This document shows positions 1 to 62,723 of a stretch of DNA of 62,723 nucleotides, in pieces (the stretch's first letter is position 1; each line of letters starts with the position of its first letter). The DNA comes from a virus, in IMG/VR virus record IMGVR_UViG_3300044700_000299, positions 1 through 62,723 of that record. One strand, written 5' to 3'. The translations under genes were made by a program, and so were the position numbers. The notes under the pieces were generated by a model. That model was not told the origin of the DNA. It was given only the letters and a program-made list of their open reading frames with translations, and did not search any database.

Positions 1-19
1 CTAAAAAAACCAAAAAGAT

Positions 20-799
20 ATGATTAAAAAATTAGTTCATTTTTCAGACCTACATATTAGGTTATTTAAAGACCACGATTTATATCGTGATATAGTGACA
101 GATATGTTATCTAAATTTAGTGAGATAAAACCTGACAGGATTGTTTTTACCGGTGATTTAGTTCATTCTAAAAATCAAATGACACCTGAACTTATTGAAA
201 TGGTGTCTTGGGTTTTAACTGAATGTTCCAAGATTGCGAAAACAGTTCTTATTATTGGTAACCACGATTTCTTGGAAAACAATATGTCAAGATTGGACGC
301 TTTAACCCCAATTATTGATTCATTAAACAATGAGAATATTGTTTATTACAAAGATAGGGGTGAGTATACCGATGATAATATTGATTGGGTTGTGTATTCA
401 TTAATGGACCACAATATCCCACCTGACATTAGTAAATCAGATAGGGTTAAGATTGGTTTGTTTCACGGACCTGTTCAGGGTTTAACAACGGACATTGGTT
501 ATAAGTTTGAGTCAGGATTTGAAACTGATAAGTTCGCAGGTTGTGATTTGGTTTTATGTGGGGATATCCATAAACGACAAGTCTTCAACATACCGGGTGG
601 AAAGAAAGCTTATATGATTGGTTCAACTATCCAACAAAACTATGGTGAAACAATTAATAAACACGGATTTGGAATTTATGATATCCAAAACGATAACTAT
701 GAGTTTGTGGATTTACATAATCCAAGACCTTTCTTATCGTTTAAGTTGTCATCATATGAAGATATTGAAAACGAAAAAGAATATTTAGCAAATGCTTAA
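20..799 (+). CDS. 47: gp47/SbcD-like recombination endonuclease subunit
   Basis: Calcineurin-like metallophosphoesterase of the SbcD/Mre11 type. With the gp46 ATPase it should form the complex that resects DNA ends for recombination-dependent replication. All metal-binding motifs are visible in the 259 residues: D10-L-H12, G-D46-L-V-H49, GNHD at 80-83, H149 in an FHGP context, and GDIHKRQ at 181-187. The length suits a phage gp47 lacking the larger C-terminal domain of bacterial SbcD. It begins close to the window edge and its stop overlaps the next gene by 8 nt. The partner gp46 lies three small genes downstream instead of adjacent. The family call is firm; the symbol follows T4 naming. Confidence 0.9.
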   Translation: MIKKLVHFSDLHIRLFKDHDLYRDIVTDMLSKFSEIKPDRIVFTGDLVHSKNQMTPELIEMVSWVLTECSKIAKTVLIIGNHDFLENNMSRLDALTPIIDSLNNENIVYYKDRGEYTDDNIDWVVYSLMDHNIPPDISKSDRVKIGLFHGPVQGLTTDIGYKFESGFETDKFAGCDLVLCGDIHKRQVFNIPGGKKAYMIGSTIQQNYGETINKHGFGIYDIQNDNYEFVDLHNPRPFLSFKLSSYEDIENEKEYLANA

Positions 800-1466
800 T
801 GTAAATTCTAAATACGAATATGACATCCTACAGTATTGTAAAATAAACAATATTGAGGATGTCTCAATGTTTGTTACTCAATGTTTCAAACAAGGTTTTG
901 ATATAAAGAAGTACGGATTTTTGGGAAATTCACTTAATGAAGGTGAAAAACACTTAAAAACTGAGGTAATTGTTGAAAAACGTATAGAAATACCTGTTGA
1001 GGTGATAAAGGAAGTTGAAGTTCCTGTTGAAATTAAAGTTATCGAATATGTGGATAGAGAAGTTGTTAAGGAAGTTCTTGTCGAAATTCCTAAAGAAAAA
1101 ATCGTCACAAAAATAGAATACATTAGTGACAAAAAAACGGAGAATGAACTGTTGTTAAAAATACAAGAGTTGGAACAAACCATTTTCCACTTAAATGGTG
1201 ATTTGGAATTTGAACGGCAAGAATTTTCCACTAAAACGGAAGAAATGTCAAAAATTTTCCAAGATAAAATGTCTAACAAGGATGAAAATACGGATAGTTC
1301 TAAACAAAAAATGTTAGAGTCAACATTACAAAATTTAAGAAAAGAATTAACTCAAAAAAATCAAACGATTGAAGAGTTAATTCAAAAAAATAAACTTTTA
1401 GAATCTCAATTAAATAATAAAAACGCAGTTTATTTAAAAGGTTCTAATTTAAATGAAAGAATATAA
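792..1466 (+). CDS. coiled-coil protein of unknown function
   Basis: 224 residues, unrecognised. Residues 55-105 are a low-complexity run of alternating Val/Ile and Glu/Lys (repeated VEV, KEV and VEI units), followed by a predicted coiled coil to about residue 210 rich in Glu, Lys, Gln and Leu. It overlaps gp47 by 8 nt and the next gene by up to 14 nt, so it is probably co-transcribed with the recombination genes. An architectural or scaffolding partner of the nuclease is possible but is only position-based inference. Confidence 0.7.
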   Translation: MLNVNSKYEYDILQYCKINNIEDVSMFVTQCFKQGFDIKKYGFLGNSLNEGEKHLKTEVIVEKRIEIPVEVIKEVEVPVEIKVIEYVDREVVKEVLVEIPKEKIVTKIEYISDKKTENELLLKIQELEQTIFHLNGDLEFERQEFSTKTEEMSKIFQDKMSNKDENTDSSKQKMLESTLQNLRKELTQKNQTIEELIQKNKLLESQLNNKNAVYLKGSNLNERI

Positions 1467-1812
1467 TATGGAAATTTTTATTTGGGTATTAATGGCTTAC
1501 GGTATGAGTAACATACTTGTTTATGGGTCAATTTTTGGATGGTTAAGAAATGGTCTTAGAAGTTGGGGAGACAATCCATTTGCTCCACTTCAATTCATAG
1601 GTGGGTTTTTTGCTGATTTACTATCTTGTATGATGTGTACAAGTACTTGGGTTGGGTTTTTCTTCGGGTTAGTTTTATACTCACCTAATAAGATATTTTT
1701 AGGGTGTGATAATCACGTCTCTTGGTTTTTTGACGGATTATTTGCCTCAGGATGTGTATGGGCAATTAATTCAATTGTTGAATGGTTTGAGGAAAATAGA
1801 CCGGCCAAATAG
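1453..1812 (+). CDS. small membrane protein with CxxC motif (DUF1360-like)
   Basis: 119 residues with three or four hydrophobic segments. A Cys-Met-Met-Cys pair followed by T-S-T-W-V-G-F sits at the edge of the second segment (about residues 56-67). A C-x-x-C followed by aromatic/Trp at a helix start is reminiscent of DUF1360-type membrane proteins, but the match is tentative. The ATG at 1468 is an equally good start and would remove five residues. Function unknown. Confidence 0.65.
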   Translation: MKEYNMEIFIWVLMAYGMSNILVYGSIFGWLRNGLRSWGDNPFAPLQFIGGFFADLLSCMMCTSTWVGFFFGLVLYSPNKIFLGCDNHVSWFFDGLFASGCVWAINSIVEWFEENRPAK

Positions 1813-1868
1813 TTTGACAATACAATTTAAAATGTATATGTTTAATCAAATCTTAATTAATAAATAAA

Positions 1869-2117
1869 ATGGGGAAAAAAACACAAGAACACAGAAGAAA
1901 AGTTGAGAAACGTAACGCACGTATCCAACACGAGAAAAATTTAATGAATAAATTATATCGTGAAGCTATGAAATTTTCAGTGGATGAGTTAAAAGAGAAA
2001 TTGGGTAATGCTGAGATATCTGACGAACAAGTTACTGAATTGAGTGAATCAATTGCTGACGAAGTTGTTGATGCAATTATTGAAGAAACTACACAAACTG
2101 AAGAATCTGTTAAATAA
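1869..2117 (+). CDS. small charged protein of unknown function
   Basis: 82 residues: a very basic N-terminal third (K/R/H-rich, about residues 1-30) followed by an acidic helical part. The stop overlaps the gp46 start as TAATG, indicating translational coupling. A basic N-terminus followed by an acidic tail could bind DNA or the gp46/47 complex; nothing in the sequence settles this. The 56-nt gap upstream has a TTTG-like box at 1813 and an AT-rich stretch, a possible weak promoter. Confidence 0.65.
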   Translation: MGKKTQEHRRKVEKRNARIQHEKNLMNKLYREAMKFSVDELKEKLGNAEISDEQVTELSESIADEVVDAIIEETTQTEESVK

Positions 2118-4447
2118 TGAGTAAAAAAGTAGATTTAACTAATGTTGAAAATCCCTACATACAAGTAGTATGGGAGGATTTTGCTGAAAACTTTACACAG
2201 GAAAAAATTAAAAGTGTTAAACATTATTTCCAAAAGAAATATAACTCAAACAATATTAATGTTATCACTAAAACAAAAGTTAGTGAAGCGACAAATCATA
2301 ATGTTGATATCTCTTTTAATATCTTAGACAAAAATTATCAATTAACATTAGTTGAATCTTTCTTATCATCAAAATCTAATCAAGAGTATTCCGATAAGAT
2401 TTTAGAATTGGATAGACAGGTTGATAATGAATTAATTCTAAATCAAACTGAGGTGACACCATTTAAAAAATGGTTTATTAAAAACATCGAGTTCTCAAAC
2501 TTCTTGTCTTACGGTGAGAATCAAAGATTAGATTTTGATAAATGTAATGGTATCTCAGTAATCGAATCTAACCCCCCTAACTTTGGAGGTAAAACGGTAT
2601 TAAGTGTTGACTTATTATTCTTTTTATTCTTTAACGAAACGACTAAAACAACTAAGGCAGAAGAAATCTTCAATAGATTTACAGATAAGAATAAGGTATC
2701 AGTTAAAGGTGAAATTGTTATTGATGGGGATGATTATATTATTGAGAGAAACATTACTCGTAAGTTATCCAAGAGTGGTGATTGGACGGTTAAGACTGAG
2801 TTAGACTTCTTTAAGAAGTTGGCTGATGGTAGTTTACAGAATTTCACAGGTGAACAACGACGTGAGACTGAAGCGTTCATTAAGAATTCTATTGGAACAA
2901 AGGAAGATTTCTTAATGACAATCTTAACTACGGCAACAAACTTAGAGGAGTTAATTGATTCTAAACCAACTGCCAGAGGTCAAGTATTATCTCGTTTTAT
3001 GGGACTTGATTTCTTAAAACGAAAAGAGGAGGCCGGAAAGGACTTGTATTCCAAGTTTTCAAAATCAATGATTTCAAACATATATAGTTCTGAAAAATTA
3101 AAAACTGACATCGAAACTTATAAATCAACAATTGATGGGTTGAAAGAAAGTGGTCTTCAGTTAAACAAACAGTTAACTGACGTTCAGGATAGAATTATTA
3201 GAGGTCAACAATTTCGTGATGATTTAACGAGTAAGAAACATATGGATATTGACCGAGAGATTAGTCAATTATCACCAGAAAAAATTGAGAATGAAGTTAA
3301 GGGGTATGAGAAACAAATTGATGACAATAATAAGTTATTAAAGGAATTAAACGTTGTTGAACCAACCGAATTTTACCACGAAGACAAACACGATGATGTT
3401 AAAAAAGAATACGACATTCAATATAAAGAATTCGTTAGAGTTGAAACTGAAATAAAATCAATTCAAAAATTACAGGCATCGGTTAGTGGTGGTATCATTT
3501 GTGAACACTGTGGAATTGATTTAATGAACGCTTCAATTACTCAAGCAAAAATCAATGAACTTGCTGGTTTTATCACGCATAAAGACGAAATTACGGGGTT
3601 AATGCAGGTTTTATCCGACAAAGAGAAGGGTTTTGTTAAACTTAAAAAAGAGTTTGATGAATATGAGAAAAATAAGTTAATCAAAGAAAAATATGAGTTA
3701 ACTATCGAATCGTTGGATATGAAAATTAAAAACTTGAAAGATAAGCTAACTAAGTATTTTGAATTACAGAGTAAGATTAATGATAACGAGAAGATTGAGA
3801 CACAACTATTAAAGGCTAACCAACGATTAACTGACTTAGACAATGAGAAGAATGGTGTGATTAGACAAATGGAGAATGCCAAATACCAAATTGAAACTAA
3901 TCAGGAAAACATTGAAGGTAACTTAAAAAAGATTCAACAAATTAATGAAGAGTCTGAAAAAGAAAAAGTGTATAAAATATACTTAGAGATTTTTGGTAAG
4001 AATGGTATTAGTAAGTTAATTATGAAAACTATGATACCGCTAATCAATTCGGAGTTACAAAGATTGTTGGAGGACAGTTCTCATTTTAGACTTGAAGTTC
4101 GTATTAATGATAAAAACGAGGTTGATTTTATTATGGTTGATAACAACACTCAGGTTGAGAAGAATATTGCATCAGGTTCGGGGTATGAAAGAACTATTGC
4201 ATCATTAGCTTTAAGGTCAGTGTTAAGTAAGATTTGTTCTTTACCTAAACCTAACATCATTGTATTTGATGAGGTGTTTGGTAAAATATCAAATGACAAT
4301 TTGGATATGGTTTCAGAGTTCTTTACTAAAATTAAAGAATATTTTGAAAAAATATTTGTAATAACACACAACCCTATGGTTACAAATTGGGCTGACAGTG
4401 TAATTAAAGTAAGAAAAGAAGAAAACATTAGTTATGTTACCCAATAA
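2117..4447 (+). CDS. 46: gp46/SbcC-like recombination ATPase
   Basis: Rad50/SbcC-type ABC ATPase, partner of gp47, that clamps DNA ends and drives resection. Seen in order: an extra N-terminal region of about 120 residues; the ATPase N-lobe starting near residue 120 (KKWFIKNIEFSNFLSYGE); a P-loop at about 154-160 (PNFGGKT) that lacks the usual first glycine; two long coiled coils; a zinc hook CEHC near 461-464; a degenerate signature ASGSGYE near 684; and Walker B NIIVFDEVFG near 713. 776 residues is longer than typical phage gp46 because of the N-terminal extension. The start overlaps the upstream stop (TAATG). The family is certain; the function of the extension is unknown. Confidence 0.9.
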   Translation: MSKKVDLTNVENPYIQVVWEDFAENFTQEKIKSVKHYFQKKYNSNNINVITKTKVSEATNHNVDISFNILDKNYQLTLVESFLSSKSNQEYSDKILELDRQVDNELILNQTEVTPFKKWFIKNIEFSNFLSYGENQRLDFDKCNGISVIESNPPNFGGKTVLSVDLLFFLFFNETTKTTKAEEIFNRFTDKNKVSVKGEIVIDGDDYIIERNITRKLSKSGDWTVKTELDFFKKLADGSLQNFTGEQRRETEAFIKNSIGTKEDFLMTILTTATNLEELIDSKPTARGQVLSRFMGLDFLKRKEEAGKDLYSKFSKSMISNIYSSEKLKTDIETYKSTIDGLKESGLQLNKQLTDVQDRIIRGQQFRDDLTSKKHMDIDREISQLSPEKIENEVKGYEKQIDDNNKLLKELNVVEPTEFYHEDKHDDVKKEYDIQYKEFVRVETEIKSIQKLQASVSGGIICEHCGIDLMNASITQAKINELAGFITHKDEITGLMQVLSDKEKGFVKLKKEFDEYEKNKLIKEKYELTIESLDMKIKNLKDKLTKYFELQSKINDNEKIETQLLKANQRLTDLDNEKNGVIRQMENAKYQIETNQENIEGNLKKIQQINEESEKEKVYKIYLEIFGKNGISKLIMKTMIPLINSELQRLLEDSSHFRLEVRINDKNEVDFIMVDNNTQVEKNIASGSGYERTIASLALRSVLSKICSLPKPNIIVFDEVFGKISNDNLDMVSEFFTKIKEYFEKIFVITHNPMVTNWADSVIKVRKEENISYVTQ

Positions 4448-4478
4448 TTTGGTGTTTTGAATTTTAGTAGTATCTTTG
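4448..4478 (+). promoter_or_regulatory. early promoter, Bacteroidetes type
   Basis: TTTG at 4448-4451, 19-nt spacer, then TATCTTTG at 4471-4478. This matches the Bacteroidetes housekeeping consensus TTTG-N19/21-TAnnTTTG. It lies 17 nt before the ATG at 4495 and should transcribe that gene and the sigma factor with host RNA polymerase. Confidence 0.75.
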
Positions 4479-4494
4479 TTTAAAATAAAACGTT

Positions 4495-5103
4495 ATGAAA
4501 AATAAAACTTTTAAGTATATTCTTTTTGTATTTGCAAAAAGTAAAAACCAAGATGACTTTGTAACTGAAATTGCTGAAGAAATTGCGGTGATTACTAAAT
4601 CAAAGAACATTAGGTATTACTATGGTCCTGAGGCTTGTGTGTTCACTTTCAGCACATTGGATGATTTAAAAAGTGTTACAGAATATGTGGATATCATATT
4701 AAGTGAAGGTGAAGTGTCTTACTTTTTATTACCATACAGTCCTGACAATATGTCTTTTGGTTTACCTAAAGAAATTTCCGAACATTTATTTACTGACAAA
4801 TTGTCAGATATTGAAAAAATGGACCGAGATTTGGATGTGAAATGGAATAAATTAGATTCTGATTTTAAAAAGTTGGATGAGGAAATGTTTGACAAATTTA
4901 TGAATGCGTTCTCTGATGAAGATGAGGAGGATGATGATATTTCTAAATTAATCAAACGAACAAAAACAACTAAAGTTGATGACTACGTATCTGAAAATGA
5001 ATTCAATTTTATTTTAGATAAAATAAACAGTGACGGTATGTCCTCATTAACAAAAAAAGAGTTAAATTTGTTAAAACAATATTCAAACCAAGTTAAAAAA
5101 TAG
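4495..5103 (+). CDS. acidic protein cotranscribed with the sigma factor
   Basis: 202 residues. The first 85 form a mixed alpha/beta domain; residues 100-150 are highly acidic with runs of D/E; the last 40 residues resemble the short C-terminal motif seen in Bacteroidetes rhomboid-type proteins (DUF6576-like; pattern LDKI-x-x-x-G-x-SSLT-K-E-L). It sits behind a clear early promoter and 2 nt before the sigma factor, so a role in transcription control, such as a co-activator or anti-sigma protein, is a reasonable guess from position only. Confidence 0.7.
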   Translation: MKNKTFKYILFVFAKSKNQDDFVTEIAEEIAVITKSKNIRYYYGPEACVFTFSTLDDLKSVTEYVDIILSEGEVSYFLLPYSPDNMSFGLPKEISEHLFTDKLSDIEKMDRDLDVKWNKLDSDFKKLDEEMFDKFMNAFSDEDEEDDDISKLIKRTKTTKVDDYVSENEFNFILDKINSDGMSSLTKKELNLLKQYSNQVKK

Positions 5104-5105
5104 AT

Positions 5106-5906
5106 ATGAAAGAAAAAGGTTCTACAATTCCGATTAATCAAGATGAGATTCAACTTTACTTGAAAGATATTCGTAAAATTAAGGTAATGACTCCTGAAAG
5201 GGAGAGACAATTATCTGAAATGGTAACTCAAGGTAATTTAACTGAACGTGAGATTAATAAAATCGAGACTGAGGTTGTGTTAGGTAATTTACGTTTTGTT
5301 ATTACTGTGGCAAAACAATATCAAAATCAGGGGTTATCATTAGCTGATTTAATTAATGAAGGTAATTTTGGTTTACTTAAAGCGTTCAGAAATTTTGATT
5401 GGTCTAAAAATTTGAGATTTATCTCATATGCTGTTTGGTGGGTTAGACAATCAATATTACAATCACTAAACGATAACGCAAGAACTATTAGACTACCTGT
5501 TAACGTAGTTCAAGAGTTACACAAGGCGAAACGTCAAATCGAAAGTAACGGTGGTAAGTTAGATGATAAGTTCCAAAATTTACCAAGTATTATTGATTTG
5601 GATATGAATATCAATGAAGATGGTGATACTTTGGTTGACATTCTAAAAAATGATGATGCCGAGATGCCTGACGAAGCATTCAACAGTAAAGATTTGTTAA
5701 AGTCTAAATTGATGTCTCTATTGGATATCTTAGACGAGAGAGAGAAAGTAATCATTGGTGACTACTTTGGTCTAACAGGAACTTGTAGAACGTTAGAAGA
5801 TATCGGGGATGATTTTAATTTAACTAAAGAAAGAGTCCGACAAATCAAAGAAAAGGCTCTTAGGAAATTAAGAAACGAAAGTTCAACCTTGTTTGACTAT
5901 ATGTAA
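5106..5906 (+). CDS. RpoD-like sigma factor, probable phage late sigma
   Basis: Sigma-70 family protein of 266 residues. Region 1.2 is at about 13-40, region 2 at about 58-118 (LRFVITVAKQYQNQGLSLAD, then RFISYAVWWVRQSILQ), region 3 is weak, and region 4 at about 203-256 has the helix-turn-helix ending RVRQIKEKALRKL. Length and wording are close to the short RpoD of Bacteroidetes rather than to T4 gp55, so it was probably captured from a host. It is the only sigma factor in the window, which makes it the prime candidate for reading the ATATTTATWAATA late promoters. It is transcribed from the early promoter at 4448 and followed by a strong terminator. Confidence 0.9.
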   Translation: MKEKGSTIPINQDEIQLYLKDIRKIKVMTPERERQLSEMVTQGNLTEREINKIETEVVLGNLRFVITVAKQYQNQGLSLADLINEGNFGLLKAFRNFDWSKNLRFISYAVWWVRQSILQSLNDNARTIRLPVNVVQELHKAKRQIESNGGKLDDKFQNLPSIIDLDMNINEDGDTLVDILKNDDAEMPDEAFNSKDLLKSKLMSLLDILDEREKVIIGDYFGLTGTCRTLEDIGDDFNLTKERVRQIKEKALRKLRNESSTLFDYM

Positions 5907-5911
5907 AAAAT

Positions 5912-5946
5912 AAAACCTTCTATTTATTATGGTAGAAGGTTTTTTA
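5912..5946 (+). terminator. rho-independent terminator after sigma gene
   Basis: Eleven-bp stem (5912-5922 with 5933-5943) and a T run. It ends the early sigma transcript immediately before a late promoter. Confidence 0.85.
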
Positions 5947-5958
5947 CATTTATAAATA
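5947..5958 (+). promoter_or_regulatory. late promoter (CATTTATAAATA)
   Basis: Contains the exact T4 late core TATAAATA, 11 nt before the ATG at 5970. It starts the late block of membrane and lysis genes. Confidence 0.75.
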
Positions 5959-5969
5959 AAACTTAGAAT

Positions 5970-6260
5970 ATGAAAAAAATTGAAGAATTTATTGTTAAAC
6001 ATTATCAAAAATTGGTATTGTTACTATTAGTTGTTATCTTGTTTAACACTTGTGGTAATCCTAACAAACAACTAACAAAGAAAGTAGAAGTGTTGTCCGA
6101 TAACATTGATTCCTTAGAAGTGGTTACAGTAACTAAAAAAGACTTAACGATTGAAGGGTTAAAAGTTGAGAAAAGATTGATTCAATCAACTGATAGAAAA
6201 ATTTTAGATGTTAATAGACAATCTGAAATTGATAAAGAATTGGAAACATTAAATAAATAA
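5970..6260 (+). CDS. N-anchored membrane protein with periplasmic coiled coil
   Basis: 96 residues: a short charged N-terminus, one hydrophobic segment at about 15-27, a Cys soon after, then a helical charged region. There is no proper lipobox because the residue before the Cys is Thr. One N-terminal anchor plus a coiled periplasmic helix is the shape of an inner-membrane spanin, which fits a late operon that leads to the endolysin; this is inference from topology. The stop overlaps the next start (TAATG). Confidence 0.65.
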   Translation: MKKIEEFIVKHYQKLVLLLLVVILFNTCGNPNKQLTKKVEVLSDNIDSLEVVTVTKKDLTIEGLKVEKRLIQSTDRKILDVNRQSEIDKELETLNK

Positions 6261-7402
6261 TGAAAAATATTTGGATATGGATTAAGAACAACCCAATTAG
6301 GTTTATGTTCTTGGTCCCAATTATTCTAGTTGCGATTATCTCAATCTCTCACGTAGTTTCTTGGTATGAATTGGCAAACCCATTTACTTGGGCGGTTTAT
6401 TTATCAATCGCCATTGAGATTGGGGCAATGACTGCGTTAGTTGCGGTTACAAATAGAATTAAAGGTGGGGTTTGGTTAATGTTTGGGTTGGTTACGTTCA
6501 TTCAAATGGTTGGTAATATTTTCTTCTCTTATAAAGAAGTTGATACCGCAAGTTACTTATTCAAATCTTGGATTGAATTAACCGCACCTATTTGGGAGGC
6601 GTTAGGTTCGGATTCTACAGATTTAGTAGCTATGAAACGTTGGATTGCGTTTTTGGAAGGTGGTTTATTACCGGTCATATCATTAACATCTTTACACTTC
6701 TTTGTTAAATTTGATGATGGTAGACCAAAGATTGAAGAAACTGATAACGACCAAATTACCGATTCGGTAACTCAATCAATTGAAGAAGATGTTGAACCTA
6801 TGATTCATCCTGACGCTATTGAAAATGGGGTTTATGAGACAAGTAAAATTGTGAGTGAACATAAGGAAGATGAGTCTAAAAAAGTTTGGGATAAAGTTCG
6901 TGAATTAAGAGAGGAAGGTAAATTACCTACACCAACTCAGGAAGATTTAGAAGATGAACCAACAGCATTAGCATTCACACCGTATGAAGTTGAGGAAGAA
7001 TCACCAATCGTTGAAACATTTGTTAGTGAGGATGAATATCTTGATTTACAAGAAAGTCATTCACCTGTAAATGATACTGTAAATGATACTGTAAATGATA
7101 CTGTAACTGAGGGTGTAAATGAGGGAGTAAATGAGGGAGTAAATGAGGGTGTAAATGAAATCATTGAAGTACAACCTATGGAATTTCCTGACGGTACGGG
7201 TATTTTATCATCAATGGATGAAGTTTATGAAGAACCAATTATTGAAACAACTGAAACTATTAGTGATGATGTTAGAGAAATCTTGGAAGAAGGTATTATT
7301 GAAGAAGTTCCTGAACAAATAATAAATGTTGATGATATTATTTCACAAGACGAACCTGAAGAAAATAAAGTAAGACGTTTGAGTTATGTGAAAAAATCAT
7401 AA
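6260..7402 (+). CDS. membrane protein with long acidic repeat-bearing tail
   Basis: 380 residues. Four hydrophobic segments lie in the first 155 residues (about 14-34, 43-65, 70-92 and 130-150), followed by a long acidic soluble tail. Residues 270-296 are short tandem repeats: VNDT three times, then a VTEG unit and V-N-E-G/I units, encoded by 12-nt DNA repeats at 7070-7160. It sits between a spanin-shaped protein and the amidase, so a holin or other lysis role is possible, but the long tail is not typical of holins. Function unassigned. Confidence 0.7.
   Translation: MKNIWIWIKNNPIRFMFLVPIILVAIISISHVVSWYELANPFTWAVYLSIAIEIGAMTALVAVTNRIKGGVWLMFGLVTFIQMVGNIFFSYKEVDTASYLFKSWIELTAPIWEALGSDSTDLVAMKRWIAFLEGGLLPVISLTSLHFFVKFDDGRPKIEETDNDQITDSVTQSIEEDVEPMIHPDAIENGVYETSKIVSEHKEDESKKVWDKVRELREEGKLPTPTQEDLEDEPTALAFTPYEVEEESPIVETFVSEDEYLDLQESHSPVNDTVNDTVNDTVTEGVNEGVNEGVNEGVNEIIEVQPMEFPDGTGILSSMDEVYEEPIIETTETISDDVREILEEGIIEEVPEQIINVDDIISQDEPEENKVRRLSYVKKS
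7070..7160 (+). repeat. 12-bp in-frame coding tandem repeats
   Basis: Three copies of GTAAATGATACT, one intermediate unit, then four of the GTAAATGAGGGW type. The period is four codons, so copy-number change would keep the frame. Confidence 0.85.
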
Positions 7403-7405
7403 CAC

Positions 7406-7416
7406 ATATTTATAAA
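7406..7416 (+). promoter_or_regulatory. late promoter (ATATTTATAAA)
   Basis: Late-type box 18 nt before the endolysin ATG. Confidence 0.6.
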
Positions 7417-7433
7417 AGATAAAATATGGGTTG

Positions 7434-8030
7434 ATGGTTGACATTATTGAATATAAAAATTTTAAGTCGTTAAGTGAGAATACTGATAAAACACAAATCA
7501 TATTAACTCACACTTCAAGGTATATTAACGATTATCTACAATCATTAAAATATAGACATAATGGGGATTATACTAAAATCCCCAATTATGTTATTGGTCG
7601 GGATGGTAAAATTCTTCAATTATTAAACAATGAAGAATGTTCTCAAATATTTAAAAATCCTGACATAGATAACGAATCAATTGTAATTTCATTAGAAAAT
7701 TTAGGGTGGGTCCAAAAAGAACCATTAACAAACCATTACGTTAACTGGATTGGTGATATTTATAATGGAGAGGTGTTTGAAAGAAAATGGCGTGACTACT
7801 ATTTTTGGCAACCGTACACTGATGAACAGATTGATTCATTGGTGTATTTGTGTAAAAAAATATTTGGTGAAACCAAGATTGAATTTCAATTCATCGGTCA
7901 TAATACAAAAATAACTGATTTTCATAAATATGAGGGGTTATTAACAAGAAGTAATTACGATGTGTCATTTACCGATGTTAGTCCAGCATTTAATTTTGAA
8001 GATTTTATAAAAAAAATAGAAAATGAGTAA
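7434..8030 (+). CDS. N-acetylmuramoyl-L-alanine amidase (endolysin)
   Basis: Amidase_2/PGRP-type enzyme that cuts the bond between muramic acid and the peptide stem at lysis. Diagnostic stretches: LTHTSRY near the N-terminus (metal-binding His), a Y-x-IGRDGKILQLL strand pair, SLENLGW, and FIGHNTKITD with the second His. About 198 residues, close to single-domain phage amidases such as T7 lysozyme, with no separate cell-wall-binding domain and no signal peptide, so it needs a holin. The ATG at 7434 is preferred over the TTG at 7431. Late expression fits the promoter at 7406. Confidence 0.87.
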   Translation: MVDIIEYKNFKSLSENTDKTQIILTHTSRYINDYLQSLKYRHNGDYTKIPNYVIGRDGKILQLLNNEECSQIFKNPDIDNESIVISLENLGWVQKEPLTNHYVNWIGDIYNGEVFERKWRDYYFWQPYTDEQIDSLVYLCKKIFGETKIEFQFIGHNTKITDFHKYEGLLTRSNYDVSFTDVSPAFNFEDFIKKIENE

Positions 8031-8643
8031 TTCACACGACGAAATTAAAAAATTATTAAAAGCCTCAAGAACATTATTATCTAGTGATAAGTTAAATGAG
8101 GAATATGAGGATATTAGAATCAAATATAACTTATTATCAGAACAATCATCAGTAATTGATAGGTTTGATGTTGGTAAAAGTATTGAGGATGAAATTGATG
8201 ATGATGAGTACGAAACTGCTGAAACGGATGATGAGGAAATGGATGATGAGGATAGTTCTAACGATAAAAAACAGGGTTATAGAGTGTCAGGTGGTATTTT
8301 GGTGTTGCACGGTAAAGAACAAACTGATTTAGAATTGACAACTGATGAGAAAACCACGTTTCAAGAAACTATGGATGAGTTTGTTACTGAAGTTTCTGAT
8401 TTGGTAGATTTTAATAAACTTAATGTTTTCCCAAAAAACGTGGAGTGGTCGGGTAAAATTATTGATTTTGATATTGAATTTTATTTTAGTATTGGTGAAG
8501 AAAACGGTGTTTATGTAAACAGTCAAATGGTTAAGGTTGATGAAAAATTCTTAGACTTATTAACTAAATTACAAAATTACTATGAGAAATTCAAATCTAA
8601 ATGGTCTAAAGTTTTGGCGAGTAGAAAACGAACAAGTATATAA
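8023..8643 (+). CDS. acidic structural-type protein, unknown
   Basis: 206 residues. A helical N-terminus containing LLSEQ is followed by a strongly acidic stretch at about 57-85 and a folded alpha/beta C-terminal half. It overlaps the amidase stop by 8 nt and lies in the late block. An acidic central linker is common in scaffold or core proteins; no family recognised. Confidence 0.7.
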   Translation: MSNSHDEIKKLLKASRTLLSSDKLNEEYEDIRIKYNLLSEQSSVIDRFDVGKSIEDEIDDDEYETAETDDEEMDDEDSSNDKKQGYRVSGGILVLHGKEQTDLELTTDEKTTFQETMDEFVTEVSDLVDFNKLNVFPKNVEWSGKIIDFDIEFYFSIGEENGVYVNSQMVKVDEKFLDLLTKLQNYYEKFKSKWSKVLASRKRTSI

Positions 8644-8662
8644 TAAATTAAAATAGAATGAT

Positions 8663-8911
8663 ATGGCTTTAAGTACGACTGACAAACGAGAAATTGAAAA
8701 TATTGTTAGAAAAGAAATAAAAGACTTCTTGGGTTCTAATACTATTAAACAATTTGAAAATAAATTATTGGATATGATAGCTAATGAATTAAATAACCGT
8801 AGTAAAGTTAATACTAATGTTAAAGAGATTGTGGTTAAAGTTTTTAGAGAATTTTATTACTATATGTGGTCTCAAAAAAGTTCTTGGGAACCTAAATTAA
8901 GAAACGCTTAA
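8663..8911 (+). CDS. small helical protein of unknown function
   Basis: 82 residues, almost entirely helical, starting MALSTTDKREIENIVRKEI and ending with aromatic residues (YYYMW). It is 19 nt after the previous gene and 2 nt before the next, inside the late block, so a virion or assembly role is likely. No known family identified. Confidence 0.7.
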   Translation: MALSTTDKREIENIVRKEIKDFLGSNTIKQFENKLLDMIANELNNRSKVNTNVKEIVVKVFREFYYYMWSQKSSWEPKLRNA

Positions 8912-8913
8912 AA

Positions 8914-9543
8914 ATGGAAAGTATTGTTAAAAGACTAGTTGACGGGTTTAACAAAAATAGCTCAGGTAAATTAACAGGTATGGAAGGAGCCTTGGTAAAA
9001 AATGATTTTATGAGAGATATTAGTGAAGAAGATATGGATGAAAAATGGTCTGAAAAATATAAGGAAAGTATAGACTGTGATAATCCAAAAGGATTTTCTC
9101 AAAAGGCCCATTGTCAGGGTAGAAAGAAAAAAGGGGAACATCAAGAATCAACAGGAGCGGCAAGTGCCGGTGGTTATTCGGCTCCATTGTTTGGTGAGTC
9201 TGATGGGGAAATTACTAAAGTTGAAGCTAATGAAGTGACAAGTAGTTCTTCTGTTGGTGCGTATGACGCTCCAGGTTTTGAAGACGTGAAGATGAGAGGT
9301 AATCATACTCGTGGTTCAGGTAGGTCTTATAAAAAGACTCAAGTACCGGGTGGTTCTTTTGTTGAAGTTAAATCAAAATGTAAAAAATTCCCATATTGTA
9401 ATCAAGGTATTGGTGCGATTAAACTATATGGTGGTAAAAAACTGAACGAGGCGATATCCAAGGTAAGTAATAAAATGAATATAAGTGAAGATACTGTTAG
9501 AGAAATCATAGCTTATGAATATAGAAATTTACTTTCAAAGTAA
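8914..9543 (+). CDS. late protein with internal GxYxAP repeat and Cys/His motif
   Basis: 209 residues. About 53-72 is a Cys/His/basic motif (CDNPKGFSQKAHCQGRKKK), of a kind I associate with phage structural proteins. Two short related segments, SAGGYSAPLFG near 84 and SVGAYDAPGFE near 111, form an internal repeat. The last 40 residues are helical. Its position between late genes suggests a capsid or core component. Function not established. Confidence 0.7.
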   Translation: MESIVKRLVDGFNKNSSGKLTGMEGALVKNDFMRDISEEDMDEKWSEKYKESIDCDNPKGFSQKAHCQGRKKKGEHQESTGAASAGGYSAPLFGESDGEITKVEANEVTSSSSVGAYDAPGFEDVKMRGNHTRGSGRSYKKTQVPGGSFVEVKSKCKKFPYCNQGIGAIKLYGGKKLNEAISKVSNKMNISEDTVREIIAYEYRNLLSK

Positions 9544-9560
9544 TTTAAAATAAAAACTAA

Positions 9561-9573
9561 ATATTTATATAAA
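9561..9573 (+). promoter_or_regulatory. late promoter (ATATTTATATAAA)
   Basis: Late-type box, 10 nt before the ATG at 9584. Confidence 0.7.
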
Positions 9574-9583
9574 AAAATATAAA

Positions 9584-11305
9584 ATGAAAAGAGAAAATAG
9601 TTTAATATCAAAATTAGTTGATAAAGTATTAAATGAAACAATCGAAGAAAGAGCCAATTCTTTAGTTTCAAGATTAAAACATAAAGAAATGAAAGAAACT
9701 CATACAGGTTCAAAAATCAAAGGTATCATCAATAGTATGAAAGGTGAGGTTAACGAAATGGGGGGTATGGATGACGGTCACCCAAAATTGGGACGTAAAA
9801 AATTACCGAAAGATATGTCTGACGACGAGATTGATGATATCCTTAATCAACTAAGAATGGGTGATGATGATGATTTTGAAGATGGTGTTGATGAAATGCC
9901 ACCATTTGAAAGAGGTCGTCGTGATTATGAGGATGATGATTTTGATAATGAACTTGAGGAAAATTACGATAGTGAAGAATTACAAAATCATTTTGATGAT
10001 GAGGAATATGATGAGTTTAATTTTGAACCAATGGATGATGTTAGACCTAATTTAAGGGATTTAGAAGGTGGTACAACACACGGACGTGAGTTTATGAAAG
10101 ACTTTGAAGATAAGCGTGATTTTATTAAAAAATTAAGACGTGGTTTCAGAGGAGAAGAAAATGAAGAACAACTATACGAAATCGAAATGGGACCTCAAGG
10201 TAAAGTTTGTGAACAATGTGGAGTTGGTGAGATGTCTGAAGGTGTTTGTAATGAGTGTGGTAGTTCATCAGGTATGATGGATGAATCTGAAGATATGGAA
10301 GTTACTGAAACAAACATTGAAGGGTGTAAAACTGTTAAAGAAGTTGTTAAATCACAAAACGGTGAAGTGACAGAATTGGACCAACAATTAATGGAAAGAT
10401 ATAATTGTGGTTCATTAAAAGAATCGTTAATCCGTAGAGGTTTAATGACAGAATCTTTAAAAGGTAATCAGAAAAAAATTGACAAAAACAAAAATAATAA
10501 AATTGATAGTGAAGATTTTGCAATCCTAAGAAAAGGTAAAAAAACTGAGACTAAAGAAGGTGATAAACCTGACTTTTTAGATTTAGATAAAGACGGTGAT
10601 AAAAAAGAACCGATGAAAAAAGCATCTAAAGATAAAAAAGAAACTGTTAGAGTTACTGAAAGTGAGTTAATTGCATTGATTGAAGAAATGGTTAATGAGG
10701 AGTTTGAAACTATTGGTACTAAACCAAGAGGTTTGTCTGAATATGAGAGAGCTCATAAAAAATCAGGAAGTGAAAACAAAGAATATTTCAAATCACTAAA
10801 GAAAAAAATGGATGATTATTTAAAAGATGGTTCAAACAATGATTATGAAGAAAACCCAAAACATTTTCCAAAAGGTAATGGGCAATTGGCGAAGATGAAG
10901 GCTAAAAAATATGATATGTCTGATGATGGTAAAGAATTTATTGATGATTATATGAGTCCTGGTATGGAGAATTTAGATTATGATGAAGTTCACCCAAATG
11001 AAGATTGGATGAAAAAAAATATTGAAGGTTCTTCTGAGACAGGTAATAATCCAAAATGGGCAAATGCTGAAGAAACTGAATTAGGTGAAAAACTAAATAA
11101 AAAACGTAAAGCTAATAAGTTTGCTAAGGCTAAAAGACAAGCGTATAATAAAGCACCTCAACCTGTTGTTAGTGATAAAACAGGTGATGACAATGGAACA
11201 GGTATACATATTAAAGTCGAATCTACGGATAAACAAACTAAAGTTTTAAATGAAGAATTCAATAAGATTAAAAACTTAATGAATTACAATAGAAAAACAC
11301 AATAA
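9584..11305 (+). CDS. large acidic prohead-core-like protein with three tag motifs
   Basis: 573 residues, very polar. In order: an N-terminal helix with LNETIEE; a long D/E-rich region (about 55-150); a zinc-ribbon-like pair CEQCG and CNECG (about 210-226); two EF-hand-like loops (DKNKNNKIDSED and LDLDKDGD, about 300-335); an internal tag VRVTESELIALIEEMV (about 356); and a C-terminal KVLNEEFNKIKNLM. The middle and end motifs match the N-terminal tags of other proteins in this window, including [LI]-x-E sites. The best guess is a prohead core or scaffold protein processed at several sites by a gp21-type protease. Composition and motifs are seen; function is inferred. Confidence 0.7.
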   Translation: MKRENSLISKLVDKVLNETIEERANSLVSRLKHKEMKETHTGSKIKGIINSMKGEVNEMGGMDDGHPKLGRKKLPKDMSDDEIDDILNQLRMGDDDDFEDGVDEMPPFERGRRDYEDDDFDNELEENYDSEELQNHFDDEEYDEFNFEPMDDVRPNLRDLEGGTTHGREFMKDFEDKRDFIKKLRRGFRGEENEEQLYEIEMGPQGKVCEQCGVGEMSEGVCNECGSSSGMMDESEDMEVTETNIEGCKTVKEVVKSQNGEVTELDQQLMERYNCGSLKESLIRRGLMTESLKGNQKKIDKNKNNKIDSEDFAILRKGKKTETKEGDKPDFLDLDKDGDKKEPMKKASKDKKETVRVTESELIALIEEMVNEEFETIGTKPRGLSEYERAHKKSGSENKEYFKSLKKKMDDYLKDGSNNDYEENPKHFPKGNGQLAKMKAKKYDMSDDGKEFIDDYMSPGMENLDYDEVHPNEDWMKKNIEGSSETGNNPKWANAEETELGEKLNKKRKANKFAKAKRQAYNKAPQPVVSDKTGDDNGTGIHIKVESTDKQTKVLNEEFNKIKNLMNYNRKTQ

Positions 11306-11333
11306 TTTACTTTACAAAATAACTAATTATTAT

Positions 11334-11367
11334 TTCTCCATAGACAAACTCTATGGAGAATTTTTTT
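11334..11367 (+). terminator. terminator hairpin that contains the next start codon
   Basis: Ten-bp stem (11334-11343 with 11351-11360), 7-nt loop, seven Ts. The ATG of the next gene (11353-11355) lies in the 3' arm of the stem. Confidence 0.8.
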
Positions 11368-11817
11368 AACTATATAACAAAACCTGTGAGACCTGAAGAC
11401 GTTGATGTGTGGTTTAGAAGTAATAACATAATTCCTGAAAAATTGGAATTATTTTATGATTTCACGTATTCACTAAATATGTTAATTGTTGACACATATT
11501 TAGGTAATACTACGGGTAATGAAACTAAAATAGTTATGACAACTGATGACATCGAAAATCATTTTAAATGGTGTTGGAATAAAACAGTTGAGACTTTCAA
11601 GAAAGAGAGTATTACTTTCAATATAAATGGAGAACATTATGAATATTATAATTCGTTTTTCTTAGATACATTTTACAATCAAAAGAATGATGATATCAGA
11701 AACTCAATTGACGGTTTCTTTGATGATTTGTTCGACACTCAAAAACCATTTACTAAATCCGATTTAGACATGATATCAGCTATCTACAAAGCGTTGGATA
11801 AAAATATTAGTAAGTAA
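11353..11817 (+). CDS. unknown protein with start codon inside a hairpin
   Basis: 154 residues, soluble, rich in Phe, Tyr and Asp, no recognised domain. The first ATG is inside the terminator stem at 11334-11367, and the next in-frame Met is about 40 residues later, so the start is probably real. A transcript that includes the full stem would hide the start codon. Function unknown. Confidence 0.7.
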   Translation: MENFFNYITKPVRPEDVDVWFRSNNIIPEKLELFYDFTYSLNMLIVDTYLGNTTGNETKIVMTTDDIENHFKWCWNKTVETFKKESITFNINGEHYEYYNSFFLDTFYNQKNDDIRNSIDGFFDDLFDTQKPFTKSDLDMISAIYKALDKNISK

Positions 11818-11895
11818 AAAAATCCCCCTACTATTTACATTAGAGACTATAAAATTAAATTATAGTATAATAATAAAATTAAACAATTTAATAAA

Positions 11896-12075
11896 ATGGA
11901 AACATTAGAACAAATCAAAATTTTAACTGAGGAGTTATCAGTTGACGCAACTAAGTTCTTTAAAGGTAATAACAGTGCGGGAACAAGAGCGAGACAATCA
12001 GCTCAAAAATTAAAGAATTTATTACAATCTTTAAGAGAAGATATTTTAACTGAAAGAAAAAAAGAGGAGAAGTAA
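11896..12075 (+). CDS. histone H1-like protein, Bacteroidetes type
   Basis: 59 residues starting METLEQIKIL. The core K-F-F-K-G-N-N-S-A-G-T-R-A-R-Q-S followed by a basic helix matches the small histone H1-like proteins common in Bacteroidetes chromosomes (pattern KGN-x-A-A-GTRARK-x-L). These bind DNA without sequence specificity. Here it could compact phage DNA or displace host nucleoid proteins. The stop overlaps the next start (TAATG). There is an 78-nt AT-rich gap upstream without a clear promoter. Confidence 0.8.
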   Translation: METLEQIKILTEELSVDATKFFKGNNSAGTRARQSAQKLKNLLQSLREDILTERKKEEK

Positions 12076-12263
12076 TGAACGACTTTAGTACAATATATCT
12101 TTTTGTATTTATCTTTTCAATGTTAACTGTGTTAAGAACAGTTTTCAGGTTTATAGTTTCCCTATTACAAGAATCACCACAAAAATTGGTTCTTAGTAGT
12201 AGGGAACTAATATCCCTCGCCATTTCAATATCATATTGTTTAACGTATATAATAAAATTATAA
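12075..12263 (+). CDS. small membrane protein
   Basis: 62 residues with two hydrophobic segments (about 7-30 and 42-60), coupled to the H1-like gene through a TAATG overlap. Unknown function. Confidence 0.55.
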   Translation: MNDFSTIYLFVFIFSMLTVLRTVFRFIVSLLQESPQKLVLSSRELISLAISISYCLTYIIKL

Positions 12264-12265
12264 TT

Positions 12266-12715
12266 ATGAGTTTATTTACAGAATTTTCTACATTGTTCCC
12301 TTATCTACAATCGGTTAGAAAATTAAAAAATTATTTAAGTTTTGATGTGCATTTCCCGATTAGTTGGAAAATACCTAAGAAGTTTGTTAATGAACAGAAA
12401 GTTGTGGAACAAGATTCTAAATTAGATGGACATAGATTAATATCTTTTGTGTCTGAAATTAGTGAGACTTCCGTTGCCGATACAACATCTGATATTCAGA
12501 ACATTATTAAATATAATTTAGATAGGGAGGAAAAAGATAAGTTATTTCAAACTAAGGTTAACGAATTAAAAACAATCTTTGAAAAACAAAATTTAAGTAA
12601 ATTAAAAAATTTAATTTTCGATTATAAATCTGAAAGAATAACATTAGATGACGATGATGACACCGAAGAATCAGTTGACGAAGGAAGAGAGGTTGTTGGA
12701 GAGGGACAGGAGTAA
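12266..12715 (+). CDS. conserved-looking protein of unknown function
   Basis: 149 residues from the ATG at 12266, which follows the previous stop by 2 nt. A folded N-terminal half (MSLFTEFSTLFPYLQ, then HFPISWKIPKKF) precedes a helical segment and a D/E-rich tail. The previous gene's end and this start lie in the spacing typical of this operon. Function unknown. Confidence 0.7.
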   Translation: MSLFTEFSTLFPYLQSVRKLKNYLSFDVHFPISWKIPKKFVNEQKVVEQDSKLDGHRLISFVSEISETSVADTTSDIQNIIKYNLDREEKDKLFQTKVNELKTIFEKQNLSKLKNLIFDYKSERITLDDDDDTEESVDEGREVVGEGQE

Positions 12716-12851
12716 ATTATTTAATGAATTGGAACGTGAAAAGTTACAGTTAATTAAAAATATAAAACAACAAACTAAAGAGGATATTTTACCTAAAATA
12801 CCTGAAAAAAAATCATTATGGAAGAGAATTATAAAAGTGTTGATGGGATAA
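12648..12851 (+). CDS. small basic helical protein, start uncertain
   Basis: Up to 67 residues, reading in a different frame from the acidic tail of the gene before it. The convincing part begins near 12683 (ERLLERDRSKLFNELEREKL), an amphipathic helix ending in a Trp/Lys/Ile-rich C-terminus that could touch the membrane. The true start may be a TTG near 12690. Without it, 12716-12817 would be empty in an otherwise packed operon. Confidence 0.5.
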   Translation: MTMMTPKNQLTKEERLLERDRSKLFNELEREKLQLIKNIKQQTKEDILPKIPEKKSLWKRIIKVLMG

Positions 12852-13084
12852 TTGAGAAACTAGCATTGATTAGTGATGCGGTTGACTCATTATTTCCTGA
12901 AGGTAGAAGTGCGGTTGTTTTCCAATTGAAGGATGAAGAGTTTAAAAAAGTTCAAAGTAATTTTAGAGAAATTGATATGAGTCACAAACAATTTAAAATT
13001 GATATCTCTGGAGTTGAGTTTATTTTTTTAGAGGAAACGTCGTTGACTGACGAAATAGATACTGTTTCGGATAACCAAGATTAA
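12818..13084 (+). CDS. small protein of unknown function
   Basis: 88 residues with a helical N-terminus followed by beta strands. It overlaps the previous gene by 34 nt, and its last 65 nt overlap the antisense 3' end of the next gene on the other strand. No family recognised. Confidence 0.6.
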   Translation: MEENYKSVDGIIEKLALISDAVDSLFPEGRSAVVFQLKDEEFKKVQSNFREIDMSHKQFKIDISGVEFIFLEETSLTDEIDTVSDNQD

Positions 13085-13658
13085 CTAGCATATCGTAAAG
13101 ATATTTTCGTTGTGGGGTGGATGAATCTTTAATAAAGATACAGTCCATCCTTTTTTCATTTATATACTTTTGAGATAAGTTATCAATAAAACGTGACGAA
13201 TCAATTTCATTTTTAAATGTAAAAAGATTAGTTGTTTCATTTAGTTGGACTATGACTTTATTGTTTAATTTTGAAACCATTTTTAAACCATCACCACTTA
13301 AATACTTTTTAATTAATTCCTCACAATTAATTTTCTTTTTAGTTGAATAATCAACAAACTCTTCATTTATATTATATTTGTTGATTTGTAACATACAGTA
13401 ATCATTATCTTCAACATCAACTTTGTTTCGTCTACCAAACTCATCTGTTATATAAATTGTTTGATTATTTGATTTAGGACCTAATAAACCTAATTCGAAT
13501 ACGCTATGATGTCCGTTTTCGTGTTGTTTATCGAAAATCACCTCATCACTAATAGATAATAGATTATTATAATACTTTTGTGCTCTATCAAATGTTTTAA
13601 ATTTCTTGATAATTTTCTTTTTTACTCTATTTTTGAATAACACTATAATATAGTCCAT
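13020..13658 (-). CDS. hypothetical protein on the opposite strand
   Basis: 212 residues, N-terminus MDYIIVLFKNRVKKKIIKKF, mixed alpha/beta, no recognised domain. It converges with the gene ending at 13084, overlapping tail to tail by 65 nt. It is divergent from DnaJ, with only 33 nt between start codons; that gap contains an AT-rich ATTTATTATG-like element on this strand that could be a late-type promoter. Confidence 0.7.
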   Translation of the reverse strand: MDYIIVLFKNRVKKKIIKKFKTFDRAQKYYNNLLSISDEVIFDKQHENGHHSVFELGLLGPKSNNQTIYITDEFGRRNKVDVEDNDYCMLQINKYNINEEFVDYSTKKKINCEELIKKYLSGDGLKMVSKLNNKVIVQLNETTNLFTFKNEIDSSRFIDNLSQKYINEKRMDCIFIKDSSTPQRKYLYDMLVNLGYPKQYLFRQSTTFPLKK

Positions 13659-13691
13659 ACATAATAAATAATTTTATAATTAAATAAGTAA

Positions 13692-14621
13692 ATGAGTCAA
13701 GATAATTATTACAACGTACTTGGTGTTCAAGAAAATGCCGACCAAGATACAATTAAGAAGGCTTATAGGTCTTTAGCTAAAAAACACCATCCTGATAAAG
13801 GGGGTAATGATGAGATGTTTAAGAAAGTATCTCAAGCCTACGATGTTTTAGGGGATGACAATAAACGAAGACAATATGATAACCAAAAACAAAATCCATT
13901 TCATAATGCCGGTGGTAATGGTGGTGGTGGATTTGACCCATTTGGTGATATGTTCCATATGTTTAATGGTGGTCGACAAAAACAGAGAACAGTTCCTGAT
14001 AAGATAATTGATATCTTAATTTCACCTGTTGAATCGTATAATTCAGTTGATAAACATATTAAATATCAAAGAAAACATATGTGTGTTGACTGTAACGGTA
14101 ATGGTGGGGATAGACAACATTGTGGGGTTTGTAACGGTTCGGGTATAATAACACAACGAATAGGGACCGGTATGTTTATTCAAATGGTTCAGTCACATTG
14201 TAATGCGTGTAATGGTGTTGGTTATACATATACCAGAGTTTGTGGTGGTTGTAAAGGTTCTTGTACTACAGAAAAAACGGATAGTATTAGTATTAAATTA
14301 CCTCACGGTATTGATGACGGACAATTTCTAAAAGCTCAAGGTAGAGGTGATTTTAGTAATGGTGTTTATGGTAATCTAATTATTAGAGTTAAAGTTAAAA
14401 ATGATAGTAATTTTGAAAAATTTGGGGATGATTTAATCTATAATAAGTTTTTGAATTTAGATGATTTAAAAACTGATTCGTTTATTATTCCACATCCATC
14501 AGGTGATTTATCTATAAAAATACCACCTGTATTTGACACATCAGTACCTCTAAGAGTTAAATCCAAAGGTTATAATAATGGGGAGTTGTATATAAAATTG
14601 TTTGTAAAGTTCACACGTTAA
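13692..14621 (+). CDS. dnaJ: DnaJ-type co-chaperone
   Basis: Type I J-protein of 309 residues that stimulates Hsp70 ATPase. J domain 1-65 with HPD at 33-35; a Gly/Phe-rich linker at about 70-95 ([11 protein letters not shown]); four C-x-x-C-x-G-x-G zinc motifs at about 131-200 ([31 protein letters not shown]); then the peptide-binding C-terminal domain. Somewhat shorter than bacterial DnaJ. No DnaK or GrpE is present, so it must use the host Hsp70, perhaps for virion assembly or replication-complex remodelling. Its last codons lie in a perfect palindrome shared with the convergent gene. Confidence 0.92.
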
Positions 14622-14634
14622 TTAACGTGTGAAC
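14609..14634. repeat. perfect 26-bp palindrome across two convergent stop codons
   Basis: Two 13-nt arms, GTTCACACGTTAA and its reverse complement, meet with no spacer. Both flanking genes therefore end in the codons TTC ACA CGT TAA (Phe-Thr-Arg-stop). There is no T run, so this is not a standard terminator; it may act as a bidirectional stop or RNA-stability hairpin. Confidence 0.85.
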
Positions 14635-14846
14635 AATGAAGCAACATCTTTAACGATTTGAACTAAACCGTAAAATCCAAGAAATAATATTGTGACACCA
14701 ATGGCAACTAATTTTAGGTTACCTGATGACAAAGCTTTAGATTTACAAGTTTTACATTCCTTTTCCTTTTTAATAGGTTCTGTGTAGTTCGGGAGTTCAA
14801 CTAATGTTGAAAAAATTTCTTGTTGATTTGTTTCTTGATTTTCCAT
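14622..14846 (-). CDS. small membrane protein with CxxC
   Basis: 74 residues: a polar N-terminal half with CKTC near 33-36 and one transmembrane helix at about 47-65. Convergent with dnaJ and ending in the same palindrome. Unknown function. Confidence 0.65.
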   Translation of the reverse strand: MENQETNQQEIFSTLVELPNYTEPIKKEKECKTCKSKALSSGNLKLVAIGVTILFLGFYGLVQIVKDVASLFTR

Positions 14847-14919
14847 ATTTTTAGGTATTATTGTATAATGATAATTAGTTATCGTCTAATTTTAAATAAA
14901 TAAATAAAAAAAATAAAGT

Positions 14920-15762
14920 ATGTTATCTTATATTGGGGGTAAAAGTAAAATTGGTAAATGGATAGTTCCATTCATACCTAAAGACATTGAAACATATGTT
15001 GAACCGTTTAGTGGTATGTATTGGGTTTTCTTCAATATGGATTTGAAAGAGTATCCCAACCTAAAGAAAGTTGTTTACAACGACTTTAATCCGTTAAATT
15101 ATAATCTATTCAAGTGTGTTCAGAACCCTCAAGAGTTGTTGAAAGCAATCAATTCAATTGAGTGTCAACAATTCGGTGTAGAGGTTACACCACCACACTT
15201 AAAAGAACAGTTTATCAGCTTTCAGGCTGAAATTTTTAAGGAAGGTTTCAGCGTAGAACCTGGCGATTATGTGGTAGCCGCTAAGTATGTGTATATTTTG
15301 ACTCAGGTGTTCTCAGGTTCAAAACCTGAAACCTCATCATATATTGACTTGAAAGGTAAGTATAAATCAAAGTATTTGACGTTTAGAGATAAGTTAAGTA
15401 AACCTGATTGGGTGAACCACTTCTTAAAGATAACTCACGTTGAGAATATGGACTTTGCTGATGTAATAACTAAGTATGATGGGGAGAAAACTTATTTCTA
15501 TACTGACCCTCCATATTGGAAGACTGAGAACTACTATTCAAATCACGACTTTGATAGAAACGACCATGAGAGATTGGCAAATACACTAAAAGGTATTCAA
15601 GGTAAGTTCTCATTATCTTACTATGATTTTGAAATATTATCTGAGTGGTTTCCAAAAAATGAGTATATTTGGGAGAGTAAACTATTCGCCAAAGCGGCTG
15701 CAGCTAAAAAAGGTAAAACACAAACTATGGGTGAAGAGTTATTAATAATGAACTATTTATAA
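14920..15762 (+). CDS. D12-class (Dam-like) N6-adenine DNA methyltransferase
   Basis: 280 residues. The N-terminal SAM site YIGGKSKIGKWI, then YVEPFSGMYWVF (motif I), and TDPPYW near 193-198 (catalytic motif IV DPPY) are the hallmarks of the D12/Dam family, which usually methylates adenine in short palindromes such as GATC. No restriction enzyme lies next to it, so it probably protects phage DNA or modifies it for regulation. Target specificity cannot be read from the sequence. Confidence 0.9.
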   Translation: MLSYIGGKSKIGKWIVPFIPKDIETYVEPFSGMYWVFFNMDLKEYPNLKKVVYNDFNPLNYNLFKCVQNPQELLKAINSIECQQFGVEVTPPHLKEQFISFQAEIFKEGFSVEPGDYVVAAKYVYILTQVFSGSKPETSSYIDLKGKYKSKYLTFRDKLSKPDWVNHFLKITHVENMDFADVITKYDGEKTYFYTDPPYWKTENYYSNHDFDRNDHERLANTLKGIQGKFSLSYYDFEILSEWFPKNEYIWESKLFAKAAAAKKGKTQTMGEELLIMNYL

Positions 15763-15774
15763 ATTAAAAATAAA

Positions 15775-16350
15775 ATGATAAATGTTAACAATAGATATGA
15801 CTTCTTAAAAGAAGTTAAAAATAAATTACCGGAAAATCCTATTTGTTGTGAGATAGGTGTGTATCAAGGTGGTTTTAGTGAAGTAATATATGATATATTA
15901 AAACCAAAAAAATTATATTTAATTGACCCATTTGAGAATATGGTCGACCCAATTACCAATGAAGAATTTTATCCTGAACTGAATTGGCATAGAACAGTCT
16001 ATTCTGAAGGTTGTTTGGAACATGTGAATAATCTATTAAGTGAGGGTATTAATAACAATACTGTAATCATTGATAAAAATTTATCGACAAATGCTGTAAA
16101 TAATTATGAGGATGGATTTTTCGATTTTATATATATCGACGCTTGTCATTTATATGAATCGGCTTATTGGGATATAGTTAATTATTTTCCAAAATTAAAG
16201 AGTGGTGGTATAATGTCAGGTCACGACTATATTGATATGCCGTCATTTGGGGTTAAAAGAGCGGTTAATGAGTTTTGTCATAACTATAATTATGAAATTG
16301 AGATATTAGACAATCTTATGGGTGATTGGGCTTTAACAATCAAAAGGTGA
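15775..16350 (+). CDS. class I SAM-dependent methyltransferase
   Basis: 191 residues of the Methyltransf_24 type. Motif I is CCEIGVYQGGFSE; the acidic ribose-binding loop is LYLIDPF; then DFIYIDACHLYES and a GGIMSGHDY segment near the end. This subfamily modifies small molecules or sugars and is not a DNA enzyme by motif. It is 12 nt after the Dam-like gene, so the two are probably cotranscribed. Substrate unknown. Confidence 0.8.
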   Translation: MINVNNRYDFLKEVKNKLPENPICCEIGVYQGGFSEVIYDILKPKKLYLIDPFENMVDPITNEEFYPELNWHRTVYSEGCLEHVNNLLSEGINNNTVIIDKNLSTNAVNNYEDGFFDFIYIDACHLYESAYWDIVNYFPKLKSGGIMSGHDYIDMPSFGVKRAVNEFCHNYNYEIEILDNLMGDWALTIKR

Positions 16351-16390
16351 AATAGGGATGATGAATTATTAATTATTTTTGAATTTAGCA

Positions 16391-16403
16391 ATATTTATAA
16401 ATA
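16391..16403 (+). promoter_or_regulatory. late promoter (ATATTTATAAATA)
   Basis: Best-fit late box, including the T4 core TATAAATA, 10 nt before the ATG at 16414. Confidence 0.8.
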
Positions 16404-16413
16404 AAAATAAAGT

Positions 16414-17802
16414 ATGAAAATAACATCAGTTTTAAGAAACATATTATTAGAAGATTCACGTTTTGAAAATTTATATACTAAATTTGTTGAACCTACTCCG
16501 TCGAAAGACCCGGCTAAACCAAATAAACCTAAACTTAAATTTGACACGTTAAAGCAATTTATATTTGCTGACCCTACGTCAAGGATGCCTGAGGGTGTTG
16601 ATGCTGAAGGTTTATCATTGGCAGATATTAGAACTTTAGGTAATAAGTTTAAAGTAGGTGCTTATACACAATGGTTGTTGAAAAACTTCTTTAAACCAAC
16701 TTTCCAAGGAGACCAAGCAAATGTTGACCCATCAAGTCCTGAGTACAAGGAAATGGTGAAGGAATTCAGACGTTTATTCCTTGAGGATTTGTTTAAGATG
16801 AATGATATTATTGGAAAGTTTGAACGTGTTAAACCATTAATACCGGTGGACCAACGTAATATTGATTCATATACTCCTACGACTTTAACAAACTTAATTC
16901 TTAATTTACCTGAAGAATTAAAAACGAAGATTCAAACTAAAGATGTAAAATCTCAGGCGAGAGAAGAAAGAAAGACTAACAGATTTGCCCATCCAGGTGC
17001 TACAATTATGAAAGAGGGGACTAACTATACCCTTATTAAAATTGAAGGGACTGATACACCTCAGAAAGAGGCTGCACAGTGGTATGGTGGATTCTATGAC
17101 TACATGAATGGTGAGTCACATTGGTGTACTTCACCTCCGGGGTCTAACTACTTTATGACTTACGCGTCGGCAGGTCCATTATATGTTATTATGGCTAACG
17201 ATGATAAAGGGTTGGTTGGTGCAAGAACAGGATTACCTCAAGAAAGATACCAAATCAACTTCCCTAAAAACCAATTTATGGATAGAATGGACAGTAGATT
17301 TGATGTTGTTGAGAAATTCAATGGAGACTTCGCTGAGTTCAAAGAAATCCTGAAATCTGAGTTTGCTAAAGGATTCGTTGTTCCAAATACTGATGAGGTT
17401 GAAATTACATATCCTGGAAGTTCTGCGGGTGTATTCATTGCATTATATGGATTTGATGATTTGATTAAATCATTACCAAAAACTATTAAACAGTTACACG
17501 TAATTAATACTTCAAACACACCGGTTTATTTAGAGTTAAGTGAGGCTATCGGTCAATTCACTGAATTAGATACGTTATTATTACAAAATGTTGTAAAAGA
17601 AATTCCTGAGTCAATCGGTAATCTAAGAAACTTAGATATATTGTCATTAACTGATAATAAAGAATTGAAAACAATACCAAATTCAATCCTTAATTTGGAG
17701 AATTTAGCGTTCTTAGTGTTAACAGGTAGTGGTGTTGAATTGTCAAGTGAAATGGCTGAAGAGTTTATGGTAACTGCTGACGGGGTTTATGCACGAGCTT
17801 AA
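16414..17802 (+). CDS. tagged LRR protein, putative packaged protein
   Basis: 462 residues. The N-terminus MKITSVLRNILLEDSRF carries an LLE tag like other proteins in this window. The middle domain (about 190-310) has SHWCTSPPGSNYF, GPLYVIM and YQINFPKNQFMDR, an arrangement loosely like PcfJ-type domains. The C-terminus (about 360-440) contains leucine-rich repeats of the IPESIGNLRNLDILSL type. LRRs mediate protein binding. A late promoter and a tag suggest packaging into the head and delivery to the host, which is inference. Confidence 0.75.
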   Translation: MKITSVLRNILLEDSRFENLYTKFVEPTPSKDPAKPNKPKLKFDTLKQFIFADPTSRMPEGVDAEGLSLADIRTLGNKFKVGAYTQWLLKNFFKPTFQGDQANVDPSSPEYKEMVKEFRRLFLEDLFKMNDIIGKFERVKPLIPVDQRNIDSYTPTTLTNLILNLPEELKTKIQTKDVKSQAREERKTNRFAHPGATIMKEGTNYTLIKIEGTDTPQKEAAQWYGGFYDYMNGESHWCTSPPGSNYFMTYASAGPLYVIMANDDKGLVGARTGLPQERYQINFPKNQFMDRMDSRFDVVEKFNGDFAEFKEILKSEFAKGFVVPNTDEVEITYPGSSAGVFIALYGFDDLIKSLPKTIKQLHVINTSNTPVYLELSEAIGQFTELDTLLLQNVVKEIPESIGNLRNLDILSLTDNKELKTIPNSILNLENLAFLVLTGSGVELSSEMAEEFMVTADGVYARA

Positions 17803-17812
17803 ATAACTATTT

Positions 17813-18103
17813 ATGAAAAATTTAGAAGTTGATTTATACATTACACAATTTAGAGGTTTCTTTGATAAGAACCCAAATGACTTGTTGTCATTGATTGGTG
17901 ATGTTTTGGTTGAAGATTTTTTTAAACGTGTTGAAGAACAATGTTACAAAAATTTTGAAAAAGGTGATGAAGTATCTGTAACAAGACAACAACTAATTGA
18001 TATTGTTGTTGACCTTAAATCTGAAGAAACTGAAAAAGATATTCAGAGTTCAATCACAAAAGTATTCGAACATACTAAATTTGGAGACATATGTCTTAAC
18101 TAA
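17813..18103 (+). CDS. small protein of unknown function
   Basis: 96 residues, helical, N-terminus MKNLEVDLYITQFRGFFDKN. Ten nt after the LRR gene and before a strong terminator, so it is the last gene of that late unit. No family recognised. Confidence 0.65.
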   Translation: MKNLEVDLYITQFRGFFDKNPNDLLSLIGDVLVEDFFKRVEEQCYKNFEKGDEVSVTRQQLIDIVVDLKSEETEKDIQSSITKVFEHTKFGDICLN

Positions 18104-18107
18104 TTAT

Positions 18108-18132
18108 AACCCCCAAGTCTTGGGGGTTTTTT
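18108..18132 (+). terminator. terminator, CCCCCAA/TTGGGGG type
   Basis: Stem CCCCCAA with TTGGGGG around a short loop, then seven Ts. Confidence 0.85.
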
Positions 18133-18160
18133 ATTTCATTATATTTTAATATTATTTATT

Positions 18161-18460
18161 ATGGTTAATTGGAGTGACTATAAATACAATCAGGAAATCG
18201 CTATAACAATTATGGATGGGGGTTTGAAATATTGCTTGAGGGTAATTATTATGGACTATGAGTATAATTTACACAGACATCCCCACTTAGTTGACTTAAA
18301 GGTTGTAGAAACTAATAATGATGAGGTTTATCCAATCGGTAGTGTATTACGATTACCTGTAGAGACCAAGGACACGGTTAATTTCTTATTGTTCGCTCCG
18401 TGTGACAAATACCCAAATAGAGAATTTAATAGAAAAGGAAATTTATTTTTGAATTTATAG
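18161..18460 (+). CDS. small beta-rich protein, unknown
   Basis: 99 residues, beta-rich, ending NLFLNL. The sequence abutting the ATG (ATTATTTATT at 18151-18160) resembles the late box in its start-adjacent form. Unknown function. Confidence 0.6.
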   Translation: MVNWSDYKYNQEIAITIMDGGLKYCLRVIIMDYEYNLHRHPHLVDLKVVETNNDEVYPIGSVLRLPVETKDTVNFLLFAPCDKYPNREFNRKGNLFLNL

Positions 18461-18480
18461 TGCAGATTCAAAAAACTGCG

Positions 18481-18488
18481 TATCTTTG
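18481..18488 (+). promoter_or_regulatory. early -7 box (TATCTTTG)
   Basis: TAnnTTTG match 22 nt before the ATG at 18510; only a weak TTTA at the -33 position. Confidence 0.5.
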
Positions 18489-18509
18489 AAAAACCAAAAC
18501 GATAAAGAT

Positions 18510-19274
18510 ATGAGAAACACAGTTATGACATTAGACCAAGTAAAAGAAGTAGCACCATCTGTATTCGCTACAAGTGCATCACCAAAAGTATCTAACAGAT
18601 ACACATTCGTTCCAACAGTGGACATCGTAGAGAACTTCCAAAGAGAGGGGTGGGAGATAGCAAGTGTTAAACAAACAGGTAAAGGTGTGTACGGATTACA
18701 CGAAATCAAGTTCCGTAACGGTGAATTACCTAAAGTAGGTGACACATTGATTGAGGCGATAGTGTCTAACTCACACAATGGTATGGCGACGTTAAACATT
18801 AAGGCAGGTTTACACCGATTAGTATGTGCTAACGGATTAACAGTACCTACAGCGTTATCTGAGGCTTTCAGAGTAAGACACACAGGGTTCGAGTTAGACG
18901 ATGTTAAACGTTTGACTGAGGACTTCTCAAAAAGATTACCATTAATCGAAGGTTCAGTTAACCGAATGATGGAGAGAGAATTGTCTACAGACGAGAAGTT
19001 GGACTTCGTTAGAAAATCAGCTGAGGTTCGTTGGAAAACAGGTTCAATCCCTGTGACATTAGACTACGAAGAAATCTTGAACCCATTGAGAGATGCTGAC
19101 AACGGGGATTCACTTTGGCAAGTCTTCAACGTGGTTCAAGAGAAATGGGTTAGAGGTGGTATCCAATACAAATCTAACTCAGGTCGTAAGACTAAACTTA
19201 GAACTTTGAACGACATCATGAACACCAACCGAATCAATACAAAACTTTGGGAGTTGGCTGAGGAAATGTTCTAA
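18510..19274 (+). CDS. DUF932 phage/plasmid-like protein
   Basis: 254 residues from the ATG at 18510; an upstream TTG start would lie within the promoter. It resembles the DUF932 family carried by many phages and plasmids: an N-terminal half with NRYTFVPTVDIVENF, the LHRLVCANGLTV stretch and a helical C-terminal half. Biochemical function of the family is unknown. It is a single-gene unit between an early-type -7 box and a terminator. Confidence 0.75.
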   Translation: MRNTVMTLDQVKEVAPSVFATSASPKVSNRYTFVPTVDIVENFQREGWEIASVKQTGKGVYGLHEIKFRNGELPKVGDTLIEAIVSNSHNGMATLNIKAGLHRLVCANGLTVPTALSEAFRVRHTGFELDDVKRLTEDFSKRLPLIEGSVNRMMERELSTDEKLDFVRKSAEVRWKTGSIPVTLDYEEILNPLRDADNGDSLWQVFNVVQEKWVRGGIQYKSNSGRKTKLRTLNDIMNTNRINTKLWELAEEMF

Positions 19275-19278
19275 GACA

Positions 19279-19309
19279 ATGGGGAGTAAAATCCCCATCT
19301 TTTTTTTTT
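19279..19309 (+). terminator. terminator after DUF932 gene
   Basis: ATGGGGA/TCCCCAT stem with a 6-nt loop and a long T run. The T run ends in the TTTG used as the -33 box of the next promoter. Confidence 0.8.
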
Positions 19310-19338
19310 GTGTAAAATCAGAATAATAACTATATTTG
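19307..19338 (+). promoter_or_regulatory. early promoter, consensus match, leaderless type
   Basis: TTTG at 19307-19310, 20-nt spacer, TATATTTG at 19331-19338. The ATG at 19343 is only 5 nt after the box, so the mRNA should start at or next to the start codon. Confidence 0.8.
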
Positions 19339-19342
19339 TTGT

Positions 19343-21112
19343 ATGGAAGTATTATTAGAGTTGATATCAGTTGTGTCTCAGGTTAATCATTACAAGAATA
19401 CTTGTAAACTTGACGGTGATTTTGTGGATTTATTCGGTGACGGTGAACCTATTAGAATCCACCAATATACTAAGGGGTCAAAACCTCATTATGATTTAGA
19501 TAAAAATGTTAATGGGACTGATTCTCAATTATTTGAAGAATACAAAAACAATCCATTGTGTGAACCTCAATTACATAGTAAAAAAATATTTGTAGTTAAA
19601 TCTGAGAATAAAATAACGATTAAAACTTACACATATCACTTATGGAGAAGGATTGGTGAACCGTTTTTTAGAAAGACAACCGGATATCAATCACTAACTT
19701 ATAATTTTAAACGTAATCAATTATTTAATTGTCGAATAGGTAATTACCATAAAAAGAAAAAATTCACGAAAGAGGTTAGATGTATTAGTCCATATCTTGG
19801 GGCAAATATGTTTGAAAATTATTTAAATGATTTATCACATAACTATATGACCTTTGGTGATGGTTTATTACCACGATGGTTTGAAGTTAATAGTGTTATG
19901 GAGGTATTTTATAATGCGATTGCCGATAATATCGTAAATAGTATGGATTTTACTGAATACGTTGTAACTAAACAAGGTTTTAAATTACCTAATAACTTTG
20001 ATGTGTTTGTGAACCAAATTAATGGCTTTTATCAAGGTAGAATACCAACAAAGGCTGACGGTAAACGAAATGGGTTCAAGTTTATTGATACGTTAATGGG
20101 TATTAATATTTTGCAAGGTGATAAACTTAAAAGGGTATTACATAAAGTTGAAAGATTTAACCTGGGGTTGTATTATAATATTGCGAGTTTTTTCACCACT
20201 AAGTTTATGTTATCGAGACCTGATGAGGAGCTGATTAAAATCTTTAATACTGAGATTAATTATCAGTCGTTAAATAATAAGGTTGAGTTGACTAAACACG
20301 AAAAGATGAATGTGTATAATATCATCATTGAAATGATTAGTGATGAACATACTGATTTATTTAGTATTTCGGACCATTTAAATATTAAAGAGAGATTGGT
20401 TAAATACGAGAAAGTGAAATGGAAATCTAAAACATATGATGAGTTTGTTGATGAACACGTTGAATGGTCTCGTAATGTTGAGTCATACACTACAGGTATT
20501 GTAACTAGACGACACAATAAAGAGTTTACCAATTTAATTCAGAAACCATTTGTTATTGGTGGAGTTAGATATTATCCTGTCTTATTAACCACTACTGATG
20601 AATATAATAATGAATCGACAGTTCAAACCAATTGTGTTAGAACTTACGTTCAAAAAGCCGCGTCGGTTATTATTTCATTAAGAAGGGGGTCCAAGGATAG
20701 TGATGAAAGATTAACTATTGAATATAATATATTCTCAGGTTCGAATGAGTTTGACATTACATTAAGAAGAGTTCAAACTAAAGCTAAAAGAAATACGACA
20801 CCTGATGAAACTTGGTTGGGGGCTAATTATGAGTTGGATAATATAATTGATAAGATAAACAATAATAGGTTATTTACTTTACCCGAAATGGATGTAATTT
20901 ACAGAATGGGATTACCTAGACACACTAAAGCGATTGTTAAGTCCTTTGAGGTTTTTTCAACTGTATGTTGGGATGATGAAAATGTTGACGAAGAGACAGG
21001 CGACTTTTATTTTCCTGAATATAACGATGAGGTAACCCAAGAAGAAATTGATTATTTATTATCAGATAACCCCCCGAATTACGTTACAGAGGAAGATGAT
21101 TTACCACTATAA
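19343..21112 (+). CDS. PcfJ-like protein
   Basis: 589 residues. The C-terminal third carries a PcfJ-type pattern: TNCVRTYVQKAASVIISLRR at about 430-450, a beta segment, then RRVQTKAKRNTTPDE with the expected polar/Asn-Pro end. PcfJ proteins occur on conjugative plasmids and phages; their activity is unknown. The N-terminal 400 residues are not recognised. Early expression from a perfect host-type promoter suggests a role soon after infection. The acidic tail ends EEDDLPL. Confidence 0.65.
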   Translation: MEVLLELISVVSQVNHYKNTCKLDGDFVDLFGDGEPIRIHQYTKGSKPHYDLDKNVNGTDSQLFEEYKNNPLCEPQLHSKKIFVVKSENKITIKTYTYHLWRRIGEPFFRKTTGYQSLTYNFKRNQLFNCRIGNYHKKKKFTKEVRCISPYLGANMFENYLNDLSHNYMTFGDGLLPRWFEVNSVMEVFYNAIADNIVNSMDFTEYVVTKQGFKLPNNFDVFVNQINGFYQGRIPTKADGKRNGFKFIDTLMGINILQGDKLKRVLHKVERFNLGLYYNIASFFTTKFMLSRPDEELIKIFNTEINYQSLNNKVELTKHEKMNVYNIIIEMISDEHTDLFSISDHLNIKERLVKYEKVKWKSKTYDEFVDEHVEWSRNVESYTTGIVTRRHNKEFTNLIQKPFVIGGVRYYPVLLTTTDEYNNESTVQTNCVRTYVQKAASVIISLRRGSKDSDERLTIEYNIFSGSNEFDITLRRVQTKAKRNTTPDETWLGANYELDNIIDKINNNRLFTLPEMDVIYRMGLPRHTKAIVKSFEVFSTVCWDDENVDEETGDFYFPEYNDEVTQEEIDYLLSDNPPNYVTEEDDLPL

Positions 21113-21122
21113 AAATTAAACT

Positions 21123-21452
21123 ATGATACCAAAACATTGTATAGAATTATTTAATGCGAGATATGAAACATATCCATCACATACTAAGTTGTTGATGGAT
21201 ATGGAAGTATTTAAAAAATTAGTTAACCGAAGTGAATTAATATGGTGTAGTCACTCAATTAGAGATAATCAGGATAATGTGGTGGCGTCCTTACATTCTT
21301 TTCACGAATCGGGTATTTATATTTACTTGGACACTGAACTTCAGGGTTCAATTTATGAAAATGTAGTTTACTTTATGTATCAGGTTGATAAAAAACATAT
21401 TGTTGACTTTACAATAAACCAAATAAAAAAAATGAATAAAAATGGAAATTAG
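21123..21452 (+). CDS. protein of unknown function upstream of thioredoxin
   Basis: 109 residues, alpha/beta, overlapping the thioredoxin start by 11 nt. Trp-Cys-Ser-His near residue 41. No family recognised. Confidence 0.65.
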   Translation: MIPKHCIELFNARYETYPSHTKLLMDMEVFKKLVNRSELIWCSHSIRDNQDNVVASLHSFHESGIYIYLDTELQGSIYENVVYFMYQVDKKHIVDFTINQIKKMNKNGN

Positions 21453-21765
21453 TAGTTTAGAATTACAAGAAAAAATTAACAAAGGTGAAAAATTAGTGAT
21501 TGACTTTTGGGCAGAATGGTGTGGACCTTGTAGAATGCAAAAACCAATCTTTGAACAAGTTAGTAATACGGCAATTGAAAACAATTCAGAGGTTTCTTTT
21601 TACACATTCAATGTGGAATCTGATAAATCATTCGCAGCGTCATTAGGTATTAGAAGTATCCCAACTATCAAATCATTTTCAAATGGTGGTGAGGTTACAA
21701 CTAAAGTTGGTGTTATGGATGAATCACAATTAAAATCATTAGAGTCAATATTGATTAATGGATAA
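21442..21765 (+). CDS. thioredoxin
   Basis: 107 residues, normal thioredoxin length. Active site WCGPC at 26-30 preceded by DFWAE, and the cis-proline loop RSIPTIKSF near 71-79. It reduces disulfides and may supply electrons to a ribonucleotide reductase, although none is in the window; phage thioredoxins can also serve as DNA polymerase processivity factors. It overlaps the glutaredoxin-like gene by 8 nt. Confidence 0.92.
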   Translation: MEISSLELQEKINKGEKLVIDFWAEWCGPCRMQKPIFEQVSNTAIENNSEVSFYTFNVESDKSFAASLGIRSIPTIKSFSNGGEVTTKVGVMDESQLKSLESILING

Positions 21766-22045
21766 GTTATTAATTTTGTATACGATGGACGGTTGTCCTT
21801 TCTGTCAAATGATGAAAGAAAAGTTAATTGAATCTAACATCATTTATTATGAGCGTGACATTGACGAGTATAAAGATGAATATGATTTGTTTGTTGAAAT
21901 TACGGAAAACGATTATGTTCCAGCGTTTATGATAATTGAGGGTGATGATGAGAAACAACCAATCACGTCATTGTACGCACCTGATAGAGATTTTAATGAC
22001 TTGGATGAAGGTCTTGAAATAATTAAAAATAAAATGGTACTATAA
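21758..22045 (+). CDS. glutaredoxin-like protein
   Basis: 95 residues. Redox site CPFC at 13-16 in the context LYTMDGCPFCQMMKEKL, followed by DYVPAFMII (cis-proline region). Probably works with the adjacent thioredoxin in thiol-disulfide exchange. It closes the operon at a strong terminator. Confidence 0.85.
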   Translation: MDKLLILYTMDGCPFCQMMKEKLIESNIIYYERDIDEYKDEYDLFVEITENDYVPAFMIIEGDDEKQPITSLYAPDRDFNDLDEGLEIIKNKMVL

Positions 22046-22046
22046 A

Positions 22047-22077
22047 AAAACCCCCAATAACTTGGGGGTTTTGTTTT
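22047..22077. terminator. terminator, CCCCCAA/TTGGGGG type
   Basis: AACCCCCAA/TTGGGGGTT stem between convergent genes, with A and T runs on both sides, so it can act in both directions. Confidence 0.85.
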
Positions 22078-22882
22078 AAAAGATAATACAGTTATTTGTT
22101 TGGTCTTTAAATAACCAAGGTTTTGGTCCGAAGGGTTCGTCAATATCTTTGGTGAATTCATATGTTGATAATGTATGTTTGAACGATTCTAAATCAAAAT
22201 TAAATACATCTAACACCATTGATTTAATTACCTTATCGTTATACATTGAATCCGATTTAATCTCAATCATAAAATCTTCATCATCATCTATCCTTGTTGA
22301 GATTTTAAATGTTAATTTTTTTGAACTAATACTTGTCATAATGTTATGGGCAATATATTCTGAATAATAATAATGTATTCGACCCATATTTAGACTGTAA
22401 CCGTGAGGAAATTCAGATGTGATTGTTATTGGGGGGTAAATGAAATTAGGTAACACATCAATATCAGTACTTAAAAAATCAATTTCATAAACTAAATCAT
22501 TTGTTATTGAAAGGGAATTATCTAAACTTGCGTGTTGAATTAAGAAGTCGGAGTATGTTGGTCTTGATGTGTTATAGAATGTAAACCAATAGTCTTCTTG
22601 GTTCTTAGGACTAACGTCGTATTCAACTAAATCAACAAGATTAAGGTCTTTATATCCCAACACCTCTAAAACATCCTTATTTTGTTTTAAAAACGATTCT
22701 TTGATGTGTGTAAGGTCTAATGGTTTCTCATATGATGTGAATCCGTTAATTATTATAAATTTACCACAATCTGATGTTTCAATTACAGAGTCGTAATCAC
22801 CTAATTTATTAATTTCATTTAAAATATGGTCCGCAAATTTGTTAACTATACCTCTATTTCTTTTTGGATTAATGTATTTCAT
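22076..22882 (-). CDS. hypothetical protein, opposite strand
   Basis: 268 residues, mixed alpha/beta, N-terminus MKYINPKRNRGIVNKFADHI. Notable stretches are FTFYNTSRPTYSDF and GRIHYYYSEYIAHNIM. No family recognised. Transcribed toward the shared terminator at 22047. Confidence 0.7.
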   Translation of the reverse strand: MKYINPKRNRGIVNKFADHILNEINKLGDYDSVIETSDCGKFIIINGFTSYEKPLDLTHIKESFLKQNKDVLEVLGYKDLNLVDLVEYDVSPKNQEDYWFTFYNTSRPTYSDFLIQHASLDNSLSITNDLVYEIDFLSTDIDVLPNFIYPPITITSEFPHGYSLNMGRIHYYYSEYIAHNIMTSISSKKLTFKISTRIDDDEDFMIEIKSDSMYNDKVIKSMVLDVFNFDLESFKHTLSTYEFTKDIDEPFGPKPWLFKDQTNNCIIF

Positions 22883-22939
22883 ATTAAATATTTTACATAA
22901 TTAATATTCAATTAATTTTAGACTCTAAATAGTTAAACA

Positions 22940-22968
22940 AAAAATGGGAGTCACTGACCCCCATTTTT
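22940..22968. terminator. bidirectional hairpin terminator
   Basis: Nine-bp stem AAAAATGGG/CCCATTTTT; serves the small gene on the minus strand at 22987. Confidence 0.7.
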
Positions 22969-22986
22969 ATAGAATTTCTTTACACC

Positions 22987-23130
22987 TTACCTTTTTGTAT
23001 AGTATTTTTCAACCACTTTTTTAATTGATTCTTGAATCGTTTGATTCTGAGGTTGAGGTTGAGGTTGAGGTTGAGCCCCTTGTTGTGGTTGTGGTGCTTG
23101 ATTTCCACCGTTTTTACATCCGCATCCCAT
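22987..23130 (-). CDS. small Gly-Cys/Pro-Gln protein (MGCGCK)
   Basis: 47 residues: MGCGCKNGGN at the N-terminus, a Pro-Gln repeat (PQPQPQPQ) in the middle, and a basic helix ending KKVVEKYYTKR. The repeat is encoded by a 6-nt direct repeat. The reading is supported by a late-type promoter upstream and a terminator downstream on the same strand. Two cysteines at 3 and 5 could bind metal or be lipid-modified. Function unknown. Confidence 0.65.
   Translation of the reverse strand: MGCGCKNGGNQAPQPQQGAQPQPQPQPQNQTIQESIKKVVEKYYTKR
23052..23075. repeat. 6-bp tandem repeat (GAGGTT)
   Basis: About four copies, coding the Pro-Gln repeat of the small minus-strand protein. Confidence 0.75.
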
Positions 23131-23157
23131 TGTTTTGTTTGTTTTAAAGTTTATTCA

Positions 23158-23168
23158 TCAATAAATAT
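23158..23168 (-). promoter_or_regulatory. late promoter, minus strand (ATATTTATTGA)
   Basis: 27 nt before the start at 23130; divergent from the late box at 23221. Confidence 0.6.
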
Positions 23169-23220
23169 CTGACAAACAACTTAATTGTAAATAATAGATA
23201 ATTATTAATAGAATTAATTG

Positions 23221-23232
23221 ATATTTATTGAT
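23221..23232 (+). promoter_or_regulatory. late box abutting the start codon (ATATTTATTGAT)
   Basis: Directly followed by the ATG at 23233, the start-adjacent form seen at several tagged genes. Confidence 0.6.
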
Positions 23233-24726
23233 ATGAAAAATTTTAAACTAATAGAGTCGGACCTTAGAAAAATGGTAAGGTTAATCATAGAAGAAAATGA
23301 GAATGAAACCGAAAGTGAAGTAGTTAAGATACTTGCTAGTGATTTTTTAAAAATATTTAGATATACAAATAGTGTTGACGCTATTTTAAATACAAAAAAA
23401 TATAAAGATAGTAAAGTTGTTATTGTTGGAGATTTAAATTTCCCTAGTAACGATAAAGTTAAAACTTTAGGTAGGTTATACGGGGTGGAAGGTAAATTAG
23501 ATGTTAGTAGTTTAAGTAGTTTACAGTCACTTGGTGAGTTGAAATTTGTTATGGGACATGTGGACATTTCAAATACAAAAGTTAGTTCAGTTGAAGGGAT
23601 TGAAATTGATGGGTATATTAGGGATTATAATACACCTTTAGAAACTAAACGATTGAGAAAAGAATTTCAAAGTAAATTAGATGAAGCTAATGAAAGACGT
23701 GAAAGTGGTGTGTGGGAAGATGTTGATTATGATGATGAGTCAGCAAAAGCACACGCGTTACTAGAATACATTGGTAATAATGAGTCTATTGATATATGGG
23801 ATGAGGAGTCCAAAGAGGAATTTGATGGGTTGAATCGTAGATTAGAATTACTTAAAGACCAATATAATGAGACTGATGATGATGATAGGATTGTTGAGTT
23901 GACTAGTGAAATTGATGAAATTGAGTCTAGAATTGATGAGATGACAGGTCTTTATTATGACGTATATGATGCGTTACCAACAGGTTATAATCATTATGGT
24001 GGAATGACTATGTTTAATTTTAGAAACCAAGGTAATTTACGTAATTTAAAAGAATATGCGGTAGGAACATCCGATAGTGCTGATAATGCGTTAAAAGAAT
24101 ATTACAAAAATTTAATTGATGATATTGGTTTAGAAGGTATTAATCAATATATTATTGAAAATAATATTGATGGTGATAGTGTTGCTGATGAATTTGAGAA
24201 TTATTACGAAGAAGAAGTTAGAGATAATTTAGATGTTTATTTTAATCTTGATGATTTGGAATTAAGTCCGGAACAAGAAAGTAGAAAAAGAGATATGGAA
24301 TCGTATATTGGTGAATTAGAATCATATATTGAGGAAATGGAAGAAAAACAATCATCACTTGAAGATGAGATTGAAGACCCTGACGAATATTCCCAAGAAT
24401 ATGATAGGGTTCAAGTGTTAATTGAGGAAGCTGAACAGAAAAAAGAAGATGCCCAAGAAGAAATTGATGAAATGAGGGGTGAAGTAACTGATGATATGAT
24501 TCAAAGTGAGGTTGAAGATAAATTATATCAAATTAGACGTGACCCATATGATTTCTTAAAAGATATGGGTTATGACCAAAAGACAATTCTGAATTTCGTT
24601 GATTTGGATGGTGTTGTTGAGGATTTGTATCAAGGTGGTGACTATGGTGATTTAAATGGTTATGATGGGAGTTATGACGAAATTAAAATCGGTGGTGATT
24701 ATTACGTAGTGATGAGAATTAATTGA
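23233..24726 (+). CDS. large acidic tagged protein with LRR-like and coiled-coil parts
   Basis: 497 residues from the ATG at 23233. The N-terminus MKNFKLIESDLRKMVRLIIE carries the tag with an LIE site. Residues about 60-120 form short beta/leucine-rich units (KVKTLGRLYGVEGKLDVSSL), then two highly charged helical regions with coiled-coil character. The C-terminus is a compact Gly/Tyr-rich segment. The tag and late box suggest a head-associated protein. The function of the core is unknown. Confidence 0.7.
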   Translation: MKNFKLIESDLRKMVRLIIEENENETESEVVKILASDFLKIFRYTNSVDAILNTKKYKDSKVVIVGDLNFPSNDKVKTLGRLYGVEGKLDVSSLSSLQSLGELKFVMGHVDISNTKVSSVEGIEIDGYIRDYNTPLETKRLRKEFQSKLDEANERRESGVWEDVDYDDESAKAHALLEYIGNNESIDIWDEESKEEFDGLNRRLELLKDQYNETDDDDRIVELTSEIDEIESRIDEMTGLYYDVYDALPTGYNHYGGMTMFNFRNQGNLRNLKEYAVGTSDSADNALKEYYKNLIDDIGLEGINQYIIENNIDGDSVADEFENYYEEEVRDNLDVYFNLDDLELSPEQESRKRDMESYIGELESYIEEMEEKQSSLEDEIEDPDEYSQEYDRVQVLIEEAEQKKEDAQEEIDEMRGEVTDDMIQSEVEDKLYQIRRDPYDFLKDMGYDQKTILNFVDLDGVVEDLYQGGDYGDLNGYDGSYDEIKIGGDYYVVMRIN

Positions 24727-24765
24727 TTAAATAACAATCAATCGTTATAATTAAAGAAAAAAAAT

Positions 24766-25527
24766 ATGACTAAGAGTAGGAAAAATGATTTCATAATGGA
24801 TACCGATTGGTTGTTCCAAGGAATCATTGATGCGGAGCAAAAACAATATATCCTGTTAGATTATTTTCAAAAGTTAAATAAGGATTTTGATGAAATGAAA
24901 ATATATCCAATGTTTATTGAGTTGTCATTACATTTGGGTAATATGCAAACATTACTAACCCAAGACAAAATATTATATACTGAAAAGAAATTCACAACTC
25001 CTGATGATGAATTACTTTTATCTGATTTAAAATTAAAAGAGATACCGGTATTAACTGATGAAGAAGTTGATGAGTATAAAAAGATTTTAAAACATTTCCA
25101 ACCACAAATTCACGACTACTTCAACTTCGCTAAATCATTATGGACTATTGTTTATGATTCTGTTACGCTTAAAGTTGTAAAGAATGTTGAAAACATTGAT
25201 AATAAAGTTGGTTTTTTCTATATTAAATACAATGAGAAGAATTACGTATGGAGGTATGACAAGAAACGTGGTTATAAGTCACAACCTGAAGGTAGAACTG
25301 AATTAAAATTAATATATAAAACATTTGATGACTTTGATTTAACTGAAGTGATTTCAACTAATTCAAAGACATATGATAAGAATAAAGAATCGGAGAGTCC
25401 GATTTTTGAAGTTGTGTGTGATAATATATTTCCATTGAAAGAAACTGTTATTCCGATTGTTAAAAGAAAAATTTTGGCGTATATTAGCCAAACGAAGAAA
25501 GAGAAAAAATTAATAATGATTGATTAA
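24766..25527 (+). CDS. conserved-looking protein, unknown
   Basis: 253 residues. The N-terminal part (MDTDWLFQGIIDAEQKQYIL, then YPMFIELSLHLGN) is helical and looks well folded; the C-terminal half is alpha/beta. The stop overlaps the next start as TTAATG. A virion component or replication accessory cannot be told apart from the sequence. Confidence 0.7.
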   Translation: MTKSRKNDFIMDTDWLFQGIIDAEQKQYILLDYFQKLNKDFDEMKIYPMFIELSLHLGNMQTLLTQDKILYTEKKFTTPDDELLLSDLKLKEIPVLTDEEVDEYKKILKHFQPQIHDYFNFAKSLWTIVYDSVTLKVVKNVENIDNKVGFFYIKYNEKNYVWRYDKKRGYKSQPEGRTELKLIYKTFDDFDLTEVISTNSKTYDKNKESESPIFEVVCDNIFPLKETVIPIVKRKILAYISQTKKEKKLIMID

Positions 25528-25724
25528 TGGGTTTTCATAAAAGATATATCAATATGGCGACAACACAAACGTATTTAAACCGAGGGGATTTGGACGAACT
25601 ATATAACGCTGACGCATACTTCTTCAATGATGAAGAAAGTTATGAGGTTTATAGGATGTATTTAGAGGAGTTGACTGAAAAAGAAATCAAATTAAAACTA
25701 AATAACAATGGAAAAGACTCTTAA
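25527..25724 (+). CDS. small protein of unknown function
   Basis: 65 residues, acidic and helical. Translation may instead begin at the ATG at 25554 (MATTQTY). Overlaps both neighbours, consistent with a coupled operon. Confidence 0.6.
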   Translation: MGFHKRYINMATTQTYLNRGDLDELYNADAYFFNDEESYEVYRMYLEELTEKEIKLKLNNNGKDS

Positions 25725-25896
25725 ATTATTAGAATCAAAACTTAGAAGGCCAATTCACATCACCTACATTTCAGAACACATTCTGAAAAAAGATATGAAT
25801 GAAACTCGTACACTAATCAACAAACTAATGGAGGATGGTTATGTGTTTGAAAGTGAAACATCAAAAGATTATTTTTATATTAAACCAAATGAGTAA
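25708..25896 (+). CDS. small winged-helix-like protein
   Basis: 62 residues with the helix-helix-strand pattern of a small winged helix (ISEHILKKDMNETRTLINKL followed by a short beta hairpin). DNA binding is possible, low certainty. Overlaps the DUF3310 gene by 8 nt. Confidence 0.6.
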   Translation: MEKTLKLLESKLRRPIHITYISEHILKKDMNETRTLINKLMEDGYVFESETSKDYFYIKPNE

Positions 25897-26119
25897 AGAA
25901 CACGTAAACCATCCAACACATTATGGGGGTGAAAACAATCCTTATGAGGCAATCAAAGTAATTGATGCTTGGGAATTGGGATTTAGTTTAGGTAATACTG
26001 TAAAGTATATCTCAAGAGCCGGCAAGAAAGAATCTGATAAGGAATTACAAGACCTTAAAAAAGCAATGTGGTATCTTCAACATCACATAGAAGAATTGGA
26101 GAAAAAACAATCTAAGTAA
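25889..26119 (+). CDS. DUF3310 protein (T7 gp1.7-related)
   Basis: 76 residues from the ATG at 25889. The motif HPTHYGGENNPYEAIKVIDA followed by GNTVKYISRAGKK and DLKKAMWYLQHH is diagnostic of DUF3310, found in many phages and as part of the T7 gp1.7 nucleotide kinase. A role in nucleotide metabolism is the usual proposal. The standalone domain here matches the usual phage length. Confidence 0.85.
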   Translation: MSKEHVNHPTHYGGENNPYEAIKVIDAWELGFSLGNTVKYISRAGKKESDKELQDLKKAMWYLQHHIEELEKKQSK

Positions 26120-26146
26120 ATCTACAGAATAAAATAGTCTGGACTT

Positions 26147-26159
26147 ATATTTATTAATA
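26147..26159 (+). promoter_or_regulatory. late promoter (ATATTTATTAATA)
   Basis: Consensus late box 30 nt before the tail-fibre ATG; probably drives the whole adhesin cluster. Confidence 0.75.
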
Positions 26160-26189
26160 AAAATAAATTAAAGTTCAGATTATTTTTAT

Positions 26190-27800
26190 ATGCCAAATCA
26201 AAAAGTCCCTCAATTACCGGTATTATCTGCAGTCACAGGTGAAGATTTATTTTACGTTGTTGACGTTAGTGATACAACGGATGACCCCACCGGTAGTTCG
26301 AAACAAATATCACGAGACAATATATTACAAAATATAACAGGTTTAACTGCGACCACAATATCTGCAACAACATATCAAAATTTACCAACGGATGTTTTTG
26401 TGACAGGTGGAACATACACATCTGGAAACGCAATATTCACTAACAATACAGGTGGTACTTTTACCGTAAGTGGGTTTACTGTAGGTGGTGGTGGAGGTCA
26501 AATATTTTACTTAAATTTATCACAATCACAAAACGGGAATAGATTATTAAGTACGACCGCAAGTACTGCGTCAGAACAAACGAGTGGTGTTACCATTAAT
26601 AATGGTGTGACAGATACTATTGCATCTTTTCAATCACAACCATTAAACATAATATTATTACCAGGTGGTATTTGGAGTTTTTATTTACATTCATATAAAG
26701 AGAATACAAACGCATCTTTTAATATATTTGTTGAATTGTATAAGATAACAAGTGGTGGGACTCAAACGTTGTTATTCGCAACCGACCCCACACCTGTAAC
26801 GACTAATTCACCTAATCCGTCAATGCAACTTACTGATGGTTATTTTAGTGGAACATCATTGGATGTTAGTGATAGTATAGTTGCAACTGTTAGAGCTACT
26901 AATACGGATAACCAATCACACACAATAACTTTGGTTACGGAAGGAAGTACTCATTATTCATATGTTGTTTCAACAATACCAACACAACAAGGTTTAACCT
27001 GTGATACTTTAAGTGGTTGTAGTGTTATTCAAACAATTCAAACTAATATTTCAAATAAGTTTGATAAAAGTGGGGGAACAATTAATGGTGACTTAACGGT
27101 TACGGGTAATACATCTTTACAAGGTGTTACCGCAACAACAATTTCCGCAACAACAATATCGGCAACCACATATTATGGTAGTGGAACAAACTTAACAGGT
27201 GTTGTTAAAGGTTCGGGAACTAATAATTACTTACCTAGATGGACCGGTACAACAGGGTTAGGTAATAGTATTATTCAAGATAATGGTACTAATATTGGTA
27301 TTGGTACATCGCCAGGGTCTGATAAAAAAGTTACGATATTTACGGTTGATATTGATGCCGCTGCGGCTTTATGGGTTAGAAATGGTAGTAGTAATGGTGG
27401 TAGCGGTATATACGCTATTAGTGATAGTGGTAAAGGTTCTCAAGTGGGTGTTACCGCAATGGCACAAGGTCATCAAACAACAGGAACTAGTATTGGTTTT
27501 CAAGGGTTTGCAACTAATGGTTTATTGGGGATAGGTGTTTATGGTCAAGTAGGTGTTAGTGAAAGTAATACTATGACAACAGGTATTGGTGGTTACTTTA
27601 ACGCTAGAGGCGATGGTGAATTTGGTTATCCCACAACATCATATGGTCTTCAAGTTATAGATGGTACGGAGGGTGTTGATAAAATATTACAATCAAAAAC
27701 CTCTGATGGTAAAACCAATTGGGTTGACCCATTAACAGTACAAACGGCATTCAACTATGGATTAGCAAATGCTATAATGACAGGAAACTTTTTAACATAA
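26190..27800 (+). CDS. tail fibre / adhesin-like protein
   Basis: 536 residues rich in Gly, Thr, Ser and Asn. The N-terminus (MPNQKVPQLPVLSAVTGEDL) looks like a fibre attachment segment. TATTISATTY-type repeats occur near 50 and 310, followed by GDLTVTGNTSLQGVTATTIS, a pattern typical of long trimeric fibre shafts. The C-terminal 200 residues are glycine-rich beta structure. First gene of the late adhesin block; probably a fibre or base-plate decoration. Confidence 0.75.
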   Translation: MPNQKVPQLPVLSAVTGEDLFYVVDVSDTTDDPTGSSKQISRDNILQNITGLTATTISATTYQNLPTDVFVTGGTYTSGNAIFTNNTGGTFTVSGFTVGGGGGQIFYLNLSQSQNGNRLLSTTASTASEQTSGVTINNGVTDTIASFQSQPLNIILLPGGIWSFYLHSYKENTNASFNIFVELYKITSGGTQTLLFATDPTPVTTNSPNPSMQLTDGYFSGTSLDVSDSIVATVRATNTDNQSHTITLVTEGSTHYSYVVSTIPTQQGLTCDTLSGCSVIQTIQTNISNKFDKSGGTINGDLTVTGNTSLQGVTATTISATTISATTYYGSGTNLTGVVKGSGTNNYLPRWTGTTGLGNSIIQDNGTNIGIGTSPGSDKKVTIFTVDIDAAAALWVRNGSSNGGSGIYAISDSGKGSQVGVTAMAQGHQTTGTSIGFQGFATNGLLGIGVYGQVGVSESNTMTTGIGGYFNARGDGEFGYPTTSYGLQVIDGTEGVDKILQSKTSDGKTNWVDPLTVQTAFNYGLANAIMTGNFLT

Positions 27801-27825
27801 AAATAAATAAATAAAATAATATAAA

Positions 27826-28251
27826 ATGGCAAATACATCATTAAACACACAACCAATTTATACGGCATCGGCGGATACCCAATGGATTGGTTCTGCAACA
27901 ACCGCGAATACAACTAAAGATTTAACATCAGGAACCGCTTATTTGGCGTTTACCGCATCTTCAACAGGTGGTGGTTATGTCCAAAGAATGAGATTCAGAG
28001 CGTTAGGAACTAACGTAGCGACAGTTGCTAGGGTTTTCATTAACAATGGTGGTGTAACAGGAACTACAGCAAATAATATTCTATGGGATGAAATTTCATT
28101 ACCTGCAGTAACAATTTCTGAAGTTTCAGCTTTACCTACTTATGAATTACCATTAAACTTTGCATTACCCCCATCTTACAGGTTATTTGTAACAATCGCA
28201 ACAGTAGTTGCTGCAGGATATGCGATAACAACAATAGGTGGAAAATATTAA
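27826..28251 (+). CDS. small structural protein (fibre-associated)
   Basis: 141 residues, Ala/Thr-rich, predicted all-beta with no charged clusters, typical of phage surface or fibre proteins. Twenty-five nt after the fibre gene. Confidence 0.65.
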   Translation: MANTSLNTQPIYTASADTQWIGSATTANTTKDLTSGTAYLAFTASSTGGGYVQRMRFRALGTNVATVARVFINNGGVTGTTANNILWDEISLPAVTISEVSALPTYELPLNFALPPSYRLFVTIATVVAAGYAITTIGGKY

Positions 28252-28254
28252 GAT

Positions 28255-28434
28255 ATGAACGAATATTATTTATGTGAATTCGAATATGGGTATGAAGGTC
28301 AATTCTACCAAGAAATATTCAATAATCAGGTAGTTAGATACGCTGATTTAGATGGTAATACCTTAACACTTGAAGGTGAATATGGTTGTAGAATAATAAA
28401 TTTAAATCCTGAAAGACCCGTTTGGGCTAATTAA
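28255..28434 (+). CDS. small acidic protein between adhesin genes
   Basis: 59 residues from ATG 28255 (MNEYYLCEFEYGYEGQFYQE...) to TAA 28432. Tyr/Glu-rich, beta-type, ending RPVWAN. It fits exactly between its neighbours, with 3 nt before and 2 nt after. Possibly an adhesin chaperone or a small structural piece; unknown. Confidence 0.65.
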   Translation: MNEYYLCEFEYGYEGQFYQEIFNNQVVRYADLDGNTLTLEGEYGCRIINLNPERPVWAN

Positions 28435-28436
28435 TT

Positions 28437-29360
28437 ATGGGTATAGATTATAATCATATAAATGATAATAGTTTAAAAAACCAAGTTTTTTATTTTGCAG
28501 GAACTGATGCTTGGCAAACTTGGATTAAACCACCTAATTGTAAATTCGTTAACTTCTTCTTAGTTGGAGGTGGTGCGGGTGGACGTGGTGGGGCGACAGG
28601 TGCCGCATCAACACGAAGTGGTGGTAACGGAGGTGGTTCAGCCGCGTATGCTTACATAACCGTTCCCGCTTTTAGTTTACCTGATATGTTATATATTCAA
28701 GTTGGTGGTGGTGGTGTTGGAGGAGCGTCAGGTAATGGTGCTGGTGGTGTTGGAGGTTTAAGTTATGTTTGTTCTATTCCTGATATTTCAACACGTTATA
28801 ATATTTTAATGAAAAGTGGAACATTAGGTGCGGGAACAACATTATCACAAAATGCTGGAACAATAATTGTTCAGGCGGATGTTATATTAGGTCAAGTTGG
28901 TTTACTTTCGGCGTATGCAGGTCAAGCCGGTGGTTTAGGTGGTTCATCAAGTGCTGCCGCAACTAACGTAACACCAACAGGTATTCCATTTACAGGTGGT
29001 GCGGGTGGTGCAGGTTGTAGTTCGGTTGGAACTTTAGGAACATCAGCAAGTGTTCTTGGAATTTTAAATTTCCCAACGATATCAGGTGGTACTAACACGG
29101 CAGTTCAGAGTGCTACCGCCAATCCGGGTAATAATGGATATTCGACAAGAGAAAACTTCATCGGACCAAATTTTAATACTCCAATGTTCTTTAGTGGTGG
29201 TGCGGGTGGTGGAGCCGCTTCACAAACTTTAGGTATTGGAGGTAAAGGTGGTGATGGTGCTTTCGGTTGTGGAGGTGGTGGTGGAGGAGCCGGTGGTAAC
29301 TCAACTGCGGGAATTGGTGGTCGTGGTGGTGACGGATTCGTTATGGTAACAGTTAGTTAA
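28437..29360 (+). CDS. glycine-rich tail adhesin, copy 1
   Basis: 307 residues, first of three tandem paralogues. The N-terminal beta domain includes QTWIKPPNCKFVNFFLVGGG; this is followed by long glycine-rich runs (GGRGG, GGGGGAGG) and the closing motif GRGGDGFVMVTVS. This is the glycine-rich tail-protein domain; in T2/T6-like gp38 and S16 adhesins such segments form polyglycine helices that present receptor-binding loops. Variation between copies lies mainly in the non-glycine loops, as expected for host-range determinants. Confidence 0.75.
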   Translation: MGIDYNHINDNSLKNQVFYFAGTDAWQTWIKPPNCKFVNFFLVGGGAGGRGGATGAASTRSGGNGGGSAAYAYITVPAFSLPDMLYIQVGGGGVGGASGNGAGGVGGLSYVCSIPDISTRYNILMKSGTLGAGTTLSQNAGTIIVQADVILGQVGLLSAYAGQAGGLGGSSSAAATNVTPTGIPFTGGAGGAGCSSVGTLGTSASVLGILNFPTISGGTNTAVQSATANPGNNGYSTRENFIGPNFNTPMFFSGGAGGGAASQTLGIGGKGGDGAFGCGGGGGGAGGNSTAGIGGRGGDGFVMVTVS

Positions 29361-29363
29361 ATT

Positions 29364-30308
29364 ATGATAGATACTTTTAATATAGTTGACGGTAGTCAAA
29401 ACAGACAAGTTTTTTACGCCAATGGTGTGAATTCATTCTATACTTGGATTAAGCCTCAAAATTGTCAATTCGTTCATTTCTTCATACTCGGAGGAGGTGG
29501 AGGAGGTGGTGGTGGTAACAGTGGTGGTACTGCAACTGCGAGACGTGGAGGTGGTAGTGGTGGTTCATCGGCAGGTATGAACGCTTTAGTTCCCGCATCT
29601 TACTTACCTGACCACCTTGACATTCAAGTTGGTAGTGGTGGTTCTGCGGGAATTGGTGGAACTACTAACAGTAACGGTGGTTCAGGAACATTATCTTATG
29701 TTTTAGTCGCTCCTGACACAGGAAAAACCGCATCAAATGTTTTATATCAAAGTGGAACTGCGGCTGCGGGTGGTGGTGCTTCAGGATTAAATGGTGGAAC
29801 TGCGGGAACTCAAGGAACTCTTTGGAGTGAAACGACAGGTATCTTCTCTGAATTTAGTTTAGTGCCGGCATTTGATGGATTGGCGGGTGTTTTAGGTCAA
29901 ACAACACCAACACCGAACTCAATTACTATTAGTGGGATAACAACACCGGGAGCTGCGGGTGCGGGAACGAATGGTGGAACCGCTCTAGCGGGAGGTTCCG
30001 TAATTGCGGGTGGTAATATCCCTACGATGACAGGTGGACCTGCGGGTGGTTCAGCGACTAGTACAACACCAGGTGGTAATGGTAGTGGTGGTTATATGTC
30101 GTTTACTCCAAACACTAATGGATATTCATCTGACCCTTTGGTTTTCTTAGGAGGTGCGGGTGGAGGTTCATCTGATGGTGGACAAGGAGGACAAGGAGGA
30201 CACGGAGCCTATGGTAGTGGTGGAGGTGGCGGTGGAGCCGGAATAACTAACCAAGGTGGTAATGGTGGTAGAGGTGGTGACGGATTAGTCATAATAACAT
30301 ATTGGTAA
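29364..30308 (+). CDS. glycine-rich tail adhesin, copy 2
   Basis: 314 residues, paralogue of the preceding gene and 3 nt after it. Shared landmarks: FYTWIKPQNCQFVHFFILGG, an LPDHLDIQVGSGG strand pair, and the end GRGGDGLVIITYW. Probably another receptor-binding tip or shaft segment. The copies are diverged enough in the loops to have different binding specificities. Confidence 0.75.
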   Translation: MIDTFNIVDGSQNRQVFYANGVNSFYTWIKPQNCQFVHFFILGGGGGGGGGNSGGTATARRGGGSGGSSAGMNALVPASYLPDHLDIQVGSGGSAGIGGTTNSNGGSGTLSYVLVAPDTGKTASNVLYQSGTAAAGGGASGLNGGTAGTQGTLWSETTGIFSEFSLVPAFDGLAGVLGQTTPTPNSITISGITTPGAAGAGTNGGTALAGGSVIAGGNIPTMTGGPAGGSATSTTPGGNGSGGYMSFTPNTNGYSSDPLVFLGGAGGGSSDGGQGGQGGHGAYGSGGGGGGAGITNQGGNGGRGGDGLVIITYW

Positions 30309-30314
30309 ATAATA

Positions 30315-31274
30315 ATGATAGATATATTTAACTTAGCCGGTAAAGAAAATAGTAATCAAGTTTTTAGTGTTAACTCATCAGGTTCAACAGGTTGGCAAAC
30401 TTGGTCAAAACCAAATAACGCATCATTCGTTTATATTTTATGTATAGGTGGTGGTGCTGGCGGTGGTGGTGGTCGTGGAAATAGTAACAACTCAGGAGCA
30501 GGAGGTGGTGGAGGTGGTTCTTCTGCCTTCGCCGCAGGTCTTTTTCCCGCGTCATTATTACCTGACACATTATTCGTTCAAGTAGGTAGAGGTGGTGTCG
30601 GAGGTGCTGGTGGTATCGTTAATGGTAATGGTGGAACAGGTGGTAGTGGAGAACATTCTTATGTGTCAGTAACACCATCAACCTCAACTACTGCGGTATT
30701 AATGAAAAATGGTGATGTAGCCCCAACAGGTGGTGGTGGTGGAACATCATCAGTTATTGGTACGGCAGGAGCTGCGGGTACAATATGGACTTACTCAACT
30801 TCATTTATATTTCCTCAGTTAGGACAAGTAAATCCTGTTGCGGGTCAAATCGGTGTTGTTGGTGGTTCAAGTGCCGGTGGTAATGGTAACTCAATTACAT
30901 TAATATCACCTGTTTCTGCGGGTGCTAGTGGTGGTGGAAACTCTGCGGGTGGTGCAACTGCAAATGGTGGTAACATTACAGGTACAGGTATAATACCTTC
31001 AATTAGTGGTGGAACTGCAAATTCCGCAACAGTAATTGATGGTGGTCACGGAATGGGAGACCAAGTTGATGGTGCAGGAGGTAATACTGATACCCCATTA
31101 TTTTACACAGGTGGTGCTGGTGGTGGTTCATCAAGTACTGCGAGTAGAGTTGGTGGATTTGGAGGTGATGGAGGTCACGGTTGTGGTGGTGGTGGTGGAG
31201 GTTCCGCACAAAACGCTGCCGGTGGTGGAGGAGGTGATGGAGGTCACGGATTAGTCATTATTACTTGTTGGTAG
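30315..31274 (+). CDS. glycine-rich tail adhesin, copy 3
   Basis: 319 residues, third paralogue, 6 nt after copy 2. Landmarks: WQTWSKPNNASFVYILCIGG, LPDTLFVQVGRGG and the end GDGGHGLVIITCW. Closing residues align with copy 2. Last gene of the adhesin block. Confidence 0.75.
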   Translation: MIDIFNLAGKENSNQVFSVNSSGSTGWQTWSKPNNASFVYILCIGGGAGGGGGRGNSNNSGAGGGGGGSSAFAAGLFPASLLPDTLFVQVGRGGVGGAGGIVNGNGGTGGSGEHSYVSVTPSTSTTAVLMKNGDVAPTGGGGGTSSVIGTAGAAGTIWTYSTSFIFPQLGQVNPVAGQIGVVGGSSAGGNGNSITLISPVSAGASGGGNSAGGATANGGNITGTGIIPSISGGTANSATVIDGGHGMGDQVDGAGGNTDTPLFYTGGAGGGSSSTASRVGGFGGDGGHGCGGGGGGSAQNAAGGGGGDGGHGLVIITCW

Positions 31275-31308
31275 TTGACATTCCAACTCAAAAAATTTAT
31301 TATTAAAT

Positions 31309-32172
31309 ATGGAAAAATATATTGGAAAAATTATAAACGGTAGTTGTATTGATGTTATGTCAGAGATGCCAATAAACTCGGTTGACTTGATTGTCACATC
31401 ACCCCCATACGGAGTAGGTATTGCTTATGATGTTCACGATGATGATGTATATTTTGAGGAGTATTTGAACTTCACTAAAGAATGGTTAACACAAGCCTAT
31501 CAAATATTAAAGGATGATGGTAGGATTGCTATCAACATACCTTATGAGATAAACAGACAAGACAAAGGTGGTAGAATTTTCTTTTGTTCTGAAGTTTATC
31601 AAGTAATGAAAAGAATCGGATATAAGTTCTTCGGTATTGTTGATTTGGAAGAAGACTCACCTCATCGAAGTAAAACAACGGCTTGGGGTAGTTGGATGTC
31701 CCCTTCAAGTCCTTACATTTATAATCCAAAAGAGTGTGTGATATTAGCATACAAACACAAACATATTAAAACAGTAAAAGGGGAACCACAATGGAAAGGT
31801 GTCCCAACAGAGATTGAACAAGAAGATGGAACAGTTAAGAAAAAAGTCGTCTATGATGAAATGGATAAGAAAGAGTTTATGGAATTGGTTTTTGGTCAGT
31901 GGAAATATTTTGCGGACACTAAATCGTTAACTAAAGCGACTTTCTCTATGGACATTCCAACAAAGGCCATAAAAATATTATCATATAAAAATGATGTTAT
32001 ATTGGACCCATTCGCGGGTTCAGGGACAAGTATGGTTGCTGCTGAGATATTAGATAGAAGATGGGTTGGTATTGAATTATCCCCAAATTATGCTGAGATA
32101 GCACGGAATCGGGTCCAAGGATTTGTGGAACAAAAGAAACAATCTGTAATGGAATTTGAAAAGGGGGAATAA
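31309..32172 (+). CDS. DNA methyltransferase, SPPY type (N4-cytosine or N6-adenine)
   Basis: 287 residues, beta-class order: catalytic TSPPYGVG near 30-37 comes before the SAM-binding DPFAGSGTSMVAA near 233-245. S-P-P-Y is most often seen in N4-cytosine enzymes, but some N6-adenine enzymes use it. No restriction partner is adjacent, so it is probably protective. It differs in class from the D12 enzyme at 14920. The stop lies inside the stem of a terminator. Confidence 0.88.
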   Translation: MEKYIGKIINGSCIDVMSEMPINSVDLIVTSPPYGVGIAYDVHDDDVYFEEYLNFTKEWLTQAYQILKDDGRIAINIPYEINRQDKGGRIFFCSEVYQVMKRIGYKFFGIVDLEEDSPHRSKTTAWGSWMSPSSPYIYNPKECVILAYKHKHIKTVKGEPQWKGVPTEIEQEDGTVKKKVVYDEMDKKEFMELVFGQWKYFADTKSLTKATFSMDIPTKAIKILSYKNDVILDPFAGSGTSMVAAEILDRRWVGIELSPNYAEIARNRVQGFVEQKKQSVMEFEKGE

Positions 32173-32189
32173 AAATCCCCCTTTTTTTG
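32161..32189 (+). terminator. terminator overlapping methyltransferase stop
   Basis: AAGGGGGA/TCCCCCTT stem and seven Ts; the stop codon is in the stem. Confidence 0.85.
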
Positions 32190-32197
32190 TTTTCATA

Positions 32198-32209
32198 ATA
32201 TTTATAATA
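32198..32209 (+). promoter_or_regulatory. late promoter (ATATTTATAATA)
   Basis: Late box 9 nt before the ATG at 32219, directly after a terminator. Confidence 0.75.
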
Positions 32210-32218
32210 AAAAATGTT

Positions 32219-33292
32219 ATGAGTCATTATATTATAAATAAACACGAATTTAAAAGTGTTGTTAATAAAATTTACACAGAAGAACAAACAAAAATTATAA
32301 ACGAACATTGGAATCGTTTAACTGAATCTGAAAAAATATTTGCAATTGAAATTCTAAAAGTAATATATCCTGAGAAATCTAAACAAATTAATGAGGCAAC
32401 AGGTTGGAATACCTTTTTTGATTTTGTAGGTATTCTCGACCCATCAGGAGCCGTTGACTTTTTTAATGGTCTTAGTTATTGGTCTCAAGGTGATAGATTG
32501 TTTGCGATTTTATCGTGGGTATCGGTTATACCTTATTTAGGTGATATGTTAGCCAAACCTGTTATTGGTTTATTAAAAATTGGGGGTGATAGTATTAAAG
32601 CTTTTAGAGCGGCGACAGTTGCGGGGGATGCGGTTAAGATTGCTGAAACTGCGAGTAAATCAGGTGGTATTGTTGCTAAGTTTGTTGAAAAATCACCGTC
32701 TTGGGGTGCTAAATTACTTGAAATATTAGATAAAGCAGCACTTAAACACCCTTCAATTAAAAGATTAATCAAGTTAGTTCGTGAGTATATTAGTTTGTTT
32801 GTTTCAGCGGGAAAAGAAATGAAGGCTGGAAGTACTTTGGCTAAAGGTCTTGGGACTGCTGAAAAAGAAACTTTAAAACAAACGTTCAGAGGTTTTAGAG
32901 ATTTTGGGGGATTTAAAAATAAATACTTTAAATACATATTCTCCAAAGATGTTCCTATGTGGAATAAATTTGCTGCGGGTATGCCTCGAGCATTTGGTGG
33001 TAATCCGGCTGTTAGGTCATTAATGAGACGAACTAAGTGGTATTTAGGATTTCTTGATTTCTTAGGTATTGCTGATACTAAAACAACACCTGATGAATTA
33101 TTGAAGAAACACCCTGAACTTTCGAATAAAATTAATGAATATAATAAGACAACTGATGCACAACAAAATTGGAGTCAAGATTTTGGTTCAGGCGAGGGTG
33201 AGGTAACTCAACAATCTGATGGTGGTATAGATATAAAAAATATTACGGGAATTAACCCATTAGAAGTTTTTTTAAACCCTTTGTTTAAATAA
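32219..33292 (+). CDS. putative internal virion protein with hydrophobic segment
   Basis: 357 residues from the ATG at 32219, chosen because it follows the late box. N-terminal 60 residues are charged helix (tag-like MSHYIINKHEFKSVV). A hydrophobic region follows at about 65-115 (SWVSVIPYLGDMLAKPVIGL), then basic helices and a Gly/Gln-rich tail. Amphipathic and hydrophobic helices in a late protein fit an ejected or membrane-active internal protein. It is coupled to the DHH gene by TAATG. Confidence 0.65.
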   Translation: MSHYIINKHEFKSVVNKIYTEEQTKIINEHWNRLTESEKIFAIEILKVIYPEKSKQINEATGWNTFFDFVGILDPSGAVDFFNGLSYWSQGDRLFAILSWVSVIPYLGDMLAKPVIGLLKIGGDSIKAFRAATVAGDAVKIAETASKSGGIVAKFVEKSPSWGAKLLEILDKAALKHPSIKRLIKLVREYISLFVSAGKEMKAGSTLAKGLGTAEKETLKQTFRGFRDFGGFKNKYFKYIFSKDVPMWNKFAAGMPRAFGGNPAVRSLMRRTKWYLGFLDFLGIADTKTTPDELLKKHPELSNKINEYNKTTDAQQNWSQDFGSGEGEVTQQSDGGIDIKNITGINPLEVFLNPLFK

Positions 33293-34737
33293 TGAAAAAA
33301 ATAGTAAGATTAAGTGAGAATCAAATGACTGAGGTCGTTAAACGAATGTTAATTGAATCAGGAATTCGTGATATAAATAAAATTGCTGACAGATACCAAA
33401 AGGCTAAGATATATTTTCACCAAGATTTAGATGGTGTTACAACCGCGATTGCAATGAAAGAGTATTTAGCTCAATACGGAATTAAAACAGTTGATTGTGA
33501 GGTAATACAATATGGTGATAAAGAATGGTCTATTAAAAAACCTGAAGGTAGTGGTGATGTTATGCCGGTATTGGTTGACTTTGCTCACGGTAAACCAATG
33601 TTTGTTATTCATACGGACCACCACGATACTCAAGCGGGTGTTGAATCAGGGACTGCAACAAACTTTAGGTCGTCAAGGTCTAATGTTGAAACTATATCAC
33701 AATCAATATCACCGAAAGAATTATTCCCAACTGAAGATTTAACATTAATATCAACAGTTGACTCGGCGAATTTCGCACCAAATGATATAACAGTTGATGA
33801 GGTAAATAATTACATCTTCAACTTAGATAAAGAAAAATCAGTTCCAAAAAACAAAATGGCTCTTGGTTTAACAATTAATAAATTATTATTGGCGTTTAAA
33901 AACAAACCTGGATTCTTAGAAGAATTGGTTATGGAATCAACACCATCTTTACTTAATATCTTAACTAACATTAAGAGGATTATGAAAGAGAAGGGATTTG
34001 CGTCAGTTGATGTTTTACAACAAAATAGGGACAACTACGTTCAATCAATGAAGAATCATCCTAACGTTAAAGTTATGGATAATATCATCGTTCAATACGG
34101 TGGTGGTAATATGATGAAACCTGGTTCATATGATAGGTATACACCATTTAAGAATAATCCTGAAGCTGACTTTATAGTTATTGCTTGGCCGTTGGGGTTA
34201 GTTCAAGCATCTTGTAACCCATTTAAAAAAGAGAGAGCATTGAAAGGTGTTAATTTAGGTGAGGTTAAAGATGAGGTATTATCTAAATGGGAAACACAAT
34301 TAAAACAAAAAGAAATTCCATTATCTACAATCAAATGGGTGTCTGAGAACAAATTAAATACTGAGTCAGTTGGATTTACGTTTAAAGATTTTGAAGCTTT
34401 GTATGGTGAAAAATTCAGTAAGATTAACAACGGACCTGAATTACTAAACATTATTAATAATATAATGCAAAAACCATATAATAGTTTAAGTGATAAACAA
34501 AAATCTATTATGGAGAAAGTAACTGTTAGTGCTTGGGATATAATTCAGGCTAATAGTGGTGGTCACAAATGTATTACAAATATATCAGGTCTTAGTTATT
34601 TAGGTAAGAACCCACAAAAATCTTTTGGTGGGGGTGGTTACCAAAAAAGTGAAGAAGATTCACCATCGGTTAAGTTTACCAAAATGATTCAAAATGAATT
34701 TGTAAGAGTCTTACAACAAAAAATACAAGAAGGTTAA
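33292..34737 (+). CDS. tagged DHH-family phosphoesterase
   Basis: 481 residues. After an N-terminal tag (MKKIVRLSENQMTEVVKRML, LSE site) come the DHH-superfamily motifs in order: H43-x-D45-x-D47 in YFHQDLDGVT, a VDFAHG strand, T-DHH-D near 108-112, STVDSAN near 160, and SGGHKC near 422 as the DHHA1-type end motif. The superfamily includes RecJ exonuclease, NrnA oligonucleases and cyclic-dinucleotide phosphodiesterases. Size and domain order do not show which. With the tag it is a candidate enzyme delivered with the DNA. The 3' end overlaps the convergent DUF192 gene by 4 nt. Confidence 0.75.
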   Translation: MKKIVRLSENQMTEVVKRMLIESGIRDINKIADRYQKAKIYFHQDLDGVTTAIAMKEYLAQYGIKTVDCEVIQYGDKEWSIKKPEGSGDVMPVLVDFAHGKPMFVIHTDHHDTQAGVESGTATNFRSSRSNVETISQSISPKELFPTEDLTLISTVDSANFAPNDITVDEVNNYIFNLDKEKSVPKNKMALGLTINKLLLAFKNKPGFLEELVMESTPSLLNILTNIKRIMKEKGFASVDVLQQNRDNYVQSMKNHPNVKVMDNIIVQYGGGNMMKPGSYDRYTPFKNNPEADFIVIAWPLGLVQASCNPFKKERALKGVNLGEVKDEVLSKWETQLKQKEIPLSTIKWVSENKLNTESVGFTFKDFEALYGEKFSKINNGPELLNIINNIMQKPYNSLSDKQKSIMEKVTVSAWDIIQANSGGHKCITNISGLSYLGKNPQKSFGGGGYQKSEEDSPSVKFTKMIQNEFVRVLQQKIQEG

Positions 34738-35075
34738 AATTCTATTCGGTCGTCAAGTTTAATACCTAAACGTTTGCATGTTCCACCTTTAACTTCTAAA
34801 ATCATATCACCTTCACCACAATAGTTTCCACAATCTTTTGATTTACAAGGGGGACAATTGTGGTGGATGTTTGATATCATACCATCTTTAATAAAGATAA
34901 TATCCAAAGGAATTACACAATTTTTCATCCAAAAACAATGGTCGGTGTCGTCCATTAAAAATAACATACCTTGATTAGGTGATGTGAACTTTTTCCCCAT
35001 CATACCGGTTGATTTATCCTTGGGGGTAATCATAGTTTTTACTACAAACTTGTTATTATTAATTCGAATATTCAT
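34734..35075 (-). CDS. DUF192 family protein
   Basis: 113 residues. MMGKKFTSPNQGMLFLMDDT, FWMKNCVIPLDIIFIKDG and VKGGTCKRLGI follow the DUF192 pattern (GLMxR..GMLF..WMKN..PLDI.F). The usual signal peptide is missing, and an extra Cys cluster (CPPC, CGNYC, about 80-92) suggests metal binding. The biochemical role of DUF192 is unknown. Late box abuts its ATG on the minus strand. Confidence 0.82.
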   Translation of the reverse strand: MNIRINNNKFVVKTMITPKDKSTGMMGKKFTSPNQGMLFLMDDTDHCFWMKNCVIPLDIIFIKDGMISNIHHNCPPCKSKDCGNYCGEGDMILEVKGGTCKRLGIKLDDRIEF

Positions 35076-35087
35076 ATCTATAAATAT
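35076..35087 (-). promoter_or_regulatory. late box abutting start, minus strand (ATATTTATAGAT)
   Basis: Directly precedes the DUF192 ATG; its outer end overlaps the -33 region of the divergent early promoter of smpB. Confidence 0.6.
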
Positions 35088-35117
35088 TGTGTGGTTAAAT
35101 AAAATTAACTATATTTG
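35086..35117 (+). promoter_or_regulatory. early promoter, leaderless type
   Basis: ATTG at 35086-35089, 20-nt spacer, TATATTTG at 35110-35117; the smpB ATG is 6 nt after the box. Confidence 0.7.
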
Positions 35118-35122
35118 TTTCT

Positions 35123-35557
35123 ATGAAATCGAAAGTGAATTTAGTTAACAAGAAAGTTAAGTTTGAATACTTTTTCGTTGAGACATTTGTCGTTGGGATT
35201 AAACTACAGGGTTCTGAAGTTAAATCAATCAGTGATTCAAAAGTTTCAATGACTGACACGTATTGTTACTTTAAGAATGGTGAGTTATATGTTAAAGGAT
35301 TAAACATTACTAGTTCTAATGTATCTTATGCTCACGAACCTACGAGGGAACGTAAATTGTTAATGAAGAAAAAAGAATTACGTAAACTTGAGAACGAATT
35401 AATTAATGGGTTAACCATTGTTCCGTATAGATTGTATCGTAATGAGACCGGATTGATTAAGATGGAGATTGTGTTAGCCAAAGGTAAGAAGTTGTGGGAT
35501 AAGAGAGATTCAATTAAAGAACGAGATATAAATAGAGAGTTAAAACGAGGTTTATGA
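35123..35557 (+). CDS. smpB: SmpB (SsrA-binding protein)
   Basis: 144 residues, normal SmpB length. Diagnostic stretches: NKKVKFEYFFVETFVVGIKL, LQGSEVKSISDSKVSM, RKLLMKKKELRKL, GLTIVPYRLY and the basic tail GKKLWDKRDSIKERD. SmpB binds tmRNA and loads it on stalled ribosomes for trans-translation. Phage-borne copies are rare. No tmRNA is recognisable in this window, so it would act with host tmRNA or replace host SmpB. Early expression is implied by the promoter. Confidence 0.92.
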   Translation: MKSKVNLVNKKVKFEYFFVETFVVGIKLQGSEVKSISDSKVSMTDTYCYFKNGELYVKGLNITSSNVSYAHEPTRERKLLMKKKELRKLENELINGLTIVPYRLYRNETGLIKMEIVLAKGKKLWDKRDSIKERDINRELKRGL

Positions 35558-35793
35558 CAAAGGTATTAAAAGGTAAAATAGTTCACCAAGGTGGTGAACT
35601 AATGGTTGAACATTCACCAAAGAAAATATTTGGTGAGTTAAGAGGTAGTACTGTTGAAAAAGTATTTTACAGTTATGACATTCTTGACCCATTCACTGAA
35701 CACGATTTAAAGGAGGGTGATGAGGTTGAATTTGTTTTTGAATTATATATTGATAACGGAGGTTCATTTAAATTTTGTGAAATAGTAAAATAG
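35554..35793 (+). CDS. small beta-rich protein after smpB
   Basis: 79 residues, beta-rich with an OB-like alternation and an acidic C-terminal half. Overlaps smpB by 4 nt (ATGA), so cotranslated with it. Possibly RNA-binding by fold impression only. Confidence 0.6.
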   Translation: MTKVLKGKIVHQGGELMVEHSPKKIFGELRGSTVEKVFYSYDILDPFTEHDLKEGDEVEFVFELYIDNGGSFKFCEIVK

Positions 35794-35804
35794 TATTATA
35801 TTTG
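35774..35804 (+). promoter_or_regulatory. early promoter, consensus match
   Basis: TTTG at 35774-35777, 19-nt spacer, TATATTTG at 35797-35804; ATG of the small basic protein 19 nt later. Confidence 0.8.
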
Positions 35805-35822
35805 TTGAAATAATTAAAGGAT

Positions 35823-35936
35823 ATGAAAACAATAGAGATAACACCACAAGAATTAAGAATGGCGACAAGACCTAACATCTATCGTAATAAGAAAAAATAT
35901 TTTAGAAAGAGTAAGCACAAGAACACAGAAAATTAG
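35823..35936 (+). CDS. small basic protein
   Basis: 37 residues: a short helix (MKTIEITPQELRMATRP) then a Lys/Arg-rich tail (RNKKKYFRKSKHKN). Supported by its own perfect early promoter. Strong basic charge suggests binding to nucleic acid or to a host protein. Confidence 0.6.
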   Translation: MKTIEITPQELRMATRPNIYRNKKKYFRKSKHKNTEN

Positions 35937-35944
35937 TATATTTG
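35937..35944 (+). promoter_or_regulatory. early -7 box (TATATTTG)
   Basis: 22 nt before the ATG at 35967; no clear -33 box. Confidence 0.5.
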
Positions 35945-35966
35945 TTGAACATTTAAAATTTGAGAT

Positions 35967-36245
35967 ATGGTAATTAATAGTTTTCATAACATTAAAATAG
36001 AACACGAAAAGTTTGGGATTGTATTAAATGAGACATTCATTGATGGAACACAATTCAAACTATTCCTTAAAGCGATTCACGGGTGTTTAGTTGAGAAAGA
36101 GGATTTGACATTCTTCAACGGAACAGACTTCTTAGTTCACGTTCCATTTAAACATTTGGTTGATTCAATAATCAAAACAGGTAAGACTGAGTATACCTCA
36201 TCTGACCACGTTAAAAGTAAAATTGAAGCGTTAGTTACAAAATGA
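35967..36245 (+). CDS. small protein of unknown function
   Basis: 92 residues, alpha/beta. Overlaps the lipoprotein start by 4 nt (ATGA). Unrecognised. Confidence 0.6.
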   Translation: MVINSFHNIKIEHEKFGIVLNETFIDGTQFKLFLKAIHGCLVEKEDLTFFNGTDFLVHVPFKHLVDSIIKTGKTEYTSSDHVKSKIEALVTK

Positions 36246-36691
36246 TTAGATTAATTTACATATTGTTGGTGGTGTTGGGGGTGAGTTCTTGTTATAAAGA
36301 AGACCCCCAACCAAAAGAGAGTAAACCTATCATCACATATCCATATGTGACAGACACAGTTACAGATTCAATACCAACATTGAAAGGTACGACTTGGGTA
36401 TTAACGGGAATTAGAATTGGGGGAATAGGTAATCCTCAAACAGTTAGTGATACATTACATTTCATTACCAACACTAGTTATAAGTATAACGGATATAGTT
36501 CAAAATATTCGTTGTATTACACAGGTGGTGGTTTTAATATGACGATTAACGGAACGTCTTGGGGTAATTTAAGTGGGACAATCTACGAATACAATTTAAA
36601 GAGTGGTAAGATTGAAGGTTTAAAGTTCATTGATATAACACCAGGTTCGAGTAATCAAACAAATTATTTTCTTTGGATGAATAAAATCTGA
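36242..36691 (+). CDS. phage-encoded lipoprotein
   Basis: 149 residues. A short hydrophobic signal (MIRLIYILLVVLGVSSC) ends in a lipobox with Cys17, followed by acidic YKEDP. The mature part is beta-rich (LKGTTWVLTGIRIGG, then repeated Tyr/Gly/Thr strands), like small lipocalin-type lipoproteins. It should be anchored in the host envelope. Phage lipoproteins such as T5 Llp block receptors against superinfection; that role here is inference. Confidence 0.8.
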   Translation: MIRLIYILLVVLGVSSCYKEDPQPKESKPIITYPYVTDTVTDSIPTLKGTTWVLTGIRIGGIGNPQTVSDTLHFITNTSYKYNGYSSKYSLYYTGGGFNMTINGTSWGNLSGTIYEYNLKSGKIEGLKFIDITPGSSNQTNYFLWMNKI

Positions 36692-36722
36692 TTGATAGTT
36701 TGAAATATAATGTGTAAGTTTG
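36691..36722 (+). promoter_or_regulatory. early promoter
   Basis: ATTG at 36691-36694, 20-nt spacer, TAAGTTTG at 36715-36722; ATG at 36740. Confidence 0.65.
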
Positions 36723-36739
36723 TTAACAATTAAAAATCT

Positions 36740-36985
36740 ATGAGTTATGAAATGAAAAGTTGGTTAAATTTAAGTAGTAATGGTTGGTTGGTATTAGCCT
36801 CTACGATTGTCTACATCAGTGTCCTTACAATAATATTTGAATATGTTATTAGTAGAGAATTTCCGATGTTCTTACAAATGATATCAGTGTTTTTTGGGTT
36901 ATTTTACACTGTGTTCCAATTAAAAACAATTACCCGATATGTTATAAATTTATTTAATTTTAAAGAAAAAGAAGAAGAAATATGA
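36740..36985 (+). CDS. small membrane protein
   Basis: 81 residues with two transmembrane segments (about 14-36 and 42-62) and an acidic C-terminus. Overlaps the SPFH gene by 4 nt (ATGA), so the two products may work together at the membrane. Confidence 0.6.
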   Translation: MSYEMKSWLNLSSNGWLVLASTIVYISVLTIIFEYVISREFPMFLQMISVFFGLFYTVFQLKTITRYVINLFNFKEKEEEI

Positions 36986-37884
36986 TTACAATTATTTTAT
37001 TAGTAGTGAGTTTGATTATCGCGGGTGTGATGATTTTTAAAGGTATCACCAATGATGATACTGTGAGTTTAAGAAATGGGATTATCTTTGGTGTATTGGG
37101 GATTGTTATCTCATTAATTCAACCATTCTCAACTGAAAGAGTTGATACCGGTAATGTTGGTATCAAAGTTAATTTAACAGGTGATGCTCGTGGTGTGTCA
37201 AAATATGAGTACAAAACAGGTTGGGTTGTTTATAACACTTGGACTGAAACAATGTATGAGTTCCCTGTGTTTCAGCAACACATTGAGTATGGTGACCAAT
37301 TGGTTATTACTAAGGGTGGATTTACAACAACAATTAATCCAACGTTTAACTATAAATTAAAATCTACTACAGTTGGGGATATGTTCCAAAACTTGAGATT
37401 ACCGATTAAAGAAGTGGAACAAGGATGGTTGAAAAACGCAATTGTTGGAGCGGTGAATGACGTGGCGAATACTTGGTCTGTCGATAGTATCTTTAACCAC
37501 CGTGAAAACTTTGAGTCTAATATTGTTGTCGAATGTAATAAACGATTGATTAAATGGTTTGACGTATCTCAATTGAGAACTAACATTACACCTCCTGAGG
37601 CGTTACAAGAATCTATCATCGCAAAAACAAGAGCTATCCAACAAGCTGAAGCGTCTAAACAACAGGCGATTGCTGCTCAGGCTGACGGTCAACGTAAAGT
37701 TGCGGTTGCAAAGGCTGACTCCGCAGAGACTGTCATCAACGCATCCGCTAAGGCAAGAGCGATGGATTTAACACAACAAAAGTTAACCCCTTTGTATGTT
37801 GAATACAAGAAAATTGAGAAATGGGACGGACAATTACCGACAACTATGGCGGGTGGTTCAGGAACATTCTTGAATATAAAATAA
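36982..37884 (+). CDS. SPFH/prohibitin-like membrane protein
   Basis: 300 residues. Two hydrophobic segments at the N-terminus (about 2-20 and 34-50), then an SPFH/band-7 domain (VDTGNVGIKVNLTG to about 210) and an Ala/Gln/Glu-rich coiled coil (KQQAIAAQADGQRKVAVAKA). SPFH proteins form ring-like membrane scaffolds and regulate FtsH-type proteases. In T-even phages host proteases of this kind influence lysogeny-like decisions and protein turnover; here the target is unknown. Confidence 0.85.
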   Translation: MITIILLVVSLIIAGVMIFKGITNDDTVSLRNGIIFGVLGIVISLIQPFSTERVDTGNVGIKVNLTGDARGVSKYEYKTGWVVYNTWTETMYEFPVFQQHIEYGDQLVITKGGFTTTINPTFNYKLKSTTVGDMFQNLRLPIKEVEQGWLKNAIVGAVNDVANTWSVDSIFNHRENFESNIVVECNKRLIKWFDVSQLRTNITPPEALQESIIAKTRAIQQAEASKQQAIAAQADGQRKVAVAKADSAETVINASAKARAMDLTQQKLTPLYVEYKKIEKWDGQLPTTMAGGSGTFLNIK

Positions 37885-37899
37885 GAATCTTAACACAAT

Positions 37900-37927
37900 A
37901 TGGTAACGACAATGGTGTCGTTACCAT
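37900..37927 (+). other. strong hairpin without a T run
   Basis: Eleven-bp perfect stem around a 6-nt loop, between the SPFH gene and the next one. Not a classic terminator; possibly an RNA processing or stability element. Confidence 0.6.
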
Positions 37928-37957
37928 TAATAACCAATAACCCCAAAACTTATAGAT

Positions 37958-38473
37958 ATGAAATTAGATGTGTCAAACTTATTATTAAACGAATTAGTTG
38001 AACTTAGAGATAAAATCAACGGAATGATTTGGGAATATAATGATGGGCACATCTACATCTGTAAGGTTAGGTCTTATGGTCGTAATTGGGAAGAAAAAGG
38101 TATTACGAATGTAAAAACATTACAGGAATTGTGTTATGAATATTGTGGTGAAGATGGTATTGTTGATGTTTACACAACTAATACTGACTTAGGTGAAGGT
38201 TTTTATAATTATGGAGATACTAAAGTGATAAAATCACTTGAAGATTACGAGAAGTGGAATAAACACAAATCATTGACTCTTAATATTCAAAGGGTTGAAC
38301 AAGAATTAATTGATGACGCTGAGGACCAAGAGAGACCGTTTAATCAACGACGTTCTCATTTTAGAACATCCTACACTCAGGAAATGATTGATGAATTGAA
38401 GGAAGATATAAAAAACCTTCCGATGGACTTTGAACCTCCAAAAAATTATTTTCAGTATGAAGATGCTGAGTAA
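37958..38473 (+). CDS. hypothetical protein
   Basis: 171 residues, alpha/beta N-terminal part with several Tyr/Cys, charged helical C-terminus. No family recognised. Confidence 0.65.
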   Translation: MKLDVSNLLLNELVELRDKINGMIWEYNDGHIYICKVRSYGRNWEEKGITNVKTLQELCYEYCGEDGIVDVYTTNTDLGEGFYNYGDTKVIKSLEDYEKWNKHKSLTLNIQRVEQELIDDAEDQERPFNQRRSHFRTSYTQEMIDELKEDIKNLPMDFEPPKNYFQYEDAE

Positions 38474-38486
38474 TTGAAAATTTGTT

Positions 38487-38494
38487 TATATTTG
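38487..38494 (+). promoter_or_regulatory. early -7 box (TATATTTG)
   Basis: 20 nt before the ATG at 38515; -33 box not clear. Confidence 0.5.
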
Positions 38495-38514
38495 TATATA
38501 TAAAACAAACGGAT

Positions 38515-38739
38515 ATGAACTCAGAAGTATTGGCAACATTAGTTATAGTAGGTTTTGGTGGGTATATGATTTTCAAATTTTGGAAGAGTATATTAAAACT
38601 GATAATAGGTTTATTATGTTTTTGTGTCGTGTATACTTACTTTTCATTGAAAAAGTATTTTGATGGTTCGAATGAAGGTAAACATAAAATAGAACAAGTT
38701 GTTGAGGAAACTGTTAGACAATCAACACCTGGTTATTAA
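38515..38739 (+). CDS. small membrane protein
   Basis: 74 residues from ATG 38515, two hydrophobic segments (about 5-20 and 25-45) and a charged C-terminal tail. Unknown. Confidence 0.6.
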   Translation: MNSEVLATLVIVGFGGYMIFKFWKSILKLIIGLLCFCVVYTYFSLKKYFDGSNEGKHKIEQVVEETVRQSTPGY

Positions 38740-38795
38740 GAAAAAACGTTTCTTTGTATCGTATAACAAAGTGGTGGATGTGCCTTTACGGCCCC

Positions 38796-38824
38796 AAAGG
38801 GAGATTTCGGTCTCCCTTTTTTTA
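38796..38824 (+). terminator. terminator with UUCGG-like loop
   Basis: AAAGGGAGA/TCTCCCTTT stem with loop TTTCGG and T run; follows a 60-nt stretch that may be a small RNA. Confidence 0.85.
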
Positions 38825-38831
38825 TTTAATG

Positions 38832-38844
38832 ATATTTATAAATA
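38832..38844 (+). promoter_or_regulatory. late promoter (ATATTTATAAATA)
   Basis: Perfect late box 9 nt before the ATG at 38854. Confidence 0.8.
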
Positions 38845-38853
38845 AAAACGATT

Positions 38854-39219
38854 ATGGCTAGTATTATTATAAATGAAAAACAATTAGAGAGATTAGTTAG
38901 TAAAGTTAAAACTAACATCAATGAAGGTGGTAATCATGATAACACTCGTTATATGTTCTTTAGTAATTTGGAACAAATGAAAAGACAATGTGAAATGTTA
39001 TTAGATATGGATGAATCTACAATTAATGAGATATTAGAAAACGGTCACGATTGGGCTCAGGACCATATTGCTGAGGCAAAAAACAATATGGACCAAGTAT
39101 TTGATTTCTTAATGAATGAAACTAATGGTGAGGGTGAGGATGATGAAGATTATGGTGATGAAGAAATGGATGATGAAGAAATGGGTGATGATGACATTGA
39201 ATTCGGTGACGATTTTTAG
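38854..39219 (+). CDS. small acidic tagged protein
   Basis: 121 residues: tag MASIIINEKQLERLVSK (INE site), a helical middle and an extreme D/E-rich tail from about 92. The late promoter and tag suggest a head or core component. The acidic tail could mimic DNA or occupy core space in the prohead. Confidence 0.7.
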   Translation: MASIIINEKQLERLVSKVKTNINEGGNHDNTRYMFFSNLEQMKRQCEMLLDMDESTINEILENGHDWAQDHIAEAKNNMDQVFDFLMNETNGEGEDDEDYGDEEMDDEEMGDDDIEFGDDF

Positions 39220-39240
39220 TTAATTACTATTTGATATTAT

Positions 39241-39276
39241 AAAACCTTTATCTTATAATTAGATAAAGGTTTTTTT
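39241..39276 (+). terminator. terminator directly before rfbC
   Basis: Ten-bp stem ACCTTTATCT/AGATAAAGGT and T run; the next ATG starts right after the Ts. Confidence 0.85.
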
Positions 39277-39798
39277 ATGGAACATCCCCAAGTTAACAAT
39301 AATCCGGTGTTTGTGGACCACCGAGGAACATTTGCCCCACTATCATTAGAATCTTATGATAAGGATTGGTTACAGAGTAACATCAGTTTTAACCCCTTAA
39401 TTCACACTCTAAGAGGTTTACACTTCCAAGTTGGGGAGAAAGCTCAGGCGAAGTTAATTAAAGTAATTACAGGGTCTATAGTTGATTTTATTGTAGATAT
39501 TCGTGAGGACTCTCCTGAGTATATGAAATTATATCATTACGATATGAATTCTGGTGATGAGTTGTTAGTTCCGAGGGGATTTGCTCACGGGTTTATGACA
39601 ACATCATTCAACACTATAGTTCAGTATTTAGTTGATAATGATTATTCACCTGAATCCGAGGGTTCAATTTATTGGAGAGAGATTGAAGGATTATACGGTG
39701 TATTGAATTCATATGTGTTAATAAGAGATTTACAAGATGTTGACTTAACAATGTCAGATAAAGATTATTTAACTAAAAATTTTAAATTAAACAAATAA
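39277..39798 (+). CDS. rfbC: dTDP-4-dehydrorhamnose 3,5-epimerase-like protein
   Basis: 173 residues, the usual size. DHRGTFAPLSLE, LRGLHFQVGEKAQAKLI and LLVPRGFAHGFMT match the RmlC cupin, including catalytic His in the LHFQ strand. It isomerises a dTDP-sugar on the way to dTDP-rhamnose. No other rhamnose-pathway gene is in the window, so it probably redirects a host sugar nucleotide, perhaps for surface or DNA glycosylation. Confidence 0.88.
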   Translation: MEHPQVNNNPVFVDHRGTFAPLSLESYDKDWLQSNISFNPLIHTLRGLHFQVGEKAQAKLIKVITGSIVDFIVDIREDSPEYMKLYHYDMNSGDELLVPRGFAHGFMTTSFNTIVQYLVDNDYSPESEGSIYWREIEGLYGVLNSYVLIRDLQDVDLTMSDKDYLTKNFKLNK

Positions 39799-39809
39799 AA
39801 TCTAAAGGT

Positions 39810-40028
39810 ATGTTATACGAAAATGAAATTAAAAAATTAGATGTGTATTTTGAAGGTAAGTATCTTATTGATGAGGAGAAAGACCTTGAGTTAAAGAAAA
39901 TACTAAGTTACGTTATTGAAGAACGTAAAAAGTTCAAACAGATGGTAAAAGAAACTCCAAACGATATGGATTTAGGTAAACTAGTGAGAAGTTATTATAG
40001 AAATTTAAATGAGAACGAAACGATTTAA
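39810..40028 (+). CDS. small helical protein
   Basis: 72 residues, charged helices, overlapping the next gene by 20 nt. Unknown. Confidence 0.55.
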   Translation: MLYENEIKKLDVYFEGKYLIDEEKDLELKKILSYVIEERKKFKQMVKETPNDMDLGKLVRSYYRNLNENETI

Positions 40029-40218
40029 ATTAGATATACCTGAAAATATTAAAGGTATGACTTTGGACCGAGCAAAAATTGCGTGTATTACTGAAGGGTA
40101 TGTGTTACAAACAAAAGATAGTTCTATTTTAAGTATGGAATTACCTGAAACTTATATTGTTACAGTTACTGAACTTGATTCTGATGGTAAAATATTAAAT
40201 GCCAAGTACGGTAAATAA
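40009..40218 (+). CDS. I78 peptidase-inhibitor-like small protein
   Basis: 69 residues. GMTLDRAKIACITEGYVLQ followed by a beta hairpin (TVTELDSDGKILNAKYG) resembles the potato-inhibitor-I78 fold seen in some phages. The match is by pattern only; protease inhibition is not shown. Confidence 0.5.
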   Translation: MRTKRFKLDIPENIKGMTLDRAKIACITEGYVLQTKDSSILSMELPETYIVTVTELDSDGKILNAKYGK

Positions 40219-40229
40219 GAGTATTCTAC

Positions 40230-40241
40230 ATATTTATAATA
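40230..40241 (+). promoter_or_regulatory. late promoter (ATATTTATAATA)
   Basis: 12 nt before the ATG at 40254. Confidence 0.7.
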
Positions 40242-40253
40242 AAAGTTTATAAC

Positions 40254-40721
40254 ATGGAGAAAGTTTTTAGTAAAAAATCAATATTGAATAAAAGACTATT
40301 CGAACAGGAAGAGGAAAACGACGATACTAACGTTGAAAAATCTGAAGGTAAAGTAAGTGGGTCATTTGTTGATATCGTATCTGGAATGTTACATTCAAGA
40401 ACTCAAATACATATTTATCATTTACAAACTAAATCGTTTGCGGTTCATAAAGCCTTAAATGATTATTATGATGGTGTTGTTGATTTGTTTGACGGTTTGG
40501 TTGAATCATATCAAGGTAAACACGGAATAGTTGAGAACTACAAATGTGATGGTTATGATAATTACTCAAGTGTTAACAGTGCTATCGAATACTTACAGAA
40601 ATTGGATAAGACAATTGAAGGTTCAAGAAAATCTATCAAAGAAAGTTTTATTCAAAATCAGATAGACACAGTTCAGGAATTAATTTATTCAACTATTTAT
40701 AAGTTGAAATTCTTGGAATAA
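40254..40721 (+). CDS. Dps/ferritin-like protein (DUF5856-like), tagged
   Basis: 155 residues. The N-terminus has an LFE site (KKSILNKRLFEQEEE). The rest is a helical bundle: SRTQIHIYHLQTKSFAVHKA, then DLFDGLVESYQGKHG, the His/Glu pattern of Dps-like proteins. These bind DNA or oxidise iron. Late expression and the tag suggest head packaging, perhaps to protect DNA; inference. Confidence 0.7.
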   Translation: MEKVFSKKSILNKRLFEQEEENDDTNVEKSEGKVSGSFVDIVSGMLHSRTQIHIYHLQTKSFAVHKALNDYYDGVVDLFDGLVESYQGKHGIVENYKCDGYDNYSSVNSAIEYLQKLDKTIEGSRKSIKESFIQNQIDTVQELIYSTIYKLKFLE

Positions 40722-40748
40722 TATACTTTTCATAGTATTTTAATTTTT

Positions 40749-40779
40749 ACCCCAATTTTAATTAGTTGGGGTTTTTTTA
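40749..40779 (+). terminator. terminator, CCCCAA/TTGGGG type
   Basis: ACCCCAA/TTGGGGT stem and T run that leads straight into the next -7 box. Confidence 0.8.
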
Positions 40780-40787
40780 TATCTTTG
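40780..40787 (+). promoter_or_regulatory. early -7 box fused to a terminator, leaderless type
   Basis: TATCTTTG; the ATG at 40792 follows after 4 nt. The -33 position falls in the terminator loop (TTTT). Confidence 0.55.
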
Positions 40788-40791
40788 TTTT

Positions 40792-41118
40792 ATGGATGAC
40801 AAAGGTAAAGATAAGTTAGCTGAATTACTTGTTGATAAGACAAAATTGGTCGTAAATTACGAAGGGCTTAACTTCATCCAATTCAAGATTGAATTTCCAT
40901 TTTTAAAAGGTGATGTGAATAAAGATTACTATTTAAAACTTGAGTTGGAAAAAGATTCTTGGAATTTTGGAATGCCACCAGGTTATCACTTAATTACTTA
41001 TTTAGAAACTTTATTCAAAATTAAAGGTGAATCAATAATAAGTGAGATTCGTGAATTATATATTGATAAATTTGAAGAAAGAATTAAAAATTTACGAGAA
41101 TACCTATTGACAGATTGA
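40792..41118 (+). CDS. hypothetical protein, leaderless mRNA predicted
   Basis: 108 residues, alpha/beta, no family recognised. Start placed by the abutting early promoter. Confidence 0.65.
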   Translation: MDDKGKDKLAELLVDKTKLVVNYEGLNFIQFKIEFPFLKGDVNKDYYLKLELEKDSWNFGMPPGYHLITYLETLFKIKGESIISEIRELYIDKFEERIKNLREYLLTD

Positions 41119-41161
41119 AATAAAATCTATATGATTGTTATATAAGAAAAAAGATAATAAT

Positions 41162-41596
41162 ATGACAATCAAACAGGCGTTAAAGGAGAAGAACCGATTG
41201 ATTAAAGCAATCGACGATGAGTTCAAAAAAGTTTACTCATACAACTCAATAGATGAGGGTAATGTTAGACCATACTCAACGGTTACGGCATTAGAAAACA
41301 TAATGACTTTGGAAGAAGGTCTAATCGACATCAAAACAAAAATCCATAGAGCAAATATGGGTGTTTACAATAAGATTTTCAGATTGTCTGAATTGAAATC
41401 TTTGGCTAAGAAACTTAACCAAATTGATTGTAGTGAAGGTAAAGTAACTGACAGATACCTTAGAGGTGCTGAACCATCAATTAAAACCGCTGAAGTATCA
41501 GTTGTTGATAGAGACTCACGAGTTAAAATGATTGAAGAAGAGATTGAACAATTGCAAGAAGAGTTAGATACTCACAACGCAACGACATCAATATAA
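41162..41596 (+). CDS. DIP1984-like/coiled-coil protein
   Basis: 144 residues from the ATG at 41162. Helical: MTIKQALKEKNRLIKAIDDE, then ENIMTLEEGLIDIKTKIHRAN, and a C-terminal coiled coil. The pattern recalls the DIP1984 (septicolysin-like) family; tentative. The reading frame stays open for 40 codons after the stop. Confidence 0.6.
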   Translation: MTIKQALKEKNRLIKAIDDEFKKVYSYNSIDEGNVRPYSTVTALENIMTLEEGLIDIKTKIHRANMGVYNKIFRLSELKSLAKKLNQIDCSEGKVTDRYLRGAEPSIKTAEVSVVDRDSRVKMIEEEIEQLQEELDTHNATTSI

Positions 41597-41771
41597 TCGG
41601 ACTTGTTGTTGACTAACAAATATATTACTATTAGACATTCAGTGATGTTCGATGTTTGTGAATGTGATGCCGACTCAAAGTTCAACTATCAAAAGTATTC
41701 AAAGTTCAACCATTAAACTTTAAAACTCATCTAACCTGGTATTTGTTTTTCGACACAATAAGATTATATCT
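41597..41771 (+). other. intergenic stretch with a direct repeat and short ORF
   Basis: A 15-nt direct repeat (41675-41689 and 41699-41713, 14 of 15 identical) lies in a 23-codon ORF at 41645-41716 that is in frame with the upstream gene. The repeat would encode S-K-F-N-Y/H twice. Could be a leftover 3' extension, a short gene or part of an RNA; not resolved. Confidence 0.35.
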
Positions 41772-41801
41772 CCCCCCATCTGTTAAAGGTGGGGGTTTTT
41801 T
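41772..41801 (+). terminator. terminator
   Basis: Eight-bp stem CCCCCATC/GGTGGGGG and T run. Confidence 0.8.
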
Positions 41802-41804
41802 AAT

Positions 41805-41812
41805 TATATTTG
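41805..41812 (+). promoter_or_regulatory. early -7 box (TATATTTG)
   Basis: 21 nt before the ATG at 41834; a late box lies between, giving the gene two promoter classes. Confidence 0.5.
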
Positions 41813-41821
41813 TATTTAGTA

Positions 41822-41833
41822 ATATTTATTGAT
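41822..41833 (+). promoter_or_regulatory. late box abutting start (ATATTTATTGAT)
   Basis: Directly before the ATG at 41834. Confidence 0.6.
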
Positions 41834-42514
41834 ATGGAAGACAAAAAATATATTGAAATCTTTAACAAATACTATAAAAACGCACTTGATATTGAGGGTA
41901 TCAAATTTAAGTTGATAGGTATCAATAACCCTGGCGTCGGTAACACATTAATCAATGAACAATTGGTTTTTATAATGTCAAATGATGCTGATTTATCTTA
42001 TAATAGAATTGCGTTAGAAGAATTAATTAAGGAGAAAATTCAAAAGTTTAACAGGTTATTTAGTTTGGGGAATTTTGGTTTTGACCAAGTTGAAATTAAA
42101 AATACTGATGGAGTTCATATTGGTAAAGGTGATAATGTTGGGGAATTAATAAGTGGTGTATTTGAGAGGGTTAATAAATTAGTGACTTATAAATATTATT
42201 CAACTGACTATCGTCAAGAAGTAATAGATATGTATATGGTTAAACACATTTCATTTACATATGAAATGACAGGTGATTTTATACGGTTTGTAAATAAAGT
42301 AAGACCACTAAAAGGTTATGTGGTTTCATTTAACACTAAACAACCTCTTGAAGGGCTTGACCTTGAGGATGCTGAATATGTATATCAGGAAGGTTTTAGA
42401 GGTTCGTATGAGGAAACTGAAATTAATTATCTGGATATTGATATGATTGAATTTCCAGAAAGATTCGTTGTTAGTGAATTCCAATCAACTTATGTATATA
42501 CTGAGTTTATATAA
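41834..42514 (+). CDS. hypothetical protein with dual early/late signals
   Basis: 226 residues from the ATG at 41834. No tag; an alpha/beta protein with many Ile/Asn/Glu. Both an early -7 box and a late box precede it. Unknown function. Confidence 0.65.
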   Translation: MEDKKYIEIFNKYYKNALDIEGIKFKLIGINNPGVGNTLINEQLVFIMSNDADLSYNRIALEELIKEKIQKFNRLFSLGNFGFDQVEIKNTDGVHIGKGDNVGELISGVFERVNKLVTYKYYSTDYRQEVIDMYMVKHISFTYEMTGDFIRFVNKVRPLKGYVVSFNTKQPLEGLDLEDAEYVYQEGFRGSYEETEINYLDIDMIEFPERFVVSEFQSTYVYTEFI

Positions 42515-42541
42515 AAAAACCCCCAAGATAGGGGGTTTTTA
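42512..42541. terminator. bidirectional terminator
   Basis: AAACCCCC/GGGGGTTT stem between convergent genes with A and T runs on both sides. Confidence 0.85.
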
Positions 42542-42542
42542 G

Positions 42543-43151
42543 TTATTTGATATCTGTTGATTCTAATAATGTGTAACTGAATTTGTTACCGTGAATTTTA
42601 GCAGCTTTTTTACAGATTGACATAAAGACATCAAAGTCTTTTACTCTTTTGAATACCTGACATCCTTCAGACCAATTTTCAACCCAAGTTGAATCAATAC
42701 CAGCTTTGTGTATGTTAATACCAAACATACCATTATCCTTAACAGTTTCTTCAAACAGTAAGTTTTTGTTAGCATCTCTCCAAACATCAACTTTATTTAA
42801 TCTTTGACAAAGTGCTTCGTATTTCCCCTGATGTTTATCAATTGCCCAAGTTGTACGATATTGATTAGGCACTAATCTAGCGACTCCTTTATTGTTGTGA
42901 AATTCCATAACACCTTTTTTACCTGGGTCAGTTGTTGCGTTCCAACAATAGAATTGCCAAACACCTTTCTCATCTTTAAATGAAATTGTGATATGGTCAT
43001 CAAATACGTTAGTTACCTTTTTAGCAACTGATGGTGAATTGTTTCTAACACCAATGATATTAACATCGTAAGATTTATTAGCATCATCGTTAAACCACTT
43101 ATATCCTTTTGATTTAAGTGCTGATTCAATCTGTTCTCTTGTATAAGACAT
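42543..43151 (-). CDS. putative L,D-transpeptidase-like (YkuD-type) protein
   Basis: 202 residues. The C-terminal half contains GINIHKAG and, 14 residues later, WSEGCQVF: a His then S/x-G-C spacing like the YkuD active site (H...SxGC). N-terminal residues lack a signal peptide. Peptidoglycan cross-link or turnover activity is plausible; the fold assignment is from motif spacing. Late promoter on the minus strand. Confidence 0.6.
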   Translation of the reverse strand: MSYTREQIESALKSKGYKWFNDDANKSYDVNIIGVRNNSPSVAKKVTNVFDDHITISFKDEKGVWQFYCWNATTDPGKKGVMEFHNNKGVARLVPNQYRTTWAIDKHQGKYEALCQRLNKVDVWRDANKNLLFEETVKDNGMFGINIHKAGIDSTWVENWSEGCQVFKRVKDFDVFMSICKKAAKIHGNKFSYTLLESTDIK

Positions 43152-43175
43152 AATTAATTTTTTTTTTGTTTATTT

Positions 43176-43188
43176 TAATTATAAATAT
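43176..43188 (-). promoter_or_regulatory. late promoter, minus strand (ATATTTATAATTA)
   Basis: 24 nt before the start at 43151; divergent from 43198. Confidence 0.65.
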
Positions 43189-43197
43189 GTGGTCAGG

Positions 43198-43208
43198 TAT
43201 ATTTATAA
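43198..43208 (+). promoter_or_regulatory. late promoter (TATATTTATAA)
   Basis: Divergent partner of 43176; 19 nt before a possible ATG at 43228. Confidence 0.55.
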
Positions 43209-43227
43209 GTTTAACCCCCGAAAAGAT

Positions 43228-43293
43228 ATGAACGAGACGATTTTTGACTATGATGATGATGAGTTTGGAGACCACACTATCTGCACATTTTAA
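43228..43293 (+). CDS. possible 21-residue acidic peptide
   Basis: MNETIFDYDDDEFGDHTICT plus Phe; ATG in the common AAAAGATATG start context and behind a late box. May be an independent small peptide or the first part of a gene continued in another frame. Confidence 0.35.
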   Translation: MNETIFDYDDDEFGDHTICTF

Positions 43294-43303
43294 TGTGAAT
43301 GGT

Positions 43304-43471
43304 ATGGATGAAACTATTGGAAAATTGATTAAGAAGATAATTGATAAACAATTAAACTCGCCGCAGTGTGGCGAGTTTTCATCAGAAATTGATTATGATA
43401 AAATCATAAAAGATTTAAAGAAATTGAAAAAAAGGTTAAGTACTGGTATGGTTATTGATGATGATAAGTAA
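43304..43471 (+). CDS. small helical protein, start uncertain
   Basis: 55 residues from ATG 43304 (MDETIGKLIKKIIDKQ...). An in-frame ATG at 43244 exists but gives an unlikely Met-rich start. Basic helical C-terminus. Unknown. Confidence 0.45.
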   Translation: MDETIGKLIKKIIDKQLNSPQCGEFSSEIDYDKIIKDLKKLKKRLSTGMVIDDDK

Positions 43472-43481
43472 AACTTATATT

Positions 43482-43583
43482 ATGATACACAATACAGAAG
43501 CCATCGTTCAAATTACACTGTCATCAGTTCTAACATTATTAGTTATCGCTCATTTAGTGATTACTAAAGTGAGGGGGAATTAA
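43482..43583 (+). CDS. 33-residue single-span membrane peptide
   Basis: MIHNTEAIVQ followed by one hydrophobic helix and VTKVRGN-type basic end (ITKVRGN). Its stop overlaps the minus-strand gene end. Unknown. Confidence 0.45.
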   Translation: MIHNTEAIVQITLSSVLTLLVIAHLVITKVRGN

Positions 43584-44077
43584 ATTGGTTTAACATCACG
43601 TTTATGAATACCCCAATCATCCATTGAACCTTCTAAATGGTCCTGACTCATTTCTTTACCACTATATAAATCTAACGCACCGTCATATTCTAATTCATTA
43701 AATAGATTAATAGCGTCGGAACTATCACCATACGACTCAACTTTTTCCATGTATTCAGTTCTAGTAACACTAGTTTCAATAACCCAATATGGTATTTGAT
43801 AAGTGTTAAATTGAGGTTCAATTAAATTATCATAATCTTCGTTTTTTAAACTATTATTATTTAATTTAATAAAATTAACAATGTATGATGTGTCAAGTCT
43901 TAAATCATCAGATTTGATACCAAATAATTTAAGTAACTTACTAACTTGATTTAATATATCACCATATTCGATATAATCAAACTGATATTCTAAGATACCT
44001 TCAAGTAAATCTGTGGTTTTATAAAGACGTTTAACAATCGCGTGTTTTAATTTTTCAGGTTGGTCTCCTAATCTCAT
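43580..44077 (-). CDS. hypothetical protein, late promoter
   Basis: 165 residues, helical N-terminal half, acidic C-terminal part. Late box TATTTATACATA 13 nt upstream on the minus strand. Unknown. Confidence 0.65.
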   Translation of the reverse strand: MRLGDQPEKLKHAIVKRLYKTTDLLEGILEYQFDYIEYGDILNQVSKLLKLFGIKSDDLRLDTSYIVNFIKLNNNSLKNEDYDNLIEPQFNTYQIPYWVIETSVTRTEYMEKVESYGDSSDAINLFNELEYDGALDLYSGKEMSQDHLEGSMDDWGIHKRDVKPI

Positions 44078-44090
44078 AATGTTAAATTTA

Positions 44091-44102
44091 TATGTATAAA
44101 TA
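44091..44102 (-). promoter_or_regulatory. late promoter, minus strand (TATTTATACATA)
   Basis: Reads into the gene starting at 44077. Confidence 0.6.
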
Positions 44103-44150
44103 GTTGAGTTGTTTAATAATTTTAGTTACTTTTATTCAAAAGAAAAATAT

Positions 44151-44366
44151 ATGCAAACATTAGTATTTAACACAACAACAAAAACTGCAAAACTTTATGA
44201 AGGGATTGCTGAAGGTACAACCCTAATCGCTCACTACACTGACGTTCCAACTGTGAAAGTTATGGATGATGGGTATTACCAAGTAATGCAAAGAGACGCA
44301 TTAGAAAAACAATTACCGGTACTAAGAGTTCCAATCGCTAACACCAATATGTTTATTAAAGAGTAA
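44151..44366 (+). CDS. small beta-rich protein
   Basis: 71 residues from the ATG at 44151 (MQTLVFNTTTKTAKLYEGIA). Stop overlaps the next ATG (TAATG). A TTACTTTT box about 20 nt upstream is a weak early signal. Unknown. Confidence 0.65.
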   Translation: MQTLVFNTTTKTAKLYEGIAEGTTLIAHYTDVPTVKVMDDGYYQVMQRDALEKQLPVLRVPIANTNMFIKE

Positions 44367-44677
44367 TGAAATCAATCAGTCAAATTTTTAGAAGTAACAG
44401 AGAATTAATGGATGAACCTGAAGTTCAGGAGTTAATCGAATATTGCCGTGAATTGGAGGGGCAAGTTATGGATAGAAAGATTGATGATAATTACGATAAG
44501 GAACATGTTCTACGTAGTATGTTAAAGGACATTAGAACAGGTATTGATGACACATTAAAAGACGACGAGGAATCAATCAGATTCAATGAAACACCAAGAG
44601 TTGATTTCAAAGATGCTATGTTGAATTTGAAAAAATTCCTTGCCGAAATGTGTTTTATTAACAAAATTATTTTATGA
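44366..44677 (+). CDS. small helical protein
   Basis: 103 residues, charged helical (VQELIEYCRELEGQVMDRK). Overlaps both neighbours by 1-4 nt, so translationally coupled. No family recognised. Confidence 0.65.
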   Translation: MKSISQIFRSNRELMDEPEVQELIEYCRELEGQVMDRKIDDNYDKEHVLRSMLKDIRTGIDDTLKDDEESIRFNETPRVDFKDAMLNLKKFLAEMCFINKIIL

Positions 44678-45060
44678 AGAAAAGAGTTTATTTAGTCGAT
44701 ATTGATGGGACTATTTGTGATGATATAAAGAACGAAGAGAGTCATTTATATCCTGACGCTAAAGTATATGATGGTGCTTTAGAGGAATTGAATAAGTTGT
44801 ATGATGAAGGTAACATTATAACATTCTTCACCGCCAGGGAAAGTAAAGACCGTGAGGTTACTGAAATGTGGTTAAAGGATAATGGGTTCAAGTATCACGG
44901 ATTAATCACTGACAAACCAAGAATCAAAGATGCTCAGGAGTATGTTTGGATAGACAACATTCCAATCAGAGGTATCACCTATAAAGGTAAGTGGTCACCA
45001 ATCATTGAGAAACAATTATTCTGTGATGAGGTGAAATCAATGTTGATGTTTAAGAAATGA
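44674..45060 (+). CDS. HAD-family phosphatase
   Basis: 128 residues. Motif I VDIDGTICDD near 7-16, motif II-like FFTARES near 51-57, Lys in ITDKPRIKD, and an acidic motif IV region YVWIDN. Similar to the 3' phosphatase half of phage polynucleotide kinases or to small nucleotidases. Substrate unknown. Confidence 0.8.
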   Translation: MKKRVYLVDIDGTICDDIKNEESHLYPDAKVYDGALEELNKLYDEGNIITFFTARESKDREVTEMWLKDNGFKYHGLITDKPRIKDAQEYVWIDNIPIRGITYKGKWSPIIEKQLFCDEVKSMLMFKK

Positions 45061-45089
45061 AAAAAGGGGTCTAATTCGACCCCTTTTCA
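45060..45089. terminator. bidirectional terminator
   Basis: AAAAGGGGTC/GACCCCTTTT stem between convergent genes. Confidence 0.8.
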
Positions 45090-45406
45090 ATTGGAATTAC
45101 TTTTACTCTAATACGTCCCACTTGATGGTTTGCTAACTTGCCAAATGATTTTTTACTTAAATCAATCCTGTTTTGTGATTTATTACCCATCCTATCGGTA
45201 ATTTCAACAGTATCTGATTTATTGTTTGATAAGTTAACAACGACTACTTTTGAACGTAATGGTAAGTAATTGTATGCTGCCGTTGAATATTCTCTATGAA
45301 CTTTTGGATGACCTGTTGTGTCATACCAAGTTGCGGTATGAACGTCAGGTTGAGTGTTCGTTAGGGAGGTTAATGACAGACATAATAAAATAAATATTAC
45401 TCTCAT
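45071..45406 (-). CDS. RlpA-like double-psi beta-barrel protein, secreted
   Basis: 111 residues from the ATG at 45406, giving a clean signal peptide MRVIFILLCLSLTSLTNTQ. ATWYDTTGHP, STAAYNYLPLRSKVVV, EITDRMG and RIDLSKKSFGKLA follow the RlpA barrel, including the catalytic-Asp context. Such enzymes cut denuded glycan strands. A secreted lytic transglycosylase could remodel the host wall during infection or aid lysis. Confidence 0.8.
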   Translation of the reverse strand: MRVIFILLCLSLTSLTNTQPDVHTATWYDTTGHPKVHREYSTAAYNYLPLRSKVVVVNLSNNKSDTVEITDRMGNKSQNRIDLSKKSFGKLANHQVGRIRVKVIPIEKGSN

Positions 45407-45451
45407 AGTATATAAGTATACGTACAATCTTGACAAAAGGAAAGATTTAAG

Positions 45452-45463
45452 TATTTATTAATA
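45452..45463 (+). promoter_or_regulatory. late promoter (TATTTATTAATA)
   Basis: 10 nt before the ATG at 45474. Confidence 0.8.
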
Positions 45464-45473
45464 AAAATCTGAT

Positions 45474-46607
45474 ATGAAACATAAAATAATAATTACCGAA
45501 TCTCAATATGGTGCTTTGTTGTCAAAATTAAACGAACAAAGTAGTATGCAATTTGGTGGTCAAAAACTTCGTTTTGGTAAAAGTAAATTTGAAAAAAATG
45601 AGTTTAATCAAAGTGGTGGTAAATATAGTGTAACAATCCCTGAAAATGAATGGGACTCGTATATTGCTAAAAATGAGAATGAAATAATCTCAATTTTTAA
45701 GAAAAATGGTTCTAAGGTAAGTATTACTAATTGGTCTGAAATTAAGATGAGTGATAAAAGATTCGCTGTTGGTATATTAGAGGCGTTTATTGATGGTGAT
45801 TTTACAAGTATTAGAATTACGAAAAAAGGTGAAACTGTTACAGAACCTGCTAAAACAGATGATGGTAGTAAGACATATCCGTCAGAGGTATTTAGTTTAC
45901 CGGCATCAGTTCCACCTAACTCAGATTTCTTTGTTGATAATGAGTGGATTTTAACTGACGTGTTTAAACAAATGGTTGAAAGTGATATCGTGAATATAAT
46001 TACAACTAATGTTGATAAAATAATACAACAATTTCCACAGGCAAAAGACAGACCTAATGTGTATTTAAGAAGTTTAAGTATTGACACATCATGTTCTACT
46101 TTACCTAATGGAATTCCTAAGAATAGTCCTGGAGCGGCTAATTACTCAAAAGGAATAACATTCGTTCAATTATCCACGGAAAGAAATAATGCCGCTAAAC
46201 AATACATAATTGAAAGATTAAAACAATTGAGTGTTGGTATTGATGATAATACTAAAATAAGTCAAAACCCTAATGGTTCTAATAAAGGTAATTTACTTGG
46301 GACTTCGGGACCAACTTGGAATTCAGGTTTAAGTAAGGTTGAAAAAAATAAATTAAGACCTCAATATGAGCAATATAAATACGCTAAAATAAATCTTGAT
46401 TTACAATTTAATACGTATCAACCAATACCAGGTCCTGAGTCAGGTAGTACAACACCTAATAAAGTAATTACAAGTGTAGATTACGATGTAAGAATGACTA
46501 AATATAAAGGTGGGTTTACTATTAACATACCTAAATTTAGTTTCAAGTTCGGTAAGAACAAAGGATGGAAAGGGACTAGAAGTTTGGCTTGTCCTTATTT
46601 CGGGTAA
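45474..46607 (+). CDS. tagged structural protein with OmpA-like segment
   Basis: 377 residues. Tag MKHKIIITESQYGALLSKLN (ITE site). A segment near 195-260 (LSIDTSCSTLPNG, then FVQLSTERNNAAKQYIIERL) has the L-S-x-x-R-A-x-x-V/I-x-x-Y-L pattern of OmpA-like peptidoglycan-binding domains; tentative. C-terminal part beta-rich. Late promoter and tag point to a virion protein that may contact the cell wall. Confidence 0.65.
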   Translation: MKHKIIITESQYGALLSKLNEQSSMQFGGQKLRFGKSKFEKNEFNQSGGKYSVTIPENEWDSYIAKNENEIISIFKKNGSKVSITNWSEIKMSDKRFAVGILEAFIDGDFTSIRITKKGETVTEPAKTDDGSKTYPSEVFSLPASVPPNSDFFVDNEWILTDVFKQMVESDIVNIITTNVDKIIQQFPQAKDRPNVYLRSLSIDTSCSTLPNGIPKNSPGAANYSKGITFVQLSTERNNAAKQYIIERLKQLSVGIDDNTKISQNPNGSNKGNLLGTSGPTWNSGLSKVEKNKLRPQYEQYKYAKINLDLQFNTYQPIPGPESGSTTPNKVITSVDYDVRMTKYKGGFTINIPKFSFKFGKNKGWKGTRSLACPYFG

Positions 46608-46624
46608 AATAATGGATATTAAGG

Positions 46625-46656
46625 AAAGGGGTGTTTTACACCCCTTTTTTTATTTT
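46625..46656. terminator. bidirectional terminator
   Basis: Ten-bp stem AAAGGGGTGT/ACACCCCTTT between convergent genes. Confidence 0.85.
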
Positions 46657-47216
46657 ACCATACCTCTGATTACGATATTGATAGTTGAATCAGTGAATGT
46701 TAATCCGAAACCGTATGTTTTATAGTTATCAGATAGTAACAAATCCATGTGGTCGTCAGAACGAACAAAACTATCGAATACAGTTTCAGCGATTATTTTA
46801 TTGATATCACCATCAATTTTTTTAGTGGAAGTTAAAAATGTCATTAATAACAAGTTAATACATTCCATAGAGTTTTTACCGATGTTATTTGAGTGTGCGT
46901 ATTTTTTAGTTAATGTTCTTGAGAATTTTTCGCACACATTAGATAACGAGTCAGAAGATTTAACAGTTGGTTTACCATAATCTTTTCTAAATTCATTGAA
47001 AGATACTGATAAGTATTTTTTGATTTTAATTGTGTCGATAACACCAATTAAAGAATCAACTTTAAACATATCAAATCTACCACCATTTTTTGGTACTGCA
47101 GTTTTTGATTGGTTTTCAAATTTCCAAATGTCAGAGTATAACTTGTATTTAGTCACACCTTGAGAGTTAACGTTGAACGTTAATAAGATTGTCAATATCA
47201 AGAATAATGTTTTCAT
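46650..47216 (-). CDS. secreted CAP/SCP-like protein
   Basis: 188 residues. Signal peptide MKTLFLILTILLTFNVNSQG. The rest follows the CAP-domain outline: FNEFRKDYGKP, a helix with YAHSNNIGKNS, a W/F-x-x-S-x-x-H-type segment SFVRSDDHMDLLL and a C-terminal beta strand pair. CAP proteins are extracellular; their enzymatic role is uncertain. Presumably exported to the host periplasm. Confidence 0.7.
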   Translation of the reverse strand: MKTLFLILTILLTFNVNSQGVTKYKLYSDIWKFENQSKTAVPKNGGRFDMFKVDSLIGVIDTIKIKKYLSVSFNEFRKDYGKPTVKSSDSLSNVCEKFSRTLTKKYAHSNNIGKNSMECINLLLMTFLTSTKKIDGDINKIIAETVFDSFVRSDDHMDLLLSDNYKTYGFGLTFTDSTINIVIRGMVK

Positions 47217-47278
47217 AGTATGATGTGTTTGTCTTATAAAAATACAACAATTATCCTTTACTCAAACAATTTCTTGAG

Positions 47279-47290
47279 TATTTATTAATA
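47279..47290 (+). promoter_or_regulatory. late promoter (TATTTATTAATA)
   Basis: 10 nt before the ATG at 47301; same form as 45452. Confidence 0.8.
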
Positions 47291-47300
47291 AAGTTTTAGA

Positions 47301-48200
47301 ATGAAAAAAATATTGTTAGAAGAAATTAGTAGGATAAAAGTAATGATGGGTCTTAACGATGACTTATTAACTGAGGGTTCTAAATTAAAAATACTAACAG
47401 ATAAATTAGGGTTAAGTCAAGAGGCTGCCGAGTATTTGGAAAAAACTTGTGGTTCTAGTTCGGTGTGGATGTTTCATAAACTATTAGATAAACTTAATTT
47501 AATTTATAAAGTTTTTTCTGATGATAAAGAATTGGTGGATATTATTTTAGTCGCTGATGGTCTTAAAACTTGGAATGAATTTGTAGTTAAACAACTAGGT
47601 GTTACAATTCTTAGTGATATGGAAATTCGACGAGATATTCCAAAAATTATGGATTGGATTACTGTTACATTAAAAGGAAATTGGAAACCATTCGAAAATG
47701 ATACTTTCGACGAATTAGTGCAAAAAAGTAAAGAATTAACTAATTATATTGAAAAAAATCCTGTAATATTAGATTTCCGTGATAAAGAAGGTAATGGGTT
47801 CTATTGGGCGTATTTAGAGGGAAATACTTCAAAAGAAGAGTGTGATAGAATGGGACATTGTGGTAGGTCTGATAAAGGTCAATTATATTCGTTAAGAAGT
47901 TCTAAATATTATCATGGTATATTAGAAAATAAAAGTCATTTAACCGCGGCAATTGGGAATGGTCTGTTATATCAGTTAAAAGGTGTTAAGAATTCTAAAC
48001 CAAAAGAAGGATATCATAAATATATTTTACCATTGTTTTACGATAAAAGATATGGTGACTACTTAATTAAAGGAATTGGTTCGGAATATGAAACGGGTGC
48101 AGACTTTAAAATTGATGATTTATCTGATAATATGAAAACAGAGTTAAAAAATAAAAGACCTGATTTATTTGGGGGTGATGTAAATAATGAAATGAAATAA
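47301..48200 (+). CDS. tagged protein, paralogue A
   Basis: 299 residues. N-terminus MKKILLEEISRIKVMMGLND with an LLE site and a second LTE. A conserved C-terminal domain has DFRDKEGNGFYWAYL, DRMGHCGRSDKGQLYSLR, SHLTAAIGNG, YQLKGVKNSKPKEGYH and ILPLFYD: the Cys, Leu-Arg, Q-x-K-G-x-x-N order recalls PcfJ. Paralogous to the next gene, coupled by TAATG. Late promoter plus tag suggests packaging. Activity unknown. Confidence 0.7.
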   Translation: MKKILLEEISRIKVMMGLNDDLLTEGSKLKILTDKLGLSQEAAEYLEKTCGSSSVWMFHKLLDKLNLIYKVFSDDKELVDIILVADGLKTWNEFVVKQLGVTILSDMEIRRDIPKIMDWITVTLKGNWKPFENDTFDELVQKSKELTNYIEKNPVILDFRDKEGNGFYWAYLEGNTSKEECDRMGHCGRSDKGQLYSLRSSKYYHGILENKSHLTAAIGNGLLYQLKGVKNSKPKEGYHKYILPLFYDKRYGDYLIKGIGSEYETGADFKIDDLSDNMKTELKNKRPDLFGGDVNNEMK

Positions 48201-49882
48201 TGAGAAACTTATTATCTGAACAAATAAGTAAGATGCAATCAATGATGGGTATTAAAGATGACCTATTAGTTGAGGCTTCAAAATTAGAAATATTAACCGA
48301 TAAAGAAGGGTTGGATGAAGACCAAGCTAAGTTACTTGATGAGTTATGTGGTGGTTTATCGGTTTGGATGTTAGGTCGTGTTAAGAACTATTTAATGGTC
48401 GTAAGTACTAGCATTTCAAAATTTAATGATGAAAGACAAGGTGCAGGTTTAAATAAATTCATCATAGACGAAATTAATAAAAACAGTTATGTCAACAGAT
48501 GGCGTCAGGATATTATTGGAATTATGGATTGGATTCGTGTTGGTTTGGATGGTAATGTAAAACCATTTAAAAACTTACAGTTAGACGAACTAGTTAGAAA
48601 GTCTAAGGAATGGCACGATTCGTTAGGGTTGGGTAATGGTGATATCAATTATGTTGAGAAAAATGAGATTATAAAAGATTTCCGTGATGAAAATGGTAAT
48701 GGATTCTATTGGGCTGATTTAAATACTAAGGATTCAAAAGAAGAGTCGGAAAGAATGGGCCACTGTGGACGTTCAAGTTATGGTTATATATATTCATTAC
48801 GTGAGACAAAACCAATTAATAATAAATACACAATTAATAGGAGTCATTTAACTACTGCAATTGGTAATGATGGTATTATGTATCAGTTAAAAGGTCCTAA
48901 GAACTCAAAACCAAAAGAAGAATACCATAACTACATTTTACCATTGTTTTATGTGTTAGGTGGTGAAGGTGAAGAAGATGATTATTTAGTTAAAGGATTT
49001 GGAACCGAATACGCGTCACAACAGGATTTCAAATTAAGTGACTTACCTGATGATGTTATTAGAGAGTTATATCGAAATAGACCTGAATTGTTTGAAGGTA
49101 GAGCAATGATGAGAAAATTGGTTGATATGGGTATAATTGAAGCTCCTAATGTTGAATATAATATTACACTTAATATTGATGCTGATGATGTTGGTAGATA
49201 TGTTGATGGTGATTATGTTTATAGACGATATAAGAAAAAAGTTACGACACCTGCGGGACAAGAATATGATAAAACAGTTGAGGTTACAATGTTTGAAATA
49301 ATCTTAGCGGGTGACACTTATGATATATATTATAATGACTATACCGATTGGAAAGATTGTCTTACTTATCATGTGGATGATGCTCATAAACAAGAGATTA
49401 GGGAAATATTAAGAAAAGTTGCTGAACGTGGTGATGATGAATTTATTGCTGAAGATTTTGACCAAAAGGATTTAGAGGATATTATTGAAGAATATGATGA
49501 TTATGATAGTGTGAAAAGTGCGTTAGGTAATGCACAAAATAACGCTGAATCTAGTGATTATTCTGATTATTTATATAGACTATTACAAGATGCTTTAAAA
49601 GAATACGGGACAATTGAGAAAATGGATGACACAGGTGTTATCTTACACATAGACACTAAACGATATTTTGATGAAGCTAATCCTGATTATCTTGATGATT
49701 ATTTTGAACGATGTGATGATGATATTGAATGTACCTTTAAGGAACTTGTTACTGAAGATGAAATTGAAAAACCAAAGTGGAACTTTGATGATAGATGGTA
49801 TCCAAGTGTTGATAATGGATATTATAATGAAATGTTATCCGATTATCTCTACGATGTTAAACGTGATTATAAGATAGATTAA
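48200..49882 (+). CDS. tagged protein, paralogue B, with acidic extension
   Basis: 560 residues. N-terminus MRNLLSEQISKMQSMMGIKD (LSE site). The first 310 residues align with paralogue A (ERMGHCGRSSYGYIYSLRE, YQLKGPKNSKPKEEYH). The remaining 250 residues are unique: a beta domain near 330-400 and a very acidic Tyr/Asp-rich helical tail. Arose by tandem duplication plus fusion or loss of the tail. Function unknown. Confidence 0.7.
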   Translation: MRNLLSEQISKMQSMMGIKDDLLVEASKLEILTDKEGLDEDQAKLLDELCGGLSVWMLGRVKNYLMVVSTSISKFNDERQGAGLNKFIIDEINKNSYVNRWRQDIIGIMDWIRVGLDGNVKPFKNLQLDELVRKSKEWHDSLGLGNGDINYVEKNEIIKDFRDENGNGFYWADLNTKDSKEESERMGHCGRSSYGYIYSLRETKPINNKYTINRSHLTTAIGNDGIMYQLKGPKNSKPKEEYHNYILPLFYVLGGEGEEDDYLVKGFGTEYASQQDFKLSDLPDDVIRELYRNRPELFEGRAMMRKLVDMGIIEAPNVEYNITLNIDADDVGRYVDGDYVYRRYKKKVTTPAGQEYDKTVEVTMFEIILAGDTYDIYYNDYTDWKDCLTYHVDDAHKQEIREILRKVAERGDDEFIAEDFDQKDLEDIIEEYDDYDSVKSALGNAQNNAESSDYSDYLYRLLQDALKEYGTIEKMDDTGVILHIDTKRYFDEANPDYLDDYFERCDDDIECTFKELVTEDEIEKPKWNFDDRWYPSVDNGYYNEMLSDYLYDVKRDYKID

Positions 49883-49885
49883 TTT

Positions 49886-49914
49886 AAACCCCCAGGTAAA
49901 ATTGGGGGTTTTTT
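49886..49914 (+). terminator. terminator, CCCCCA/TGGGGG type
   Basis: AACCCCCA stem with TTGGGGGTT and T run. Confidence 0.85.
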
Positions 49915-49915
49915 A

Positions 49916-49947
49916 TTTGGTAGATGTTTGAAGTTGTATTATATTTG
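49916..49947 (+). promoter_or_regulatory. early promoter, consensus match
   Basis: TTTG at 49916-49919, 20-nt spacer, TATATTTG at 49940-49947, just after a terminator; starts the early gene block at 49965. Confidence 0.8.
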
Positions 49948-49964
49948 TAAAAACGATAAGAGTT

Positions 49965-50117
49965 ATGGAAAGATTTTCAATGAGAGAAGTGTTAAAGGAG
50001 AAATACGGTGAAACTGAGAAAAACACTAAAACTGCTAAGTCAACTAAGAAAGTTGAGAAGAAAGGTAACTATGTTGTGAAGATAGTTGATGGTGTTAAAT
50101 ATATGGTATTGAAATAA
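49965..50117 (+). CDS. small basic protein
   Basis: 50 residues, Lys-rich middle (KTAKSTKKVEKK) and a short beta C-terminus. First gene behind a perfect early promoter, 1 nt before the next ATG. Unknown. Confidence 0.6.
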   Translation: MERFSMREVLKEKYGETEKNTKTAKSTKKVEKKGNYVVKIVDGVKYMVLK

Positions 50118-50118
50118 T

Positions 50119-50655
50119 ATGCAAAAGAGAGCGGTAAGTGGTGTTGTCTTCGAAAATTCATTCCAAGGTGATGGTTGGGTAAGACAATCAACTTCACCAA
50201 AGTTTAAATGGTCAGGTAATGGACGTTCAATTATAGACAAAATTAAATCAGTTGAATTTAAACCTGAGTTATTTATTTTGGATGAGGAATCACGAATGTC
50301 TAAGTATGATATCTACAACACAATCACGGGTAAAAAACGTGAAGTTAAAAAATACACCAAGGAGGGATTAAACAGTTGGTCTTTGTATTCCGAGGCGTTT
50401 TTCAAGATAGCGTCAAGACATACCGCAAGTCAAATAAGTGTTGAGACTTACAATAAATTTGTTGAGGATTACTACGAACATTATAAGAACACAGGTTTAT
50501 TTGAAAGAGTTATTCACAAATTAACCAAAGATGTTGAAGGTGTACAAATAATAGATACCTTTATACCGATGACTGAATTAGAGTTCAAAGTTGATATAGT
50601 TAGAAACAGTTGGAAGGGTTATTACAGATTGACAGTATTAATTAAATTAAAATAA
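50119..50655 (+). CDS. possible PD-(D/E)xK-like nuclease
   Basis: 178 residues. VVFENSFQG near 10, a Trp/Gly-rich loop, and YDIYNTITGKKREVKKYTK near 65-84: an Asp followed 11-13 residues later by E-V-K is the layout of the PD-(D/E)xK nuclease core. Early expression would suit a DNA-targeting enzyme. This is motif impression only; other explanations are open. Confidence 0.5.
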   Translation: MQKRAVSGVVFENSFQGDGWVRQSTSPKFKWSGNGRSIIDKIKSVEFKPELFILDEESRMSKYDIYNTITGKKREVKKYTKEGLNSWSLYSEAFFKIASRHTASQISVETYNKFVEDYYEHYKNTGLFERVIHKLTKDVEGVQIIDTFIPMTELEFKVDIVRNSWKGYYRLTVLIKLK

Positions 50656-50660
50656 GAGAT

Positions 50661-50975
50661 ATGAATATAGTTAATAAAACATTAATGGTTGATATTGAGA
50701 ACGATATTACATTAGAGAACGGGTCAATAACAATGACTGTTATACATCAAGCGTACATTGGTCCAAGTCACGTTGATATTGAGTTGGCTGATTATTATAA
50801 CGTTAAATTCTTAGGTAAGGAAATTACATTCTCTAAGTTAAGAGAAACATTAAAAAATATTGACATCGACATAGATTTATTAGTTGGTGAGAAAACTGAT
50901 AAATTATTCACAGATGAAGATATCGAATATTTACAATCATTATATTCAAGTATTAAATCACCATATACGAAATAA
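50661..50975 (+). CDS. hypothetical protein
   Basis: 104 residues, beta-rich first half and helical end. One nt before the next start. Unrecognised. Confidence 0.6.
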   Translation: MNIVNKTLMVDIENDITLENGSITMTVIHQAYIGPSHVDIELADYYNVKFLGKEITFSKLRETLKNIDIDIDLLVGEKTDKLFTDEDIEYLQSLYSSIKSPYTK

Positions 50976-50976
50976 G

Positions 50977-51294
50977 ATGACATTTGAGAATTTTTTTAAG
51001 ATATTGGATTGTTACAAGAGAGGGTCTGAAATGATATCGGACCTTCACGATTTAGGGTTTGATTTGATGGAGGGTAGATATCAATTATCCGATATTTTAT
51101 TTGAACAATTACAAAACTCAATACGTTTTGTTTATGGTGATGAAGGGTTGGATTGGGTGGAATGGTTCATCTTTGAAAATGGTTATGGGGATAATAAAAT
51201 GGGTGCGAATGATGAAAATGGTAAATTAATTTGTCAATCATATGAAGAATTGTTTCAATATTTAGAAAAAAATCATAAGTTATGTATACATTAA
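50977..51294 (+). CDS. hypothetical protein
   Basis: 105 residues from the ATG at 50977. Helical with a conserved-looking DWVEWFIFENGYGDN near 70 and an acidic C-terminus. Overlaps the next gene by 13 nt. No family known to me. Confidence 0.65.
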   Translation: MTFENFFKILDCYKRGSEMISDLHDLGFDLMEGRYQLSDILFEQLQNSIRFVYGDEGLDWVEWFIFENGYGDNKMGANDENGKLICQSYEELFQYLEKNHKLCIH

Positions 51295-51551
51295 AAAGAG
51301 GTGACGGTTTGGTTAAACGGTCCGAAGATGTCAGGTGGATTGAGTTTGATGAATATGGTAGGGGAAAAGAATTACACGAAACACCAAAGGTTGGACTAGG
51401 TTTAATTATGTCCCCATTCAATATGTTTTTTACTTGGCAAACAACAGAAGTAACAGAACTATTGGAAGTTTCGGAAAATTGCGTTAAATTTAGAACTAAG
51501 AATAGTGATTACGAATTAATTAAGGAAAACGATGACTTGGATAAATCCTGA
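51282..51551 (+). CDS. hypothetical protein
   Basis: 89 residues, beta-rich with a Phe/Met-rich middle (SPFNMFFTWQTT). Overlaps both neighbours. Unknown. Confidence 0.6.
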   Translation: MYTLKRGDGLVKRSEDVRWIEFDEYGRGKELHETPKVGLGLIMSPFNMFFTWQTTEVTELLEVSENCVKFRTKNSDYELIKENDDLDKS

Positions 51552-51927
51552 TGCTTGGTTCAAGAATTTTGATAACAAGCCAATTAACATTAACATAGAC
51601 ACTAAACTTAAAACATATGATGAGTATCTTAAAGATAATTTCTTCTATAAGTTTGGTGAGTTATTTAGAACTTTGGTTGGAACTAAATTTATGTGTTACG
51701 AAGGTGATGAATTAGTTACTAAAACAATTAAAGAAATCAAATTTAATCCTGATATAGTTGTTGACGAGGACCGTAAAAAATATGTTGAGGATAAAAACAA
51801 GTTCGTGGCAATGCACGAGTTACCAATACCAAACGATTACACAGGTTACAAATTGTTTGTGTTCGTAATAAGTGAAGATGATGTTCAATACAACTTCAAT
51901 GAAATATTTTTAAAACCTGAAAAATGA
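51532..51927 (+). CDS. hypothetical protein
   Basis: 131 residues, alpha/beta. Overlaps the previous gene by 20 nt and the next by 4 nt. Unknown. Confidence 0.6.
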   Translation: MTWINPDAWFKNFDNKPININIDTKLKTYDEYLKDNFFYKFGELFRTLVGTKFMCYEGDELVTKTIKEIKFNPDIVVDEDRKKYVEDKNKFVAMHELPIPNDYTGYKLFVFVISEDDVQYNFNEIFLKPEK

Positions 51928-52091
51928 GAAGAGTTAAAATACCTATTAAATCTGCAATGACCATATTTCCTGAAATGAGTGATTTGGGAAATATGCCACG
52001 TAAGAAAAAGAAAAAGATGAAGAAAGAGTTTTCAAAACTCTTCGTTAAAAAATTAACAGAATGGATTGAAAATGGAAAACGAGAAATATGA
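51924..52091 (+). CDS. small basic protein
   Basis: 55 residues with a Lys/Arg block (PRKKKKKMKKEF) and an amphipathic C-terminal helix; overlaps neighbours by 4 and 20 nt. Likely nucleic-acid binding by charge. Confidence 0.55.
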   Translation: MRRVKIPIKSAMTIFPEMSDLGNMPRKKKKKMKKEFSKLFVKKLTEWIENGKREI

Positions 52092-52290
52092 AAAAATGTT
52101 AGAGCGTTTAATTGAGGATGCTTTAAAATATGGTTCAGGTTTGGAGGCCGCTTTAGACCATCTTAATATGGGGTTCGTTCATTTATTTAGATATTTGAAT
52201 GGTGATGATAAACAAAATCTGTTACAAGACTTACAGGAGTATAATGAAAGACTAAAAAAAATATTAGTGGATGAAGGAGATAGCGTTTAG
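52072..52290 (+). CDS. small helical acidic protein
   Basis: 72 residues from the ATG at 52072, helical (MLERLIEDALKYGSGLEAAL). Unknown. Confidence 0.6.
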   Translation: MENEKYEKMLERLIEDALKYGSGLEAALDHLNMGFVHLFRYLNGDDKQNLLQDLQEYNERLKKILVDEGDSV

Positions 52291-52450
52291 TATTGGTGGT
52301 TTGTTGATATTCTTAACTGTTATATTAATGGTTAATTATTTCTTGAGAATGAAAAGTTTTGGGTTTGATAATAAAAAGTATATTAATTTTTTAGTATATT
52401 TGTTATTCATAGAAATGTTATTATTAGGAATCAGTCAAATTATACTTTAA
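52271..52450 (+). CDS. small membrane protein
   Basis: 59 residues with two hydrophobic helices (about 5-24 and 40-59). Overlaps the previous gene by 20 nt. The TATATTTG at 52395 lies inside it and is probably chance. Confidence 0.55.
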   Translation: MKEIAFSIGGLLIFLTVILMVNYFLRMKSFGFDNKKYINFLVYLLFIEMLLLGISQIIL

Positions 52451-52454
52451 GATT

Positions 52455-52709
52455 ATGGCGGCAATTACAATGAGTGAGGTGAAGATAGGTAGAACAACAT
52501 ATCCTGTTAAGAGTGGTGATTATATTTTATATAATGGTGCTTGTTATCAGTTTATGGCGGGTGATGGTAGAACTTTGAAACAAGAAGGGTTTACCGGTTA
52601 TAGTAATTTGAAAATGCCAATGACATTAGTTAAGAAAATACCGTTCATCAGAATGACAAAAGTTAGTTTCAATAAAGATGGTATGGATTTAGTAAAATGG
52701 TATTTCTAA
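52455..52709 (+). CDS. small beta-rich protein
   Basis: 84 residues, beta-rich, end overlaps the convergent GIY-YIG gene by 4 nt. Unknown. Confidence 0.6.
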   Translation: MAAITMSEVKIGRTTYPVKSGDYILYNGACYQFMAGDGRTLKQEGFTGYSNLKMPMTLVKKIPFIRMTKVSFNKDGMDLVKWYF

Positions 52710-53035
52710 ATATAAGGGTTACCAAACTCTTTTAAACTTATGAAGACATCTTCGATACGTTTACATTCTTTAATGAAGTTAGATGCAATCTCAGGGGGTA
52801 ATTGAAACCATTCAGTTCCCCCTTCTAAATTATACTTAAAGTAATCCCGTTTCATTGTGGATTCAATTCGATTATAGTATTCTGATTTGTGTTTACGTAG
52901 TAAGACTAACTCGTGTGGATTTGAAGTCTGATGTGTTTTCAGTCTTAACTTGGGGTCATTTTTTGAGATACCGATTTTATATCGTTCAGGTTCGGAACCC
53001 CACTCAACTATTAGATATACATAACCATAATCCAT
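52706..53035 (-). CDS. GIY-YIG-type (T5orf172-like) protein
   Basis: 109 residues. GYVYLIVEWG, YKIGISKNDPKLRLKTHQTSNP and a final GTEWFQLPPEIA match the T5orf172/GIY-YIG pattern: a Y-V-Y strand, K-I-G-I-S with Arg, an E near 67 (IEST) and the E-W-F end. Such domains are small nucleases in phages. Single domain without a DNA-binding extension. Confidence 0.78.
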   Translation of the reverse strand: MDYGYVYLIVEWGSEPERYKIGISKNDPKLRLKTHQTSNPHELVLLRKHKSEYYNRIESTMKRDYFKYNLEGGTEWFQLPPEIASNFIKECKRIEDVFISLKEFGNPYI

Positions 53036-53070
53036 ATGGTTAAATGTAAATCAAGGGGATTTTAAGTAAA

Positions 53071-53541
53071 TTATTCTTCGTTTCTTACGAATTTTATTTT
53101 ATTAACATCAATATCTACTCTACCCATATATTCAGGGTCCAATTCACCATTAACCTTCATTTTTGTGTAGAATTTATATTCTTTTGGTAAGTATCTGTGA
53201 TACTTGTTAAGTAGTTTTTTTAATTCAAAATAGTCTTTAAAACAAGGTCTGTCTTCAAAGTTATCCATTGATAGGTATTTTAGTGGCCCACATAAAGAAT
53301 AACCTCTTCTCATAAATTCATATTCCATGAAATACTCAAATACTGGTACTTTAAAATAATCTGATAATTTATCAACATCAACTACAATATCAATACCAAC
53401 TATTGTTGAAAATCTATTAGGTTCATTATCGGTAAATTCCCAACCAACAATATACGGGTATTTTTTATTAACTGTTTTAAGTAACATATCAATACCTTTT
53501 AATTGGTTTTCGGTTGGCTCATCTCTAAAAATATCGAACAT
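53071..53541 (-). CDS. hypothetical protein
   Basis: 156 residues, alpha/beta, no recognised family. Opposite strand to its surroundings, with the GIY-YIG gene downstream of it on the same strand. Confidence 0.65.
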   Translation of the reverse strand: MFDIFRDEPTENQLKGIDMLLKTVNKKYPYIVGWEFTDNEPNRFSTIVGIDIVVDVDKLSDYFKVPVFEYFMEYEFMRRGYSLCGPLKYLSMDNFEDRPCFKDYFELKKLLNKYHRYLPKEYKFYTKMKVNGELDPEYMGRVDIDVNKIKFVRNEE

Positions 53542-53554
53542 ATTAATAAATAGT

Positions 53555-53584
53555 TTTGTTTTTAAAATTAAAAAGTTATCTTTG
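53555..53584 (+). promoter_or_regulatory. early promoter
   Basis: TTTG at 53555-53558, 18-nt spacer, TATCTTTG at 53577-53584; ATG at 53604. Confidence 0.65.
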
Positions 53585-53603
53585 TTCTATAAATATATCA
53601 CTT

Positions 53604-53843
53604 ATGAGAAAGACGTGTAATGTAGTTGAAATGATAGAATATGCAAATATGCAATTGGCAAGAACTGATGAGTTTGCAACTAAAGATTTTAAAGTCGGTA
53701 TTAGTGTAATGATTGAATCAATTTTACACGTAACCGGTAACTATTCAGGGTTTATGTTTATTAATAACGAAGATTCTGACACAGGAACATTAGGTTATTA
53801 CAGTAGATATTATTTCACTAACAGAAAATTGGAGAAAAAATGA
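53604..53843 (+). CDS. hypothetical protein
   Basis: 79 residues from the ATG at 53604 (MRKTCNVVEMIEYANMQLAR). Overlaps the next gene by 4 nt. Unknown. Confidence 0.6.
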   Translation: MRKTCNVVEMIEYANMQLARTDEFATKDFKVGISVMIESILHVTGNYSGFMFINNEDSDTGTLGYYSRYYFTNRKLEKK

Positions 53844-54211
53844 CATACGATGAAATGAAAGAGTTTTTGGAGTCCATTGGTGGACTTGAAAATGGATTTT
53901 TCACTGACCAACCACCAATTACCGACCCTCATTTTTTTGGTGTTAAAGAAGGTTGGTTTCAATTAATTAAAGACTTGATTGTTGACCTAAATAAAATGGG
54001 GTGGGATAAACAGGTGACTCAAGTTAAAGAGAAGTTCGGTGGGTTAAGATTTTATATCAATTCAGGTGAATCTGAAATCCATCAAAGAATATTACAAGCT
54101 GAAACAGAAAGTTATAACATATGTGAAATATGTGGGGAACATGGTAAACCACGAACTAATGGATGGTATCAGACCCTATGTGATTCGCACAAAAGAGAAG
54201 GAGATAAGTGA
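53840..54211 (+). CDS. zinc-binding protein (KEKFGGLRFY family)
   Basis: 123 residues. GWFQLIKDLIVDLNKMGWD then VKEKFGGLRFYIN, followed by CEICG and a distal C-D-S-H (LCDSHKR): one zinc site. I recognise the KEKFGGLR stretch as a recurring phage hypothetical; its role is not known. Directly adjacent to the HAD gene. Confidence 0.7.
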   Translation: MTYDEMKEFLESIGGLENGFFTDQPPITDPHFFGVKEGWFQLIKDLIVDLNKMGWDKQVTQVKEKFGGLRFYINSGESEIHQRILQAETESYNICEICGEHGKPRTNGWYQTLCDSHKREGDK

Positions 54212-54616
54212 ATGAAAAAGGTTAGTTTTGATTATGATGGGACATTAGCATTACCTGCGGTAGAAGAGTTTGCTAAGGAGTTGGTAGACCAAGGATATGA
54301 TGTTTGGGTAGTCACTTCAAGAGTGGGTGATGACAATTTAGATAAGTCATTCCAACCTTGGAAGACACCTGATTGGAATCGTGATTTATGGGACACTTGT
54401 TTAAATGTGGGTATACCTAAAAGTAAAGTTGTATTCACAAGTTTTGTGGATAAGATTGAATTTTTGAAAGGAAAGAATTATATTTTTCATTTAGACGATG
54501 ATTTGTATGAGTTGACCGCAATTATGGAATCCAAAGATGGTTGTATGCCATTGAATGTTGGTCACTCAGATTGGAAAAGAAATTGTTTAGAAGAATTAGA
54601 AAAACATAAAATATGA
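54212..54616 (+). CDS. HAD-like hydrolase
   Basis: 134 residues. Motif I FDYDGTLALP near 5-14, VWVVTSRVGD near 31 (motif II), and FHLDDDLYEL near 94 (motif IV). Similar in length to small phage phosphatases. Second HAD protein in the window; the two are not close copies. Substrate unknown. Confidence 0.78.
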   Translation: MKKVSFDYDGTLALPAVEEFAKELVDQGYDVWVVTSRVGDDNLDKSFQPWKTPDWNRDLWDTCLNVGIPKSKVVFTSFVDKIEFLKGKNYIFHLDDDLYELTAIMESKDGCMPLNVGHSDWKRNCLEELEKHKI

Positions 54617-54978
54617 AAAAAAATAGACGTAGAGCGGTCCACGCTGAGTTAATTAGAGAAAGTAGAGATAACCCAGGTTATTTCAGGTATAACATTACCA
54701 TCAGGGAAAAAGATGGGATGGAACACGTAGTTCCTGCTTATGGTAAAGATATGCAAGATGCAATCGAAAGATTGTTATGGAACGAAAGAGTTGATAAGGT
54801 AACCAAATCAAAAATTATGGCACCAAGTTTTGCTATATTATTACTTGCCGTTGTTGCATTATCAGGTATGACAGGCGTAATCTACGACAATCCATTATGG
54901 GTTGCAGGTGGTCTTGGATTTTGTGGTGTTTCATTATTATTAACAACATTGGTTGATAAATATTTAACTAAAAAATAG
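54613..54978 (+). CDS. membrane protein with basic N-terminus
   Basis: 121 residues: a basic, folded N-terminal half and two transmembrane helices at about 73-90 and 95-113. Overlaps the HAD gene by 4 nt. Unknown. Confidence 0.65.
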   Translation: MKKNRRRAVHAELIRESRDNPGYFRYNITIREKDGMEHVVPAYGKDMQDAIERLLWNERVDKVTKSKIMAPSFAILLLAVVALSGMTGVIYDNPLWVAGGLGFCGVSLLLTTLVDKYLTKK

Positions 54979-54979
54979 T

Positions 54980-55228
54980 ATGACAAGTAGAGATTTTGCG
55001 TTTTGGTTGCAAGGGTTCTTTGAAGTTGCAAACCCAATTAGTATCGGTTCAAAAGAAACTGAAATGATTAAAAGACATCTGAATCTTGTTTTCAAACACG
55101 AGATTGACCCAAGTATGGGTGATGAAAAACATCAACAAGTGTTAAATGAAATTCATTCAGATGATTTTCATATACCCCCAAGTAAATGGCCTCCGTATAA
55201 TCATGATAAAGAAGTATTACGTTGTTGA
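54980..55228 (+). CDS. conserved phage hypothetical (TSRDFAFWLQGFFE)
   Basis: 82 residues. The start MTSRDFAFWLQGFFEVANP is a stretch I associate with small proteins of unknown function in many phages; the end has IPPSKWPPYN. Function unknown. Confidence 0.65.
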   Translation: MTSRDFAFWLQGFFEVANPISIGSKETEMIKRHLNLVFKHEIDPSMGDEKHQQVLNEIHSDDFHIPPSKWPPYNHDKEVLRC

Positions 55229-55230
55229 GT

Positions 55231-55419
55231 ATGAGTGAATTTATTTTACCTAATTATACTACATCAGAGTGTAGTGAAGGACCTAAGTCAGGTGCTATAG
55301 TATTAAAAGAGTATATTGTTCGATGGGATTATACCGGTGATGGTAGTATTACTGTCACATTGAATAATAGTGATGATAAATTAATCCAAAGTTTGGAACA
55401 TACAAAGTCAAAAGTATGA
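55231..55419 (+). CDS. small beta-rich protein
   Basis: 62 residues from ATG 55231. Beta-rich. Overlaps the next gene by 4 nt. Unknown. Confidence 0.55.
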   Translation: MSEFILPNYTTSECSEGPKSGAIVLKEYIVRWDYTGDGSITVTLNNSDDKLIQSLEHTKSKV

Positions 55420-55676
55420 GAATTGATTATTTAACAGAAAATTTTGAAGGTGAAGATTTTTTGGTTGCCGATGGTTTTGATGATGCTATTATTGGTGTTG
55501 ACGAAAATAGTATGAGAATTATTTATTCTGTAACTAAATCCATTGAAATTTTAATGAAAGAAAATATGACATATGAAGAGGCTAACGAATATTTTTATTT
55601 TAATGTTAGTGGTTCTTATGTTGGTGATAAGACACCGATTTGGTGTTACGATAATTGTTTAATGAATAATAATTAA
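55416..55676 (+). CDS. hypothetical protein
   Basis: 86 residues, acidic, alpha/beta, with aromatic C-terminus. Unknown. Confidence 0.6.
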   Translation: MRIDYLTENFEGEDFLVADGFDDAIIGVDENSMRIIYSVTKSIEILMKENMTYEEANEYFYFNVSGSYVGDKTPIWCYDNCLMNNN

Positions 55677-55680
55677 AACT

Positions 55681-55836
55681 ATGAAAGAAGTTAAAACATT
55701 TGATTTACCTCACGGGAGTGATAAAGCAACCACAGTCAAAAAAATTAGTGAAGTGTTAGAATCATTTGGACTTACAATCCATACTCTTGAAATTGGGGAC
55801 GAGATTACTACCTACTCAGTTGAGCCACTAAAATAA
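55681..55836 (+). CDS. small protein of unknown function
   Basis: 51 residues (MKEVKTFDLPHGSDKATTVK...), alpha/beta, 4 nt after its neighbour and before a terminator. Unknown. Confidence 0.6.
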   Translation: MKEVKTFDLPHGSDKATTVKKISEVLESFGLTIHTLEIGDEITTYSVEPLK

Positions 55837-55843
55837 CAACTTT

Positions 55844-55877
55844 AAACCCCAAGTATTTAATATTTGGGGTTTTTTTA
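55844..55877 (+). terminator. terminator, CCCCAA/TTGGGG type
   Basis: AAACCCCAA stem with TTTGGGGTTT and T run. Confidence 0.85.
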
Positions 55878-55937
55878 TTTACATAATCGTAGCGTTATAG
55901 TAACACCGGTAATCATACTTAAACGATAATTATAAGT

Positions 55938-56645
55938 ATGAAATTACATCCGTTATTAACAATTGTAATCCCTTGTAAAAATGAGGGTAAAATCATTGAC
56001 ACCACGTTAAATTTATTGAATCAACAAGAGAATATTGAGTATGTTAAAGTAATTGTTTGTGATTCATCTGACGACAAAATAACCAAAAATTTATTAAAAA
56101 ATAGAGTTAATGACAAGTTCAATTTAATCGTTGCAAATGGTGGTTTACCATCTGTTGCAAGAAATGTTGGATTTGGTTTTTGTGATACACCCTATGTTTT
56201 ATTTATGGATGCTGACGTATTCATATTGGATTATGACCTATTGGTTAACTCTGTTAGTAATATAATTAATGAAAAATTAGAATTGGTGACTTGTAAATTC
56301 AGGAGTACAACCGGTGAATACAATAATGTGTTTAGAATTTTTGACACAATACAACAAATATCAAAACCATTAACACCATTCGCATTAGGTGGATTTATGT
56401 TATTGGACTCAAAAAAATTCATTGAGATTGGTAAGTTTAATGAAAAAGTTAAAGTTGCTGAGGATTATCTTCTATCAAAAAAAATCGGGTCTTACAAATT
56501 TAAAGTATATAATTCAACGGTGTTTACAACACCAAGAAGGTTTAAATCGAAAGGTTTATTCTATATGTTAAAATTAATGATAAACTCTATAATTCATAGG
56601 GATAATGAAGATTATTTTGAGAATGACAAAAACTATTGGAAATGA
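55938..56645 (+). CDS. family 2 glycosyltransferase
   Basis: 235 residues of the GT-A/GT2 type. LLTIVIPCKNEG at the N-terminus, FMDADVFI near 91-98 (DxD-like metal site), GGFMLLDSKKFIEIGKFNE and AEDYLL near 180. No transmembrane helix, so cytoplasmic. It overlaps the LpxH-like gene by 4 nt, suggesting one pathway that modifies a lipid or surface glycan. Sugar donor and acceptor unknown. Confidence 0.88.
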   Translation: MKLHPLLTIVIPCKNEGKIIDTTLNLLNQQENIEYVKVIVCDSSDDKITKNLLKNRVNDKFNLIVANGGLPSVARNVGFGFCDTPYVLFMDADVFILDYDLLVNSVSNIINEKLELVTCKFRSTTGEYNNVFRIFDTIQQISKPLTPFALGGFMLLDSKKFIEIGKFNEKVKVAEDYLLSKKIGSYKFKVYNSTVFTTPRRFKSKGLFYMLKLMINSIIHRDNEDYFENDKNYWK

Positions 56646-57352
56646 AGTGGAGAACAATAATTATGAGTGATTTACACTTAGGTGCCAGACAATCACAAAC
56701 AGATAAAATTTTGAAATTTTTAGATGAAAATACCTCAGATAAAATAATACTGAATGGTGATATCATTGACGGTTGGGCTTTGAAAGGTAAAGGTAAGTGG
56801 ACTGTTGAATGTAATAAAATCCTGAGAAGGTTTATGAAGATGTCTGAAAAAGGTGTTGATGTTGTTTGGGTTAGAGGTAATCACGATGACTTTTTAAAAG
56901 GGTTTATACCATTTACTATTAATAATATTGAAATAGTTAGAACTCACGTTCATTACGGTCTTGATGGTAGAAGATACTTTTGTTTCCACGGGGATGTTTT
57001 AGATTTTGTTATTATGAAGATGAGGTGGTTGGCCGTTGTAGGTGGGTATTCTTATGACATCGTAATCAAGTTCAACACATGGTATAATAAGGTTAGAAAA
57101 ATGTTTAACTTACCTCATCATTCATTAGCAAATGTAATTAAACAATCGGTTAAAGGAGTTATAAATTTTGTTTCGGATTTTGAAACTAACGCTAAGAACT
57201 TAGCAACTCAAAAAGGTTATGATGTTGCTGTTTGTGGTCACATTCATCTACCTAAAATTGAAGAGAACTATATGAATTCAGGTGATTTTTGTGAGAATAC
57301 CACTTGTCTTGTTGAAGACAAGTATGGTAATTGGTTTATAATTACCGTATAA
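56642..57352 (+). CDS. LpxH-like metallophosphoesterase
   Basis: 236 residues. Metal motifs MSDLHLGARQ (D and H), LNGDIIDGW, VRGNHDDF, a distal FCFHGDVLD and CGHIHLPK are complete. Gene length and the HGDxxD plus C-terminal GHxH layout resemble UDP-2,3-diacylglucosamine pyrophosphatase (LpxH) and its relatives, unlike the gp47 enzyme at 20. Paired with a glycosyltransferase it could act on lipid A or another phospho-glycolipid. Translation is coupled by ATGA overlap. Confidence 0.8.
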   Translation: MKWRTIIMSDLHLGARQSQTDKILKFLDENTSDKIILNGDIIDGWALKGKGKWTVECNKILRRFMKMSEKGVDVVWVRGNHDDFLKGFIPFTINNIEIVRTHVHYGLDGRRYFCFHGDVLDFVIMKMRWLAVVGGYSYDIVIKFNTWYNKVRKMFNLPHHSLANVIKQSVKGVINFVSDFETNAKNLATQKGYDVAVCGHIHLPKIEENYMNSGDFCENTTCLVEDKYGNWFIITV

Positions 57353-57373
57353 AATCATTCTTATTTATTTTTT

Positions 57374-57402
57374 ACCCCCATTGATAATTTGGGGGTTTTT
57401 TT
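57374..57402 (+). terminator. terminator, CCCCCA/TGGGGG type
   Basis: ACCCCCA/TGGGGGT stem and T run, close to the next start. Confidence 0.85.
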
Positions 57403-57424
57403 ATATTTTTTTAAAAAAAAAGAT

Positions 57425-57694
57425 ATGGGTATTTCAATTCACGTTGATTTAGATGAGGTTTACGACCAAATGGATTCTTGGGATAAAAAAGAAATGGTTA
57501 GTTTCCTTCGTGATGATGGTTATTTAACTGAGGAAAAAACACCTATTAATGAAGGTGTTAGTTTACAAATACCATTGGATGCGACGTTTGAACAGGAACA
57601 ACATTTAAGGATGATTTCAAAATTAGGTGGATTATTTTATCGTATGAGTGACGAGGATATGGAAATAATTCGTAATATTGTAAATAAATATTAA
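57425..57694 (+). CDS. hypothetical protein
   Basis: 89 residues from the ATG at 57425 in an AAAGATATG context. Acidic, helical. Unknown. Confidence 0.6.
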   Translation: MGISIHVDLDEVYDQMDSWDKKEMVSFLRDDGYLTEEKTPINEGVSLQIPLDATFEQEQHLRMISKLGGLFYRMSDEDMEIIRNIVNKY

Positions 57695-57698
57695 GACT

Positions 57699-57920
57699 AT
57701 GAAACCAAAGAAATTTGAATTTAAAGTAAAAGACCGTAAGTCAATCAGTGCTAACCTAACTGATTTTTGTTATTTAAATAAACCTGACTCATTTATTGAG
57801 GTGACTGAGTGGTCAAACGGTGATGGGTTTGATATAACAATCAATGATAAGATAACTTCATTTACAAGAGGTGAGTTGGATGCTATTAAAGCGTTAGTTA
57901 AAAAAATAGATAAATTATGA
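57699..57920 (+). CDS. hypothetical protein
   Basis: 73 residues, alpha/beta (KKFEFKVKDRKSISANL), 4-nt ATGA overlap with the next gene. Unknown. Confidence 0.6.
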   Translation: MKPKKFEFKVKDRKSISANLTDFCYLNKPDSFIEVTEWSNGDGFDITINDKITSFTRGELDAIKALVKKIDKL

Positions 57921-58090
57921 AAAAAGTTATTTTAATACCCTTTTTATTATATGGGTATGCAATTGTAGCTTGGATAGTAAACATTGTAAAATTATTAAAC
58001 TGTGATTTCGCAGGTCCTGTATGGAAAGAGGAAATTATTCACGGTGTTGGTTTAATACCTGGTGTGTCAATGATTACTTGTTGGTTTTAA
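57917..58090 (+). CDS. small membrane protein
   Basis: 57 residues: hydrophobic helix at about 4-26, then a short amphipathic part with two Cys. Coupled to the previous gene. Unknown. Confidence 0.55.
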   Translation: MKKVILIPFLLYGYAIVAWIVNIVKLLNCDFAGPVWKEEIIHGVGLIPGVSMITCWF

Positions 58091-58102
58091 AAATTATTCT
58101 TG

Positions 58103-58588
58103 ATGAACTTATACGAAACATATCTTAATACTAAATCATCAGGTTCAGTTGAAGATAGAATTGAGGTGATGAACGACATCATCAGACAAAATCCTAAGTT
58201 AATGGATTATATTGAAACCAAGATTGATTCCTGTTATGGGACTCACATTGTTTACTTGGTTAATATGAGGGTTAACGGTGAAGATATGTTGAAGATAGGT
58301 TATACCAAGAATTCTGTCGATGGTAGATTCGGAGAACATAGATATGCCGGAAGAGATAGTTTGGAGATTGTTGAGAAAATCCGTGAGGAGAAGTTACAAG
58401 CCAAAGGTGCTATAGAGTTTGAAAAATCACTTAAAGAGAAGTTTAAAGACTTCAAAATCACAACTGATTTGACACTACCCGGTAAAGGTGAGTTCTATGA
58501 TATCGTTTTCTATGATGAAATGATAAGGGTATACGATGAAGAATATCCCAAATTTATAAATGTTATCGGTTTAAAGTCCCCTAATTAA
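58103..58588 (+). CDS. GIY-YIG-type (T5orf172/MUG113-like) protein
   Basis: 161 residues from the ATG at 58103. THIVYLVNMR, MLKIGYTKNSVDGRFGEHRY and a late GEFYDIVFYDE follow the GIY-YIG/T5orf172 layout, with a helical N-terminal extension of about 45 residues that may bind DNA. Second member in the window, diverged from the one at 52706. Confidence 0.75.
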   Translation: MNLYETYLNTKSSGSVEDRIEVMNDIIRQNPKLMDYIETKIDSCYGTHIVYLVNMRVNGEDMLKIGYTKNSVDGRFGEHRYAGRDSLEIVEKIREEKLQAKGAIEFEKSLKEKFKDFKITTDLTLPGKGEFYDIVFYDEMIRVYDEEYPKFINVIGLKSPN

Positions 58589-58598
58589 TGTTAGGGGA
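58577..58598 (+). terminator. hairpin abutting a late promoter
   Basis: TCCCCTAA/TTAGGGGA stem around a 6-nt loop; the 3' arm runs straight into the late box. The first arm lies in the previous gene's end. Confidence 0.65.
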
Positions 58599-58609
58599 TA
58601 TTTATTTAT
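58598..58609 (+). promoter_or_regulatory. late box abutting start (ATATTTATTTAT)
   Basis: Directly before the ATG at 58610. Confidence 0.55.
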
Positions 58610-59161
58610 ATGAAAATATTAATTACCGAGAATAATTTAAAGACTGCGATATTCAAATACTTTGACTTGATGAAAGGAAAAGGTAAAGAACCGTCAGTTA
58701 ATAAAACTCTTCCTAAGTTATTTCAAATAGATGAATATATTTTATTTGGTTACCTTATTGATTATTTGGGTGGTGAGACAAAGGCTATTGAATTAACTAG
58801 GTCAAAGTTAAAACAGTTACCTGATAGAATTAAAATCATTGATTCTCAATTTAATGGTGAACTTTATTTTAGTATAGTTGATATTGCCCGTGAAATACCT
58901 GAATATGAAGACGCTTTACCCGTTGATGTTGATGTATACGGTGATGTGTATGGTGTTGATGTTTGGAATCATGAGAATGATGAATATGATTATGTTGAAA
59001 AAATATCATTATCTGATTTTTACGAATATGAAGATATGTCAGGTTGTTGGGAAATTAGGGAGACTTTTATGTCGGATATAAATAGTCAATTATTTGAAAT
59101 GGTAACTAGACAAACAGGAATACCACTAGATGTTGGTCAATTATCAATAATTGATGGATAA
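58610..59161 (+). CDS. tagged protein, ILITEN type
   Basis: 183 residues. Tag MKILITENNLKTAIFKYFDL (ITE site), almost the same as the gene at 60498. Core unknown: a charged helical part followed by Tyr/Asp-rich, acidic beta segments (DVDVYGDVYGVDVW). Tag plus start-adjacent late box suggest a head-packaged protein. Confidence 0.7.
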   Translation: MKILITENNLKTAIFKYFDLMKGKGKEPSVNKTLPKLFQIDEYILFGYLIDYLGGETKAIELTRSKLKQLPDRIKIIDSQFNGELYFSIVDIAREIPEYEDALPVDVDVYGDVYGVDVWNHENDEYDYVEKISLSDFYEYEDMSGCWEIRETFMSDINSQLFEMVTRQTGIPLDVGQLSIIDG

Positions 59162-59163
59162 AG

Positions 59164-59195
59164 AAAACCCCCAACATAACATTGGGGGTTTTTTA
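59164..59195. terminator. bidirectional terminator, CCCCCAA/TTGGGGG type
   Basis: AAACCCCCAA/TTGGGGGTTT stem between convergent genes. Confidence 0.85.
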
Positions 59196-59196
59196 T

Positions 59197-59718
59197 TTAT
59201 AGTTTACATAAAACTATATCATTGAATTTATACATTGGGGTTCCTTCAGTTTCTAAGATATCAATTCGATTCACATATCTTTTATTCATTGTGTCGGCAA
59301 CTTTATATATACCTGATTTTTTACCGGCATTAGTAATCAAAACCTCATCACCATAATTAAATTGACCTCCCCATCTTTTTAATAAGTTACGACTCATTGC
59401 TATCCATTTATGTTGACTAGCCTTTTTTGGGTTTATCTTATACATTCCCGCAGTCACTAATGGGTCTTTATCACATTGTTTAACAACGGGGTAATACATT
59501 GTTGCCGTAAGATGTTTTAAGACTTTTTTAGATTTCTTCAACGTCTTGAATTGGACGGTCACTTCAAATGATTTTGGTTTTTCAACCTTTGACACAGTTT
59601 CTGTTTTGTGTTTCTCATTTAATTCCTTGGCTAAGTTCATCATATAGACTACATAGGAATGGTAATACATACCTAACACTAAAATAACACTCGATTTAAA
59701 AAGCTCTTTAAGATTCAT
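59197..59718 (-). CDS. 3D-domain (MltA-type barrel) protein, membrane-anchored
   Basis: 173 residues. N-terminal hydrophobic segment (about 8-28), a linker, then ATMYYPVVKQCDKDP, AMSRNLLKRWGGQFNYGDEV and GIYKVADTMNKRYVNRIDIL: the 3D domain with its conserved aspartates (D-T-M-N, R-I-D-I-L). Related barrels occur in lytic transglycosylases such as MltA. Expected in the periplasm, acting on peptidoglycan. Confidence 0.8.
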   Translation of the reverse strand: MNLKELFKSSVILVLGMYYHSYVVYMMNLAKELNEKHKTETVSKVEKPKSFEVTVQFKTLKKSKKVLKHLTATMYYPVVKQCDKDPLVTAGMYKINPKKASQHKWIAMSRNLLKRWGGQFNYGDEVLITNAGKKSGIYKVADTMNKRYVNRIDILETEGTPMYKFNDIVLCKL

Positions 59719-59813
59719 AGTATTTAAGTTTATTGGTTACGAATACGAATATACTTAATATTTAAAATTTGGGGGTATTTTAATTTCCGAAATAAATCAC
59801 TATAATTAGAGAT

Positions 59814-60200
59814 ATGAGTAGAGTTAATTTAATTGCATCAACAGGGTTAATCTTCAATGAAGATAAGTCAATGGTATTAGGTGTGTCACGTAAAGACGAT
59901 AAAACTAAATTTGGTTTACCTGGTGGTAAGGTTGATGAAGGTGAAACAATGTATGAAGCATTGGTTAGAGAGTTGAAAGAAGAAACAGGGTTGGATGTTA
60001 TTAAGTCGGTCCCGATATATTTCAGAGAAGATGGTATATACGTGACCGTGGTTTATTTGATTAGTGAATATTCAGGGGATATTTATACAGAAGAGGCTGG
60101 TGTTGTTAAATGGGTTACATTTGAAGAATTGAAACACGGTGCGTTTTCAGAATACAATACAATGTTGGAGGAACATTTGAAATTTATAAATTTCATATAA
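59814..60200 (+). CDS. Nudix hydrolase
   Basis: 128 residues. The full Nudix box runs from GG at 37 to EETGL near 60 (GGKVDEGETMYEALVRELKE, then ETGL). Nudix enzymes hydrolyse nucleoside diphosphates linked to other groups: dNTP sanitation, NADH or mRNA caps in phages. Specificity is not visible. Single gene before the structured RNA. Confidence 0.9.
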   Translation: MSRVNLIASTGLIFNEDKSMVLGVSRKDDKTKFGLPGGKVDEGETMYEALVRELKEETGLDVIKSVPIYFREDGIYVTVVYLISEYSGDIYTEEAGVVKWVTFEELKHGAFSEYNTMLEEHLKFINFI

Positions 60201-60215
60201 ATTTTATCTCAAGTG

Positions 60216-60246
60216 TTGTGGGTTAACAAAAGATAGTTATATTTGT
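60216..60246 (+). promoter_or_regulatory. early promoter of the structured RNA
   Basis: GTTG at 60216-60219, 19-nt spacer, TATATTTG at 60239-60246. The RNA should start within a few nt of its 5' hairpin at 60251. Confidence 0.75.
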
Positions 60247-60264
60247 AGTGTGTGAGTGTCACAC

Positions 60265-60304
60265 AGGATGTCAGAACTCCTAACTTACAATCTGACCACT
60301 AAGT
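60265..60304 (+). repeat. 40-nt perfect direct repeat, copy 1
   Basis: Begins CAGGATGTCAGAACTCC, ends CTGACCACTAAG. Identical to 60357-60396. Contains AGGA and TCCT, and CTTA and TAAG, pairs that could form pseudoknots with the loop. Confidence 0.95.
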
Positions 60305-60356
60305 ATCAGGTGAGGTGATACGGGTTGATTACCCCAACTTAATAAGTGAAACAATC

Positions 60357-60396
60357 AGGATGTCAGAACTCCTAACTTACAATCTGACCACTAAGA
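60357..60396 (+). repeat. 40-nt perfect direct repeat, copy 2
   Basis: Identical to copy 1, offset 92 nt. Confidence 0.95.
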
Positions 60397-60447
60397 ATCG
60401 GGTGAGGCGGTTCGGGTTAAACACCTCAATCCAAAGGATGAAATTTA

Positions 60448-60476
60448 AACCCCCAAGTAACATTGGGGGTTTTTTC
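60448..60476 (+). terminator. terminator of the structured RNA
   Basis: AACCCCCAA stem with TTGGGGG and six Ts. Confidence 0.87.
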
Positions 60477-60485
60477 TTTTACATA

Positions 60486-60497
60486 ATATTTATTGAT
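60486..60497 (+). promoter_or_regulatory. late box abutting start (ATATTTATTGAT)
   Basis: Directly before the ATG at 60498. Confidence 0.6.
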
Positions 60498-60983
60498 ATG
60501 AAAATATTAATTACTGAAAATAAACTTGATAAATTAATTGAGAAATACGGGATTGTCAAAACAATTAAAAACATAGGTGGATACGATAATTTTGATAAAC
60601 TCGCACCTGATTATTTTTATTCTCGTGATGAAAATAATGTGATGAAGTTTAACAAAGAACGTGCGATTGATTTCATTAATGAATGTGTTGAGGTTAATAA
60701 CAAAAGAGAAGATGAATCTAGTATATATCTTTATGATTATTATAGTGATATCTTATATCAAGAGTGGGATGGTGAAGGTGATGATGATAATGAATTTTAC
60801 GCTTATGAGTCTAGAATTGAATCGGTTAGTACTGATATTGCTTACGGTTCAATTTGGCAATTTGATGATGAAGGTCAAATGTTTGACGACGCATACGACA
60901 ATTTTCAAGTTCCCCTGAATAGATTACCGGAAAAGATTCTTAGGGATGTTTTTCATATGTTATATGAAAGTTTTAAAGTATGA
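60498..60983 (+). CDS. tagged protein, ILITEN type, downstream of the RNA
   Basis: 161 residues from the ATG at 60498; longer readings would run through the structured RNA. Tag MKILITENKLDKLIEKYGIV (ITE site). A helical, charged N-terminal part is followed by an acidic Tyr/Asp-rich stretch like the protein at 58610. Coupled to the next gene by 4 nt. Function unknown. Confidence 0.7.
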   Translation: MKILITENKLDKLIEKYGIVKTIKNIGGYDNFDKLAPDYFYSRDENNVMKFNKERAIDFINECVEVNNKREDESSIYLYDYYSDILYQEWDGEGDDDNEFYAYESRIESVSTDIAYGSIWQFDDEGQMFDDAYDNFQVPLNRLPEKILRDVFHMLYESFKV

Positions 60984-61456
60984 AGTTATTAAAATTATTA
61001 TCGACATTAATTACTGAAGGTAAGTTATTGGATAGATTCGTCATCAATGGTCTTGTAGTTGATATAACAAGTACTCACGAATCTGATGTTGCGGTAATGG
61101 ATAACACAACATTCGGTAGAGTTTCCAAAGAAGAAATATTAGAATCAATGAGAGATATCATTGAGGTTATTGTAACACAAGGATTGGTAGTGTTAGATAC
61201 TTGTGAAAGAAGATGTGGGTTATTAGTTAGTGATTATTCAATGGGGTTTGATTACCAACTTTGGGTAACAATGAAAACTAATAATTTAGAATTGAAAATT
61301 AACACATCAATTAAACACCCAAAAGAGTTATTCAACAATAAATTCAAAACAAGACGTGTTATCGTAACTAGAGACGGTGAAACCGTTATCAGAGAATCAT
61401 TAGAACATTATCGTTCAGTTAAAATCGGAAAAAAAATCGTTTATTTTATAGACTAA
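60980..61456 (+). CDS. tagged alpha/beta protein
   Basis: 158 residues. N-terminus MKLLKLLSTLITEGKLLDRF carries LITE, then a globular alpha/beta domain with basic C-terminus (KTRRVIVTRDGETVIRES). Overlaps the preceding tagged gene by 4 nt. Unknown. Confidence 0.65.
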   Translation: MKLLKLLSTLITEGKLLDRFVINGLVVDITSTHESDVAVMDNTTFGRVSKEEILESMRDIIEVIVTQGLVVLDTCERRCGLLVSDYSMGFDYQLWVTMKTNNLELKINTSIKHPKELFNNKFKTRRVIVTRDGETVIRESLEHYRSVKIGKKIVYFID

Positions 61457-61492
61457 ATCGTAATTTATCTATAACTTTAGTCATAAAAAGAT

Positions 61493-61693
61493 ATGACAAT
61501 AAATGTTATAGCAAAGTTCGATTTAAATTCTTCTTTGCACGAAGCGAAACAAAGATGTTTTTGGTTTATTGATGGTGTCGGTAAACACGGGTTAACTGTT
61601 GATATGTTTAGTCAAATGTCAACCGAAACTATTTGTGAAATCTACAATGTGGATATAAGTTATTTTAGATTAAATACTAAAGATTATGAATAA
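61493..61693 (+). CDS. hypothetical protein
   Basis: 66 residues, alpha/beta; ATG in an AAAAGATATG context, with a TAACTTTAG early-like box about 20 nt upstream. Overlaps the next gene by 8 nt. Unknown. Confidence 0.6.
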   Translation: MTINVIAKFDLNSSLHEAKQRCFWFIDGVGKHGLTVDMFSQMSTETICEIYNVDISYFRLNTKDYE

Positions 61694-61883
61694 ACATAGA
61701 ATAAACATCGTTAACAAACAGGGTAGTAAGTTAATACATAAGAATGACTTAGATAGTTGTTTGGAAAATTTATCAATAGCCCATTTTTATTTATCAAAAC
61801 ACTTAAAAGGTAAAAATGATATGGGGTTGTTAACTAATATATTAAACTCATCGTATGAGATAAAAAAACATTTTAATAAATAG
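61686..61883 (+). CDS. small helical protein
   Basis: 65 residues, basic and helical (DLDSCLENLSIAHFYLSKHL). Immediately followed by the cytidylyltransferase. Unknown. Confidence 0.55.
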   Translation: MNKHRINIVNKQGSKLIHKNDLDSCLENLSIAHFYLSKHLKGKNDMGLLTNILNSSYEIKKHFNK

Positions 61884-62294
61884 ATGGAAAGAAAAGTTGG
61901 GTTTACATGTTCCTGTTTTGATTTATTTCATGCGGGACATATTATGATGTTAAAAGAGGCGAAAAGTGTTTGTGATTATTTAATTGTTGGTCTACAGAGT
62001 GACCCCACATTAGATAGACCTGAGAAAAATAAACCCGTCCAAAGTATTGTTGAACGATACATTCAATTAGAAGCCTGTAGGTATGTTGATGAGATTGTTG
62101 TTTACGCAACCGAAAAAGATTTAATGGATGTTCTATTATCCTACCCAATCAACATTAGAATTGTTGGTGAAGAATATGCTGAAGTTAATTTTACCGGTAA
62201 AGATTTATCCCACATTGAAAATTATTATAATAAAAGGAGACATTCATTTTCAACAACTGAGTTACGTAAAAGAGTAATTATGTTGGATAAATAA
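61884..62294 (+). CDS. glycerol-3-phosphate cytidylyltransferase-like protein
   Basis: 136 residues. HAGH at 16-19 in FDLFHAGHIMMLKEAK, DYLIVGLQSDPT, RPEKNKPVQSIVER and the closing FSTTELRKRV are the full TagD/cytidylyltransferase set. The family makes CDP-glycerol, CDP-ribitol or ADP/CMP-sugar intermediates. Here it may feed surface or DNA modification with the RfbC-like and glycosyltransferase genes. Substrate cannot be told. Confidence 0.87.
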   Translation: MERKVGFTCSCFDLFHAGHIMMLKEAKSVCDYLIVGLQSDPTLDRPEKNKPVQSIVERYIQLEACRYVDEIVVYATEKDLMDVLLSYPINIRIVGEEYAEVNFTGKDLSHIENYYNKRRHSFSTTELRKRVIMLDK

Positions 62295-62304
62295 TCTGTT
62301 TATC

Positions 62305-62316
62305 ATATTTATTAAT
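62305..62316 (+). promoter_or_regulatory. late box abutting start (ATATTTATTAAT)
   Basis: Directly before the ATG at 62317. Confidence 0.6.
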
Positions 62317-62723
62317 ATGGACAAGAAAGCGTTACTTAGAAAAAGAATAGATGAAAAAGGATTAGACGATGTTAGTAAATTAATTAGAATGCCTGTATTC
62401 CAATTAATTGATTTTTGTGATTATCCGATTAACACACCAAAAGTAATACACGAAATTCTTTACAGTTACTTTAAAACTATTTCAGATTTACCTGGTGGTG
62501 GTATCTATTATAAGGAATATGCAATAAGATATGAAAATTTTGAAGGTTTATTGACTTGGAATGATGGATTATTTGTGGATAAAAATGGAGGTGGAATTTC
62601 ATTTGAAATTTATGCAACACCATTTTATGATGGGGAACCTGTAGTACCGATTGCTATTAGTAATGTTTGGGGTGATAATATTGATGGTGATGATGTTATG
62701 ATTCTTACTGATGAGATTCCTGA
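62317..62723 (+). CDS. partial gene at the right edge, tagged-type
   Basis: At least 135 residues, open to the end of the window. N-terminus MDKKALLRKRIDEKGLDDVS has an IDE site and is behind a start-adjacent late box. The following text (MPVFQLIDFCDYPINTPKV, then Tyr/Gly/Asp-rich acidic parts) resembles in style the proteins at 58610 and 60498. 3' end missing. Confidence 0.6.
   Translation, partial: MDKKALLRKRIDEKGLDDVSKLIRMPVFQLIDFCDYPINTPKVIHEILYSYFKTISDLPGGGIYYKEYAIRYENFEGLLTWNDGLFVDKNGGGISFEIYATPFYDGEPVVPIAISNVWGDNIDGDDVMILTDEIP

Follow-up and report, generated by a model that had tools for sequence, protein, structure and literature searches.

Type III loci such as ToxI, CptI and TenpI combine a promoter, a tandem RNA of H-type pseudoknots, an intrinsic terminator and a following gene, and the pseudoknot of CptI has a loop 1 of one nucleotide and a long A-rich loop (PMC5086642). 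Phages also carry abiF RNA (RCd22, RF03085), an RNA of about 100 nt with two motif copies that is co-transcribed upstream of a gene and binds its partner protein (PMC12373285), as well as Racrs, small RNAs that act on protein by mimicry of CRISPR repeats (PMC10651486). Here, we analyzed a viral DNA of 62,723 nucleotides, one strand of IMGVR_UViG_3300044700_000299 from position 1 to 62,723 (the window). Near its end lies a locus with a type III-like order of promoter, units with a probable pseudoknot, intrinsic terminator and downstream gene. The comparison with its relatives makes it very probable that the locus encodes a conserved structured RNA of a class that is not in Rfam.

Tandem units and flanking signals in the window

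The following features were assigned, all on the plus strand:

60216–60245 (+), Bacteroidota-type promoter-like site seen in the sequence, TTG at 60216–60218 and TATATTTG at 60238–60245
60249–60265 (+), 5' hairpin GTGTGTG...CACACA from the MFE fold, in a leader that varies between clades
60265–60356 (+), unit 1, from pair counts and the match of covariance model R1 (60265–60356, by construction)
60265–60268/60278–60281 (+), unit 1, stem S1 of probable pseudoknot PK1, crossing S2 at 60270–60274/60292–60296
60297–60300/60309–60312 (+), unit 1, probable loop helix
60303–60308/60316–60321 (+), unit 1, main hairpin
60322–60325/60331–60334 and 60337–60340/60344–60347 (+), unit 1, hairpins P3 and P4
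60357–60448 (+), unit 2, from pair counts and the R1 match (60357–60453, by construction)
60357–60360/60370–60373 (+), unit 2, stem S1 of probable PK1, crossing S2 at 60362–60366/60384–60388
60389–60392/60401–60404 (+), unit 2, probable loop helix
60395–60400/60408–60413 (+), unit 2, main hairpin
60414–60417/60423–60426 and 60429–60432/60436–60439 (+), unit 2, hairpins P3 and P4
60447–60475 (+), intrinsic terminator (CCCCCAAgtaacaTTGGGGG and T6), from sequence and near-identical terminators elsewhere in the genome
60487–60493 (+), TATTTAT, late-promoter-like motif of the next gene, from the motif count upstream of genes
60498–60983 (+), c16-family gene (ORF from the ATG at 60498; MKILITEN...) with a capsid-targeting-like start
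60980–61456 (+), c2 gene, 158 aa, from RNA adjacency, alignment, models and fold searches

The first-pass annotation of this DNA had described a gap-free pairing of two 92-nt units, and our realignment agrees: 71/92 positions are identical, including all of the first 39, and most of the remaining differences are compensatory. Re-reading the sequence reproduced the changes reported there, namely GTATCA/TGATAC to GAATCG/CGGTTC, where two pairs are fully compensated and a third becomes a T-G wobble while the GGTGAGG loop stays as it is, ACTT/AAGT to ATCC/GGAT with three compensations, and GGG/CCC to GGG/CCT. Its promoter is present as a promoter-like site that is conserved in most loci, and its terminator was found at 60447–60475. 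The hairpins it proposed also stand, but as an account of the whole structure they fall short, since the two hairpins are only a part of it. The probable pseudoknots, a second RNA family, placements in 3' UTRs and a linked gene did not figure in that annotation.

The predicted folding energy of the window RNA is ordinary (z −1.2; 21/200 shuffles equally good), so the case for structure is built on comparison. No further copies of the unit were found within the window. Identity to unit 1 is 97% for the lone unit of L028 and 96% for L007, against 77% for unit 2, whose nearest relatives are L011 (87%) and L006 (85%). The tandem therefore looks like two joined lineages with a common 5' part and not like a recent local duplication.

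A TAnnTTTG motif stands 26–44 nt before the first unit, at a clade-specific distance, in all listed loci of this family (family 1) except L006, L011 and L025/L027, where the RNA begins 2–4 nt past a stop codon. In the window, as in the homologous loci whose sequence was displayed, an intrinsic terminator separates the RNA from the downstream gene. Near-copies of the window terminator (90–94%) occur at 49881–49914, 59165–59194 and 22045–22071 (−), and the genome seems to reuse it as a stock terminator. The gene that follows family 1 is always co-directional, and its identity varies. Of the 77 window genes, 18 have TATTTAT in the 40 nt upstream, compared with 2% expected, and many of these genes have a capsid-targeting-like start, from which we infer that the motif is the late promoter of this phage.

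Homologues, a second family and the conserved fold

Pattern scans, with matches read by eye, revealed the element in 28 other phage contigs of IMG/VR; many further matches were set aside as chance after reading. The carriers are uncultured bacterial viruses, and the collection searched contains no cultured phage closely related to them. R1 recovers the element in 29/29 records with one locus each, as expected for its own building sequences, and an IMG/VR scan independent of the GUCAG/CUGAC letters added no members. At the sensitivity used, there was no match among INPHARED phages and PLSDB plasmids (blastn) or in the GTDB genomes of 84,980 bacterial and archaeal species (pattern scans). One window protein (33292–34737) has 36–43% identity to proteins of the uncultured huge phages LR745206 (635 kb) and LR756502 (642 kb); in these two records and in LR756508 and LR756501, all four with other shared proteins, neither the RNA (under stricter filters) nor c2 was found.

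A covariance model and an Rfam comparison had been suggested by the first-pass annotation, which saw no known class in the RNA. With R1 built and found in the 29 records, Rfam 15 returned no family at or above its gathering cut-off for the whole window and only chance matches at E ≤ 10, in line with that view. The RNA was not found in the open-access literature searched, although it could stand unnamed in a large virus-wide motif catalogue. That annotation also held that homologues with stems altered without compensation would speak against a structured RNA, and in the homologues found we see the opposite.

Pair counts were taken over 17 distinct full units, in which 95.6% of cells pair, compared with 32–47% in slid controls. 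Two-sided changes occur at every one of the six main-hairpin pairs and at three of the four in P4, the 3' hairpin. Changes on both sides amount to 39 cells versus 14.5 in shuffles (0/500), and the covariation score is 0.336 versus 0.207 when shuffled (0/500). A home-made null that takes the tree into account is stricter: only the top pair passes (E = 0.045; second pair 0.35), so that the support is modest for single pairs and convincing for the whole.

The start of each unit probably folds as an H-type pseudoknot in which AGGA/UCCU crosses GUCAG/CUGAC, with a loop 1 of one nucleotide and an A-rich loop 3. Its outer pair changes from A-U to G-C in L033b and L072, whereas the letters of stem 2 are almost constant in family 1, so that covariation there gives this stem no separate support. 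The loop GGUG of the main hairpin probably pairs back with the linker CRYY; this pairing is standard in 24/24 distinct units, and its changes are one-sided wobbles only. The 3' part consists of the small hairpins P3 and P4 followed by UGAAA. A further pairing of the P3 loop with the segment after GAAA (PK3) is possible; 41/2000 shuffles were as good, and in L033b/L072 it takes the form of a 6-bp AGATAG/CTATCT helix. We rejected a kissing of loop 1 (CUUAC) with GGUGAG, which suits the window and is missing from most homologues. Units are in tandem in 8/29 records and single in 21/29. In L013, L014, L024 and L030, a 57-nt unit made of pseudoknot and hairpin precedes the full unit (60 nt in L033), which makes the unit modular.

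A weak R1 match in G010 (E 0.007) led to a second RNA family in six of these phages (L106–L111, in G010, G013, G012, G008, G014 and G020). Its layout is GGGUUGAACCGAGAUUACCCUUACAACUCGG..., a hairpin, AGGU..CCUCAA, the P4 hairpin, UGAAA and a terminator; the order of helices is that of family 1, and the letters differ. Among the six sequences 97.8% of cells pair and seven pairs vary on both sides, including one pair of the crossing pseudoknot stem that swaps from A-U to U-A. A model built from family 2 alone (R2) has family 1 as its best match in 10 records (E 4e-4 to 0.06), with E-values that are optimistic near 15 bits, as judged by a chance match of 14.1 bits (E 0.003) across the end of the tRNA-Arg gene in T4. 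In most of the 10 records R2 covers the whole unit, and the window clade is aligned out of register. A second T4 match, of 8.6 bits in the e.6 region, was likewise put down to chance. Two family 2 copies (G008, G014) have a promoter of their own; in G010, G013 and G020 the RNA comes after the gene for the phage sigma factor, and in G012 after a different gene. The sigma-factor gene of the window is not followed by a family 2 RNA, and searches with R1 and R2 gave no convincing third family.

The linked gene c2 and capsid-targeting-like starts

The gene c2 is present in 22/29 records, where it invariably follows the RNA, shares its strand and has no copy elsewhere; all 29 records were picked by the presence of the RNA, and these counts cover RNA carriers only. 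The distance is about 40 nt, with one gene in between in the window clade. In the window this is the c16-family gene; in L006/L011 this family is found directly ahead of the RNA. Every one of the eight tandem records carries c2. Seven of the 29 have the RNA without c2, G027 retains a 36-residue c2 remnant next to an intact RNA, and no c2 gene lies beside family 2 in its six records. In most relatives the RNA and c2 are flanked by a cluster of c5, DnaJ, methylase and c4; the window has this cluster at 13020–17802 without them, about 45 kb from its RNA and c2. In L007, L009, L013 and L058, a homing-endonuclease-like gene (c17) and its small partner (c18) are inserted between the DNA methylase gene and the RNA.

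Alignment of c2 shows three invariant residues, L3, I11 and E13, which we take to be a prohead-protease-like LxE after a short helix, as in T4; the product may be packed in the virus particle. There was no match of c2 in Pfam and PHROGs and no clear relative in the PDB by sequence. Structure models show a weak resemblance to RelE/HigB toxins (Z 3.4–4.9; 3.5–3.7 in another search) and to a phage site-specific RNA endonuclease (TM 0.47/0.52), which a second model ranks 33rd, with unrelated folds mixed among the matches. With Z under 5, the models offer a weak hint of a RelE/RegB-like fold that serves as a lead only.

N-terminal helices ending in (L/I)xE are also seen in the window genes at 9584, 16414, 23232, 45474, 47301, 48200, 58610, 60498, 60980 and others. 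The proteins are otherwise unrelated, and many have TATTTAT just upstream. Such short helices resemble the capsid-targeting sequences of T4, and the proteins possibly form a large packaged set. Two adjacent paralogues with such starts (47301–49882) have motifs of the types ..GNGFYWA.L.. and ..ERMGHCGRS.. in common.

Possible roles and comparison with known systems

We tentatively favor a dedicated phage small-RNA gene whose product acts in trans by binding protein and, in most genomes, has c2 as its likeliest partner, much like a type III antitoxin (probability roughly 0.4). A host-type promoter would drive a transcript of about 220 nt with two structured units, ended by the intrinsic terminator. 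Each unit would fold into the H-type pseudoknot, the hairpin with its loop-linker pairing, P3 and P4, and the final UGAAA. The RNA would engage a protein and neither pair as antisense nor serve as a riboswitch for the next gene, and the c2 protein would be restrained by it as toxins are by type III RNA antitoxins. The fold is kept while the letters of its stems vary, which marks the fold as the active part; together with the three family 2 copies that are unable to act on the following gene (see below), this favors a trans-acting, protein-binding RNA. Because seven records lack c2 and family 2 stands without it, c2 would not be the sole partner. It is the most economical one in most genomes, with a host defence protein as its main rival. 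Two features that set c2 apart from known type III toxins, a late-type promoter of its own and a start like a capsid-targeting sequence, count against the antitoxin reading. A version that takes up this start, in which c2 would be a capsid-addressed (LxE leader), injected RelE/RegB-like ribonuclease, the RNA the antitoxin of the producer cell and orphan RNAs a protection against the c2 of relatives, appears quite improbable.

Possible, though on balance unlikely, is a counter-defence RNA unconnected with c2, a decoy that blocks an RNA-binding defence protein of the host. The host-type promoter, the one or two copies, the two divergent paralogues and the occurrence in genomes without c2 would suit a decoy, and the short loop 1 and long A-rich loop 3 recall CptI (PMC5086642). 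There are also precedents in the phage pseudo-ToxI that blocks ToxN and in the Racrs (PMC10651486). However, we found no likeness to antitoxin-RNA or CRISPR-related families in Rfam, the pattern scans of 84,980 bacterial and archaeal species brought no match and hence no host original into view, and the strict linkage to c2 would be left unexplained.

Two cis-acting roles fit less well. That the pseudoknots shield transcripts from exonucleases, as a 3'-end stability element, would agree with their location just ahead of the terminator and with the 3'-UTR copies in family 1 (L006, L011, L025/L027) and family 2 (G010, G013, G020), but this role is improbable, since the majority of copies have a separate promoter and lack any coding sequence in need of protection. 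We are very doubtful of a tandem riboswitch or attenuator, in which ligand-sensing units would govern the terminator before the next gene. The structured units abut the terminator, and family 1 alone, with its co-directional next gene, would be compatible with this by position. In three of the six family 2 records (G008, G010, G014), however, the next gene is convergent, so the RNA cannot control a downstream gene there. Several copies also lie in 3' UTRs directly past a stop codon, the following genes differ, a late-type promoter of its own precedes the next gene, and a nearly identical terminator serves elsewhere in the genome. Finally, a small peptide starting at ATGTCAG, or an N-terminal extension of c16, is hardly credible: in the window and L008 an open frame does connect unit 2 with c16, but the frame stops after 7–28 codons in most other units, lacks the ATG in L030b, L053 and L055 and is shifted where the length differs (L013b and the L053 group), and the variation tracks pairing and not codons.

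Among the known systems, T4 rnaC and rnaD (RNAs C and D) are small stable phage RNAs annotated without function; they sit in a tRNA cluster, and neither R1 nor R2 matches their sites. For abiF RNA, RF03085 gave no match in the window region (E ≤ 10) or in six homologous loci (E ≤ 0.1). Abi_2 (PF07751) was not detected above its cut-off in 15 records; weak matches near the RNA in G014 and G016 (E about 0.006–0.008), both in the same protein, which itself has a capsid-targeting-like start, were taken as chance. Compared to the Racrs, which mimic CRISPR repeats (PMC10651486), the unit is longer and probably pseudoknotted. With regard to type III loci, pairing supports a pseudoknot in both families, and tandem units are seen in 8/29 records. 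The units differ from type III RNAs in being 57 or 92 nt long with further hairpins and in one or two copies. The downstream gene differs as well: c2 is not recognisably ToxN/CptN-like, with neither a Pfam nor a PHROGs match and a weak RelE-like fold signal, and the RNA often occurs without it (seven records). The RNA adds to the structured phage RNAs an unlisted class that comprises two paralogous families and is clear in its anatomy, and its linkage to c2 makes the idea of a protein partner directly testable. If it binds c2 or a host defence protein, RNA-based inhibition of proteins, with type III antitoxins, Racrs and AbiF RNA as precedents, would gain a new fold.
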